Below, piece by piece: positions 1 through 64,000 of a stretch of DNA of 64,000 nucleotides (positions are counted from its first letter, which is position 1; the number at the start of each line of letters is the position of its first letter). The DNA comes from Thuidium tamariscinum. Taxonomy: Eukaryota > Streptophyta > Bryopsida > Hypnales > Thuidiaceae. Below the pieces are notes generated by a model. The model made no database searches. It saw only the letters and a program-made list of their open reading frames with translations, and was not told the origin of the DNA. The DNA lies in assembly GCA_947034885.2 (NCBI GenBank), contig OX344749.2, positions 6,649,501 to 6,713,500 of the forward strand. The letters run 5' to 3'. The position numbers and the translations under genes are program-made.

Positions 1-1424
1 AATGATTGAATTTCAAAGTGTTAATGAACTACAAAAAATTTAAAAAAAAATTTACTTTGATTTTGATTGTGGCAACCAACAATGGCATAGGTACACTAGT
101 AAAATATACAAATAAAAGTAGTTTTCTAAATTTTTAATTCATAATTTCTTTTTAAATTCAATAACTTTCACACTCTAGGTCCATGTGTCATGAATCTAAT
201 TAAAGCTTGTGCAACCCTCCTCCCTAAAGGCTCTCTAATGGTACCAAGAATGTGATTGAGGATCATAGGGTCAAGGAGATTTCATTATCATTGTAACAAA
301 CAAAACATATAGCCTAACTTAAAGTATGGATCGAAAATACTAACTACTTCTTGCTATGGCCTATCTTTATAACCAACTTCTACATACTAATAGAGTCTCA
401 AATGTACATCTTCTATTAATGTAACTATTTATGAGAGGTAATGGTGGAATTTGAAACTATCTATTTTTAGCAATATAAAAACTAGTAGTTTTAGTCATTC
501 ACTATTCAAAGAATGCATGTGAAAGAAAGACGGAATCCCTTTTAGACTCCCAACAAGGTCCATCAAAAATTTAGATACCTTAGTAGTAGAAACCATGCTC
601 AAATGACTATTTGAAAGATACTAGATATAGTTATTATATATGCATGACATTATTTAATTAATTAGTCATATTCATAGTACTTGTTCCCAAGAGTAATTTG
701 AAAGAGGCACGATATTTTTTGTAGCAAAAAACCCCTAGTTTTCACTCTTGAAAAAATGTTATATAGAAGTAGGTACATAATAGAAAGAAAATTTAAATTA
801 TTAATATCTCTAAGATGCAATTGAAACACACTAATCCCAATGGTGAGATTGTTCTAACAAGAGAACTAAACCATGTGGATTTTTTTCCAAAATATTATGA
901 AAATTGTGTTAAAAAACATATCCAACAAATTATTTTTCAAGAAATTGCTATGATTGCCCAAAAAACAAGATGCTCCATAACTTTCACATCACTTATCCAA
1001 ATGAAATGAGTCAAAGCTTTCCATATAGACAAAAATATAATCTCCAAGAAAAAAAAATTAATTTAAATTTTTTAAAATTTTTTTTGCTATTGATATCTCC
1101 TATTTTGAGCTTATTTGGCATAATTTTTGCCCCAAAACATCAATTGGAATAAAAATTGTACCCTCCAAAAGCTAATAATTTTTTCTATCCTAAAAATAGT
1201 TTCAAAAATTCATAACAAAAATTGAGACCATAAGCACTTGCATGAAATCCAATTTGTCTCCTAAAGGAACAATGATCCAATGATAGGGACCCCTAAAGTG
1301 CCACTATTTTCTTCAAATCATGGTTACTACTATTAGACTCATCAAAACTTAATTTTGCATTTCGTTTTTGGCAACTAAATTAACATTTCAGTGCACCAAA
1401 AATATTTATTTTTCTTTTGGATAT

Positions 1425-1687
1425 TTGAGTTATTTGTAAAGTCCTCCCCACTTTGAGCATGACTTTTTTTGAAGTTGAGAAGGCAACTACAGTTGAAGCG
1501 TCAAACTTTTTTGCAAGATACTTATGGCACAAGACTTCAAAAGTGGGGACCAAAATTTTTTAGGCACCATTTTGATGGAAAAATAAGTTTCATACCCACT
1601 TTTATTTCGACTTTTTTAACTCAACCGACTTTTTCACAAAACTCATGGGTTTAAACCCCGGTTTAGTGTACTTTACAAATAACTCAA
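1425..1687. mobile_element. 263-bp MITE with perfect 18-bp TIRs
   Basis: The ends are perfect inverted repeats of TTGAGTTATTTGTAAAGT (1425-1442 and 1670-1687). The interior is AT-rich and non-coding apart from a 61-codon chance ORF. No convincing target-site duplication is visible, so the superfamily is unassigned. Confidence 0.6.
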
Positions 1688-1835
1688 TTCTGTGCAAAAC
1701 CTATATAGGGAAAATGTACACACATGGTTGATGGAAAGGTGATTGAAGTCCTCCACCGCTTTTTCTACAACAATAATATTAATTAACAATAGTCCAATTG
1801 AAGAATCCATAGAAATAAAGAGTCACTTGGGGCAC

Positions 1836-2569
1836 GGGGATTGCAAGAAATACTTGTACTATTGGTTGTGTTTTTTGCAATAGTATTCATGATTTTTTTT
1901 GGAGTATTTTGAAGTAAGAAGAATTTTTTTTAAATTTAAAAATATGGCTAGTGTATGCACCTTTAAGATGAAGGTTTAAATTCCTTAAAAAATCTCTAAC
2001 TACTCTAAGCAGGAGAACTAGAAAAGTGCTAAATCTTCAAAAAATAAATACTTCAATGTTTTAATTAATTGAAAAATTGAAAAAAAATTCACATAAATAA
2101 AATAAATAATTTTCATTTGCAAAAACTTTATAGAGATGGTCATTTACCAAAAGACCCACCAAAATAATATTTTACATGTTTCAAAATGCAAGTACAATGT
2201 GGCTCACTCTATAGACTTCTATATGACATTTAATTATCTATTTTTGAAAATCCTTTGAATACTAGCTAAAAGTCTCCTACAATACTATCTTCTCCAAATT
2301 TTAGTTCCAAATTCGTTTATTTGGGTACTACTTTGTTCAAAAAACCTCAAAAATGACAAGTGTGACATAATATCGGGGGTCCATTATTAAATAGTAGTAC
2401 ATTTTTGAAATTAAAAAAGAAAATTAGACAACATGTGCAATAGTCATGTTAAATACCTTGTCTATATATGTTGAGCCATTTGAAGCCAAAATGTAAAAGT
2501 TATGGCCAAAAAACTTATCAACACGCAAAGTGTGACTGGAAATAGTACAAGTGTTTCTTGCAATGACCC
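1836..2569. mobile_element. 4-bp-TSD MITE family, subfamily B copy
   Basis: Left end GGGGATTGCAAGAAATACTT and right end (reverse complement) GGGTCATTGCAAGAAACACT match the ends of the family described at 48701-49414 and elsewhere. The right half (words such as GCAAAGTGTGA and GCCAAAATG) is shared with the nested copy at 20695-21421. The length of 734 bp fits the family. Unlike seven other copies, no matching 4-bp flanks are seen here, so one end may be eroded. Confidence 0.65.
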
Positions 2570-3898
2570 TAAATCAAATTGCCACACTTCTCTATGACTT
2601 CTTACAATAAAACAAATGTGTATAATGTGAGATCAAAAATCATCCTAATAAACACTTGAACTCAATTGGTTGAATGTTGACTTTTGAAGACTACTATAGT
2701 TGTATGCCATTGGCTGCACTTGTCATCATTATAAATTCTAACTCATACCTTTTTTTCCTTTCAATTTTCATCTTACATCCTTAGATTATAGAGATCAAAG
2801 GTTGTAATTAACCTTGTAAGGATGGGTTGGTTTCCATAGAAGTCATCCTTTTTGAATTAGTGCAAATCATCTACTTAAAAAAATTCAAAAGTATTTATTG
2901 GAGAACAAACTACTATTCATGATCTCCTACCTTTTGCACAAATTCCAACGATGAACAATCACACTTTTGAGTTATATGTAAGAATTCTTTGTCACCCATC
3001 AGACCAAGCTGTAATGTCCTTACAAGATAAAAAAAGTGAACCGCTTCTTATGTATGACAAGCTACTCACCACTACTACTCAATACAATTCCTTTTATGAA
3101 ACTTAGTGATTTTTTGTTGAATATTCTTGGCCATTGAAAGTGAATATTCCTACATCTTCAACGGTCTCCTTGGATCCATGCTAGTATACTATCTATTGAA
3201 AAGATGCAAGCAACTCCTAGTTGTTGTTTTTTAAATGCTTACACCAAATGCTATCAATTTCTCAAAAAATCTAAAGCCATTGATGTCAAATACAATCTGA
3301 AATACAACTACAACTATGGATGTACATGATGCAAATATGGATACAAACACAAATATGATTCAAATACATGTAGAGATGTATAGGATACAAATATGAATAT
3401 GAATATGATACAAGCTATATATATGTGGATGTCGATATGGAGTTGTTCAATATTGTTTGTAGTAAGTTAAGTTAGCTTTGTAAAAATTATAAGTAGGAGG
3501 TGGGAGGGGGGTGGGGGATAATTTAATAATTAAAAATTAATTAATTAATTTTAAAAAACAAACCTCTGCCTCACTATGCATTCAAAAGGTATACTACCTT
3601 CAAATGTTATTCTAATCCAAAGTGTCAATTGCAAACCTTCATTTCAACACTCTTGATCCTTGAACTCTTTTTTCTTCTTCTTTTTAAACAAATGGGAACC
3701 CCATTGTATTAAAAGAAACTCAGAACACAAAAGAAATCCTTGAACTTCTTGTAATCATGTAAACATCAGTTGCCTAACTGGTGAGTGTGAGTTTTCAAAG
3801 GGTCCAAGAGTTTAATCTCCATTATACCCCCCAAAAAAACATGAGGTTCTACCCTCATGAAATGTCAATGCCAAAGTGCATCTACAGCATCGAACCCC

Positions 3899-4204
3899 CT
3901 AAAATGTAACAATCAAGTTTTGTGTCATGAAATTTGAACATTCCACATGGGTGGGAAAGCCCAAACACACACCCAAACACATACCAAATCCCCAAATCCA
4001 GGCACAATAAAACCAGCATTGAGTCAAACTGATTCGTAGCAGGAAAGGAAACGCTGTAGATCCAAAAACGGTGGAGATCGGCCAGGAATCTTTCATTGCC
4101 ATGGATTCCCTGACATCTACGGTTTTGGAAGAGACCGAGCAGCCAGTGGTGGCCATGGCGGCCACTTGAACATATAAACCAGTCTTTCCAGTCCATCAAT
4201 TTCA
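3899..4204 (-). CDS. possible orphan first coding exon (unrecognised)
   Basis: On the minus strand a splice-acceptor-like TTTGCTTGTTTTGCAG ends at 4205. It is followed by an ATG at 4156-4154 in excellent context (GCCGCCATGGCC). The frame reads MATTGCSVSSKTVDVRESMA and continues for 85 codons. The first part is rich in Ser/Thr and basic residues, like a chloroplast transit peptide. A good donor (GTATGT) follows about 55 codons in. I find no continuation exon in the AT-rich DNA to the left. It is either the start of a gene with a distant second exon, a truncated relic, or a transcript divergent from the aminotransferase gene. No family recognised. Confidence 0.2.
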
Positions 4205-5050
4205 CTGCAAAACAAGCAAATTAAGCTTCCAAAGCTTAGAGAGTACTGATGAGGCGATGTACAAATTATTGCAACTGTTGTTGTACTGCTTAAATCAAAT
4301 TTTCCTGTTGACAGATTTTTCGGTTTGGTTTTTGTTTGTACTTCTGCGTTCACTTGTTGCGTTGCGTGTGTTGAATGATGTACTGCGGTATGATGTTTCA
4401 GAGTCTTGTGGTGATGTGTGAGCACCGCAAGTGAGAGTATATCCTTTTGCTACAAGTAATAATTAATACGTAACTTATCAGGAGAGAATTCACAACTGGA
4501 ACGCAACAAGAGCGAGCATGGGTCTCGGTTTCTACTTTGGTAAAAGAATTATATATTTATACGTACAACGAATTTCTCACGATTCATCTGTTTGCGTTTG
4601 TGTTTCAGGTTGAGTGCTTGATTCAGGTTCATCACGTGGTGTCGACGTGTGACTTGACGTGGTGGGTCTGGCATGGAACACGTGCTGAAACGTTTTGGGA
4701 AAAGACTACAGTAGATTGGATGGTACCGGTAAACTGAAATTCAAGGTTGGCGGGACGTAATCCGGGGTTCGTGGATTGAAAGTGAAAGGAATTCTCTTGG
4801 ACCGAGGCTTTTAGTTTTGAACAAAGCAACAGCTGAATGACACTAGGGTGCAATTTAGTTCATTGTTGAGTTGTATGTTGGGACTTCTGATCAATACGTT
4901 GTGAAGAATTCTGGGTAATTGTATGTACTTGCTCCACTTGTATTGAAGTTGCGTGAGCACCGATCTGAGACTGCTAGAAATTGGTTTTTGAAATAGTGCG
5001 AACCAGAGCAGAGATCGAATTAGCCTTGGAATCGTCGTGGTTTTGTGAGT

Positions 5051-8000
5051 ATGGTAAAACTCGTCTCGCACAAGACGACTCAAGTGAACGCAAAACTAGA
5101 GCTCCCTCCACCAGATGTCAATTTTCCGCAACTGCCAGTCGTCCACGGAGAGCTTCACAAATTTCCGCAGCCCACCGAGAGTCTGTCAGAGGTGTGCCCC
5201 TGATCACCTTGAAACTTTTTCTTGTCACGCATCCAAAACTATGGTAGAAGTTAGTCACTCTATCTTCGATGTTACATAAACGCTGAAGTCAATTTTCAAA
5301 GCTGTTAACCCTCAGATCTTCACTCATTCTGTCGGGGCATCAATTTGTTATATTCTTTACAGCCTTTTGTATGAGAACTGCGCAATATTCTTTTGCCCTT
5401 GGTAGCCTGCGCCCTTTCCTTTGAGGATCGCCCTTTTTCTTAGAATCAGAATCAGCGCAACAATATGATACGACCAGCCAAAGATTGTCCGACTTTCTTT
5501 ACTTGAATTTGATGAAGCAAGTTTTTTTTTATACTCCCATACAGCTCCAATTGGCTCATTGCAATGTTATCATAGCCCAGATACAACCTTTAGCTGAATA
5601 ATTGGCAAAATCAGGGCGATGGATTGGGATTCTCAGGTGCAATAGATGATCTCTGCTGAAGAATGCTGTAATGTGGATTAATTCTAAGGAGCATGCCAAA
5701 TGGTAATCAATAAATAATGGTCTGAAAAACTGATTTTATAGAAACTAACAGGCTACATATCATCGATCGATTTCGTGACATTCTTCATTCAGCACAAAGC
5801 TCGAAAACCTAGAACTAGTACACATATTCATGTTCCCGGTCACACGCGCTGAAAAAGTGCCAAAGTCGTCTCCAGAATTCCGCCGATTTGAGGAAGAATT
5901 AACTGAAGTTCTGTTGTACAGGAAGCGAGGTTGGATGCAGAATGGAATGTGCAAGCCTGCCCTGCAGCCATCGAGAGCACCAATCCCATCCGTGAGCTCT
6001 TGGAGTCCTTATGCGTCGTGTCTTCAAAGAAAAAGGAAACAATCTCCTTAGCACAAGGAGACCCCACCGTCTTCGGCCACTTGAAAGTGCCAGATGCAGC
6101 AGTGGAGGCCATGGTGGCTGCCACCAAGAGCTCACTGTACAACGGGTACACGCACTCGGCTGGTTCTCACGAATGCCGAAAGTAAGTTGTCACAGCGTTC
6201 ACACCCGAGTTCCTTGTTTTTGTAATCCGCAAAACACTCTCAAGTCCTTGGAAGCCTGCACGGTCTTCAAATTTGATGAATAGCATTATCACATGATATT
6301 GGCGAGCTTCTCTAAACTTGAATCTAAAAATCACGTTTCTTCTCTGGGCTCTCTGTTAGATGATTAATAGCGAGATAGCATAAGAAAAGACGAAATTTTG
6401 CGAACCATAACCTGTTATGGAACCCATTTCTGTAGATGTAACAAGTATGCGTTGGATATCGAGAGCATGGATCAATTGGTTATATAATTATCTTAATCTT
6501 GACTTTCTTTGTCGTTACAATATCTGTCTTTTGAGACCCTGTGTTGAGCATGATTGAACAAGATTCCAACATTAAGGTTATCTTGAAACTCAAAATCTGA
6601 CTCCCATGGCTCGGCATAGTTTTTTTGTTCTCTTAGCAATGCTCTGCTTTCATGACTGTCACCTAGAATTAATCGAAATTATGGATTGGTTTCTGGATTT
6701 TGGGTGCCTCTAAAGAATGTTATGATAGGAACTGTTCTAACAAGTTCATGATTTTTTGTGTGTGTGTGTGGCAGGGCTGTGGCTGATTACCACTCTTCCT
6801 CCTTGCCTGTGAAGCTGACAGCGGACGACGTGGGTATCACAGTGGGATGCTCCCAAGCTATTCAGCTGTGCATTGCTGCGTTAGCCACACCCGGAGCGAA
6901 TATTCTCCTTCCTCGACCTGGCTTCCCCATTTACGAAACGTTTTGCAAATACTACGGCGTGGGGTGCCGGTTTTATGACCTCCTTCCGGAGCGGGATTGG
7001 GAAGTGGACTTGGATCAAATCATGGCGATTGCAGACCACCACACTGTAGCCTGGATTGTGTGCAATCCAAGCAACCCTTGCGGCTCTGTGTACAAGTACC
7101 AGCACTTGATTAAGGTTTGGAATTGAAGACACCCTACTTCTAATGCTGAGATTTTTGTTTTTTCACCCCAGTGGACACCCCGAATTAATCGCCCTCTTAA
7201 AGGTACACACGGCATTCATTTGGGGGCATACATACCTCAGAAGACAATGACAGCAGATTTGCTCTCTGAGTTCCATCCTGTTCTCAAGTAGTTAACCTTT
7301 TAACACTTGAATCCTCTTTTGATTTTTTTTTGCATATTCACGTTTATATCTTTTTACAACAATATCACTGCAATTTCATGAAATTTGTCCTTAAGGAAGG
7401 TTGGCTTTTCAAGATTTGAATATTGCAGTGGGTGAATGAGAAATTAGTTGAACTAAACAGTGCCCACAAGCCCTCCATTCATTGTCTAGAATATGGATGT
7501 CAGAGTGCTTAACGGTTAATTTGGTTAGATTTTATGCGAAAAACTGACATCCATCTGCACAAAGCTCTACAAAGAAGGAGTCTTATAGACGTATGTTGAT
7601 CCCTGAAAAGTGCCGAAGTTGTGAAATTTGCCAATGTAATAAAATTGGCGTTCCAAGGACTTGGATATCCATGATTCTGTCGAATAATCTTAGATTTGTC
7701 AACTGAACACTTGGAGTTTGTGACTGCAAGTTTATTCTTCTATCAAGTAGTCCATCTGTTGACTTGAAAAAACAAAATTCTGCAAGGATTGTGCTACAGT
7801 GAAAACCGCACTTGAGGAGCTTATTGAGAGTCTTGAAGACGAAATGACGAATGATGTATTTTGCAGATTGCGAACACTGCTGAGAAATTGAAGGTGCCGA
7901 TCATATCTGATGAAATATATGCACACATGGTGTTTGGTGCAACGGGATTTACTCCCATGGCAGCGTTTTCTCTGAAGGTGCCTGTGTTGACAGTTGGAGG

Positions 8001-10040
8001 CATTTCCAAGCGATGGCTTGCTCCGGGCTGGCGGGTCGGATGGATCATCATTGCAGACCCCAAGGGAATTCTTCGCAGAGGAAAAGTGAGTACAGTCCGC
8101 CCCCTTTCTTCTTCTCATAAACCCTCTGAATGGATGAGACTTTTCAATGAGGTAATTAGCCAACAAGCAGGCAATCCAAATTCCACGGCATGAATAGGTG
8201 TAATTCTAATTTTGGAAGGATCTCATAAAGAACACATTTTATCCTCCATAATGTTACAAGATTATTGTTAGTTGATATCCTCTTTTATGTTACTTCAACT
8301 TCATTGAAAAGCACTTAGAAGCACCTAAATTTTATGATTTGAGAGTTGAGGCAAAGTCTTGTGTCTTAATTGCTTCCATTTGTCTCTTGAAAATGACTGT
8401 TGTCATGATACTAGTTTAGTTTTTTGTATTCCACTACTTTTTTTTAAAATTATTTTGGTGATGTTAGGTAGTAGAAGCACTTACAAGACTCATGCAAATG
8501 ACTATTGGAACCTCAACAATCTCCCAGGTGATGTTTTCTACCATGAAACCATTCTTGGTAGTATAGCATTGGACAAAAATTTTATCATTATATTTTACTA
8601 TTTTGTCCTTCTTTTGGGATTATAGACTAGATACTATTCAAAAGATTATAAGGTTTGGAAGAGTCATTGGACATTCTACCAAGTAGATCTATATTTTGTC
8701 ATTGAGAAAAAGCTCATATTGAAAAGGTGGGTTGAGTGTCATAAACCAACCAGTTAATAAAAAAGTGGGATGTTATTTATCTCTTTGACTTGGTTTAGTG
8801 ATGTACTTTTGGCAGCATTAAAGTCATGTCAAGTGCAATGAGAATACAACCTTAATATAGAAACAAAATTTCAACCATTCTTGTGATTGGTCATAGAAAA
8901 AAGATCTCCTCTTACATTCCCAAGTGCACAACATAATTGTATTGATAATGCTTACCATGACAAGAATGTGGTATAAGAAGAGGATTTTGTAGAGATGGAA
9001 AATTAACTTTTCAAATTTCAATCACAGGCTGCAGTGTCTGGGATGTTGTTAAACACCCCTTTGAGCTTCTTTGAGGACACCATCAAATCATTAAAAGTTG
9101 GGGCTGACTTGTGCTTTGAACGAGTTCAATGCATTCAGGGCCTCTATTGCCCAACAAAGCCAGAAGGAGCTATGTATATCATGGTGGGCACATTTTTCCA
9201 CTACCACTAAACCAATTATCACACAATACTAAATGCTAATGCTAAATTTGAGTATTATTTCACCTATTTCCTGATCCGTTATCCTCTACCACAACATTCA
9301 AACTTTATTTACTTATATACTTCTTTTCACTTGTAGGTGAAAATAGATCCTACCGCATTCACGAATATAACCAGTGACGTGGAATTTGCCTCATTGCTGG
9401 TGGAAGAAGAGTCTGTTGTTGTCCTCCCAGGTAAGCAAAATTATTCTCATCTCAAAATACCTACGAGATAGTTATGCTTATTATGTTTATATTCTTGAAT
9501 CAAGAATGTCTAAAAGTGCACTTTTGGTTCAGTATACGTTTTACATTGAATGCTGTCAGTGTTGTGTAATTTGAGAGCAAAAACACTTGACACAATTGTG
9601 GTGACTAGTCGACTTTGCATCATGCTATTTAATTTCTAAATTTCTTATGGATTTAATGCCCTTGGAAGATTAGGAAGCTTGTGAAAATTACTGAACATAA
9701 TGGCCTACTGAATCTAGAATGTTCACATTTGTCTTCCTTAATTAATTAGAGAGCTCAAAGTGAGCAGCCGCGTCTAGAGTTTTACTTCATAGCATTTTGT
9801 GGACCAGCCAACAATTGAGAGAGAGAGATGGTCACACTAGCCTCAAAGACAATCTGGATCTTTGAATTATACTGAGGATGATTTCCATGCGCTGATTGAT
9901 GTGCAGGTGCTGCTTTCGGCACCCCCAATTGGTTGAGGATTGTGTTTGCTTCTCCATTACCTCTGCTTGAGGAGGCGTGGGATCGCATTGATCATTTCTG
10001 CTTCCGACACAGTGCGGCCATTCCGCTCATGAGCTATTAA
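5051..10040 (+). CDS. tyrosine aminotransferase-family (PLP fold type I) enzyme
   Basis: Eight exons with canonical splice sites and consistent phases: 5051-5191, 5922-6181, 6775-7114, 7867-8085, 8468-8527, 9028-9183, 9337-9430, 9907-10040. They give 1404 nt, 467 aa. The small fifth exon (VVEALTRLMQMTIGTSTISQ) and the first exon (MVKLVSHKTT...) are too short to stand out as ORFs. They supply exactly the segments missing from the family alignment. Visible motifs: NPSNPCG, SDEIYAHMVFG, SKRW..PGWR with the PLP-binding lysine at about residue 295, and the C-terminal NWLRI arginine region that binds the substrate carboxylate. The family transfers the amino group of aromatic amino acids (Tyr/Phe) to 2-oxoacids, usually in the cytosol. 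In plants it also includes nicotianamine aminotransferase and the SUR1 C-S lyase, so the substrate is not settled. The start was chosen because exon 2 has an in-frame stop at 5904 just upstream of its acceptor, and the exon ending GAG at 5191 joins it in phase. Confidence 0.85.
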
Positions 10041-10309
10041 TTGAGCTCTTTGGAATAATCAATTCCCTGCAATACTTACAAAGATTGAACTGTGAATAGT
10101 GGAACAGTATTCATTTTTTTCCCTCGAGGATAGGATAGAATGACTGATTAATTTTTCACCTCAAGTACAGCAATGTTATTTATCCTCTGGGTATACAACA
10201 AAGCCAAACAAATTGTAGGACATGCAACTCAGTGACTTCAGCAATACATATTTGGTAACGTTTTAGCACCTATGTGACGAAACTGTAAATAGCGATCCGA
10301 CTTTGCATC

Positions 10310-10315
10310 AATAAA
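10310..10315 (+). promoter_or_regulatory. polyadenylation signal of aminotransferase gene
   Basis: AATAAA lies about 270 nt after the TAA of the aminotransferase gene in an AT-rich 3' flank. This is a plausible near-upstream element. Plant signals are loose, so this is suggestive only. Confidence 0.4.
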
Positions 10316-10319
10316 ATAG

Positions 10320-11226
10320 CTTGAATTTAGATATTTATTTCGAGTTATTTGAACTAGCAATCATATATGTCGTCGTCTTCAATTTGAACCGGCATTTTTG
10401 GCAAGCGAAGAGCACAATCAGCTCCATTAGAGAAGAAGTTCCCCGTGGAAGTGCGTCTCAGAAATTGTGGTCATAGACGCATCCGTATAGGAATCCAATA
10501 CAGTAAAGATGGAATCTGTCTCACAATTAGTGCGACGAATACAGACAGTCCTACCCTTGTCAGGCAGGGTTGTGAAGGTTTTCCGCAGTGCCTTGTATTG
10601 CCGGCAACCAGTCCTGCTCCTCCATTTGATCAAAGCGTGCTCCTCCGGCCTTTGAAATAGTTCTTCCGTAGAATTCGTTTGTTGCTGATGAGTGATAAGA
10701 CGCTTAGTCTACTGCTGGGAGGTGTTGGATCGGAAAGTGGGTTGGATTTTTTTCGCGCTAAAAGAGTTTGTAGGGGAAGGGACGAAGCGCACGCCATCAC
10801 TTGGTTAAGTGTCTATGGCCACTCGCCTTTGAATGGACTGTCCACTTATAGTGGTCTAACCCCTCCCGATTTGGAATTGCATAAGAATATCATACAAATT
10901 GAATAAAATTTGTCCTCAACAGATTTGGCTCTTGTACCCACAGTGATCTCTCCTCAGCTCTACAGCGACCTCCCTATATTCACACTCCTACGTATGGGTT
11001 AAAGCAATGGGAAGATTATCCTCAGCCATGATCTAAGGCTAGATGTAGCCACACAGGCACGATTCTTGAGACTTGATTTTCACTTCGAGGGACTGAAGCA
11101 TCAACTCAAAGTCTAACGTACACATAACCTGCCCCACAATACTAACACAATTCAAAGTGCAGTAATGCAGCAATATGTTGCATCCTTTTGCACATTAAAT
11201 ATTCAAAGAAGGCCAGCCAAGAAGGC
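10320..11226. other. intergenic spacer between convergent genes
   Basis: Moderate GC, with short ORFs in several frames at 10427-10906. None shows splice-supported continuation or a recognisable motif. It presumably holds the 3' UTRs of the two convergent genes. Confidence 0.5.
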
Positions 11227-12940
11227 TCACCACCCAAGTTGAGTGCGTAATGAGGACCTCTGCTTCTGCACAACGCGAAGAAGCGTCTCCAGCTGGACCA
11301 AGTCAATCTGCAGGGGTTGCCGACGAGCATAATTCTTGCACCACATCATGCTGAAGCACACATCCCAACCTAAGAGAGAGGTCACTCGCATCCACTTGCT
11401 GTCAGGAGGTCTGGCACCAAGCAATGGATACACATCGATACCAACAGCATGTGTGAAGTTCCGGAACGCATCCGTGTGGTACAGATACGGGAAGACTTCC
11501 ACCACAACTGCCTTCGGTCTTGCGAAGAGGAAATTAACGTTCTGGGATCCATGCGGAACGAGGAACAAGTCATCCGCTGCTACAGTCCTCACTTGCTCGC
11601 AAAAGCTCCCGATTCCACCGGAGCGATGCTCCACGGGTACTCCGAGAGCCCGTTCCATTACCTTCCCCGCGTCAAGCTTATTAGCAAGCTTGCGTGATCC
11701 CGAGCTTCGATCCAACACCACCGCTCGACTGATTGGCCATGAGGCGTTTCTAACTTCAATGTTGCAGAAGCGCAATACCTGTTAGGAGAGAGCATTGCTT
11801 GAATCACGTCAGCAAGCCTTAGATGAAGGGCAAAATATTTGAACACGTCCACAAAACTGGTAAGATCGAAAAACAGTAACGATGACATGCAAATTCAGAA
11901 GACATATAAATCTTGGAAGGGCACGAAGCCTCAATAGGAAGGCAAGAAATATGTGAAAAGCTAGTAAGGTAGAAAACCCGGTAACGATGACATGTGCATC
12001 TTGGAGGGGCATCAAGTCTCAGATGAAAGGCAAGAAATATGTGAACACGTCCCCAAAACTGGTAAGATCGAAAAAACAGTAACGATGACATGCAAATTCA
12101 AATGGCATGTAAATCTTGGAAGGGCATGCCCCAAATCCAGTTGAGGTGCTTGTGAACAATTACCTGAGATCGCAACCATGAGTTCGTCTCCTCATTAGGG
12201 ATGTACTTCACATGCGTAGGACCGGAGAACAGCACGGCATCTTTGAAGCAGATGGAGTCGTCTTTGTCTATCGGCAGGTTGTGAAACCTAACTGTAAGGC
12301 CAAACGCCGTCAACAACCCCTTGCCCCACACGGAGACATCGCTCTGTGCAGCAAACCACTGCAGATTCGCGGTCTGATTGAGGAACTGCTTGAGCAGAAG
12401 CGCAGGGATGAGCTTCTCGGCTTCGTGATGAGGGTTAGGTTTTCCCGCAGGGAGGAAGCGTTGATCAAGAACGAGGCTAAACCCTTGCACCCAATGCCAC
12501 CCCTCGTTGCAATGGGCGTCGGCCTCCACGGAAACGGTCAGCTTCTCCCCAAAGAAGCGCATGAACTTGGGCAAATCGGAGTTTCGCTTCTCATGGTTGC
12601 AGAGTCGTACCTTGTCAGATGCGAAGCATATGTTTTGGACGCGAGGAAAGCACTCCGTGTTGCACTCTCCGGTGCAGTAATGGTGGGAATTGAGGAAAGG
12701 GGTTGTAGAGCATGAGTGGTGTACAACCGGATTCGCAGAGTAGGAACTCGGAAGCGATGTGGGGGAGAGAAGGACAACGACGGTGAGCAAGAACAGGAAG
12801 ACGAGACACGCGCTCACCAGATTGCGAATACTTAAACGTGAGAGAGAATTCAGGCGCGTTCTTGTCATCCATGCACAGAGGTCGCGCTCCAGGTTGCCTT
12901 TGCAGCGTTTTCGCCTCTTGCTCGACCCAGAGGGAAGCAT
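11227..12940 (-). CDS. GT61-like type II membrane glycosyltransferase
   Basis: Two exons on the minus strand, 12940-12164 and 11778-11227 (donor CAG/GTAATT, acceptor AACAG), give 442 aa. A basic N-terminus (KRRKRC) is followed by one membrane span at about residues 41-59 (LVSACLVFLFLLTVVVLL), as in Golgi type II enzymes. A Cys-rich stem comes next. The C-terminal exon holds LVPHGSQNVNFLF and RPKAVVVEVFPY, which match the conserved HGAxLxNxLF...P.A.V.EVFP block of GT61 proteins (EOGT/AER61 and plant xylan arabinosyl- or xylosyltransferases). Likely job: transfer of a pentose or GlcNAc to a wall polysaccharide or glycoprotein in the secretory pathway; the donor and acceptor cannot be told from sequence. 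A TAA lies immediately upstream of the chosen ATG in frame. Two copies of the CCCTAAA telobox-type motif lie about 45 nt upstream of the ATG (12983-12995). The intron carries a minisatellite. Confidence 0.8.
11817..12128. repeat. three-copy minisatellite in GT61 intron
   Basis: Units 11817-11928 (112 bp), 11929-12016 (88 bp) and 12017-12128 (112 bp) share blocks such as GGCAAGAAATATGTGAA, CAGTAACGATGACATG and ATCTTGGAAGGGCA. Units 1 and 3 are closest; unit 2 has lost about 24 bp. Together they make up most of the single intron of the GT61 gene. Confidence 0.85.
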
Positions 12941-12982
12941 TTACATCGCCTGGGCAGACGCCCAACCTCCACGCAATCAAAC

Positions 12983-12995
12983 CCTAAACCCTAAG
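12983..12995. promoter_or_regulatory. telobox-like repeat upstream of GT61 start
   Basis: The sequence AAACCCTAAACCCTAA lies just upstream of the GT61 ATG (minus strand TTAGGGTTTAGGG). Teloboxes are common near plant transcription starts. Similar short tracts occur at 14250-14272, 29887-29895 and 34150-34172, so this is weak evidence of function. Confidence 0.35.
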
Positions 12996-13138
12996 CGAGG
13001 CTGGATGTTCACTACCGGTTTAGGGACGCACAATCTTCAGAGCTCATTGGGGGTCGCTGCCAATAGGAGAGTTCCCAGACTTCTGCTTCGAAAATGGAGG
13101 TGATTTGGGCACACTGTTTGAAAGTTATACTGAGGGCC

Positions 13139-13435
13139 TAGTACTTTGAGACGCAAATCTGGGGCTTCGGATCATACCGTCGCATGAAAATTTGGAAACG
13201 AATGGGCAAAGCCGCATGGCTGAAATCGTAAATTGTGACAACCCTAGAAGCTGCTATCGTAGTTCAAGACTTGTGCTTTGAGAAAGGAGGAAATCTGAAT
13301 GCTCTATAGTTGTAGAGATGCAATTCTGGAGTTCGAAATCGCAAGGGACTAATTTAGAACGGAACAGCAGCGTAGCGAGGCTGAATCGTGAACTGTGACC
13401 CCCAAACATGACCAATTGCTGTCTTCTACAGTCAC
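13139..13435. repeat. diverged direct duplication, period about 175 bp
   Basis: A segment beginning GAGACGCAAATCTGGGGCTT and one beginning GAGATGCAATTCTGGAGTTC, 175 bp further on, share order and words (GCTGAATCGTGAACTGTGAC against GCTGAAATCGTAAATTGTGA). It lies upstream of the GT61 gene and has no coding evidence. Confidence 0.45.
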
Positions 13436-13439
13436 CTCC

Positions 13440-15387
13440 AAACTCACGTGCTCGCTCCTCGTCAGAATCTACACAGATGGTAGATTATAGCGTGTACAAT
13501 TAGGGCACTATGCTTTGAAACCCTAAATCCTTTCTCCCACCTGCAATTATCCTGGCCCGAAATCCTATGCCAGAGAACGTATTGCGAATTTGTTGCATCG
13601 GTATCTGAGGCAGCCGCATCAATGGCTGCGTCGATGAAACCTCCGCCGGAAATTGACAGCGCGCGATGAAGTAGAGTTTGGGAAGAATGGCAGGCAGGAG
13701 AGGCAGCGGAGGAGGACGATGATCCTGCATATAGCTTTTTCTCTAGGGATGCGCTTCTTTATCCGAAGGCTGTTTTGCAACAATTTGTGGAAATGCACTT
13801 GTAGGATTTTCTGAAGCTGCAAGCTAACATTTACGACGCGCGGGTTCGCATCGACTTCATTTGATCGAAGGTAAAATACTCTTCTCGTCGAAAGAAACTC
13901 GCAACACATCAAAACAATGCAAATCGTATTTGGTTTGCGTTCTTGTTTGGCACTCTCTAGGTGACTGAATCGGGAGTTTGGAATGCTGGAGTTAGCCTGG
14001 AGTTACAGGAGTCCATTGCGTGCTTTTTACTTGGATAAGCATGCAAGGGTCTCAAATCTTGAAGAATGATCCTTGCTCCGTACTTTGGAAGATAACCTTC
14101 AGTTGAATGCTACGGAGAAAAGCCCCTGCAACGCAAGAGCTTTAGAAGGGCGTTCAGTGACCTCCACAGACAGTGTTCCGGGAACAAGGGAACGATGCTT
14201 TAGAACCCTAAACCATTTCTCTCCCCTCCACATCCCCTAACCCGAAATCCTAAAACCCTAACCCTAACCCGAGGATGTTTTCGGCCGTGGATATTACGAA
14301 GGTGTTTCTCCAGTGAGCCTTTGTCAGTTAACCCTGAAACTCCGGACCTATAACCACTGGTTTCAGGCTTCAATGCTCGTCACTCAGGTCGTTGCCATTT
14401 TTTAAGTAGATATGCTTGAAATTTTTTTACTTATTTTGCAGAGATGAAGCTACATGTCTTATGTACTTCACAAAAAAAATTAGATTTTTTGAAGAGGAAA
14501 ATTGATTTTTCTGAGAATTTTTGAAGGAGAAATGAAGAAAAAATCATGTCAAATAGAGAATTATTCCAAAAAATCTGAAAATTTCACCATGTCTGAACAT
14601 TAAAGTGAAAAACATCATGGTATAAACCCAATTTCCGTGTCCTTCTATAATTAGAATATAATGGACATAGAAAATACATTCAAAGTTCAAACTGCAATAA
14701 AGTATTCAATATTATGAATTGGATTAGAAACTAGAGTACATGGCCTTCATTTTGATCATAATTTATCCAAAAGTCCCCCCATTTCTTGGAAATTTATTCA
14801 CTAGGTTTAACTAGTATACAGAAAACTTTGTCATTTCAACTCTACATGTGTCGTAGTAGTAGCAACACAACAATTTATGGTAGACATTTTTTGGAAATGC
14901 TAGTTTCCAACCAAGATTGGAACAAAAATTTCCATTTCCTCTTTGGAATGCATGTTTTTGTACTTTTTCAAGTTTTGAACCAATAAGTTAATGACACATA
15001 AGTGAACAAGAAAGTAGGAAGTACAATGAGTAGAAAAGTACTTATTGAATAATTAGAATTGCATAACTCTAAATGTTAGTCATAGGTCAAGTCCAACTTT
15101 TGTCTTACAAGATTCATAGTAATTTCAATTCAAGAGAAAAAATTACCAATTTTTTTGCAATCCCCATCATTTTTGTCAGTGCACTTCTAAAAGTATTTGC
15201 TTTGCTTTGCACTACTCCATATCATGTCTGAAATTGCTTATTTGATTGGATACGGGTTCCTCCACTTGTCCCCTTTTGTTTGTATCCTTTTAATTGTACC
15301 CTAATTTGTTCTAAAACTTTGGCTACCAATAAAAATGTGTGTGTATCAACCAAAAAGGGGTTGACTAGTCCTTAATGGGTCAAGGGT
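13440..15387. other. intergenic, no gene seen
   Basis: The first kilobase is GC-moderate and contains an interstitial telomere-like tract (about 14250-14272, CCCTAACCCTAACCC). The rest is AT-rich. ORFs at 13500-13912 and 14786-14986 lack motifs or splice support. Confidence 0.5.
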
Positions 15388-15751
15388 GGAAAGGGGAGAT
15401 CTTCTGTGGTACTTTCACTTCCAATGAGTATATTTGACTTATTCAATGTAGATGATGTCACATGGTATCAAAGTGCATGATTTCCATGGCCACCAATCTA
15501 TCCTTCAAGGATTAACCAATGGACAATAGCAATACTTGGATGAATGTGTCTATCCATTGGTTGATCCTCATGTATTATACTATTTGCTTGCAAGAAAAGT
15601 GGAACCTTCACAAGATTAAATACCATTGATACTTGAAGGACACATTGGGGGTGTGAAAATCATGAATTTTGATACCATGTGACATCAGTACTTTGAATAA
15701 ACCAAATCTACTCATTGAAAGTCCAGGTACTGCAGAAGATCTCCCCTTTCC
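15388..15751. repeat. 364-bp foldback with LTR/PBS-like motif (retroelement fossil)
   Basis: Left arm (15388-15485) and right arm (15655-15751) are imperfect inverted copies of about 97 bp. Both start GGAAAGGGGAGATCTTCTG and both contain GATGTCACATGGTATCAAA. An inner inverted pair (AGGATTAACCAATGGACA and its counterpart) extends the stem. The TGGTATCA word resembles the initiator-Met tRNA primer-binding site next to the LTR of Copia-type elements. This suggests two LTR ends joined head-to-head. Only a fragment remains, with no gag or pol; age appears old. Confidence 0.5.
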
Positions 15752-15766
15752 ACTTTGGGCCTAATA

Positions 15767-15969
15767 GTGAGGATGAATGGTTGCACTTCTATCGTATAAG
15801 GAAAGATTCTTTGATAGTGAGGATGAATAGTTGCACTTCTATCCGTACAAGGAAAGATTCTTTGGTAGTGAGGATGAATAGTTGCACTTCTATCTGTACA
15901 AGGAAAGATTCTTTGGTACTGAGGATGAATAGTTGCACTTCTATCCGTACAAGGAAAGATTCATTGTCC
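15767..15969. repeat. 51-bp minisatellite, four units
   Basis: Units start at 15767 (50 bp), 15817, 15868 and 15919 (51 bp each), with core GAGGATGAATAGTTGCACTT and AAGGAAAGATTC. Because 51 is divisible by three and the unit is stop-free in more than one frame, it creates ORFs on both strands (15715-16047 + and 15789-15977 -). These are by-products, not genes. Confidence 0.9.
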
Positions 15970-15999
15970 TTGAACAATAAAACTACCCTTGTTCAACAG

Positions 16000-18800
16000 G
16001 ATGCAACCATGTTTCACATCATCTTACACTTGCATTCTCTGAGGTGAGAGGTATCCAGATCTTGTGTGCAGATTTTGAGAATTCTGAAGGAGCCCAGTCA
16101 GCCCACAGCATGGTCATGAGACAGCCAGGGAATCTTCAGACGGTTTTCCTTGGGTTGCAAGGATTTACTGCTAATTCAAATCTGGTGCTACAATTGACAT
16201 TTTGGACTGTTCAGTCAAGAGCACATTATATTCAGTACAATGGGACTGTAAAGACTAGTGGCCAAGTGTTAAGGCAGGATGATGGGTGAAGCAGTATCTT
16301 CAAGAGCACTTGCAACAAAAACCACTGCAAAGCTTGAAGCAAGATGGATCGAAGTACGTCGTAATAATAAATACAGTAGCTGGGGTTACTTTGCTGTAGG
16401 TGATTTGAGTGCTCAGCAAGTGTAAGGTAGAAGCACCAGTACCTGATCATTTAAGCAGTTTTGAAGCAGATGGTGAGGAATAAGAGCTCGTGGAAATTTT
16501 TCCCATGTAGGAAGATAGGAAATATAGGGGTATAAAATTTTCCAGAATTCCATTCTCAAAGTTGAAATTATTGTGAATTTTGGGAGCCCAAAAGTACATT
16601 GCACTCACTCATTTCCAATTCTTAAAGTCTTCCAATTCCAATCACTCTAAAACTACTTTCCCACTCACTTCTTGCAGACATGTGTCATAATCTTATTAGT
16701 TCCAACCTTGAAAAGAAACAAAAAGAAACAAAAAAAATTCAAAGCTTCATTTCTATGTACCCTGAGATTGAAGGTACTGCATGCACCCTACATGTTGGTT
16801 ATTGGGTGTGGTTGATTACCGGTGCTTGTACTTTATTCTGCCACCAACAATCTGTCAATCTGAAATTGAAACCAGGGTGCAAGCTGCTTCAATAAATCAG
16901 TCCATCAGCTTACTATACATATGACCTTGCATTCCCAAGGGATTGGGCACATGCACATGAGGTACAAAGTGATAACTGTCTGTAAGGCCTCAGGACTCAT
17001 TCAACAGATTTACAAGCCACCAATTATGGTTGCAAGTGCCGATGGAATCTTTCCAAAGAAGTGGGCAATGGCTGCCAGTACAGATATTTTTTAAAGAGGG
17101 GATTGGAGCAGTATGTGATGGGCAATGAATCAATGATCTTGTGTGGGTCAGCAGATTGTTCAGCGATCTCTATAACATTGTGTAGCAGACCCTCTTCTGT
17201 ATGCCCTTTTGTTGTACATTGTGTACAACATTGTTTACACAGTTGCATACATTGATTACATAGTTGCATACATTGTTTACACAATTGTCTACCAATTGCT
17301 CTTTCTTTCACTCTTGAATGACAGTCAGTCATATTGGATTTATATGCACAAAAGATGTTGACTCAATGATGACTCTAAGCTTGTCTGGGTTTCCATGATT
17401 GTGACAATCCCAGGCACCACAATGGATTGATTACTTGATTCTCACCCTACATAAGCTTATTGAAATTCAGGGATTCATTGCTCTCCACTTTCAACATCTG
17501 GGAGTTGCTGCCACTCATACAACTTGTCACTAATTGAAGGCTCGTTGCTGAGAGCATCTTTTGTACTAAAGAATGCACTGTGCGAGGTGCATTCCAGGCT
17601 TCTTTTTTTTTTTGTGTGTGTGGTGGTGGGGGAAATTTTGCTAGAATCTCTCAGAATTTGATGAACCAGCAGTGGTCCCTCCAAAAATTGGGCAGTGCAG
17701 CAAAGCCTTGGTGCATTCTGCACAGGAGCAAGCCCGACAGGCTGAACTCTTGTGCTGAATATGCCCCACAAGACATGTTTTCTAGGATCAAGAGTAGTTC
17801 TTGCAACATTCCTGTGGTAGAATTGACCCCCATTGCTCAATCTACATTCTAACTTCCCCTGAAAAATGCCTAAATCAATAAATCAATAGGGACTACTCTT
17901 AATGCACTACTAAGATAGCCTTGTTTCTTCTGATCTTCATATTGAGATCATTCATGTATGCCACCTAACACTGTAGATGTAAGTTAATTACAACTACATG
18001 TACAAATTTGTAATTCATGCTACCTTATGTGAAAGGTCAAATTTGGCATAAATTTTCATTTTTGAAAAAAAAGAAGTGCTACATGTCATAAGGTAGGAAT
18101 ACCCATAACCGTCAAAATAAGCAATTCAGTAGAGTTAAAGGTATCTTTTTCTAGAAAAAATATTTTTACAATATTAGCAACTGAAAATCATGAATTTTCA
18201 AAAAAAAAAAAAGAATTTTTGGACAAGGCATCTAATTTCTATGAATTTTCAAAGTAGAACTCACTAGGGCACCCTATACCACACTCTAGTAAATCTACCT
18301 TGATTCTCACAACAAAATCTAAAAAATTCCAAAGTTTACTAATCAAAATTAAGAATGGGTGATAGTTTCGAGGTACTCTTGAAGACAATTTAAGGGCACT
18401 TTACTTGTCAATTATGGATGCAGTAACAATTATGGATGTTGCTACCTTATTGTCAATGGTGTGAGGAGACTTGGACCCCTAAGAATCTCACTTAGAAATT
18501 TAATTTGGCACTAAGTGTTGAATTCTTAAGTCATACTTTGGTGTACAATAACCCAAGAGTAATTAGTGAAATGACATTTATAATTTATACATGTATACAT
18601 TTATAAAGATATAAGCAAAAATTTACAAAAATTTAAGAAAAGATTCAAGCACTTATAATAGGATTAATATTTAATGTATTTAGAGGGGGTATGGTATCTA
18701 ACAAAACTCCAAAAGAATGGAATACGATAACAGACTTATGACAAAAGAAAACAAGAAAAAAGATAATAAGATGGAAATGCCTATTACTATCCATCCACTT
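16000..18800. other. gene-poor region with short ORFs and small repeats
   Basis: Mixed composition. ORFs at 16044-16289, 16680-16895, 17024-17332 and 17475-17852 show no recognisable domain or coherent exon chain. Contains the 21-bp repeat at 17231-17293. Confidence 0.5.
17231..17293. repeat. 21-bp tandem repeat, three units
   Basis: Three consecutive 21-bp units (TTGTTTACACAGTTGCATAC type). It gives a Cys/Gln-rich repeat in the minus-strand ORF at 17024-17332, which therefore should not be taken as a real Cys-rich peptide. Confidence 0.75.
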
Positions 18801-18824
18801 AAGAGAATTGAATATATTAGACAA

Positions 18825-18825
<1 letters not shown>

Positions 18826-18873
<48 letters not shown>
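18826..18873. repeat. (TA)n microsatellite
   Basis: About 24 uninterrupted TA dinucleotides. The TyrIle-type repeat in the ORF 18717-18941 comes from this tract. Confidence 0.95.
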
Positions 18874-18877
<4 letters not shown>

Positions 18878-19110
18878 CTTGTATTTTTCAAAGAAAAAAA
18901 TGTTAGGAGAAAATACAACAATTGGAGTCACATTTTTGTGATAAAAATTGAAATTTTCATTAATTTTGAAGGCCAATTGTTGGATAATTTTAAACTATTT
19001 AAAGCTTGAATAATGAGTGCTAAAAAATGATCTACAATCAATTGCTTCTAACCTACTTACCTATTACAATCATCCATTGATTAGAAAACCCCCAAAATTA
19101 TGTGCAAAAT

Positions 19111-20117
19111 CACTACAAGAAAAAATAATGTCCAAACCAATATGAAAATCATGTCAAAATATATTCCTCGAGACAATTGATTAGAATCTCTTGATTTGAA
19201 TAATAATGAACTCAACTATGTTGATTTTCTTTATTGATTTGGTTAAATTATTACTATTCTAAAACTTGCCATGTAGGCAAGGTTGCCACATCATTAAACT
19301 TGCCACATAGGTAGGACTAAAAATAATAATTTTAGAATATAATTATGAATTAATTTTGGAAAATTTAGCACTATATTCAAAGTAGTTTAATATATTGAGG
19401 ATTTGAACATTGAATACCACTTACCTTGGTGATCAAATAATTGAAAAGGCAAGCTCTTTATAAAAGTGGAGTAGTAGGAAGTAGAACAAACCACATGGGA
19501 TTTGTAAATTAAGATGAGTAGGAGCTCAATTGCTTATGGTTAAGTCAAAACTAAGAATTGTGCTTAAAGTAGAATTTTAGACCTTATTTTAACATAGTAG
19601 AAGACAATACAATAATTTATTTTTCTTAACTTTGAACCAAAAAAAAGTTGTGAAATCAAGCCAACTTTCATCTCCAAAAATCTATTTGAGATTTCAAGCC
19701 TCTAATCAAAAGTTATAGACAAATTCTACATAAGAAGTTTGAAATTGCCAAAGAAAATGCCCCTTCCAATTCTTCTTTGAAGTCTGAAATTTGTCCATAA
19801 CATTTGATTGGAGGCTTAAAATCTCAAATATAATTTTGAAGATGAAAATTGACTTGATTTCATAATTTTTTTTAGTTCAAAGTTTCTTTTAAAAAGTTAT
19901 TCTACTATGTCAAAACAAGGTCTAAAATTCTACTTGAAGGATGTTTTGAGGATTGCTAAATCAACTAAGAAAATTTTATATTTGTTCAAATCAAAATAGT
20001 CATATTGATTGTTATTTAGAAGATTGCCAAATGAACACAATCCAAGAAAAAATTCTCATAATCAATATAAATGTCTTTATCTTTTGTTGATCAATATGGC
20101 CCCATTTTCTTGTAGTG
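19111..20117. mobile_element. CACTA-ended non-autonomous foldback element
   Basis: Ends CACTACAAGAAAAAA and TTTTCTTGTAGTG, the classic plant CACTA (En/Spm) terminal motif, flanked by an exact 3-bp duplication AAT (19108-19110 and 20118-20120). Length 1007 bp, no transposase ORF. The interior is itself a large hairpin: about 19560-19740 pairs with about 19790-19950 (for example AGTAGAATTTTAGACCTTAT against its complement near 19930). It could give a long double-stranded RNA if transcribed. Confidence 0.85.
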
Positions 20118-20205
20118 AATCAACCACTAGGGGACAATGCACAAATTGGGTGATTAATTGCTAGTAAAGGACTCATTTCCAACTAGAGTCTACAAATTGA
20201 GTGTT

Positions 20206-21656
20206 GGGTTGTTGCAAAAAACTCTTAGTGTTTTTGTCTCAAAATGGTCCAAGTGTTGTAGTATTATGATTTTTGAAATAATTTTTTCTTAAATGAAATA
20301 AAATATAGATAATTTATAAAGCACTCTAAATTGTACGTGAATACAAATTCTGATGTAGAAATATTTATCTCTAAAAGTTATGCTCATTCAAAGAATGATG
20401 AAAAATACAAGAAAATAGATACTTTGGAATTTCGTTTTTAGAAAATTGTATAAAAATTCAAAAAATAATCTAAAATTTTTCTTCCTAATTTGAAGGTTCT
20501 TTTTTTTGCCCATTTCCATCTTCAAAAAATTGTATTCTCTACACATGTACAAAGGTATTATACTTTAACCACATGTGGAAGGTGAATCCTTTATTGTTTT
20601 TAGAAAATTTCTTGACAAGCTTCTGTAACAAACTATAGAAAGAGTGTACATTCTAATTTTTACCTTCAAATTTGCATTTTTGGATTAAAAATAGGATGAA
20701 TGTACAATATACATTTACTATTTGTCGTGTTTAGTAACAAGACCTATGAATTTTTCTAGAATACTTTAAAATTAGGAAACTAATTTTTTTTAGATTGTTA
20801 AATATGAACAATGTATGCACCTTTAAAATTTAGTTAGTCAACCACTCAAGGAAATTCAAAAGAATTCTCTAAGTAGGAGAATTGGAAAAGTGCAAAAATC
20901 AAGACCAAATTAATATTTTAATATTTTAATAAATAAAAAATAGAAAAAAGATATAATAAGCACACAAAATTGATTATTTGTAGAAACTGTATGGAAATGA
21001 ACTTTTACCACCAAAATCACCAAAATCAATTTCACATATTTTGAAATGTAAGTAGAAAAAGGTTCACTATATAGACATCTGGTACATGTAAAATTAACTC
21101 TATTTATAGATCCTTTATAGGTTATCTACAAGTTTATTTAAAGACCACCTTCTCCAAATTTGAGCTTTAAATTCATTTATTTGGGTACTCAATAATACTA
21201 AAAAAATCCTAAATTGGCAATTGTGATATAAAATTGGGGGTCATTTTTAAATGAAGAAACATTTTTTTAAATTTCAAAAATTTATATAAAGTGTATAATA
21301 TTCATGAAATACCTTCTTACAAATTTCAAGTCATTTAGAGCCAAAATGCAAAAGTTATGGCCAAGAAATAGATCAATATGCAAAGTGTGATGCAAAATTG
21401 TACAAGTGTTTCTTGTAATCAATAGTACTAAAATCCCTCAAAATTGCCAGAGTAGACATCCAATTGGGGGCTATTAAAAATAGTAAAATAATTTTTTTAA
21501 ATTGAAAAAATTACTCACTATCTACAACTACTACATGTACCTTCATTTCAAATTTTATTGAAAATGGACATACTATGCAAAAGTTCATAGCAAAAAATCA
21601 CATGTATAAGGTATAGTTAGGGGATTAAAAAAAGACAAGGTTTCTTGCAACAACCT
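20206..21656. mobile_element. 4-bp-TSD MITE family, subfamily A copy interrupted by a nested copy
   Basis: Left end GGGTTGTTGCAAAAAACTCT, then TTTTTGTCTCAAAATGG as in the copies at 48701 and 57021 (reverse). Right end (complement) AGGTTGTTGCAAGAAACCTT. A 727-bp relative is inserted at 20695-21421. Removing it restores a contiguous element of about 720 bp whose order matches 48701-49414. No exact flanking duplication is seen for the outer copy. Confidence 0.75.
20695..21421. mobile_element. nested 4-bp-TSD MITE, subfamily B, TSD ATAG
   Basis: Begins GATGAATGTACAATATACAT, a decayed version of the 52976 copy's left end, and ends AGTGTTTCTTGTAATCA. It is flanked by ATAG at 20691-20694 and 21422-21425. 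The host sequence on either side is continuous with the related copy at 48701, so the insertion site is confirmed by an empty-site comparison inside this window. Its interior matches 1836-2569. Confidence 0.8.
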
Positions 21657-21659
21657 TCT

Positions 21660-23560
21660 TCAAATAGTCCTGACCCTATTACAATGCCTTTTTTGGTCTC
21701 ACGTGACAAAAGAGTTTTATTATTTTAGTTGCAAGGCTAGAGATAGTAGTTGGAGCTTAATGTCACTAAAAGTTTGCTTGCTTCTACACCACATTGTTGC
21801 CCTTCTTGTTTATCCCTTCTCCTATTGTGTGAGGATTTAAGGTCCAAGATCATCTTGCAAGCGCCCTATTAAAAAGGCACCATGGCCATGAAGTCACTTA
21901 TTTCCTTGTGCTTTTAGTCTTGGATTACTGACTTATAGTTATGTGAAATGTGGCTTAACCATTGAGGTTCATTGTGACCCAAATCCAAACTCTTCATCAC
22001 ATCTAAGTAGGAATAGAGCATGAAAGCCATCCAAAGATGGAACAAGTCCCTCCAACTCAATTTGTCTCATGACTTTTGTCATAGCTATGTGAGTGTTTAT
22101 TGTCCCTAATAGCAACATTATGCATTGCCATTGCCACTTCAATGACTTGAGTTGGAGGCAATTTTGTCATTGAGAGCCCCAATGCCTTACTCTTCTTTGA
22201 CCTCTTAATAATGTCGTTCAATCCCTAATTGCATCTACATAGTCAAGCACTTGTTTTAATGCAATGTGATTGAAAATATAAGTTGATATGGAAAAAAAAC
22301 TTGTATGATGGCAAGATATTGTTTTGCTATTTTGCATGGGTTAGCCCTTCTTTCTTCTCATCCCCATCTTTATTGACTACATCCTTCTTGTTAGAACTCA
22401 CCCTCGTATTCTTATGCCACCAAAGTTGCATCATTTTAGTGGTATATACAATTGTACTATCTTTCTTATTTTGCCTTTAAACAAGAGCGAACCTTGATGT
22501 TCCTTCTAATGTTTCAAACTATTTGTCCAAAGCTGTGATAATGTTCCTTAGCTTTACTCTAAGCCCCTTGCCATTACCCTTATACCACCAATTCCTCCCC
22601 TCACTGTTGCATCAAACAATGCACCTTTCTTGGTTAGAGAAAGGAGTACTAAGGGCTTCTAGTTCAATCCTAAATAAAGATTTTAAATGAATATGTAAAT
22701 AGATTTAGCCTCAATATGATGGTGGTAATAGTATGGTAGTAAGGGCCAAATCATGATGTATTGGAAGACCTTCTCTAATACATCTTGCCTACTTAGAGGA
22801 CTTGGACAATTTTTCAACTCTTCACATTTGCATTCTTTGATTCTTTGTGCAACTCTACAAGAATCCCTAGTAGAGAATACATCTAACTTTCTTGCCACAT
22901 TTTCTAAGGCTAAAGAGGCGACCTCGTTTTCTTGAGTGTAGATGTTTTTTCTATATGTATATTAATAGATCTAGTTACACTTTGCCTTTCTCCTACCTTT
23001 GTACCTCTAACAATTGTGCTAGTAAGGCCCTCTCAACAAGTCTACACCAAATGATGCCTTCCCTATATCTCTTTCTTTTTGCAACATTGCCCATCTTATA
23101 TGAAAATGTGAACAATTGCACATAAGATTGTGTCTTAGTACTACATACTATACATATGGGCAAAACCCCCATTCCCGCACCTATCCTTTGCAGTGGACTG
23201 TAGATTCACCCAAATGTATCAGTAGAATTTCCTTAATGTGTTTGCCACATGTGTGATTATAATTTGCTGACACAATTGAAGGATACATAGGAAAATTTGG
23301 TTGGCTGAGTGTTGATTTTTGTAGGTTCAGTTTAGGGGCACCTATAGGATGGTTTCATAGATCTAGGGAGCCAATACTTTGAAAATTTGTAGAAATTACA
23401 TACTATATCCGAAAAATCTTTTTTTTTAATATTCATGATTTTCACTTGTTAATACTAGAAAAATATCATTTTTAGAAAATGTTGCCTCTGACTATGCTGA
23501 ATTCTTTATTTGGATGTTTTTAGGTATTTCCACTATATACTTAAGGAAATCTCAAAGACC
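21660..23560. other. decayed protein-like stretch, unrecognised
   Basis: No intact gene. Around 22060-22200 the minus strand reads about 48 codons without a stop (SKKSKALGLSMTKLPP, then QVIEVAMAMHNVAI). Several minus and plus ORFs of 60-77 codons follow up to 23125. Base composition is less AT-extreme than the flanks. It may be an old transposon coding relic, but I recognise no family. Confidence 0.25.
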
Positions 23561-23564
23561 ATAA

Positions 23565-24280
23565 GGGTGAGTTCAAGAAAGACTAGTCCTATTTCATATC
23601 ACAATCAAAGTAACAATGTTGTTTTTGGCAATAACTTTTGATGCATGAATCCTATAATTTTGAAATTTTTACTGGAGATACCTAACTTGATGTTAATCAG
23701 ATCCCTTATTTTTTGAAATTTAAAAAAATTAATTTTATAATTAATTTTTAATTTATCTAATTTGTCACAATTAGGAGTTTTAGGGTTTTTACTACGTTAG
23801 GAGTACCCAAATTTAATGATTTAGAGCTCAAAATTTCATGGTCTATTTGCATAGTAGGGAATCATGTATCTACCAAAGGAAATTTGAAAATATATTATTT
23901 TATGTCCTCCACATGAGTATAAACAACACTTCCATTGCACACAATTTTTTTAACATTGAATATGGTTTTTAGATTATTTTTTTGGTGAAATCTAATCATC
24001 ATCAACTATTCCCTAATGGCTAATTTCTTTTCCTATTTTTTACAAATAAAAATGTAAAAGTGCCTATTTTCATGAGATTTTGCACTTTTCTAATTCACCT
24101 ACTTAGAAAATTTTCCTACACTTTTCCTTCATAGGATATCTTCTTCTTCAAGAAATATACATTAAGCATATTTTTCATATTTTTTAAAAATTGTTTTTCT
24201 ATTTTTAAAGTACTCCCGAAAAATCAGGAGTATTATGGCCAAAGTGTACAAAAACCTTTTGGTCTTTCTTGAACTTACCC
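23565..24280. mobile_element. 4-bp-TSD MITE, TSD ATAA
   Basis: Ends GGGTGAGTTCAAGAAAGAC and (complement) GGGTAAGTTCAAGAAAGACC, 716 bp, flanked by ATAA at 23561-23564 and 24281-24284. The interior words (ATTTGTCACA, TTAGGGTTTT, CTACTTAGAAAATTTT) are shared with the copy at 52976-53720. Confidence 0.9.
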
Positions 24281-24284
24281 ATAA

Positions 24285-27240
24285 ATGAGAAGTTGAGATG
24301 TTACTCCCTATGCTTGTAGAAAAAGAAGAATAGGGAAAGATCCCCATGTTGTAATGAAGAAGACTTCACAAGAATACTAGACTAAGTGATTGTGGTGCAA
24401 AATACTTACCAATAGTAGGTGAAGTTTTATGAATTCGCAAGAGACTAAGCAAATTCCTCAATTGTATCTAATAGTTGTCGATGGACATGGGCACCATACT
24501 ATGAACTTCTTGACCGTTGGCCAACTATTTGTAGGAATTTGCTTTGGTCTTTGAACAATACATGTGTACCATATAAGATTGGTGTGTCTAATATGTCAAA
24601 TTGTTGACATTTGAAAAACTTTGATGCATTCCTAGGCTATTGAATTCAAATTCTAAATTCTAAATTATTAGAGTTGAGAGAGTATGGATAATAATTTGTC
24701 ATCAATTATTGCACTAGTTCACAAGATTCATTTCAAAGTAATATTTAATAATAAGTGTTTGAATAAAGGGAGGATTTGGAGAAATCCAATGTACAAACAT
24801 AGAAAACATAGCAAGAACAATGGTAATGCTACTCCTACTTTGCATTCTAAGTCATTTGAAATATATAAATGATGGAAAAGTAGTGAAAAGAAATTCAAAA
24901 ACCAAACTATACAGGAACTAATGTGTCACCAATATGTCTCTATTTCAATTAGCTTTAAAGAGGTTTTAATATGTTTTTCCTTGAATTTTCTTGCATATTT
25001 TCATTTTTTACTTTTGTGTCTTTTTAAAAGTATCATAATTTCTTTTGTGCATTCATTCTAGATTATAAAATATGACTTTAGTGAAATCAACTTGGAATGT
25101 AGAGCAAAAACATTTACATACATTTTACACACATACAGCTTATAAGAATTACTATTAGATAGAATTGAAATCCAAGGTCACATAATTAAGTATACATAAT
25201 ATTATGATACAAATTTATATACATTTATAAATGAAACATGTAATACTTAATTCTCATGCTTTCAAATGAAACAATGCATATCATCCTACATAATTAAAAA
25301 AAAAGAATTTGATTGATTTTTTCAAAAATATAAATTGCATGATTTTTTATGGAAGTTTAGTATTTTCTACTAAATAATTATCTAAAGCTGAAAAAAGTGA
25401 TTTGAAAAATATTTATATTCCACATAATTTGTTTTTTGCTACATAATATTTTATCTTTGAAATAAAAATCTCCCAAAATTTTGGTAGCTCTTTTTAGAAT
25501 TTTTTTTCCAACCCTAACCACCAAATATAATAACTAGTTCCTACTAAAAGAAAATGTAATTCAAACTCCCAACACAAGTCCTATGAATAGTTTGAAGAAG
25601 ACAACTAGTAGGGAAGATGGATTAGAATATCCAATGGACAATATGAAGAGGACTTTTGGAAAATCAAACTTAATAAGTCCTTTCAAAAATGTTCAATACA
25701 ATTCTAAAATTTTACAATAAAACAATTGGCATGCATTAATAAAAACAAAAGAAAAATTGGTCTCAATCATGCATTAGCAAGAACAAGATCTAGAATTCTG
25801 ATTGTTGAAGAGTAAAAAGTGTTTATACTTCATAACATTCTTCTACATTCATGACAAGAGAGTAATCTTCTATTTACAAGTGACATAAAACAAGTAGCTA
25901 CATTCTAGGAGGCTTTGTCCTTGAAGAAGTGTTTTGCTTATTAAATAATTTTTAGTTTATTTTTACTCCATTTGTAGTCAACTTAGTAGTAGAATTACTT
26001 ATAACGTTAATCTATTTTGAAAAAATGAGCAAACCATCACATTATTGGCTCTAGGCCAAAGGAGACTTGAGGTGTTGCATTGACAAAGCTACAAGTAAAA
26101 ATGTTTGAGTAGGACTACACTTAACCCCTAAATGCCCAAGGCTTTTTTGAGCTTCTAGAAATATGCTCTAAAGTAAACAAAAAGCCAACTTTATGATGAG
26201 CTTTATCAATTTAAAAAAAATGTAATTGTACAAATTCAAACTAGACATGTTAGAGATCGCTTTGGAAAACCCCCCACAACAATATTACTTATGGATTGAA
26301 AGATTATTATTTTGATCATGAAGGTGTTAAAATTGCAAAAGTGATGTGAAGTCTTTCAATCCTCTTTCCACAAGTCAAATCTAAAAAGTTGGTGACCGAA
26401 AACATATGAGGTAAAAGGGCCTAACCGCCTAACATGCATAATCCCAATCAATTATGGCTTTTCAAAATCTACTCTACAATTTTAAAAAATGAACTTCTAA
26501 TGAGATTTTTTCTCCAAGATCTATTGTATTTGAGAGTCATTTCCAAGAGCCTTCAACACTAAAGATAGTCAAGATTGCAATAGGTACCTTTGCACAAAAT
26601 CTTGAATAGAAAAATCATAGCCAATCATTTTTATGATTGGATTTTTGATGCTTAAAGTAGACTTTTAAAAAAATTCTAAAAATACAAACTACTAAAAATA
26701 GCAACTTGATTAGGTTTTATTTGACTTCAAAGTTTTGCAAACACCAAGATTTAGGTGCATTGAGCATTTAAGGGTGAAATAGGGATATTGCCCCTCATAA
26801 TGTAGTTCCTTTGTACATTATTAATCACTCCCATATATTCTCCAATATCCAAGACTAGTACAAGTCAAAGGTAGTGTTTTTTTTCCAGCAATTTGGAGCA
26901 AAATTGCACCAAATTTTTTTACTTGGCACCACACCTATAGAAAATAAACAGTAAATTTTTGGATGAAATTGGTAATAAATTTCAAAATTTTAAAACTATT
27001 GGATGAAATTTCCAAATAATGATGAAAATAGGATGATATAATGTATTATGTGCTAATATGATATTTTCCATCTAATATATGGATGAACGTTGAAAATTGG
27101 AGCACCGTAATAAAATGAAGTATCGCCATATTGACGCTCCACAAGGAATGAAAAAAAACCAACATTGGTCAAAGGGAATTTTTTTTAATGCAACTTAAGA
27201 AGGATTCCAACAAGGGGTTGTATTTTTGCAATACCAAGCT
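24285..27240. other. AT-rich gene-free stretch
   Basis: No ORF above 62 codons and no recognised element ends. Probably old unclassified repeat debris. Confidence 0.55.
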
Positions 27241-27388
27241 ATAACTTTGGCGAAGGTTGGAGAGTGTAGCTCCATACTTTGATGTGAGTGGCATTGGTAA
27301 TGGAAATAGACTTGTATTGCAAAAAAAGAAATGTATAGTGGGAGGCACTCACACGACGGGAGGCCCGAGTGTCAGGGGCTCCCGCTGC

Positions 27389-27464
27389 ATAAAGCAATTA
27401 GGATTACAGCTCTTGGCACTCGTTATAGTGCCAAGAGCTGTAATCCCGACTGGAGATGCTTTAT
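27389..27464. repeat. perfect 20-bp hairpin with extended arms
   Basis: Stem 27401-27420 (GGATTACAGCTCTTGGCACT) pairs perfectly with 27427-27446 over a 6-nt loop. A second matching pair, ATAAAGCA/TGCTTTAT (27389-27396 and 27457-27464), flanks it across short asymmetric internal loops. It lies in an unusually GC-rich island within AT-rich DNA. It could be a transposon end-to-end junction or a small-RNA-like hairpin; it is too short for a typical plant miRNA foldback. Confidence 0.85.
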
Positions 27465-27923
27465 ACTTTATACTTTGAATCTTTGTGTATTAGAAGTGGG
27501 TTGTAGAGTGCTTTATGTTGATTTCAACCTTTCCTTGAGATTGACCTAAATCCAGAATCCAACTTATACCGTTGGCCTATTTCTATGAGACTTCTCAACT
27601 CTGCTGCTGATGTAAACATCTCAAAGGAGTTTCCTCTTACATTCCAGGGGCATCATATGTACCTACTCCAAGTTTCCAACTACCCAAATCTTCATTTACG
27701 CTAATATTTGGACCAGATTCATTCAATGGGAATTAAGTCCCAAAGATTCCTTCCTTCGACATCATTCTGTTATCAAGAACATGAGAATAATAAGTTCCCA
27801 GCATCTTCCAAGCTCATCTGCACAGCACCACAGTGACAACAGTCCACGTTTATTAATATTATATTCGAAAGTACACATGACTATTCTCCGGACCAAAGCC
27901 AGAGACCTAAAACCCTAAAAAAA

Positions 27924-27948
27924 CCCCGAACCCCAAACCCCAAACCCC
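27924..27948 (-). promoter_or_regulatory. potential G-quadruplex upstream of SOS1
   Basis: The plus strand has four CCCC runs separated by GAA, AAA and AAA. The minus strand is therefore four G4 tracts with 3-nt loops, the ideal pattern for an intramolecular quadruplex. It sits about 1.4 kb upstream of the SOS1 ATG. A regulatory role is inference. Confidence 0.6.
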
Positions 27949-28043
27949 AAACCATACCAATTCCCAAAGCACATTGTTACTAATAAAAAACCCACCCAAA
28001 CCATACCAGTTTCCAGAGCACACTGTTACGAATACAACAAAAT
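27949..28043. repeat. 49-bp tandem duplication
   Basis: AAACCATACCAATTCCCAAA starts at 27949 and AAACCATACCAGTTTCCAGA at 27998. About 80% of positions match over the 46 bases compared. It directly follows the quadruplex-prone tract. Confidence 0.75.
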
Positions 28044-29350
28044 TGACATGCCACGCGCTACTGTAGTCCGTCCCTGTCGATGTGTCATCACCACTTCCAC
28101 TTGCACTGCATTGCAGCTCCAAGACTCGTCAGAGGCCTTCGGAAACATTCGTGAAAACATTTTGATCTGGTGGACTGAGGAAAAGAAGAATCAAGTGTAT
28201 CCGTCAAGACTCTGATTCCTCTGTTTTATTCGCAGAGACTCTCTCTGCCCTGTTTCGGTGTTGCTTCGGGTACTGATTACGTTTGCGGTGACTGTGCTGA
28301 AGTTGCAAGCTCGAGCATGGATTGATCCCTCCTCCAGCTGCTGGCGATGGAGCTAGCTTGCTGATGCGTGGAGCTGCTGGGCGAACCTCTTGGGAATTGA
28401 GGTAGCAACTGATTCCAGTTCGAGGAAATTGTGAATAACAATAGTAGAGCAGTCGAGAGTTGCATCCATGTGACAGGCGCGTCGTTTCGTAGTATGAAAG
28501 TGTTTATTTATTGCTTGCTCGCTGAAGAATTTGTGGAATTAATACTTTGGGATTGAAATTTCTTGCGGAGGAAACCGTTGTAAAAGATGGTCTTTGTATG
28601 TTTTGACTGTGTGAGTCAACGACAGGAGAGAGGTTGTTATGTGTACGATGAATCGAGAATTTTTGGTGATATGAAAATGTGGTGACAATTTGTTTTTAAA
28701 TTCTCTGATTAAGTTTGTGTATCTCAGAACGGTTGATTGGTTTGTAAAGACTACGTGAAATCACAAGTCCTAAACGGGTGTCGTTTCCGCAATCGTTTCC
28801 TGCTGTACCTCACGGGAATTCGTCACGTTTTTTCCAACCGAAAGTGTCGGTACGGAAACCCTGGAAAGTCTTGGACGGAGAGTCAATCCTTCGTACCTGT
28901 GAGTTGTATGTAAAATTTGGGAGCAAATTTGGGGCGCCGTGCCTTTCCTCTTTCTCTTTCCTTTCTCTTTTGCATAGAAAATGCAAAAATCTTCTGGATC
29001 CCTTTGCTCCAAATATTCTGGAGGCTGTAACGGCAGAATGTAAACAAGTTGAATTTGAATTTGAAAAAAACCCATAAGAAAATCCTTCTCTTTTCTCAGA
29101 ACTGTCACTTCACACTGAAAAATACTTTCGGTGACACTCAAACCTCTTTAAACGTTTCCACCAGGGAATGCAACTGGACATAATTTGAATGGGAATGCGA
29201 GAACTGTGCAGGATATTCAAGAGTGTGATTGTAGGGGAGGTTAAAATGTGATATTTGTGAATCTGCAGTGGACTGTGGCAGTGGTTGTGAGTCACCCAGA
29301 AGTGGCCGATTCTACCCTCTAACTTAACAGCAAGTGAGACAAAGGGATCC
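28044..29350. other. SOS1 upstream/5' UTR region
   Basis: GC-moderate sequence before the SOS1 ATG, likely promoter plus 5' UTR. A minus-strand 62-codon ORF (28465-28277) begins with a hydrophobic MQLSTALLLLFTISS stretch, and an ATG-less plus ORF lies at 28778-29077. Neither has independent support. Confidence 0.5.
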
Positions 29351-32300
29351 ATGGCGCCCACGTCTTCTTCCGAGACGGAAGATGCAGGTCCACAAGTGGC
29401 TATTCTGTTCGTTGGGGTTTCTTTGTTTCTGGGCATGGCGAGTCGCCATATTTTGAAAGGCACCCGAGTGCCCTACACTGTGGCGTTGCTTCTACTGGGC
29501 ATTGGCTTGGGCGGATTAGGTGAGTGTGTCTTTCTGTACTTGACTGGTGTTAAGGTAACCACACCTTAAGTCTAGTACTATCACAGTGGTTAAATTTTAT
29601 GTGCTTTTATTAACAAATAAAGAAGTATTCCAACCAACCAATCAACCAAAGAATGCAATGTTTGGATACTACATCTCAGCATTCAGTACGCACGTACTAT
29701 GCAAGATTTGGTGTGTTTAGTGTCGCAATTAGGTGTGGTTACCTTGGTTTCAGTTACCATTGCACTGCAGTCAAAGACGGGAATCTGGAACGACAGACCG
29801 TGCTACCGTCTTTGACGTCATGGGAATGATTTGATGGTTTTGTTTATTCTACCTTAGTCTCACATGTTAGGTTATCGCTTATAATGTTTAGGGTTTAACC
29901 CTCTCTAATGAATCTGCGTGGAGTTTTTCCAATGCGGTCACACGTATTCACAATTTGACATGTGGAAGTTGTCCAATCATATGGGTGCACAACGTGACAG
30001 ATTCTCTGGGTTTTGTTTGTGTGATAAAATATTTCTGGAGCGACTGAGCTGAACCACTGTTGCTGCAGAATATGGTACCGCTCGTGGTTTGGGTGTACTT
30101 GGGGACAGCATTCGAATGTGTAAGTGCGCCCTCTCCTGCACTTTTTTTTTTTGTTTCCTCGGCCCCCTCAAATTCATATCTGGAAGTCTCTTTTAATCTA
30201 AGGTTTTTCCTTTTCTGTGGATTGATCAGAAATGTTCTTTTGTGCAGGGGAGAATATTGATCCCAGCCTCATTTTATTTCTGTTTCTGCCAGCCCTCCTT
30301 TTCGAAAGCTCCTTTGCCATGGATTTTCACCAAATTAAGGTAACGCAACCATGTCGCATATCATTTTTGCTCTACGTCATTTAGCAGAAAATTTATTGCT
30401 TCCATTCCAAACTTAGGATCGCAAAACATTTTTTCGCACTGGAGAAAGTTATAGTTCCCAACTTGCACTGGTTTTGCGATTTGAACTAAACGGTGTGTGC
30501 TTACTCGTGCAGAGATGCTTTGTTCAAATGTTGCTTCTGGCTGGTCCGGGAGTCGTGATATCAACGTTTTTCCTTGGACTTATTGTGGTTGTGAGTATTC
30601 TAACCCTCGCTTACAATTCTCTTTGAACTTCATTCTCTCGTCTGCCAATCTGTCTGTAATAGAATATATGGTCAGCGTCGTTAGACTGGTGCAATTCTGG
30701 GCGTCAAGTTAATTGTGTCATTTATCTACTCAAAGCTCTGAAATCTAGGACTGTTGTAGATTTAACTTCCGTGGATGGTGGAACAGAGGCTATTGCCATA
30801 TAATTGGAACTGGAGCACTGGACTCCTGCTGGGAGGTCTGTTGAGTGCCACAGATCCAGTGGCAGTGGTGGCATTGTTGAAAGAATTGGGTGCCAGCAAG
30901 AAGTTGAGCACTCTCATCGAGGGCGAGTCTTTGATGAATGACGGGTGCGTGACATTGTTCCAGTCTTTGTTTTAAAATCCCTAACAGGTCCAAGAAGCTC
31001 AACTTAGGCCTCATGAGTTTTGAGCCAGTTTGAGTCTGTCATTTGTGATTTCTTTTTTTTTGGTTCAATATGGTTTACATTTTGACCCTCTCACTTACTG
31101 TTCTTCACAAAAAGAAATGTGGTCTCGTCTGAATTATGTTTTTCATAGTATGATAAAATGAAATGGTCATTTTCAAACCTGAAATCCGTGAGCCATTAGG
31201 GGTTTCGGGTTTCGATACGAGCATGTCATTTCCCATGATTGGTTTATAGGTTTGACTTGAATGGGGTATTTACATTGTGTTGACGATAAGAGGTTATGGT
31301 GGCTAGAGGACACTAATATTGTGAATTGCTGTGGATTTCAGGACTGCGATTGTGGTATTCCGTCTATTTTTGGAGATGGTAAAGGGGGAGCGTTTTGGTG
31401 TTGGTGATGTGGTTTCATTCCTCTGCAGGGTCGCATTAGGAGCGTAAGTGATTCTTGAGAGACGGTTTTATTCGTCATCTTGATTTGCTTGGAGATTTCG
31501 TATTTCTGAGATTCTTTTTTTATCGTGCGGAGGAAAGGAAATTTTCCAGTTATTCTGCTTCTTCTTGTCCCTTCAATTATTCATTAGATGGGATGTCTTC
31601 TGATTTGTTGAATGTACTCGTGCTGTGATCTGGAGAGAGGATTGTGTACGAGCTTGAGTTCAGCTTGTGAGGCTTACAAATTTCTGATTGGGCTTAAATG
31701 CTTTGCAGATTGGCCTTAGGACTTCTTTTCGGAATCGTCTCTGTATTTTGGGTGGGACTTGTGTTCAATGACACCATCATCGAGATTACCCTCACCTTGA
31801 CAGCCAGCTACATGGCTTTCTTTGTGGTAAAAAAATCTTAACAGTTCGTATATTTTTGTGTATTTTCTGATTACATGAGCTTGGTGATATACCAAGAGTT
31901 TGACCAGATCAAATTTGGGCGGAATGAGTAGCAGCATTTTGGAGCTTTTTTCTTGGACTAGGAATGTTTTTTGTGCAGTCGAAAGTTCACTGTATTCGAA
32001 GTATGAGTAGGTTGGGGTACTTGAAACAGTCATTTTAGTTGAGAGACGCTATTGGACAATTGCTCTGAAGTCTTTAGAAGTGTTTTAATGTACTGACTTA
32101 CAAATCTATTGCACCATGCATGTGGGGTTCATAATTAGGCTGAGCAATCGGCTCATGTCTCTGGGGTGCTGACTGTCATGACTGTTGGCATGTAAGTCTT
32201 CTTTTAAGCTACAATACATCCGGCTCTTTTAGTTGCATCAATTTGTTTGGGCTTTACCAAGTTCACCTCAACAATGTGCATGACTTTGGAGCGTGAAATT

Positions 32301-35300
32301 GCGTGCACCTTACTCCATGTGCAACTTTTCAAGTAATCTGTAATTCTTGCATGCGCAGCTTCTTTGCAGCATTCGCAAGGACAGCCTTCACCGGGGAGAG
32401 TGAACAAAGTATGCATCATTTCTGGTACGCCATTTCCTGCAATTCCCTTCTTTTTTCTCAGAGTTGTTTGTCCAAGAAATATTACAATAATCATCATTTG
32501 CATTGAAACAGTGAAACGTCAAGGGATTGGCACCTTTCCAGTCATCCGTCTGGAACCTCAGATCTACACCATTCTTAGTTTCTCAGAGGTCTGCTTTGAA
32601 TTTTTGCGTTCTGAAGCATGCCTTTTTGAACGAATATGGCCGCTCACTCCTTTTTTCGTGTCAACCGAGCAGGGAAATGATTTCCTACATCGCCAATACT
32701 CTCATATTCTTACTCAGGTGAGTGATTTCCACTGGCTTGGATGTGACGCAGCGATCTATTCAAGTCCTGTCACTAAATATTGGAATTCTAATTTCTGAAG
32801 TAGCTTTAACAAATATCCTGACAGTATTGAAAACGCCGGTGTCTTGCAGTGGGGTGGTAATTGCGTGGAGCATTTTAAGAAGTCAAGACAAGATTGAAGG
32901 TTTGTAACTGCTGTGACTGACTCAAATAGTATGGTCAAAATTCTGTACCTTTATATAACTTTCAAGAAATTGGCACTTTCTCAGATGATTTCTGGGGACC
33001 TCAGACGAGTACCTGTCATAGTTTCTGGAGCTTAGTGCTTTGAAATGTCATAGTGTTTGCGTTTGAGACACGCCATTTTAACGAAAATGACCATTCAGTG
33101 CATTAAACTTCAATTGATTGCATGTTTCTGCAGGGCGGGATTGGAGTTACTTGGTTCTTCTCTACATTTTTGTCCAGCTCTCTCGAGCGCTTTTAGTGGC
33201 AGTACTGAACCCGGGCTTGAAATACTTTGGCTACGGACTCAATTGGAAAGAGTCTGCAATTCTTGTTTGGGCTGGTCTGCGTGGCGCTGTCGCTCTGTCC
33301 CTTTCATTATCAGTTGCTGTAAGTGATTTCCATTTGTTGCAAATTGTTTTTTACTTGGTGTCTTGGCTTTTGTCGTGATATTTAATGTAGACGTGCGAAA
33401 TTCAAATGGTAAGATTTGCTGAAAGAGATTTCTTGCATACCTTGCTTGGACCACTTAATAAATATTGATTCAAGTCATTGGGTTCTGCACATTATAAGAG
33501 ATGTCTTTCACTTTATTGAAAATTTTAGGTTTTATGTGTTCTTTAAGTTTTTTTGTACATGAGCGAAGTCCTTAGTATGAATGTTGGTTTCTGCTATTTT
33601 TCTTGCATCTCTGAAATCACTAATGCTCTAAAAATTTGGTACTCTGATTCAGCATGACTCTCAAATTTCCGACTTGACGGGGGCCAGGGTATGTTTAAAT
33701 CCTGTACAATTTTCCACATACTTCTTGAAATATAGGATGTACTGTAACTCTTCAGTTCCGTTATTGCTCCATGGTTGTCATGATCCTCTTCGACTCACTT
33801 TAATTTATGCCTCTTGAAGCCCAAATTGGACCCAAATACGAATGTAGTGAAGGAGTTGAGGAAGGCATAAGAAGGTTTCCTTGTGTCTTTGTTCTAAAGA
33901 TTTGCGTGCATGTGTCAATTGCATCAGTTCGTGTTCCTCACCGGTGGCGTGGTGTTCTTGACCCTCATCGTGAATGGTTCTACTACGCAATTTCTTCTTC
34001 ACTTCCTTAGAATGGATAACATAATTGAAACTAAGGTGATAGCATTCTCGACCTTGAATCTGTTCTCGATCTTGCCCTGCTGGATATTCCTATTCTGCAA
34101 TGCTTCTGCCGTAAACTGAAACAATGAAGCTATGTGGTGAAGGTGGAGGATTAGGGCTTAGGGTTTTAGGGTTTCGTGTCTCTTGTAGGAACTTGGTTTT
34201 AGTGGCTGACGTTCGGTCTTATGCAGCAACGTATGCTGGAGTTCGCCAAGCATGAGATGCACAGTAAGGCACTGGAGTCATTTGGAGAAATGGGAGAAGA
34301 TGAGGAGTTGGGGCCTGCTGACTGGAATACTATACGCAAATATGTGACCTGTTTGACATACGAGGAGGAAAGACCTGCTCATCCCCATGCGCCTCCTAGT
34401 TTTGCTCTTTCAGTTGGTGAACATGACGAACAGAGAATGCAGGACACACGTGGACGCTTCCTGAATGGTAAACGTCTAATCACTGGTTGCTTGTGATTAT
34501 GAAAATAGCACACATACCACTGTTGTGTTTCTCTAAAGAGAAGCTAGGTCTCTTGATTTTCGTCCATTGTACATTTGTATACTGAGGCATGAGAATCAAG
34601 GCTCTTGATAATTTCATTACATGCTCTTGTCGGTCAGATCTTTTCAGGCCTTCTAAGGCACTCTGTGTGAGGCTGATTTAGCCAATGGAACAAATTTCAC
34701 CGTAGTCGTTGAAACGGCAAATTTAAGAGATTGGTACTTTTCCAGTTGCCTGTCTGGAATCTCAGATCTGTACAAGTCCTGTTTTTGGAGCTTTGTGCAC
34801 TGGAATGTCACCGTCCTGAATCATTTTAACTAATGATTAAGACCATGTAAACTCTCAAAACTTTAGTCTGTAGTCCTATTGAGAGTCTTTGGTTGCACGA
34901 CATACAGTTCCATTGTTGTTCTCAGACAAGATACTCAAGAATTTAGTCTGCGTCTGCAGGTGTGCAGGCAGCATATTGGAACATGCTAGAAGAAGGACGA
35001 ATCACACGAACTGCGGCCCTTATCCTCATGCAATCCGTTGACGAGGCGTTAGACAAGGTATCCAGATCGAATTCTATGCGCAGTGTTACTTGCTTACATA
35101 AATCATTCTAGGTTAAGAACTTGAAGTTCTGAGTGTCAGAATCGCTACTTTTCTTTGTTTGTGCAGTAAATTTAGTACCTACCATTGAATTATTGCACCA
35201 TAGAGACACACTTTTGCATTCATTTCCCCTTTTCTTTAGCAAATGGAATAAATGCATCCCGCATCTGTTGAAAGTGATTATCAAAGATATAGTGAAAGGG

Positions 35301-38300
35301 GTGGGCATCTGTCTCCCTATTGTAATGAGGCAGAGAATAGTGCACTTATATGTGTGCACTTTTATCGAGTTTGTAGTGGTGAAATCTCCCAGCATACTCA
35401 TGAAAACTCCCATATACAATGCAAATAACAGTTCTGTGTCATGATGGGATTGGGTGTCTTCTGCAGGTGAATAATAATGCCAAGTTGCAGGATTGGGAAG
35501 GACTCCGTCCACACGTGAGTTTTCCTCGCTATTTGAGGTACTTTTCGTGGCGGATTACCTCATTCCTTCCTCGAAAAGCTTCCACCTTCTTCCTGTTACA
35601 ACAGTTGGAGCTTGCATGCTACATTGCTGCAGCCTTTCTTCGGGCACATCGGATGACTCGCAACCACCTCCGGGCGTTCATTGGTAGGTCTTACCAACCT
35701 GGACTTCAGTTTTTGAGTTACAAGCTTGGTTACAAGCCGTTGGAACATGCAGCCTGTAAGCTGCACTGATTTATCCTATTTATGCGTGTGACACTATTAT
35801 ACCGAAGTAGCCTGGATTACTACTTCGTTGTTCAAATTTTTCTTCAAAAAATAAGTTGTGACACTAGTCTGCAGGTGGTTCTAATTTAGCGGCCTCACTC
35901 ATAGGATAAATCAGTGTAGCGACACTGGAATTTAGCCCCCTCAAGCACTACAGGAAGTTCTGGAGGTTGATTTTCTCGCTAATTTTTTACCACATTAGCC
36001 TCAATTTGACCACGTTAACTTTGCAAGTAATACCACCGGCTCTCCCCACACAAAGATTATTTTGATGCACCGCTTTAGCTCAAGGCTAAATGTATTAAGA
36101 AGCCTTCCTTCGGTAGTGTAGTGTCGGGGGCTAATCCCCCAATCTTCTCAGTGTAGACCATATAACACTTAACAATGCTTTCAGTAGATCAGACTTGTTA
36201 AGAAACTTTCAGACAACATCATAAAGAAAATCTTTGCCATGAAGTCCCTTCACGGTCGCGTTGATCGTATTGCATATCGGCTTCCATATGATCATTGCTA
36301 CTTAAAGGAGACCTCTTTATGAATTTTGGGAGAGATTTTCTTTGTGAATGTTGTCTGAAGTCCTTGAAACCAATCTGATTTTTAATCGAGAATTTATTAT
36401 GTATTTTCTGCCGGCATCGTTGGAGCAACGTGTCCTTAGTTTTCTTTGTTACATGTGCAGGTGAAAGTGATGTGACGGAGACTGTCATTGAAGAAAGTGA
36501 GGCAGAAGGTCGGGCTGCTCGTGAGTTTCTTGAAGACGTGCGCCAGTCTTTTCCTCAGGTGATCCAAGTAGCATTATGCCTGACAAGATTGCTGTTGACC
36601 TAAATACTCACCACTTTGTATGTCCAGGCTGTGGAAGAGCTCTGGTAATTAACAAGAAATTAAGAAGTCTAGTGTGTTGGAGCTGCAATCCTTTGGAGCC
36701 TGTGGGTTTAGGGGTGGGTGGGGTCCTACTACTGACGTAATCATGAATGAACATTTGGTTACTAAGTTTATGACTTTGGATGATGATTGGAAAAGTTAGG
36801 TTTCTTTATGCTTTGACTTTTCGATCCGGTACCAAAGGACCTACTGACGAAATCTGGTCCATTTTGGATCCAGGTGTTGCGCGGTGTTAAGACAAAGCAA
36901 GTAACTTATGCAATTTTGGGACACTTGACTGAATATGTGAAAAGTCTAGAGAATGGTGGGCTCCTCGATGCGAAGGAGACTCTCCAACTTCATGATGCCG
37001 TCCAGGTTTGAAGTCATCTACCATTTACTCTACCATTTTTGTGTCTGGGTTTTGGTAAGAAAATATATCAGTCCCTGTTTCCAGGTTATCACCTCTACAC
37101 AACTTGGTACTTAAATTCTCACTGATCAAGATCTGAGTCGACACCGCACGTTATTATTTTTTGTGAATCGCTCAGCATATAACCAGCCTCATGGAAAATC
37201 ACGGCCTTTGGTGGGGACTTGAAAGGATATCAGGAAGTGAACTTAATAATTATAAGCAAATATTTCGGTCTGTAAATTTCCTAATAGAGTGGGAGTCTTG
37301 TTAGAGTCCAATGAACGTCATTTTGGGCATGTGAAATATGAAATAAGGAATTTATGACTTGGCACGTGTCAGGTCGACTTGAAGAAGCTGTTGCGAAACC
37401 CCCCTATTGTTGAAATGCCATCAGCAGAGGAAACGTTGCTGAACCAACCTTTTATAGGGGCAATGCCAGAACCTGTGCGAGCACAGCTGCTTGATGTTGC
37501 CAAAGAGCACTTGAGAATGCAGAGTAGCGTTATTTACAACGAGGGCACGAAGCCCGATGGGATCTGGTTGATTGCAAATGGTGTTGTCAAGGTTAGTTTT
37601 CATTTCATTTCATCCCTTGTCTATTGATGCTGTCACCTTTAGCCATGCTCTCTGTTTCAGTGCTTGGAAGTATCCTGTTCTTTATCATCAAGTGTGGTTA
37701 TCAAGTTCTGAGTTTGAGGCAACCGTGTCACTTTGTTGTCTGGTCAGCTGAAAGTTTTAACCCATATCCTTCTGTTCAATGTGAATCTTTTAATTAACCA
37801 AAATGTATAGGTTTAGATATTTGAGATTCAATGAAACGAATTGATATCATATCGATAACCTTCTCGCGTCTCCAAGGCTATCTCATCAGCTTGTTAGAAT
37901 ATTTACTGTCTTCATTTTAAATTGGTTTGGATAAAGTGAGGTGCCTGGCACTGTAATCCTTAAGTTGACGTATTTCCTCTTGGAAAATTTCAGTGGAGCA
38001 ACAAGGCAACCAATGGACAGAGACTGAACCAACCCACATTCTCCCACGGCAGCACGCTTGGCTTGTACGAAGCGTTGACAGGGAAACCCTACTTGTGTGA
38101 CGTTGTCACAGATTCAGTGGTTCATTGCTTCTTTATTGAACGCTCTAGGATCTCTTTGATTCAAACGGAACACTCAGAGCTCGAGGATTTTCTTTGGCAG
38201 GTATATTTTCGGGGTCCTATGCTCTTTCATTGGAATAATTTCTTGAAATTCGAACTGTTGTAGGATGCTACTGGAAGCTAATCTCTGAACAGAGTCAACA

Positions 38301-40813
38301 GACAATTTCAGGATTTTAAATGCTAGAACCTCTGTAAGGTATTTGTTCTGGTGAAACAACCAACCTTCAAATAGCTATTAATCCCTAGGTGCTAGTGCTA
38401 AAAATAGAAATTCTGAATTGGAAGCTAGTAGGTTGACTAAAGTAACTTTCAGAACATATTTCTATGATTCAGAAATTTAGGAAATGATTTCTCCTTTCTA
38501 TTGGTGCATTTGATTACATTTATGCTTCGTAAATGATTTATTTCAAATCCTACAGACATGGAATGCGGCCAGTTTTGGCTGTTTGGGCAATTGGGTGTTA
38601 ACATTGGAACTGTTGTGGTGCAGTCCATGTTGTGTCTAGTTTGCACTGATGAGTCGAATGACGCTCTCTTGTTTAGGAAAGCGTACTCGCGGTTGCTAAG
38701 ATGGTATTAGCCCCGCAATTCGACACGGCGACATTACAAGAGATTCGTGCTCTTGTGACGGAAGGCTCTTCCATGCGCATCTTCCTTCGCGGTGAGGTTT
38801 TCGAGCTTCGGCAGAGAGCAATGGGTGTGTTGCTGGAAGGCTTTGTCAGACAAGAACACAGCACTGAAATCATTACTGCTCCAGCAGGCCTGGTCCTCAA
38901 AACGCCCCTCCTCAGCCCTGCTGGTCAGTCAGTCTCCTGCTTCTGCTTCTTTCCTTCTTGCAAAGCATATGCTTCCATGAATGTTCGTCAGAGTTGCCTT
39001 TGGGGAAGAATTTGACGAGTTCACATTCGTTAAAATGGCGTGCTTCAGTGCGCCAAAATTATAGACGTTCATTTGCCCAGATCTCTGAAAATTTGGACGG
39101 GTACAGGTAGGATCTGAGGTTTTAGTCACGCGACTGAAACTATGCCATTTTCACGAATCCAATCCACCCTGTATAATTGGTATCTCGTGAGAGTAGATAA
39201 AAAGTACTAACGCGAACGAAGTACTAACGCATGAACAATTATAAATTAAAACTTACATTATCAAGTTAATTTGAATTTAATAATAGCTTCTATCTAGTAA
39301 TAGAGGAGACGTGTCATTTAATATCAACCCCTAAGCGCTCTGAAATCCATATTCAGGATGATGAATAGAGTGGTGGAGGCAATGCTTTGTCCAGATAATT
39401 TCTCATTCACCTAAGGTAATGTTTGAATCTTTAAAAATCAATCTCTCTATAACTGATTTGATGAAATTGAGGTAAATATCATAATTATTCAAAGATAGAA
39501 GCCATAGTGTGCAAAATTTCAAAAGAGGGTCCGGGTGTTGAGAGTTAACACCTTTGAGGTTCTGACATCCATGGGGTGGTCACAGGAAGTCGGAGCAATC
39601 TGTCACTGCAACCAGCCACCATGTTTCATGCGGAGGCCAGATCCCGGATCCTGTTTTTCGACTCCGGCGTGACTGCCAAAGTTTTGTCCAATCCCGGGTC
39701 CGCGACTTTGCTGGAATTGCCTCGCAAGTCCAGCCGCCCTATCCTCGCGCGCTCCTCTGATGCTTGGCTCCAGCAGGCTCCCTCGTCATCCCGGAACTCG
39801 TTAAACTCACGAACCAATGCCGAGCAGCCCGGGAGTAACAATGAAATTGGCTTTGCTAGCGATAATTCCATTCCTGTTGCGACCGCATGGGGGAGTGGCA
39901 CCAGCTCCATTCCGGATACGTACATGGCCAAGGCGTTGGAAATCAGTGTCTTCGGTTCCCAGGTAATTATCGTCATTGACTCCCATCTTAGCATCTGAAA
40001 GTCTAACATTCAGAACTTGAACGTCATAATTCGTCACGGACACTGAAACTTACCGACACAACTACATGTTAACTACTTGAATTTGGAGAATTAGCAACGC
40101 TTCTAGCGACATTTGAAACATTTGTAGCAAAGTTTTGGAAGAGGCTTTAGCAATGTTTTTCAGCCAGCATGAAACTTTTGGAACATACTTTAGCAAATAC
40201 GCAACGTTTTGATCGAACAGCAAACATGAAGCTCCGGTGACACACTTCAGCAAACATGCAAGGTTTTTCAGCGAACATATTCGAAAACATTGTTCACGTT
40301 GGACAACGTTAGGAGAACCTTGAATGTCAACTTTGGATTGAACACGTTATAGTGTTATGATCTGCAACGTTACAATGTTGAGCCTGCATAACATTGCTGT
40401 ACGGGATGAATGTATTCTCGACACGGTTAATTATTCAATCATTTTCTATCGATGATTGTTTTCTCATTCAATCATGTGCTTGTGGTCCCTCTGCACAGCT
40501 GTTGGGCATGAGCAAGAGCTGGAGAGGAGTGCAGGACGAGTGGACTCCCGAAGGTTCGCATCGAGTGAGGCAGTCGCAGTCGCACACCAACCTGGTGAAG
40601 CGGATGTCCATGTTGATGCAAGACACGGCCGAGCCGTCGCGCCGAGTGGCCAGCCTAGGCAACGTGCCAAGGTTGACGGACTTCTCAGTGGGCAGGCCGC
40701 TGCAGATCAAGCCGCGCACGGGCGACACCAGCGACGACTCCGACAAGGAGGAACAGATTGTGCGCATCGATTCTCCCAGTGCTCTGTTCAACACCTCTCG
40801 TCAAGAGCCGTGA
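29351..40813 (+). CDS. SOS1: SOS1/NHX7-type plasma-membrane Na+/H+ antiporter
   Basis: Twenty-four exons, all GT/AG and in phase: 29351-29519, 30069-30119, 30248-30339, 30513-30590, 30787-30944, 31342-31443, 31709-31826, 32139-32191, 32359-32424, 32673-32717, 32850-32899, 33134-33318, 33653-33688, 33928-34035, 34227-34467, 34960-35057, 35467-35683, 36461-36558, 36874-37005, 37373-37591, 37994-38200, 38677-38923, 39586-39962, 40499-40813. They give 3462 nt, 1153 aa (Arabidopsis SOS1 has 1146). The N-terminal CPA1 exchanger domain (about 15-440) carries SRHILKGTRVPYTVALLLLG, SATDPVAVVALLKELGASKK, EGESLMNDGTAIVVF and WAGLRGAVALSLS. A long cytosolic tail follows with a cyclic-nucleotide-binding-like region (about 735-830: NEGTKPDGIWLI, FSHGSTLGLYEALTGKPYLC). 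At the very C-terminus is the acidic DTSDDSDKEEQ plus RIDSPS (1138-1143), the motif phosphorylated by SOS2 to relieve autoinhibition in flowering plants. The protein exports Na+ across the plasma membrane using the proton gradient. No frame defect is seen. Confidence 0.97.
29552..29745. mobile_element. small TIR element in SOS1 intron 1
   Basis: AAGGTAACCACACCT at 29552-29566 is perfectly inverted at 29731-29745, and the similarity runs a few bases further outward and inward. Length 194 bp, non-coding. No clear target duplication, so the assignment is tentative. Confidence 0.5.
32508..39160. repeat. related short repeats in four SOS1 introns
   Basis: Segments at about 32508-32592 (intron 9), 32970-33090 (intron 11), 34708-34830 (intron 15) and 39027-39160 (intron 22, reversed) share words such as GATTGGCACCTTTCCAGT, CCTCAGATC and CGCCATTTTAACGAA. 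The last word is the end motif of the short MITE family at 46819, 58504 and 58895. They look like diverged insertions of one element type. Confidence 0.5.
35764..35920. repeat. inverted-repeat-ended element in SOS1 intron 17
   Basis: CACTGATTTATCCTAT at 35764 is inverted as ATAGGATAAATCAGTG near 35902-35917, about 155 bp overall, with GCT(A/G) continuing the match outward. A MITE-like insertion in the 777-bp intron. A second CAGTGTAG/TAGCCCCC inverted pair lies just downstream to about 36160. Confidence 0.45.
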
Positions 40814-42390
40814 TGATCCACGTCACTCATTTGTAGTCTAATCTTCATAGTTCATGGCCTCAGTACATTCTTTGTCCACCTCTTGAAATTCTGTTCCCAT
40901 GGTGGGGTCCTGTAGGAATTGAGATTAGTCGTTCAATGGCAACTGTTATAGCAACAGTGATGCCCTCAGGTTTAGCTTGTTTCTAGCTACTCGTGTATAT
41001 AACCACTGGAGCAAAGTGAATCTCCCTCGTGCAGGTACTTGTCAACTTGTCATGGAAAATGATATCGGTTGTTTCGGATGATCGATTGATTTTGTCTTTT
41101 TTTATCTTCAAATAAATGGACGAATGGTCCGATTTGTTAAAATTGCGGGTCACAATTGTGACAGTCAAGTGGCCAGAGCTCAAAATACTTTTCGTAGAAC
41201 TGAGGTTGCAGTTCGGCAATATCATCAACTATGTTATAAGCCGCCACGTAATGAATGTGAGATTACAACATCGTTAAGAATATGAGGTTCCAACAGTTCA
41301 CAGGGAGTCAAAATTATAGGTGTTAGTTTGATTCCACGTGCTTCTCAGAAAATAGAGAATGAGGAATTGAGGACGAAAGCTTGCATCCTTCGTTCGTTTG
41401 CGCAATTTCACCGTCTGGAATTTTAGACCCTTTGAAAGCCTCTAGTGTGGATTTATAAATAGATGCCCTTTGCCCCTCCCATCATTTACACCAGTGGTTC
41501 AAACAAGAAGCCATCAGTTGAAGTTGGTGGCCAAAGACTTCTAGCTCTTGTCAGAGCTACCCTAACCTTAATCGTTAAATTGGTGCAATACCCGTAGTCA
41601 GTAATTGTGACATTCATATTCATGCACAAAGCTCTAAAAGCAATACTTTGAAAGTCAAGGGAAGGTGAAACATAAAATGTAGACTGGGGATCTAAGAAAC
41701 TTGATGTTCCAAGTTAATTACGTATACCAATACATGGTGTTAATTTGAACCTGAGTCTTCCACCATGTAAGGAACACAATTTGAAATTAAATAACACCTG
41801 CAAAGAAATGAGTCTTTAGAACATTAATTTGAAATGAAATAGAAAGGTTGATTACATATATTTAACATAACTATTCTGAAACAAAATAAGAAAAAGATGT
41901 CGGTTTTTTTAAAAGCTCTTACTTCCAAAATGCCATTTGCAGTTTTGTACTAGGGTGAATCAACTTTTTGAGCATGCATATATTGAATCCAACAAGAGCC
42001 CGGTATGAATGCCTTTCGAGCTTGACAAGAATCTAATCAAAAGATCGTTTTTGCAAGAAAGAAAAGGTAGATATGAATTTTTTATGACACAATAAATAAG
42101 GACTGGAGAAGAATTTAGACATTTTTACCAGCTTTCCTCCCACTCCACAATCCACATGAATTGATTCAAAATTGACCTTGCACAGAAATCACGAAACACA
42201 GATTGACCAGGCTAAGTAAGTCACAGGTTGCAGACTAGCCCAAAAAAATTCTCTTTCCACATGATTGGATGTCCCGCATCCATTTCATGTAGTTCCCACA
42301 TGGAGCTGCAGTATTGGAAACATTCATAATCCTCTCTGCTCCTTAGGAGATTAACTCATCTATTCTGTATCCTGCAGCGCCGCTACGTAC
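40814..42390. other. SOS1 3' flank and gene-free spacer
   Basis: Presumed SOS1 3' UTR up to about 41.2 kb, then AT-rich DNA. A TATA-like TATAAATAG occurs at 41454-41462 with no ORF downstream, so it is either a chance match or the promoter of an unseen non-coding transcript. Confidence 0.45.
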
Positions 42391-42581
42391 CAGTGTGAAG
42401 TTCTGCGAGCATGATTCGGCCAAGCATCAAGTGGTACGTGAGGCCCAGCAGGCCAATCTCAAGCAACAGAAGACCCAGTCGATCAACAACAACGCGGATC
42501 CCACTCAACCAGCCGGCCGACGCCAGTCCTGCATTTAATTTACCAACGCGGTTACCGATCAGCGTCATGTAGGCTCGAACC
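42391..42581 (-). pseudogene. orphan exon-like segment, hydrophobic, unrecognised
   Basis: On the minus strand a good acceptor (TCTTCCAG, ending at 42582) and a strong donor (CACTG/GTACGT) bound a 191-bp open segment. It encodes YMTLIGNRVGKLNAGLAS, then GWLSGIRVVVDRLGLLLLEI, GLLGLTYHLMLGRIML. Codon use is GC-rich, like real genes here, and there is a plausible membrane-like stretch. I find no partner exons within reach. It abuts a TIR element at 42612. It may be a gene fragment carried by a transposon or the remains of a lost gene. Confidence 0.3.
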
Positions 42582-42611
42582 CTGGAAGACGGCCGCTTCG
42601 ACGGCCGGGGG

Positions 42612-42818
42612 GAACTGAATCCCTCGCTCGGCCACTCGGGAAAACGCTGAATTTTTTTGTTTTCCACGCATAATAAAATTTGCAAATCCTGGATTCATAT
42701 TTGCAATCAGAGGCCCTATATTAGCCAGGAGAGATGTATTAAGTAAATTAATTCGGTACAAAATAGGAGGCTTTATTTTTACTTGTACCCTTGGTGTGGC
42801 CGAGCGAGGGGCCAGTTC
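42612..42818. mobile_element. CCCTCGCTCGGCC-ended MITE, copy 1
   Basis: Ends GAACTGAATCCCTCGCTCGG and (complement) GAACTGGCCCCTCGCTCGGCC-type, 207 bp, AT-rich interior. The interior (AAAACGCTG, TTTGCAAAT, ATTCATATTTGC) matches the copy at 43874-44109 in inverted orientation. Confidence 0.7.
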
Positions 42819-42819
42819 A

Positions 42820-43870
42820 CATCGACCGCTTTTTGACGCCCTTTCCGAAAAAAATGCCCGTATCCCGCACCGTGTGAAGACAGACTGGTTGATTCAGAAG
42901 CTGTGAACGAAGGCTCCCAAAGCACCAGGAGCTCGAAATTACCGAACTACCGAAGATGCCATCGTGATTAATATGCCACTAGACATTACAGTGGATAGTC
43001 AATAGACCGACAGGCAAGTGGATTGAAAAGCCCACAAGTACTAATCAAAAAGAAATTAAACCAATGTTGACTTACAATAATAAAACCAAATACTATCGCA
43101 CACATGAACACAAAGTCGACTAGTTCAACCGAAGTCGGTTCGTCGGAGCAAGTAGTGTCAAGCTAAATTTAGGCAGGAAGTTCGCTGCTTTGCCCAGAAA
43201 ATTTGCAAAACCCTCAAAGTTTCAACACGTTGCCTGGTTTTGGGCTTTACAGAGGTCAATTAGAAATGCTTGCAAGGTTAACATGAGGCGAACAGTGCTG
43301 GAAGCCATTGATCAACGGTTCAAACGGAGTGACATCTCACTCACATAAAAATAGATGGAACCCATCTTGGCATTGACCTGCAGTTGCGTAGCAGTATATA
43401 TTCATTTAAGAAATTACGGGGATTTTTACCAGAATGATCCTAACTGAACCTGATTACGGGTTTGGTGAGGGCCATCCCTTTAAACTGGTAGAAACGCAGA
43501 AAAATGTGGATGAAATCGCCAGTGAATTAAAGGTTCACCGCATCCTGGATGAAGAGCACTAATTCTTGTCTAACAGCGGACGAATGTGTAGACGTGCTGG
43601 ATGAATGGATGTTTAGAATTGGTAGATTTCTCTGACCAACCGGGACTCTATAGAGCGAATGATGCACTCAGAAAGAAGACAAAAAATTCACTGACGGGCA
43701 CACGTCCCTGTGGACCCGGCCGGAGGCCGGAGCATTTCATTGGCTTGATCTGCATCGACGCCGGAAAACTGAACCAATAATTAGTGATGGTCAGCGCTAT
43801 CTCAACTTTTTCAAACAGGGTTGACCATGCACATAGTTCGACGCCAGAGCTCACTGGATAGGAATGTAGG
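42820..43870. other. gene-free spacer between two MITE copies
   Basis: Moderate GC. The only ORF (43648-43911, minus) overlaps the next MITE and has no recognisable features. Confidence 0.45.
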
Positions 43871-43873
43871 ATC

Positions 43874-44109
43874 GATCTGGGTGGATTGGCCCCCTCGCTC
43901 GGCCTTACCATATTTTACCAGAGGTGCAATCAAAACAAAAAGCCCCCTAGTTTGGGCCGTGATCACCCCTACTTTCATCACCCCCAGCTAATTAGCGGTC
44001 CCTGATCGCAAATATGAATTCAAAATTTGCAAAAAAAATTTGTGTGAAAAATAAAAAATTACAGCGTTTTACCCAAATGGCCTAGCGAGGGGGTCAGTTC
44101 TCCCTGCCC
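43874..44109. mobile_element. CCCTCGCTCGGCC-ended MITE, copy 2, possible 9-bp TSD
   Basis: Terminal blocks GGTGGATTGGCCCCCTCGCT and (complement) GGGAGAACTGACCCCCTCGC. TGTAGGATC occurs at 43865-43873 and again at 44110-44118, which would be a 9-bp target duplication of the Mutator type. It lies about 100 bp upstream of the peroxidase TATA box, so it forms part of that gene's proximal promoter. Confidence 0.6.
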
Positions 44110-44204
44110 TGTAGGATCCAGCTAACTAGATACACGATCGATTACGGTGTACGCGTTTGACTTCAATTACGGCTACTGTATAGCAAACTCTCCATAGCCG
44201 CGAG

Positions 44205-44212
44205 TATAAATA
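44205..44212 (+). promoter_or_regulatory. TATA box of peroxidase gene
   Basis: TATAAATA in a GC-richer context, about 30 bp before a TCAG-type start region (about 44235), 350 bp upstream of the chosen ATG. No other gene start lies nearby. Confidence 0.65.
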
Positions 44213-44554
44213 CCGAGGCAAACGTAGCGCTTCAGTATCCTTCATCGCATTGCGACACGCACTGCTCTCTCCTGTCGGCGGTGGTTTCCAATCGACTACA
44301 TAGCGCCTTCAATTCACGTGGTCGATGTCTCAAAATCAATGCTGCAGTTCAACTTCTCTGACTAGCTCAAAGACTGTTCCTCGCTTCGAATTGAGTACGT
44401 TGCAGGTGTGACGTCAATTGATCGAACGTGAGTCTGCATCTCCATTGAATTGGGATCGATCGTAACGTAACTAGCTCGATCCGCCCATTCAATCGACAGA
44501 ATTGAAGCTAAACTTCACTTACTCACGGTGATCGAGGCGCAACATCTAGATCGA

Positions 44555-46172
44555 ATGGCGTCCTCCGCAGCTAATTCTCGCAGAAGGTCGGCAACTGCAT
44601 CGCGAGGAGCAAGCATGATCTGGGCAGCGCAGGTCTGCGTCGCCGTGGTCCTGGGGCTGAGCTTGTGCCTCGCTTCGGCGGTGGAAGCCACGAGTGGTCT
44701 CAAGGTGGGGTACTACGAATACAGCTGCCCCCACGTGGAGACCACCGTGTACAACTCCATGGTCAAATCGTACAAGGCGGACAAGACCGTCGCCCCCGGC
44801 ATTCTTCGCCTGGCTTTTCATGACTGCTTCGTGCGGGTAAGTGTTCTTCACTGGGATTCAAGTAACCGGACGAATTGGAATTACTAAATCGTCATGCAGA
44901 CAGTCCAACAGGCTGCGCAACGTACGCATTGCTAAAATATAGTTGGTCGGAGTGATCAAGGCAAGATCGAACTTCAATAATGAGTATATGTGTTAGATCG
45001 CGTGAATTGGTTATCCTCAATTCAAAAACTCGCCTGCTGTTGAATCCGCGGATGAAAATCTGATTCTGACTCACACGTAACTCTTTGATCGATGCAGGGA
45101 TGCGACGCCTCCGTCCTTCTCGCCGGATCAAATACTGAACGGGCGGCACCCAACAACCTAGGACTGCACGGCTTCGAAGCCGTTGAGGCGGCCAAGAAAG
45201 CGGTGGAGAAGGCCTGCCCTGGCGTGGTGTCGGCCTCCGACGTCCTGCAATTCGCCGCTCGCGACTCCGTCATCCTGGTGATTAACGACGCCCCACATAC
45301 CTTCATTCATTGAATTTAGCTCCAAGAGATCCACATGGCTGATTAAAACATGTGCATCACGTAACACATAAAATTTTTTAAGAGTGTCCATTTGGTTCCC
45401 AGTCAGCAATTAATGTAACAGCTAGCATGGGGAGAATTTACTCCAGAACTGCCTGCGGTCAAGAAACTTCATCGATTATGACGCATTATCATGCATGTAA
45501 CAAGTACATGTGCATCAACTTGCAGCTGGAATGATCAATGGGTCAGCCCTCTTGTATGAGCGGAATGAATATGTGCATAGCGGAAAAGAATTAACGTGGT
45601 TGCACCATTGCTGGACGGATTTGCAGGCCGGAGGGTACGGGTGGTCCGTGCCCGCAGGGCGCCGTGACGGCCGCGTGTCCATCGCGTCCGAAGCCGCGAC
45701 GCTGCCCTCGCCTCTCGACGACGCGGCCACGCTCTTGAAGGTGTTCCAGAGCAAGGGCTTGAACGCCGAGCAGCTGGTGATCCTCTCTGGCGCGCACACC
45801 ATCGGCAAGGCGCCGTGCGTGACCTTCGACAATCGCCTGCAAACCAAGCCAGTGGACTCGACGCTGGCCGCCAGCTTCGCCAAGTCGCTGAAGAAGCTGT
45901 GCTCCAAAGCCGGCCTGACAACGCTCGTGAAACTGGACTCCACGCCACGCAAGTTCGACACGCAGTACTTCAAGGACATCATCCACAACCGGGGCCTGCT
46001 CACATCTGCCCAGACGCTGCTCCAGGATTCACGCACCAAGGGTCACGTGTACACCAACAGCGGCTCGGCCTTCTACCGCAACTTTGGCGACGCCATGGTG
46101 GCCATGAGCCGCATCGGTGTGCTCACTGGGCAGTCGGGGGAGATCCGCCGAGTGATCGCACAAGTGAACTGA
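44555..46172 (+). CDS. class III (secretory) heme peroxidase
   Basis: Three exons, 44555-44836, 45098-45277, 45627-46172, all phase 0, give 335 aa. N-terminal hydrophobic signal (WAAQVCVAVVLGLSLCLASA, about 22-41) after a basic lead; a second in-frame Met just before it could also be the start. Catalytic distal site LRLAFHDCF (His89) and proximal heme ligand LSGAHTIGKA (His211) are intact, as are GCDASVLL, FAARDSV and the C-terminal FYRNFGDAMVAMSRIGVLTG. These enzymes oxidise phenolics with H2O2 in the wall/apoplast. Oddity: the invariant VSCAD cysteine is Ala140 (VSASD) and the usual C-terminal NCxxVN cysteine is also absent (RRVIAQVN), so one of the four conserved disulfides is lost as a pair. 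The others (Cys in YSCP, HDCF, GCDA, KACP, APCV, KLCS) are present. The peroxidase identification is secure; the substrate is unknown. Confidence 0.93.
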
Positions 46173-46780
46173 TCGGCATTTACATGCAGGTCAACTGGTG
46201 CACTCAGACAGAGCTAACTCAGCTAGCTGACTTCATAAAAATTGATATCGCACTATCTAGCTCGCTCTCGCGCGCCGTTGTGCGTGATTGATCACTGGTT
46301 ACAACTCGTATGCATGCATTCATTTCATTAATTTTTCTTGGCCGGGGATGGAGATCGAAGGGAAGTAGCTTGCCTTTCACAAGGTCGACTGATCGACCGT
46401 AAGTGGCCTACTGGACCGTACCAGACCCATGGCAGACGCCCACCAGCCGTGTGTGAGATCGATAAATTTGTAGAATCGATCTGAAACTGGAGCATTTCAT
46501 TTGTTCTTAGTGACGCTAGCTTTGAGTATTGAAATTAAAGCAGGGTCTGACACGACCGTAGTTGCTTGTTAATCAGACAAGGCATCATGTTTAGACTTTA
46601 GAGTGACCTTCGATCGATCGAGTGACTACTCGAACTTCCAGTTCAGCTGTTTGATTCCTATCATTCTGTTTGGAATGCTTGTCTTTTCACTTCATTCTTT
46701 AATAGAAGAAAGTGGCCATGGTTGGCCCCAAGTCATGTGGGAAGCAGTAAGTGATGGAGCTTGGCACTTAATCAATTAAT
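46173..46780. other. peroxidase 3' flank
   Basis: Moderate GC trailing to AT-rich. No further gene seen. Probably contains the 3' UTR. Confidence 0.5.
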
Positions 46781-46782
46781 TG

Positions 46783-47096
46783 CACAAGGAGATTATTTGG
46801 GTTTGCCAGGTAGCAAACAACAGATATTTCGTTAAAATGGCAGTATTCCTATGCCATTTTTACATTCAATTTCTAGGATTGGTATAGATTTCAGACTTCA
46901 AGGAGAGGTATACAGTTTAGACCACATAGTCTAAACCTGAAAATGTCAAGTTTGTGGCATACCACCATTTTAACGAAATATCCGTTAAACTCACTAGTCA
47001 CTACCATTACCACATTTGAAGTAGTAAAATGGAGGTGGTTTTGACTTTACCATAGTATCATCTAGTAATAAACCCAAATAATTGAGATCCTTGTGT
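46783..47096. mobile_element. MITE (AAGGAGATTATTTGGGTTT ends) split by a second MITE
   Basis: Ends CACAAGGAGATTATTTGGG and (complement) CTCAATTATTTGGGTTTA match the uninterrupted 140-bp copy at 58701-58840. A 168-bp element of another family sits inside at 46819-46986. Removing it and one AAAC joins the host sequence exactly as in the intact copy. Confidence 0.8.
46819..46986. mobile_element. nested short MITE, TSD AAAC
   Basis: Ends AACAGATATTTCGTTAAAAT and (complement) AACGGATATTTCGTTAAAAT; 168 bp. Flanked by AAAC at 46815-46818 and 46987-46990. Same family as 58504-58687 and 58895-59076. Confidence 0.85.
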
Positions 47097-47099
47097 TGC

Positions 47100-48700
47100 C
47101 AACAAGTCCCTAGTATAATAGTCTAAGTTATTGCTACATTCTACAATCAGCATAAGCTTATTGCAAACGTTGATTTGAGCGTTGGCACATGGCGGATAAT
47201 TAGGTAATTGCAAAGTAAGTCAAGTTATGAAAAATAATCATGAGTTAGGACCTATTGAGTCACAAGCAACAAGATTGGTACTAATTGACAATTATTCTTG
47301 ATGACTTGGCCTACATTGCAATTACCGAACATAATGTCAATGTTCATTTGACTTCTTTGATTGTTGAACCAATCAAAACATGCCACAATGACAATAGTCT
47401 CCTACATTTAAATCATGTTAGGTGCATTTGCACTCACTAAGTTAATATGAGTTGGTAGAAGTAGAGATTTCTCCTAAATTTCTCTCATTCCTAGTCCAAT
47501 GAAATCTCTACTTCATACACACCCTGCTGAAAATTTGCATAAGGCAAGCATAAAGCATTATCAATCTTAATATGCCTCTCTCTTTAATCAATTGAAGCAT
47601 GCCACAACACCAAGACTCTCCTGTATTGACATTACGTCCAGGTTATGGTGAGCAGTTGGATTCTCTGAAAGAACAGATTTGGCCTTCGAATCTCTTTTCA
47701 CCCAAAATGTTTGCACAATCTGAGCAACGTCCCTACGACCATGGCCATCGTTCTGAAACGGAGCCGGTGCAGAACCCCAACCGTGTACCTGTAAGGTGGG
47801 TACAACTAAAAGCGCCACTTTTTGGTACTGTGCCTAGTAACTATTACTGCTCTGATCGAATTTTTATATAGTCTTCTTGGCAAGTGAAAGCTTGTTCCAA
47901 TGCACCAAAAAATGCAGCATTTGGATACAATATGCAAAAGTTATTAAGGTTCAAACTTTGTTTCTAAAAGCGCTCCAGCGAAAGAGGTACATAATGAAAT
48001 TCAGAAATGTACAGCAATTATAGATGGCGCTTTTAGGTGAGGTGCAATTTTGGGTGTACCCACTTTACCTTGCTTCCATGGAGGTCACTACGCTTGTGTT
48101 TGGAAAAAATTGAGTTGCAATTTGAAAAGATTGGGGAAAAAATAGGTAGAAAAAATCACCAAAATTTCTATTTAGAGTTTAAAATTAGAAAAAATAATTG
48201 GGCTTGGTACTTGAAAAAACAGTTAATTATGGGAACTTTTAAATTTTAAATTAAAATAAATTTTAATTAAAACTACGAGGGCCAAAAAAATCCCCACTAC
48301 TAGATTATGCATCTCAATTTTATATATCTTGAAATTTTATGCATCTGAAAATTTAATTGTTGAGGTTGTCACCTAATTAGATTGTTCTATACAATATTTT
48401 CAATCAAAATTGCATGATAATTGTATGATTTTCATTACCAAATTTTTTTCATGAATTTTGTATGATGAATTTACATTCAATTGTGGGCCGTCATGTTTGA
48501 AATTTTTTATAGTTTCAATTAAACAAACATTGTGTGTGATTTTGTTGGTATCTCAAGTTAATATAAGGTAGGATTTTCATAAATGGAGTCATGGAGACTC
48601 AAACAATGTCAATTTTGTTAAACTGAAAATATTTCTTAAAACATTTTTATCACCTAAATTGATGAACTTAGTGCAAATAGATATGCAAATTGCAATTCAT
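47100..48700. other. gene-poor spacer with one unrecognised ORF
   Basis: A plus ORF at 47599-47871 (MPQHQDSPVLTLRPGYGEQL...) is GC-normal and begins with ATG, but no family is recognised and no exon partners were found. The opposite strand is also open there, so coding is doubtful. The remainder is AT-rich. Confidence 0.35.
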
Positions 48701-49414
48701 GGGTCATTGCAAGAAACACTTACCGTTTTTGGCTCAAAATGGCCTATTTCAATGAGTTCTATGACTTTTGGAATAAATTTTATTTAAATAAAATAAAATA
48801 TGGATAATTTGAAGAACAATGAGAATATTGTGTCCCAAAATTCAAAGCTAAGAAAATTTAACTTTAAAGTTATGCACAAAAAATGCACAATGAAAAATAC
48901 AATAAAAAATAGTCACTTTGATGTTTGACTTTTTTTAAATAGTAAAAAAAATTTAATTAAAATAATCCATTTTTTGTGACCTCAAGATGCTAGTTCTCTT
49001 CAACCATTTTCATCTTTGAGAAAAATAAATTGTGTTCTTTACATGTGCGCAAAGGTAGTTTACTTTGAGTATATGTGGAAGTTGGATAGCTTATAGTATT
49101 TTTAGAAAATTTCTTTGTGGTCTTGGGAAACTCTAGTGAAAGTCTTGGCATGCCAATTTTGAGCTTAAAATTTGCATTTTTGAGTAAAAAACAGGACTAA
49201 ACCCTCCTAAATGGTCAAGGTAGACATCCAATTAGGGGTGTTTAAAATAGTAAAATAATTACATTCAAAGAATTACATTATGTCCAAACTTTTACATGTT
49301 CATTATTTTCAAATTTTGTTTCAAATGAACAAACAACGCAAAAGTTATGGGTAAAAAATACTTGGCTTAGGCCAAGAGGAAAAAAAATAGGATAAGTGTT
49401 TCTTGCAATCACCC
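48701..49414. mobile_element. 4-bp-TSD MITE, subfamily A, TSD TCAT
   Basis: Ends GGGTCATTGCAAGAAACACT and (complement) GGGTGATTGCAAGAAACACT. 714 bp. Flanked by TCAT at 48697-48700 and 49415-49418. No ORF of note. This is the best-preserved pair of ends in the window. Confidence 0.92.
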
Positions 49415-49624
49415 TCATCTACAAAATTGTTCATTCTAAGCTAGTATATCCAACCCCATCCCCCTCACAATTCTCTAAATCATTTTATTTTGCTTAATTT
49501 TTTCCTTGATGGTTCATGATGTCATACATTTTAACCTTTAAAATTTTCATCGACTTTCAAGGTGTTTTGGATCTTGATTAGAGAAAGCCAAGTCCTTATT
49601 ATCTCTTTATAATATATATGTGAA

Positions 49625-49782
49625 GGTTGCTACAAGGAAACACAATAATCCATGTTTGGGCATAACTAAAATGGTGCTTTGATTGGCTCTTTTGGACACA
49701 TAGGTCAGACGCGCTGTAGTCAGGATTACGTAGTTCTACAAGTACTATGTCCAAAAACGTGAAGTGTTTCTTACAGTCACCC
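49625..49782. mobile_element. 158-bp miniature of the 4-bp-TSD family, TSD TGAA
   Basis: Left GGTTGCTACAAGGAAACAC and right (complement) GGGTGACTGTAAGAAACACT. Flanked by TGAA at 49621-49624 and 49783-49786. Interior GTTTTTGGACATAG resembles the start of the larger subfamily A copies, so it looks like an internally deleted form. Confidence 0.8.
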
Positions 49783-49786
49783 TGAA

Positions 49787-50415
49787 ATCTATACTTGACC
49801 TACATGTCTAAAATTTATATTTGACTTACATATCTAAAATATACACTATTTTTAAATGTTTTAAAGTCCATACTTGCGTGAGGTGTCATTTTTTGGATTA
49901 AGACCACGCAATTTGAAATAGCCTAATTAATGAAATATGCTATTTTAAACAAATTCACCATCTAACTATTCTATAAATACATTGTGACTAAAACAATATA
50001 CTAATGATATAAAACAATTACAAAAACAATTATGTAAAACTTGGTGCTAGTAAAGAAGACAATAGTTTAGGACATTTGTATACAACATGTGGTTGTATTT
50101 TAGTTAGTTGTAGTTAGACATTTTCTTCTTCTTGAGAATCACATATACCACAATTGTATACAAGAAGATCCAAATGTGTAATCAAAAGCTGCATCATGGA
50201 ACTAAGTGGCTAGCATGTTAGAAATTCATTGCTTGGTAAACTTTTCAATTTACTTTAGCATAGTAGGTTGTACTAACCCCACATGCCTTACTATTTCTCT
50301 TATGGTGTCATAGTCCTTTGAGGCTTGTGCCATACTACCAGTCAATGATTTTTGATCTCATTTAACATTTTTTTAATAGAATGGGTGACAAACCATTGCT
50401 ATCTTTACTTGAGAT
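49787..50415. other. AT-rich gene-free stretch
   Basis: No ORF, element end or structured repeat recognised. Confidence 0.5.
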
Positions 50416-50419
50416 TTTA

Positions 50420-52775
50420 AAGATTTCATCAAATTAACTCCTAAAGGTTTTTGACTATGTTTTCACCAAAAATGCTTCAAAACTGTCATTTTTTAGACAA
50501 CTATCAAATTTTAAGAATTTTTTTTTTAAAAACAAAAGTAACCATACGATCTTTTAGAACACAGATTTAAGAAGATGTGGAAAAAATTTGAGCAATTTCC
50601 GCCATGTAAATTGCAAGATATTAGTGTTTGAAGTGACAAAAATCATTTTTTTACCAATGCGAAAATTCAGGCAGCTATACTTTAGAAGACCATATATTGT
50701 GTGGAAAAATGTCCAAAATGATTGTAACTCTTTGGATTCATTTTTCAATTGAAGTTGGATCCATGCTTGAAAATTTTCAAATCATTTGAAATTGTACAAC
50801 ATATAGGAAAAAAATAGTAAGTAAAAAGAAGACAATCTCAGTAGTTGTAATGTTGTGTTAAATAATATACACTCACTGTTTTTATTTTTTTCAAAAATAT
50901 TAAAAATTGATTTAAACTTTTAAACTTTTTCAAACTTTTTTTGTAGTGTAGAGATTCTATAACTAGCCAAAACTACCTCAAACTAAAAATCCTCATAACT
51001 TTTGACTCATTAATCAAAATGGAATGATTCAAAGCTTTCCACTTAGATAAAAATCAAAGAAACCAACTTCAAATTTTAATTTCTTAAAAAAGTAATCTTC
51101 AAAGAAGTTTTTTTTTCTGCCTAGGTTGCCCACCAAGTAGAGAAAACAACATATAATGTCATAACTTTTTAACCATGTAGTCAAAACTTATGAAAATTGT
51201 TGGAACTTAAAGCTACTTCTTGGGCACATGCTGTGTAAAAATTTTTTTTTTAAAAACAAAAAACTCCATATGTAATGAGCTACCCGAAATTGCTATGTTG
51301 CCAAAAAACATAATTTAGTCCTTTAGGGATTAATGTCTACATTTCAAGCTGTAAATTAGACAAATTTTTGAAGGATTAGGGTTTGTTTTCTTTTCTATGG
51401 TATTCAAGATAATCAAAAAAAGATATAGTCAAGTGTTAGAACAATCTTCGGTTGTGATGAGAATCAATTGGTTAGTCTTTTCTCCATTTCATTATTTGCT
51501 TTTGGTGCATATAGGCCATAGGTGTATACTAGTGATTTTTTCCACTTAAATGGATTGGGTATACTTTCAATAGTGAAGTGTTGAAAGTGCTTTAGGCACT
51601 TAACACTTGATATTGAAATTCATGATTTAATAAAAGGTTTCAATGAATTTTATCCATGATAGACTCATCAATTTTCACATTTCACAATTTTCAATGATTC
51701 ACTTCATAGACTCTACAATTTTCATAGAGTTTGACATCCATCTTCTAAGACTACAAGTTTCTTCCTTTCCTTAGAATTCTCAACTCTTAAAGTCTCTCCA
51801 TAATTTTGCAAGATTCATATCTTTTGCATTGTTGTCAAATTAGGCAAGTCAAGCATTTTAGATGATTGAACATCCCGGACCAATTGACATGTTCGACAAG
51901 CAGTTGGAGAGATTAAATAGATGATGTGATTTTCTTAAAGAAGTTACATCAAATGGATTAGGGCTATTGGACTTCTTAGACAGGCAAAGCAAACAAAATG
52001 GTTTGGACAAACAATCCATCTATTGTAACAACCATGATCTTTTGTATGTAGTATTCTTCATCAATGACATTTCTACTTGCTTCTATAATGTCCACAATTA
52101 TCAACACCTTAGCCCCTAAAGGACCAAGTTGCATTTTCTGGCAACATAGTCATTTTAGAGAGCTAATTATGAATGGAGTTTTTTTGTTTTTTCTTTCAAT
52201 TTTTCACACAACACATGCCGAAGGGGTAGCTTTACGGCCTAAAAATTTTCATAACTGGCTTATGACTACATAGTCAAGAAGTTATGGCATGATATATGAC
52301 TTAATTTCTTTAATCTTGTAGCGGCTTGCATTGTTCAAAAACTTTTTTGAAAAATAAAAAATTGAAATTTGTTTATTAAATTTATATCTTTTTTGAAAGC
52401 TTTGATCATTTCATTTTGATTAATGAGATGAAAGTTATGAAGAGTTTTAGTTTGAGGTAGTTTGCGGTTAGTTACAGAATCTCTATTCTACAAAAAAAAG
52501 TTTGAAATCTTCTATTTAATTCAATTTTTAATATTTTTGAGAAAAAAATTAAAACATTCGGTGAAGATTGTTTATTAAAGTATTACAACCATTGGAATTG
52601 GCATTTTTCATAAATAAATTGTTTACAATTTTGTATTTTGAAACATTTTCTACTTCTTTCTACTTATTATTTTTTTTCCAAGTATGTTGTACAATTCTAA
52701 ATGATTAGAAGCATTTTGGAGCATTTTTGATGGAAACATAGTCAAAAACCTTTAGATGTTCGATGGAATTTGGTT
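50420..52775. repeat. 2.3-kb long inverted repeat (foldback)
   Basis: Left arm about 50420-51345 and right arm about 52085-52775 are diverged inverted copies in the same order. Shared blocks include CTAAAGGTTTTTGACTATGT, AATTGTACAACATA, ACTACCTCAAACTAAAA, CATTAATCAAAATG, ACAAAAAACTCCAT and CTATGTTGCCA. The left arm has an extra about 290 bp (near 50486-50780). The spacer of about 740 bp is non-coding. Part of the same sequence occurs as a single arm near 960-1220. The arms look old, with many differences. No transposase. Confidence 0.75.
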
Positions 52776-52975
52776 CATTTGTTTAAAATTAAAAAAAAAC
52801 AATTGTTTAGAGGTTAAAATCAAAACTTTATACTTAATGTAAACAAAAATTGTTGAATTTTCTCAAAACTTTGGACATAATTTTCTATTTAAAACTAAAT
52901 TGGTATAGAAGTGAGTTGCACTTAATTCGGCCGGTATCCTATGTTGTTCCAAAACATATATAAAAATGTATAAAC

Positions 52976-53720
52976 GGGTGAATGCAAGAAAGACTTGTAC
53001 TATTTGGCGTCACACTTTGAGTGATGGAGTTGTCATGAGCTATAACTTTTGAAAAATTAACTCTTTGAACTTGAAATTTTTATTGAAGATGGCTGACTTG
53101 ATAGTTATCAAAACCCTTGTTTTTCAGAAATTTTCAAAAATAATTTTATATTTAAATTCTAATTTCTCTAATTTGTCACACTTTGCGGTTTAGGGGTTTT
53201 TAGTACTGGGGAGTACTTTAAATTAAAAATTTAGAGCTGAGATTTCTAGGGTCTATTCCTACACTAAGTAGGCATTTTTCCATTGAAGGAAATTTAAAAA
53301 ATCATTATTCTCTTTCCTCTACATATGTGCTAATAAGCCTCCCTTGCGCGCACATTTTTGAACAATCCAGATAGTTTTCAGATCATTATTTTGGTGAAAT
53401 ACCTTTACCATAAAGTCTTCCCAAATGGATAATTTTTAATTTTAAGAAAAATTACTTTCCCTATTTTTTACAAATTAAAATGTGAAACTATAGTGAAAGT
53501 TATAATTTTCACGAAATTCAGCACTTTTCTAGTTCTCCTACTTAGAAAATTTTTCTATGATTTTCCTTCTTAGGCTATCTTCTTCTTAAAAATATATACA
53601 TCAAACATATTTTTCACTTTTTCTTAAAATTGATTTACTATTTATATAATACTCCCAAAGAAAAAAATGAGTACTGTGCAAAACGCTACGCTTTTCATCA
53701 GATCTTTCTTGCAATGACCC
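52976..53720. mobile_element. 4-bp-TSD MITE, subfamily B, TSD AAAC
   Basis: Ends GGGTGAATGCAAGAAAGACT and (complement) GGGTCATTGCAAGAAAGATC. 745 bp. Flanked by AAAC at 52972-52975 and 53721-53724. Confidence 0.92.
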
Positions 53721-53724
53721 AAAC

Positions 53725-56700
53725 CGAAGGTTTCAAGAGCATAAACTGAGTTTCCAATTTCTGTTATTTCGCTTGTTTTCCCAAACCAAGTAATATTCGG
53801 TTGCTAAATGTCCGGAACAGTCATTCAGCAAGTGAACCCAAAACCTAAATTTAGTTCACTGCATGCTCCGATTTTGATCGAATCAGCCAACTTTGGTTTG
53901 GGGTCAACCCTGGAGTTGTTTTTTCAGTGTACTTTCAACGCTGGTGTTCTTTTGGGTTTATTTACAACTTTCCACTTGCTACCCAATCCACATAGCACGC
54001 CATGGCATATTCGATCGGTTTGGATGCGGACTTGTTCAAAAAAATTCTTACACAGGTTCCGGTCACACGGCGTGACAAGCCGGCATCTTTTGCGGAAGGG
54101 GTGTGGACCTTTCAATGAAGCCTGTCGGTAAATTGAGGACTGGAACATCTTAATATCAACCGCGTGCGTGCATGCAGCGGTGCCTTAAGCGACTCGGCCC
54201 ACGAGTAGCTAGAGTATTTAGTCCGCACGACCCGATCACAACTAGTTCAATCACAAGTTGTGTATGATGCAGAGACAGTTCATGACGTCTATTTCGTGCA
54301 CGTGAAATTGGAGAATGATATTCCACTACATTGATCAGTGCGATTCAGGACGTGCTTCTTGAACCGCATTGTGTCCTAGTTTGTGGCCTGAATTTAAGTT
54401 CCTGTAAAGAAGTATGTCACAAGTTCAGGCTCATGGAATGAATGCCTCCAGTTTAACGAAATTGACGTTTTATTTAGCTGTTTATTTTTTTGGTAAGAAG
54501 TGGGGCAAGCCCATCGCTAAAGATCTAGTAAAATTCCGCATCGCACCCAGAGAACAAGGCCTAACCGACAGGCAGGAGATGAAGGCAGGCGACGAAGACA
54601 ATGAAACCAAACACCCAACTATCTTTCATCACCGGCTGCAATTAATGCATAGATAGTTTTCAAATTATGCCCGAATTCAAGCACGCAAGTCATTCCCAAG
54701 TATATGTACGGAAATCTTGAGTGGATGACATTCTGAGGAAACGGCCTCACTGGTAATTAACATCAATCAGAAGGTGCGATTCCTTGCCTGAAGTCTCGAT
54801 CCGAAGAATTTTTGTTTCATTCAATTCGGTCCTCGGTATTCATGCATGCATGTCGATCTGTAATGCAGAGGCTAGCTAGCTACTGATTAATCTTCGTACT
54901 TCGATTCCCGGGCCCTATATATCTTGGAGAAGTTCGAGGGCCAGCACTCTATACATCATCAGCTTCGATCGGTATGTCTAAGCGATTGGACTGGTGGTGG
55001 GAGTCAGAGCAGCTAATTTTGATACCAGACCAATGAATTATCGTTAATTTCGTTGAATTAAAGCGATTCCGTGCCAGAAATTGTGTTCCGAACACCAGGC
55101 CGCGGGACGGTCTGAACGCCCGTTCTCAAAGTACCAAAGTGCGGGCCAAAGTGCCAAAGTGGTGGAACCTCGCCAACGTAATGAAATTGACGTTGATTAT
55201 GGCTATAATCTGTCGGTTGAAGTTAACAGACAATTTAATTCACCTTGAGCTTTCTCAACAATATGGTTGAACTGGAGGACTGTTCTTTCGATTTTGTGCA
55301 TTTTGAGCATCCTGCAGGTTCCGTCGAAAGTTTTTACGAGCTAGTATTATGGTCACATTAGGTAAAATGAAGTGTTTCAGAGCGACTCAACTGTGGCCTT
55401 AACTTCAGGTGCACATGCAGAGCTCTAGAAACTAGGACTGGAAGAGATAAGCATGAGACAACCGAAAAAAGGGCCCATTTTCTTGAAAATCACAAATTTC
55501 AACGACCTGACATGCAGTTAATAGGAAAGAAAGAATAATTGAGACCCTTTCGACACTTTTGGCATTGAAGTATTTAACTGAGGTTTACAAACTCTGGACT
55601 TTGAGGTTGGCCATTCTATGGAATATGCCGCTCAAGTTTCTGTGATCGAGGCTGGGAGTCGTTACTAAATAAGCCTGTTAGGAAGTCAGAGCTCCGTCCG
55701 TATTGCGGCTGGATCTCGTGCTGGAGTAATTCAGCTTGTTCTGTCTGAGCAGCCAGAGACTGAGTCAAGGTCTGAATTTAAGGGTCTGGCACCACGTCAA
55801 ATAAATTACAGTTTGCTTTCTAAGCCAAAAAAAATACGGAGTCACTGTGCATCACATGAACCAGTTTGTTGCCGTACGTCGAAATTCTGTAAATATTCGC
55901 CACAATTTCCTTATGAAAGCACAAAATAGTCAAAAAATTTGACAACTGCACGACGTAGGCCTACATAAAGTAACAGGACCTCCAGGTTTTCAAAGAAACG
56001 TGTGCAACAATAATAGAAACATTTTGAGTTGTCAATTTTTCTTAACGTTTGGTTCTTGAATTAATGACGATGCTGCAAAGTTGTGTAAATTTCAACCAAG
56101 GCACAAAAACAGGCATATTCTACCCGACAATGGTCAGTATGTGGAGGTAGCCAGGGATTAATTGAGGGATAAATATTGGGAATGAATGAAATGATCGAAT
56201 GAACTGAATGTGGTGGGGTAAGGTGTGGGATAACAGGCAAAGGGAGACATGGGAGTTGCAACTCTTCAAGGCTACGGAGATGCGGCTGGAATTTCTGTTC
56301 ATGCATTAGAGAAAATCTGGACTCTCCAGAGGGCCACTAAGAAGTGGCAAAAGGGACCCTCATTACATTTATTTAGTATGAGGCAAAAATTTTCCCCTAT
56401 AGTTGTGATGGACAAGTGTCATGTGCTCAACAGTGCAGCCAAACGTCAGAGCTTCAAAATACGAGCTCTTCACCTTCATTGAATGAAAGCTGTAAAAACT
56501 GACATATTTTGTGTGGCAGTGAAGATATTCACAAAAGCTGAACCGCATTTCCTATCAGAAATCGGGCACTTTATACAGAAATCAAGCTTACACAGAATTC
56601 CTTATATAGACTGGCTTGTCAAAATTAGACGGCCCTCTGGAGAGTCGATATTTTCTCTAATGCTTTTGCTCTTGACCGACCAGGATTTCGCTGGCAACAA

Positions 56701-57015
56701 ATCCCGTAGGATTGATCTTCCAGGTACATTTATCATGTTAAAACTTCAAAATTGCTTTCTTAGAGTACATTCACACCAAGGGTACGTGATGAAAAAGTGA
56801 GATAAAAATTTTCACTAAAGTAGGATTAAGTGTACAAAATAAAGTTGATGTGAAGATAATGATGTTTTCCATGTGATTGTAAATATATTTGTGCACAAAA
56901 ATATAGAAAGTATCAATCTTCAAAGGAAAAATAAGGAATCTAAAGACCTCGACCTTTGTTGATATGTCTAAACACCCTCACTATTTCCTTTCTTATTTAA
57001 TTGTTTTGAAAATTA
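53725..57015. other. GC-normal spacer without a recognised gene
   Basis: Composition resembles genic DNA and ORFs of 77-107 codons occur at 53808-54131, 54414-54656, 56249-56482 and 56483-56800 (plus) and 56061-56306 (minus). None has a recognised domain, and no phase-consistent exon chain was found. A TATATATC at 54916-54923, followed about 55 bp later by a GTATGT donor-like site, looks like a promoter and first exon. A non-coding transcript or a decayed gene is possible. Confidence 0.35.
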
Positions 57016-57020
57016 TAATT

Positions 57021-57700
57021 TAGTGATTGCAAGAATGACTTGTCTTATTTGTTGTCCCCTTGGCCTTGGACAAGTGATTTTTTGCTCATAACTTTTGCAA
57101 AATAGTTCATGATATAGTCTAATTTTTTGAATTTTTAAAAATTATTTTAATATTTTTAAGCTGACCCCAATTGGATGTCTACCTTGGCCATTTTGAGGGG
57201 TTTTAGTATTATTTTCAACCCTAAATTGAAAATTTGAAGGTGAAAATTGAAATACAAAGACTTCTATTATAGTTACACAATCTTGTGAAGAGGTTTTTTA
57301 AAAATAGTAAAGTATTCATCTTTCACATGTGCTCAAAGTGCACCAAGGTACACTTGTAGAGAATACAAAATATTCTTTTGAAGGTGAAAATTGGCAAGAA
57401 GAAGCACCTTCAAATTTAAGACAAATAGATTTTTTTGTTTTTTTTGGAATATTTTTACTATTTTCTAAAAACAAAAATTTCAAACTACCTATTTTTTGTA
57501 TTTTTCATCACTCTCTGCGATAGTGTAACTTTTAGAGATAGATTTTTCTAAGTTAGAATTTTCACCTACATACTATTTAAAGTACTCTATAGATTATCCA
57601 TATTTTATTTTATAAAAAGAAATTTATTCTAAAAATCACAGTGCTGCAATACTCAAGGCCATTTTGAAACAAAATCGTTAAGTCATTCTTGCAATCACCC
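57021..57700. mobile_element. 4-bp-TSD MITE, subfamily A (reverse), TSD AATT
   Basis: Ends TAGTGATTGCAAGAATGACT and (complement) GGGTGATTGCAAGAATGACT. 680 bp. Flanked by AATT at 57017-57020 and 57701-57704. The ORF at 57329-57523 is internal and not conserved in other copies. Confidence 0.9.
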
Positions 57701-57742
57701 AATTGCAAGAGTTTGCAAGCTCAACCTTCATGTAAGCATATA

Positions 57743-58471
57743 GGATGATTGCAAGAAACACTTGTCTTTTTTTTTGTCCCCTTGACCTTCAGGAGGTAAT
57801 TTTTTGCTTATAACTTTTTCATCTTTTGTTCATTTGACTTGAAACTTATAATGAAGGTGCTTACAAAAGTTTTACATTTTTTGTAATTTTTTCAATTTTT
57901 TCAAAATTATTTTACTATTTTTAAACTGCCCCCGATTGGGTGTCTACTTTGGCCATTTTGGGGTTTTTTAGTCCTATTTTTGACCCCAAAATGCAAATTT
58001 TGAGCTGAAAATTGGCATGCAAGGACCTCACCTAAAGTTACACAAGACCACGAAGAGATTTTTTGAAAATACTATCCTGTTCAACCTCCACATATTGTCA
58101 AAGTCGCTGACTTTGTGCAAGTGTCGAGAATAAAATTTATTTTTTTCAAAGATGAAATTTGTTGGAAAAGAAAGAACTTTACTTGGAGAAAAAATTATTT
58201 TTGAATTTTCATTTTTTGAATTTTTTTACTATTTTTACCAAATTAGTGAAAAAAGAGCTATTTTCATTGTATTTTCCATTGTCTATAACATTTAGAGAAA
58301 AATATTCTTAGGTCTGAATTTCAAGAGACATAATATTCTCATTTCTCTTCAAATTATCCATATTTTTTTCAATTTAAAATTTTTTTATTTCAAAGGGTCA
58401 TAGGACTCATAGGACTCATTGATTTTGAGCCATTTTGAGCCAAAAACGGTAAGTGTTTCTTGCAACAACCC
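57743..58471. mobile_element. 4-bp-TSD MITE, subfamily A (reverse), TSD TATA
   Basis: Ends GGATGATTGCAAGAAACACT and (complement) GGGTTGTTGCAAGAAACACT. 729 bp. Flanked by TATA at 57739-57742 and 58472-58475. It lies 42 bp from the preceding copy in the same orientation. Confidence 0.9.
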
Positions 58472-58503
58472 TATAGAGCATTCTCAATGGTGTAATAGTA
58501 GGC

Positions 58504-58687
58504 ATGGTCAATTTCGTTAAAATGAAAGTATTCCAATAAAATGGCATGATATTCCGTTCAAATGGCACAACATTCTTGTTAAAATGGCACATTTTCTTCC
58601 TCTACTTCTAGGCCTCTATATCAAAATGGTACTCAAAATATGTCAAAATGGCACTTGGAATACCACCATTTTAACGAAATTGACTAT
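58504..58687. mobile_element. short MITE, TSD AGGC
   Basis: Ends ATGGTCAATTTCGTTAAAAT and (complement) ATAGTCAATTTCGTTAAAAT. 184 bp. AGGC flanks at 58500-58503 and 58688-58691. Same family as 46819-46986. Confidence 0.8.
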
Positions 58688-58700
58688 AGGCATAACAAAT

Positions 58701-58840
58701 GCAAGGAGATTATTTGGATTTACTATGTCGTAAACTCACTACTATTACCACATTCGAAGTGGTAAAATGAGTACCATTACCACTTTGAAGGTGGTAATGG
58801 TAGTGAGTTTACCACCTAGTAAACCCAAATAATCTTCTCA
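58701..58840. mobile_element. hairpin MITE, intact copy
   Basis: About 140 bp. AAGGAGATTATTTGGATTTA and its complement at the right end enclose a nearly complete hairpin built from AAACTCACTA and ATTACCAC repeats. This is the uninterrupted relative of the split copy at 46783-47096. Confidence 0.75.
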
Positions 58841-58894
58841 TAAAACCAATATGGTCTCATTTATGCTCTCATCTATAAACAAGTCACCATATAA

Positions 58895-59076
58895 AACGTC
58901 AATTTTGTTTTAATTGACAATATTCCATTACTTTGGTGTCTTTTTAGCCATGTAGCTTAAAAACAAAATCTATACATATCTTAGTTTGTAACCATAAATA
59001 AAAAATCTTTGTGAAGATATATGTCCCACATATGTTTTGGTTTGTGGAATATTGCCAATTTAATGAAATTGACGTT
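58895..59076. mobile_element. short MITE of AACGTCAATTTCG family
   Basis: 31-bp imperfect TIRs beginning AACGTCAATTT, ending inside with CAATATTCC. 182 bp. Flanks ATAA and ATTA differ at one of four positions, an eroded 4-bp duplication. It lies about 230 bp upstream of the unknown gene at 59310 and may be in its promoter. Confidence 0.7.
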
Positions 59077-59309
59077 ATTACGACATGTTGTAAGTTCCTG
59101 TGCCGACTTTGAGGTTCAAGAAGGGAACTGTAGAAAATGCCACAGGCGCCTGCAAATAACCTCCTTTGTGGTTTCACTTCTCTGTTTCTTAGATGAGTGA
59201 TTGAGTGGAACCAACAAATTTGAACTCGGCAAGAATTAAAGTGCGAAGAAAATAATGCAAATTTCTGCAGGGGTACCTCTCTCAGTCTGTACAGAAATTA
59301 TTCATTTAG

Positions 59310-61389
59310 ATGGGTCTTCGTTGGTCATGGAATGATGGTTGGCTTCTCAACATGGACGAGGTTTTAGAAACAGATTGGCCTTCTGTTCAAGAGGAATTCG
59401 TAAATTGCAAAAATGGCTCCCAATCCTTCTTCCAGGAACGCCTCACCAAGGAGTCTGAAAGAGGTGAAATAACACTCATACATTAATTGCAGCTTTTGCA
59501 GGATTCATAGTTTTAAAAAGACCCAATTCAATTGATCGTATTGTGAGAAACACATTTCTTATAAAGATCAAATTACATACCACCAAAATGAGTGTAGAGC
59601 ATCGTATGATTTGGTCAAAAAATAATTAAAATTGGACTATTTAAAGAAAGTTTTGATATGACCTACTCGAAACTGAAGTTAAAAAAGAAAAAGAAATTAT
59701 TTAAAAATTTAAAAACATGAGGTCCAATTTGGGGTTTTTTGGTTATTGCTTGATGCTTTATACATCTCCTGTGTTGCTGTGTTTCAGAAACTTCAGCCTA
59801 CAGAAATATTGGATCTGTTCCAAAATCAGGGTTTGCTTCTCAAGTCCATAACAGCATTTGTGGTTCAGCTACCAGTGCGTTTTTTTCCCTTGTTTTCAAT
59901 TGTTTTTGGGAAGAGATTCATACAGCAACGGATCAATTAATCTTGAGTTCCTTTTCATACGGACCTGCAACTCAACTTTTGAGTTTTGATTGATTGACAA
60001 GCATCAAGAGGCTGGTTTTTATCATGATTCAATTGGTGCTTGTAACAGAAATTTTTCCATTTTCTTGGTGCCTCATTTGAACTTAACATTATTCTGTAGT
60101 ATGCGTATTGCAATTGTATGATTGTACAGAGCGTCTTCGTTGTTTAAATAGGGGATTACAGTGAAACTGGTTGGTATCGAAACCACAGACTGATCTATAC
60201 CTCTCCTGATCTGCAAAGCTCTCTCGACTTGAATATCACAATTTTGTTGCTGATTCAAATGCGTAAATTTATCTGATTTGAATGTGCAGTCTCGTGTAAT
60301 GGAAGTGATGAGAAGCGAATAAATTGTATAAGTACCTGTGAAGGGGCAGTCAAAGAGTTGACAAGTGGAAATTCAAGCCAGGAGGGTTTGGATCCGTCGG
60401 CAATTTGGGACACAAATGATGACTCCGAAGTCATTCCCAACCGGGAAAAAAAGATTGGGGAGGACTTGGTTAGCAAGCTGAAAGGTCAGTATTCTCCTCC
60501 AAAGCTTGGTTCATGGAGTCTGTGTAATGAGTTGTGTCTGCAAAATACAATCATCACTCAGTGTATAACATTAATTTTTATCCTTCATAACTTTTGCATA
60601 CAGTATCCAAATGTCTCATTCTTTGGTGCAGTGAAACCTTGCTCCTTTCATTTGCCAACAGGAAAATATAAAAATTTGAAAAATCTATAATAATAGTAAT
60701 TGTGCACAGGAGAAAAAGTAGCAATTTTGGGTGTCCCTCTCAGTCCATTATTTTCCAATTCACACCAAGAGGGTGATTTCTTCTACGATTTACAACACTT
60801 TGCTTCATTACCCTGTGAACTTCACATGCATTGCATTCTCAATAAGGCTTGCCATGGGTTGATTGTCACAGGTGTAACTCAGAATTTTCTCTCTTGCTGG
60901 AAGTCCAATTCCCACGACAAGGTTATTTGCATGGTACTAAATCCAGAAATTAAATTGTCGCATTTGCTTGTATGGCTGTATCTTTGACTTGGCATGGTTT
61001 TTCTCGATGCAGTTGATTTAACATTGTGGAAATGGGATCATGGGGTGAGGATATTGTAGAAATGAAGGCGATGATGCTGGCTAATCCCTTACTCAGTCTC
61101 CAGTTTTATTATCCATAACAGCCTGAGTGTCCCAAGGTTGAGTACCTTGACATTTCAAATGTCAAAGAAAGAAAGAATTTATGAAAGTGTGCACACATTC
61201 CCTTGGTGTAAATAGCCAATTATATTTGTTGTGGACTTGCAACAATAAATGGAAGATGTCAATTTGAGTTCATGATTTTTCCAGGGAAGCAAAAATAAGG
61301 TTGAAATTTCCACTATCAGCTTGAGGGTCAGGTTTCAGAGTCTGTGGCAACTAGCAACTTGTGTGATTCTTTCATTAACAGCTGAGTGA
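59310..61389 (+). CDS. six-exon protein of unknown function
   Basis: Exons 59310-59463, 59788-59874, 60290-60484, 60710-60871, 61013-61044 and 61285-61389 join with consistent phases (leftover bases 1, 1, 1, 1, 0) and GT/AG sites to 735 nt, 244 aa. The protein starts MGLRWSWNDGWLLNMDEVLE, has a polar middle (about 80-145: DPSAIWDTNDDSEVIPNREK) and ends in a more hydrophobic part (GVPLSPLF, DFFYDLQHFASLPCELHMHC, LWKWDHGG, ending LATCVILSLTAE). A TAG sits immediately before the ATG in frame. I recognise no domain. The last two junctions are the least certain: reading through the intron-4 donor would instead end the protein at 60987. The precise phase agreement across six short exons makes a real gene likely. 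It converges on the P450 gene. Confidence 0.55.
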
Positions 61390-61609
61390 AAAAATTCTAC
61401 TTTAGGTACTGCGATTCTTATATTTACAGTCGGTCACATAATTGAGCTCCTCTTGCATAACATTCAGGGCTCACGAATCAGGAGCCTTCACAAACGGGCT
61501 GCTTTTCCTCTCTTGGCTTCAGTTCTTCGTCTCTTGAGTCTCATCGATGAACTTCATCCCCCAAATATGGCCGGCCACTTGGGAGCACTCGTTGGACGTA
61601 CACCCATTT

Positions 61610-63665
61610 TCAGTCCCCGTTCTTAGACCCGTTCTCAGGCGCGGTATACACACCTGGCGCGAGCCTCCGTTTCGCGCTCGCTTCCAACGGCACCCTCTTC
61701 CACAGCGTGCCCGACCCCTCCCCTTCCTTCCCCTCGTGCTCCTCCACCTTCCCCCACTCAAACGCCTGCAACAACGTCGCCACCGCAGTCTGAACCAATG
61801 TACTCCCCGCCGGCAATCCCGGACACATCCTCCTCCCCGACCCGAACGGCAATAACTCGAAGCTCTGTCCTTGAAGATCCACCTTCTCATTCTTCCCACC
61901 AGGCAGAAACCTCTCGGGGGAGAATCGCATCGCATCGGGGTAAACCCTCTCCAGTCGTCCTAACCCCCACAAGTTCAAAAACACAATCGTGCCCGCGGGA
62001 ATGTCGTAGCCGAAAACTGTGCAGGGGTGGAGGGCTTTGTGAGGGAGGATGGGGATGGGGGGGTGGAAACGAAAGGACTCTTTCACGACGGCCTTGATGT
62101 AAGGGAGATGGGGGAGGTCGGAGGAGGTGACGAGACGGTCGCGGCCGACGACGGTGTCGAGCTCACGTTGCGCGGTGGCCATGACGGAGGGGTTTTGGAC
62201 GAGCTCGGTCATGGCCCATTCGGTGGCCACGACGCTGGTCACGTAGCCTGCGGCGTAGACTTCCTGCAATGCAAGGGCCGGGGACAACAATCAGAAGTTC
62301 AAGTATTACTCCATATATGAGAATATGAACCTCGAACTTAGCAATCACCAAAGACAATCGCGATTCAGAACTCGGGTCGATAGATCCACTGGAATGAAGA
62401 GATCTGACCAACTTTTAATACATGAATGATTTAATCCTGATAGTTTGGCAATTTGAGATTTCATGTGCGGCCTTTAACTTAAAATTTACGGTTCTATTAG
62501 TTTTTAAATTATTAGCTTTGCTTAGTCATATACTTGTATGTCACACTTCTGGTGTTGGAATGGCTCACTTCAACGAAATTGGCTTTAAGAGATCGCGAAT
62601 GTCAAGGATCGTCATTTCCGGAAGTTAATAGATGTAAAGTGCGTTCCCTAATGGGAGTATTTCTTAGCTGTCATCAAAAAGCAAAATGCACAAACTTTGG
62701 TCTAGGGATCTATTGGAATGAAGGAATTTGAGTCAGCTCTGCCTGGATAGCCCGTGGCGAAGCTAGCGTCACGTACAGTTGTTTACTCGATCGACTTAGC
62801 TCTCGTTACAGATCACTTAGTTGCTACTGACGGTGCGTGTAATTGTGGTCCCGGTTACAGTTAATTAGATGGATCGAAATGATGTGCACACTGCATTTGT
62901 GTCCCAGCAACGACTACAGTGTTATCTTGGGATGAGTTTCTTAATAACTAAAGGTAATTATATTGAAGTGGATACCCTTGTTTCGAATTAAGTGCTGCAG
63001 AGATAAGTGAGCATACACAATTAACTAAAGCAACATCATCATGAGACTGAAGCTTCGTGAGTGAGTTTGCTTGCTTACCCAGATCATGGTTCGCACGGTG
63101 ATGAGATCGATTTCGTTGCTTCCGTCATCAGCTTCGTCCAGAAGTGTATCAAGGAAATCCTTGGACTTGTAGCTTGACGCCTGTTTCCGTTCCTCCAGGC
63201 GCTCACGAATAATAACGGCAATGAACGACTCCATCCTCGCTCGGAAGCGTTTGAATCGACCTTTCAGTCCCTGCAAGTCCCAGCTCTTGAACACCGGGAT
63301 TAAGTCGCCGAGGTTGAAGGTGCTGACGCATCGGTCGATGTCGGCCGCTATGGTCACAAGGTCCTTCAGCTTCTTGGCGTCGTCCACGCCGTCGCTCTGC
63401 TGGGAACAGGACACGCCGTCGTCGTAGCTCCCGGGCTGCTGGAAGCGCTTGCTCATCACCAGCTGCGAGAAGATGTTTCCGACCACGACCTCGATGTGGA
63501 ACCTCAAGTTTACCACGCCGTCGCAGGGGATGATGCGCACCACGTGCGCGAACTCCGCCTGCCGTAGCTGCTGCTCGGCCTCCGTCCGCTGCGACGTTGA
63601 GAATTGGGTCTGGACCAGCTTACGAAGATGCTTCGAATGGGAACTCACATCCGAGAATGTAATGT
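61610..63665 (-). CDS. cytochrome P450, C-terminal two exons (5' end outside window)
   Basis: Minus-strand exons 63665-63079 and 62263-61610 (donor TGG/GTAAGC, acceptor TTGCAG) give the last 413 residues of a microsomal P450. Visible: helix C region DITFSDVSSHSKHLRKLVQT; helix I ending AAGYVTS; K-helix KESFR (ExxR); PERF motif FSPERF; heme-binding loop FGSGRRMCPG with the thiolate Cys; and a C-terminal tail. The upstream exon with the membrane anchor begins beyond 64000; the 5' flank to the window end reads as intron. Role: NADPH-dependent monooxygenation of a small metabolite at the ER; the CYP family is not assignable by eye. Oddity: in the oxygen-activating (A/G)Gx(D/E)T(T/S) motif the acidic residue is Val. 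Confidence 0.88.
62264..63078 (-). other. P450 intron
   Basis: 815-bp intron between the I-helix halves of the P450 (TVRTMIW / EVYAAGY). It contains an ACGAAATTGGC word near 62571 like the short MITE family, but no complete element. Confidence 0.6.
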
Positions 63666-64000
63666 CTGCAACCATCAAACGATTGCAATAATCAATTGCA
63701 ATTTCTTACTACCGAAGAAGATACCCGCTGACAGTAGAATCCAGTGAAACCCGACCAGCATCAGTCCGGGAGTATCAGTCGCGCAATTGAAACCACAGAC
63801 TTAATTACACCTTGCACCGGTCCTGATCATTAATTTTCAGAGCTCTGGACGCTTACAAGCCATATTTTTAACGCCCCGAAGAATTGACGCCATTCCTGAC
63901 TGTAACAATTTATGAATTTTGGGAATCAAAGAAGACGTATAACGTAACACATGCTTTAAGCTAGATCTGTGTGAATTTGGCCCCGTTTCAGTGGTTCATT

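Follow-up and report, generated by a model that had tools for sequence, protein, structure and literature searches.

The window, by which we mean the whole 64-kb stretch of DNA analysed here (C1:6649501-6713500, within a searched genome of 363.2 Mb on 19 contigs), carries eight roughly full-length copies of an element with terminal inverted repeats (TIRs) and ends like GGGTGATTGCAAGAAACACTT, and matches to this family cover 5,742 of its bases, or 9.0%. There is no open reading frame of 150 amino acids or more inside any of the window copies, and in the loci L070 and L071 the longest stop-to-stop frame runs to 97 amino acids. The coordinates of the copies, which are assigned to sequence types A, B and C as described below, are collected in Table 1.

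The window also holds open reading frames of its own, and three of the five that were scanned match the glycosyltransferase 61, class III peroxidase and cytochrome P450 families; where the solved-structure matches of the peroxidase carry an organism name, that organism is a plant. The DNA thus comes from a plant, which may be a moss, as the genome size, some 11 large contigs and numerous Sola-like genes would suggest. An Rfam scan of the window gave no match.

Table 1. Copies of the main element family in the window, and copies of a second MITE family in the window and at two other loci
Feature	Position	Strand	Observations
A-type copy	1836..2569	-	79% identity to A consensus; flanks GCAC/TAAA
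C-type copy, left piece, interrupted by 20695-21421	20206..20694	+	host ends with 4 and 6 of 21 mismatches
A-type copy nested in C-type copy	20695..21421	-	ATAG duplication; empty-site alignment; 71% identity to the 1836 copy
C-type copy, right piece	21422..21656	+	starts with the second ATAG; pairs with 20206-20694
B-type copy	23565..24280	+	duplication ATAA
C-type copy	48701..49414	+	duplication TCAT; best-kept ends, 1 and 0 of 21 mismatches
158-bp element	49625..49782	.	duplication TGAA; mismatches: 8 of 21 at the left end, 2 of 21 at the right
B-type copy	52976..53720	+	duplication AAAC
C-type copy, diverged, internal deletion	57021..57700	-	duplication AATT
C-type copy	57743..58471	-	duplication TATA
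Second-family copy	window 58504-58687		duplication AGGC
Second-family copy	L015 1530-2908		duplication TATT
Second-family copy	L038 2326-2610		duplication TTTT

Copies in the window and a nested insertion

The seven exact four-base flanking repeats on which the original prediction was built are all present at the stated positions (Table 1). The copy at 48701-49414 has 30-bp inverted ends that are 87% alike; when the genome was searched with it, the best 40 of 3450 first-look candidates were scored and showed 79-100% identity, the copy itself included. The copy at 1836-2569 is damaged at its 5′ end (the true start is 1835/1836) and has no target duplication, as had been said of it.

The same lack of clear flanks had been ascribed to a second copy, of 1451 bp, at 20206-21656, and here the evidence leads elsewhere. 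This stretch is a C-type copy of about 716 bp that is split by the A-type copy at 20695-21421, and its own flanks, TGTT and TCTT, differ by one mismatch. When the inner element and one ATAG are deleted, the host aligns without a gap at the junction to three sister copies (48701, 57021 and 57743), which have a single ATAG-like stretch at that point. The nested copy and its empty site show an insertion with a 4-bp duplication, and the nested insertion therefore accounts for the apparent 1451-bp copy. Although the ends of the inner element are eroded, with 14 of 21 mismatches each in register, its membership of the family is supported by the duplication, the interior and the empty site.

The assignment of the 158-bp element at 49625-49782, described originally as a miniature of the family, is more doubtful. 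Its duplication and its right end fit; its left end is poor and its interior has no match to the A, B or C consensus, and membership is uncertain for these reasons.

Target duplications, abundance and sequence types

The duplications were assessed over a sample of 45 inward-facing pairs of ends, each 21-base end having at most 5 mismatches and the two ends lying at most 1.5 kb apart, drawn from the window and from fetched loci. The loci are not a random selection: eight were the best matches to the 48701 copy (one of these, L001, is that copy itself and was excluded) and the remainder came from various searches, with 30 of the sampled loci being the first exact 25-base ends along C1. Misfits were kept among the pairs, for example the mispaired 20206-21424, and the copies at 20695 and 23565 and the 158-bp element lie beyond the five-mismatch cut and hence are absent.

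Within this sample an exact 4-bp flanking duplication is found in 27 of 45 pairs, and 36 of 45 agree with at most one mismatch. When left and right flanks were re-paired at random as a control, 1000 shuffles gave a mean of 1.2 exact matches and a maximum of 5; the probability that two random 4-mers from the window agree by chance is 0.0056. Six window copies are among the 45 pairs, four of them exact, and at the remaining loci the count is 23 of 39, so that flanks beyond the window, which the original prediction had singled out as the place to check, bear four-base duplications too. The 27 exact duplications are AT-rich and varied, without a fixed sequence. Together with the empty site, these counts bear out the description of a MITE family with sequence-variable four-base duplications.

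The length of the duplication can be taken as four, because exact matches over 3 bp (4 of 45) and 5 bp (2 of 45) are few in comparison with the 27 over 4 bp. The Tc1/mariner, hAT and Mutator superfamilies make duplications of other lengths, that of Tc1/mariner being the fixed TA as opposed to the varied four bases seen here, and all three are removed on this ground together with Harbinger. The earlier exclusion of superfamilies with TA, 3-, 8- and 9-bp duplications is accordingly supported.

It is nonetheless useful to consider the Harbinger case separately, that is, the reading that these are PIF/Harbinger relatives whose duplications have been misread. GGG-type ends are common in Harbinger, and PF13359 genes are abundant in this genome (331 candidates, of which the best 150 were scored). 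However, this reading is already contradicted by the duplication length, given that most groups of Harbinger and its relatives (PHIS) have 3-bp duplications, with either 3 or 5 bp in one group, in the available part of PMC4482050, and we regard it as highly improbable. No family end, at up to 7 of 25 mismatches, was found in the 1.5-kb flanks of eight PF13359 loci. Likewise, none of 23 listed PF13359 places on C1 lies within 8 kb of a listed family end, as compared with a mean of 1.6 under random placement, which is a weak negative.

The family is very abundant. Genome-wide, the 21-base end has 21,015 matches with at most 3 mismatches (10,486 + 10,529), against 5 (2 + 3) for the reversed control, and the 25-base end has 3,901 matches with at most one mismatch, against 0 in the control. 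The window contains nine 21-base ends where the genome average would give 3.7, and is thus about 2.4 times richer than the genome. If each copy contributes approximately one counted end, as it does in the window, a rough extrapolation from this one window puts the family at some 20,000 copies in order of magnitude, amounting to roughly 4% of the genome; plant MITEs of all kinds together make up 0.7-2.2% as clade averages, according to the accessible portion of PMC12550479.

At least three consensus types can be distinguished, A (732 bp, 15 copies), B (734 bp, 5 copies) and C (726 bp, 9 copies), to which a palindromic form must be added, and the earlier division into two subfamilies falls short of this diversity. 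Aligned along their length, the A and B consensus sequences show 70.6% identity; the likeness of C to A is limited to about 270 bp at one end and to short patches. The A consensus has a perfect 30-bp TIR. Divergence of copies from their own consensus is 13-25% for A, 13-18% for B and 7-23% for C, the low C values being largely those of copies chosen for their likeness to the 48701 copy. The two halves of the A, B and C consensus sequences are 66.5-67.3% alike, close to the 61-63% of shuffled sequences, so these types are hardly palindromic past their ends.

The palindromic form, by comparison, is about 1.08-1.09 kb long: the first 526 bp of A make up one arm, and an inverted version of this arm follows beyond a centre of about 40 bp. 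Its arms are 95.5%, 90.4%, 79.8% and 78.1% identical in four copies, against 62-67% after shuffling (one shuffle each). Lengths across the 45 pairs reflect the two forms: 33 are of 680-759 bp, 7 of 1060-1099 bp and 5 of other lengths. Palindromic copies have two distinguishable ends, GGGTGAATGCAAGAAACACTTGTACTATTTGT and GGGTGAATGCAAGAAACACTTAAAGC, the first with 369 exact occurrences genome-wide, also outside the palindromic form, and the second with 291 within one mismatch. Exact duplications flank two of these copies, AGAT in L062 and AAAA in L064. Judged by the likeness of their arms, the palindromic copies look like the youngest part of the family, and the 90-95% likeness of the arms of L062 and L064 suggests recent activity of some transposase.

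Candidate sources of the transposase

The ends, the four-base duplications, the empty site, the copy number, the nesting and the lack of long open reading frames are all direct observations, and the family almost certainly consists of non-autonomous TIR elements (MITEs) with variable 4-bp duplications. MITEs of about 720 bp, and their palindromic form, would encode nothing themselves and would depend for their movement on a cut-and-paste transposase supplied in trans. This enzyme would recognise GGGTGATTGCAAGAAACACTTGTAC-like ends and would cut the target DNA with a four-base stagger, which would leave the varied, AT-rich duplications. We infer, tentatively and with somewhat less than even confidence, that the transposase is Sola-like and most likely belongs to the DUF7869 group, whose genes abound in this genome. 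Taken as a whole, the explanation of a MITE family moved in trans by a Sola-like enzyme strikes us as evenly poised between right and wrong.

The original prediction called for a long element with the same ends that encodes a transposase; the search, which covered a small part of the genome, turned up no transposase-bearing element flanked on both sides by these ends. The end positions used for pairing were among the matches listed, with the 21-mer listing mostly on one strand. On C1, the 163 left and 105 right ends among those listed gave nine inward pairs 1.3-15 kb apart, and the three whose interior was read contain no transposase; on C2, pairs were chosen by eye. Several candidate long elements have simpler compositions. 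C1:52716372-52724970 is three separate MITEs, C1:47190263-47192526 is two adjoining MITEs, the first with a short insertion, and in C1:27919244-27920639 (1396 bp) an element of about 300 bp is nested within a palindromic MITE. The true partner of the end at C1 441321 is 711 bp away, and the pair at C1 37379060 has the size of a nested copy, by length only. The 10.9-kb pair C2:5171579-5182494 owes its size to an insertion of about 9.8 kb close to the left end of a palindromic MITE. Further candidate pairs are C1:12546125-12549307 (3.2 kb), C1:17278795-17282588 (3.8 kb), C1:2283007-2287120 (4.1 kb), C1:2280699-2287120 (6.4 kb) and C2:9769303-9771380 (2.1 kb); chance alone would yield a few pairs of this kind. 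Loci L016, L021, L026, L031, L032, L036 and L037, considered as a larger version of the family, are a different repeat, with the end CAGGGTTTTC, that carries a truncated MITE; we take this repeat to be hAT-like.

The transposases searched for genome-wide were of two kinds, Harbinger-type (PF13359) and DUF7869 (PF25273), the proteins of the latter being, we presume, Sola-like transposases. A profile search for DUF7869 gave 852 first-look candidates, and the best 150 were scored, all 150 lying above the cut-off; many have open frames of 950-1076 amino acids, and the motif GHTHxD[VIM]D occurs at 374 genome sites against 0 in the control. The proteins that were read fall into five lineages, about 24-65% identical. 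None of 13 distinct loci from these five lineages is enclosed by family ends in the flanks examined, which were short for lineages III-V (L065 begins 54 bases before its first open reading frame). One of the 13 (L049/L054) has an unpaired family end with 3 of 25 mismatches at a repeat boundary (L054 433), beside a 1067-amino-acid gene. Neither of the sister copies L055 and L056 has this end, and the far side of the repeat yielded no partner for it, so that it may be a chance fragment; weaker end matches near DUF7869 loci (7-9 of 25 mismatches) were left uncounted. Complete MITEs lie near two DUF7869 loci, at L062 5508-6599, about 165 bp past the gene repeat, and at L061 7279-8013. These do not constitute a link, because both have their own two ends, as expected for so abundant a family. 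None of 26 DUF7869 motif sites on C1 is within 8 kb of a listed family end, where random placement gives 1.8, again a weak negative. In the window itself, a tblastn search with five DUF7869 proteins gave no relative.

The readable DUF7869 ends, AAGGCCTTATTCG... and AAACATTAAATTCG..., are unlike GGGTGATTGC, and this bears on a reading in which the mechanism is the same and the enzyme comes from an undescribed superfamily, or from a source now extinct in this genome that has left non-autonomous copies only. That the family ends match no DUF7869 end read, and that an autonomous partner is absent from all loci fetched, would follow naturally from such a source. Against this, the search took in a small part of the genome, and the young palindromic copies suggest recent transposase activity, so that we consider an undescribed or extinct source possible and rather doubtful. 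The more specific proposition, that at least ten thousand MITE copies with four-base duplications and GGGTGATTGCAAG ends, including near-perfect palindromes of about 1.09 kb, derive from a transposon of an uncatalogued superfamily, appears unlikely.

Returning to the Sola-like enzyme, a further observation comes from a second MITE family, with ends ATGGCGAATTTCGTTAAAATGG, for which all three end-to-end copies seen have 4-bp duplications (Table 1). Its end and the 3′ end of class II DUF7869 elements, AAGGCCTTATTCGTTAAAATG, share TTCGTTAAAATG (positions 10-21, in register, by eye), and their first 11 bases differ at five places; Repbase, in the part of PMC4455052 available, allows one mismatch when assigning non-autonomous elements to one superfamily. 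Because of this shared end, DUF7869 elements may make four-base duplications. The second family thus keeps a Sola-like source for the main family plausible, without proving it.

The length of the duplication alone cannot single out Sola, because CMC elements make duplications of 2-4 bp and Ginger elements of 4-5 bp, according to the accessible text of PMC4482050. These values favour, to some degree, a source outside Sola among the known superfamilies whose duplications are of 4 bp or variable (Academ, Chapaev/CMC or another). On the other side, Ginger ends are TGTNR, with CCGG/CCGT targets in Ginger1 and RTATAY targets in Ginger2 (PMC2836005, as far as the available part extends), unlike the GGGT ends and varied AT-rich targets seen here. 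CACTA-type ends, which begin CACT, likewise differ from GGGT. Such a superfamily is an improbable source in our judgement. The original prediction had named Sola or Ginger, or else an unnamed group; Ginger is removed by its ends in spite of its similar 4-bp duplications, and Sola is a possible source by its duplication length and its occurrence in a moss. Specifically, the available part of PMC10741241 describes Sola as making 4-bp duplications, as present in the moss Physcomitrella and as seemingly uncommon in flowering plants. The present family differs from described Sola elements in that there is no transposase gene in or between any end pair read.

Relation to known elements

The end sequence has no match in the literature searched, and by titles and abstract openings the family is not described in the literature on Sola, MITEs, moss or 4-bp duplications. 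It is a real and very abundant MITE family, of a known kind and unusual for a plant, that was not found in that literature. With plant MITEs of the Tc1/mariner, PIF/Harbinger, hAT, Mutator and CACTA types it shares short length, non-coding sequence, TIRs, high copy number and target duplications; it differs from them in its variable 4-bp duplication, its length of mostly 680-745 bp and its palindromes of about 1.08-1.09 kb.

The palindromic form resembles, in our view, foldback-type elements, with which it has in common two inverted arms, each about 526 bp long, on either side of a centre of about 40 bp, with an arm identity of 78-95% in four copies. Unlike them, it has the ends and the arm of the ordinary 730-bp MITEs, together with the same 4-bp duplication.

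These comparisons have some practical consequence. Tools for plant MITEs that sort elements, as is common, into five superfamilies according to ends and duplications could misfile or miss a dominant family with four-base duplications, and the ends, the duplication, the empty sites and the young palindromes offer a clean handle for identifying the transposase. If that enzyme should prove Sola-like, the family would represent a very large Sola-driven burst of MITEs in a plant. As to length, a survey of 207 genomes places plant MITEs in five superfamilies and one special group, with clade averages of 156-251 bp and a bracket of 50-800 bp, in the part of PMC12550479 available; the ordinary copies described here lie inside that bracket, and the palindromic form exceeds it.

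Transport and nesting of the palindromic MITE

Some copies of the palindromic form of the main MITE family are carried by, or combined with, other DNA. Specifically, a young repeat present at seven loci (L016, L021, L026, L031, L032, L036 and L037), with ~94–99% identity across 2.5–2.8 kb, carries a truncated palindromic MITE inside it. This repeat is presumably hAT-like, as its terminal sequence, CAGGGTTTTC, appears to indicate, and it accounts for 7 of the first 30 loci along C1 with an exact main-family end. The truncated MITE has thus multiplied through the spread of its carrier.

Three pairs of inward-facing main-family ends, two on C1 and one on C2, are 1396–1400 bp long (table). In L071, the one pair of the three whose sequence was read, the palindromic MITE contains a nested ~300-bp element with ends AGGTAGGTGGCT and, apparently, a TA duplication. 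Because the three lengths are equal, this suggests that MITE and nested element, contents known for L071 alone, travelled together as a unit. At C2:5171579-5182494 (L068 and L069), ~9.8 kb of other DNA, with a single stop-to-stop frame of at least 100 aa, interrupts a palindromic MITE close to its left end.

Positions of second-family copies and main-family end pairs (L-loci in internal coordinates)
Feature	Position	Duplication	Basis
Second-family copy	window 58504-58687	AGGC	
Second-family copy	L015 1530-2908	TATT	
Second-family copy	L038 2326-2610	TTTT	
End pair	L071 105-1500 (C1:27919244-27920639)		sequence read
End pair	C1:37379060-37380459		length only
End pair	C2:32817073-32818468		length only

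A second MITE family and the DUF7869 elements

A separate MITE family has ends ATGGCGAATTTCGTTAAAATGG and 4-bp target duplications; compared by eye, the 3′-end of class II elements carrying DUF7869, a candidate Sola-like transposase domain, is similar to its ends. An unpaired main-family end (3 of 25 bases mismatched) at L054 433-457 directly adjoins a class I repeat with a DUF7869 gene, at the repeat's conserved terminus; the sister copies L055 and L056 are without a clear version of this end.

Genomic distribution of DUF7869

Contig C11 (17.5 Mb, ~5% of the genome) is enriched in DUF7869, with 47 of the 150 matches listed, counted by eye; at a guess, it could be a sex chromosome. Among the first 100 places listed, GHTHDDID-type sites seem, by eye, crowded close to several contig ends.
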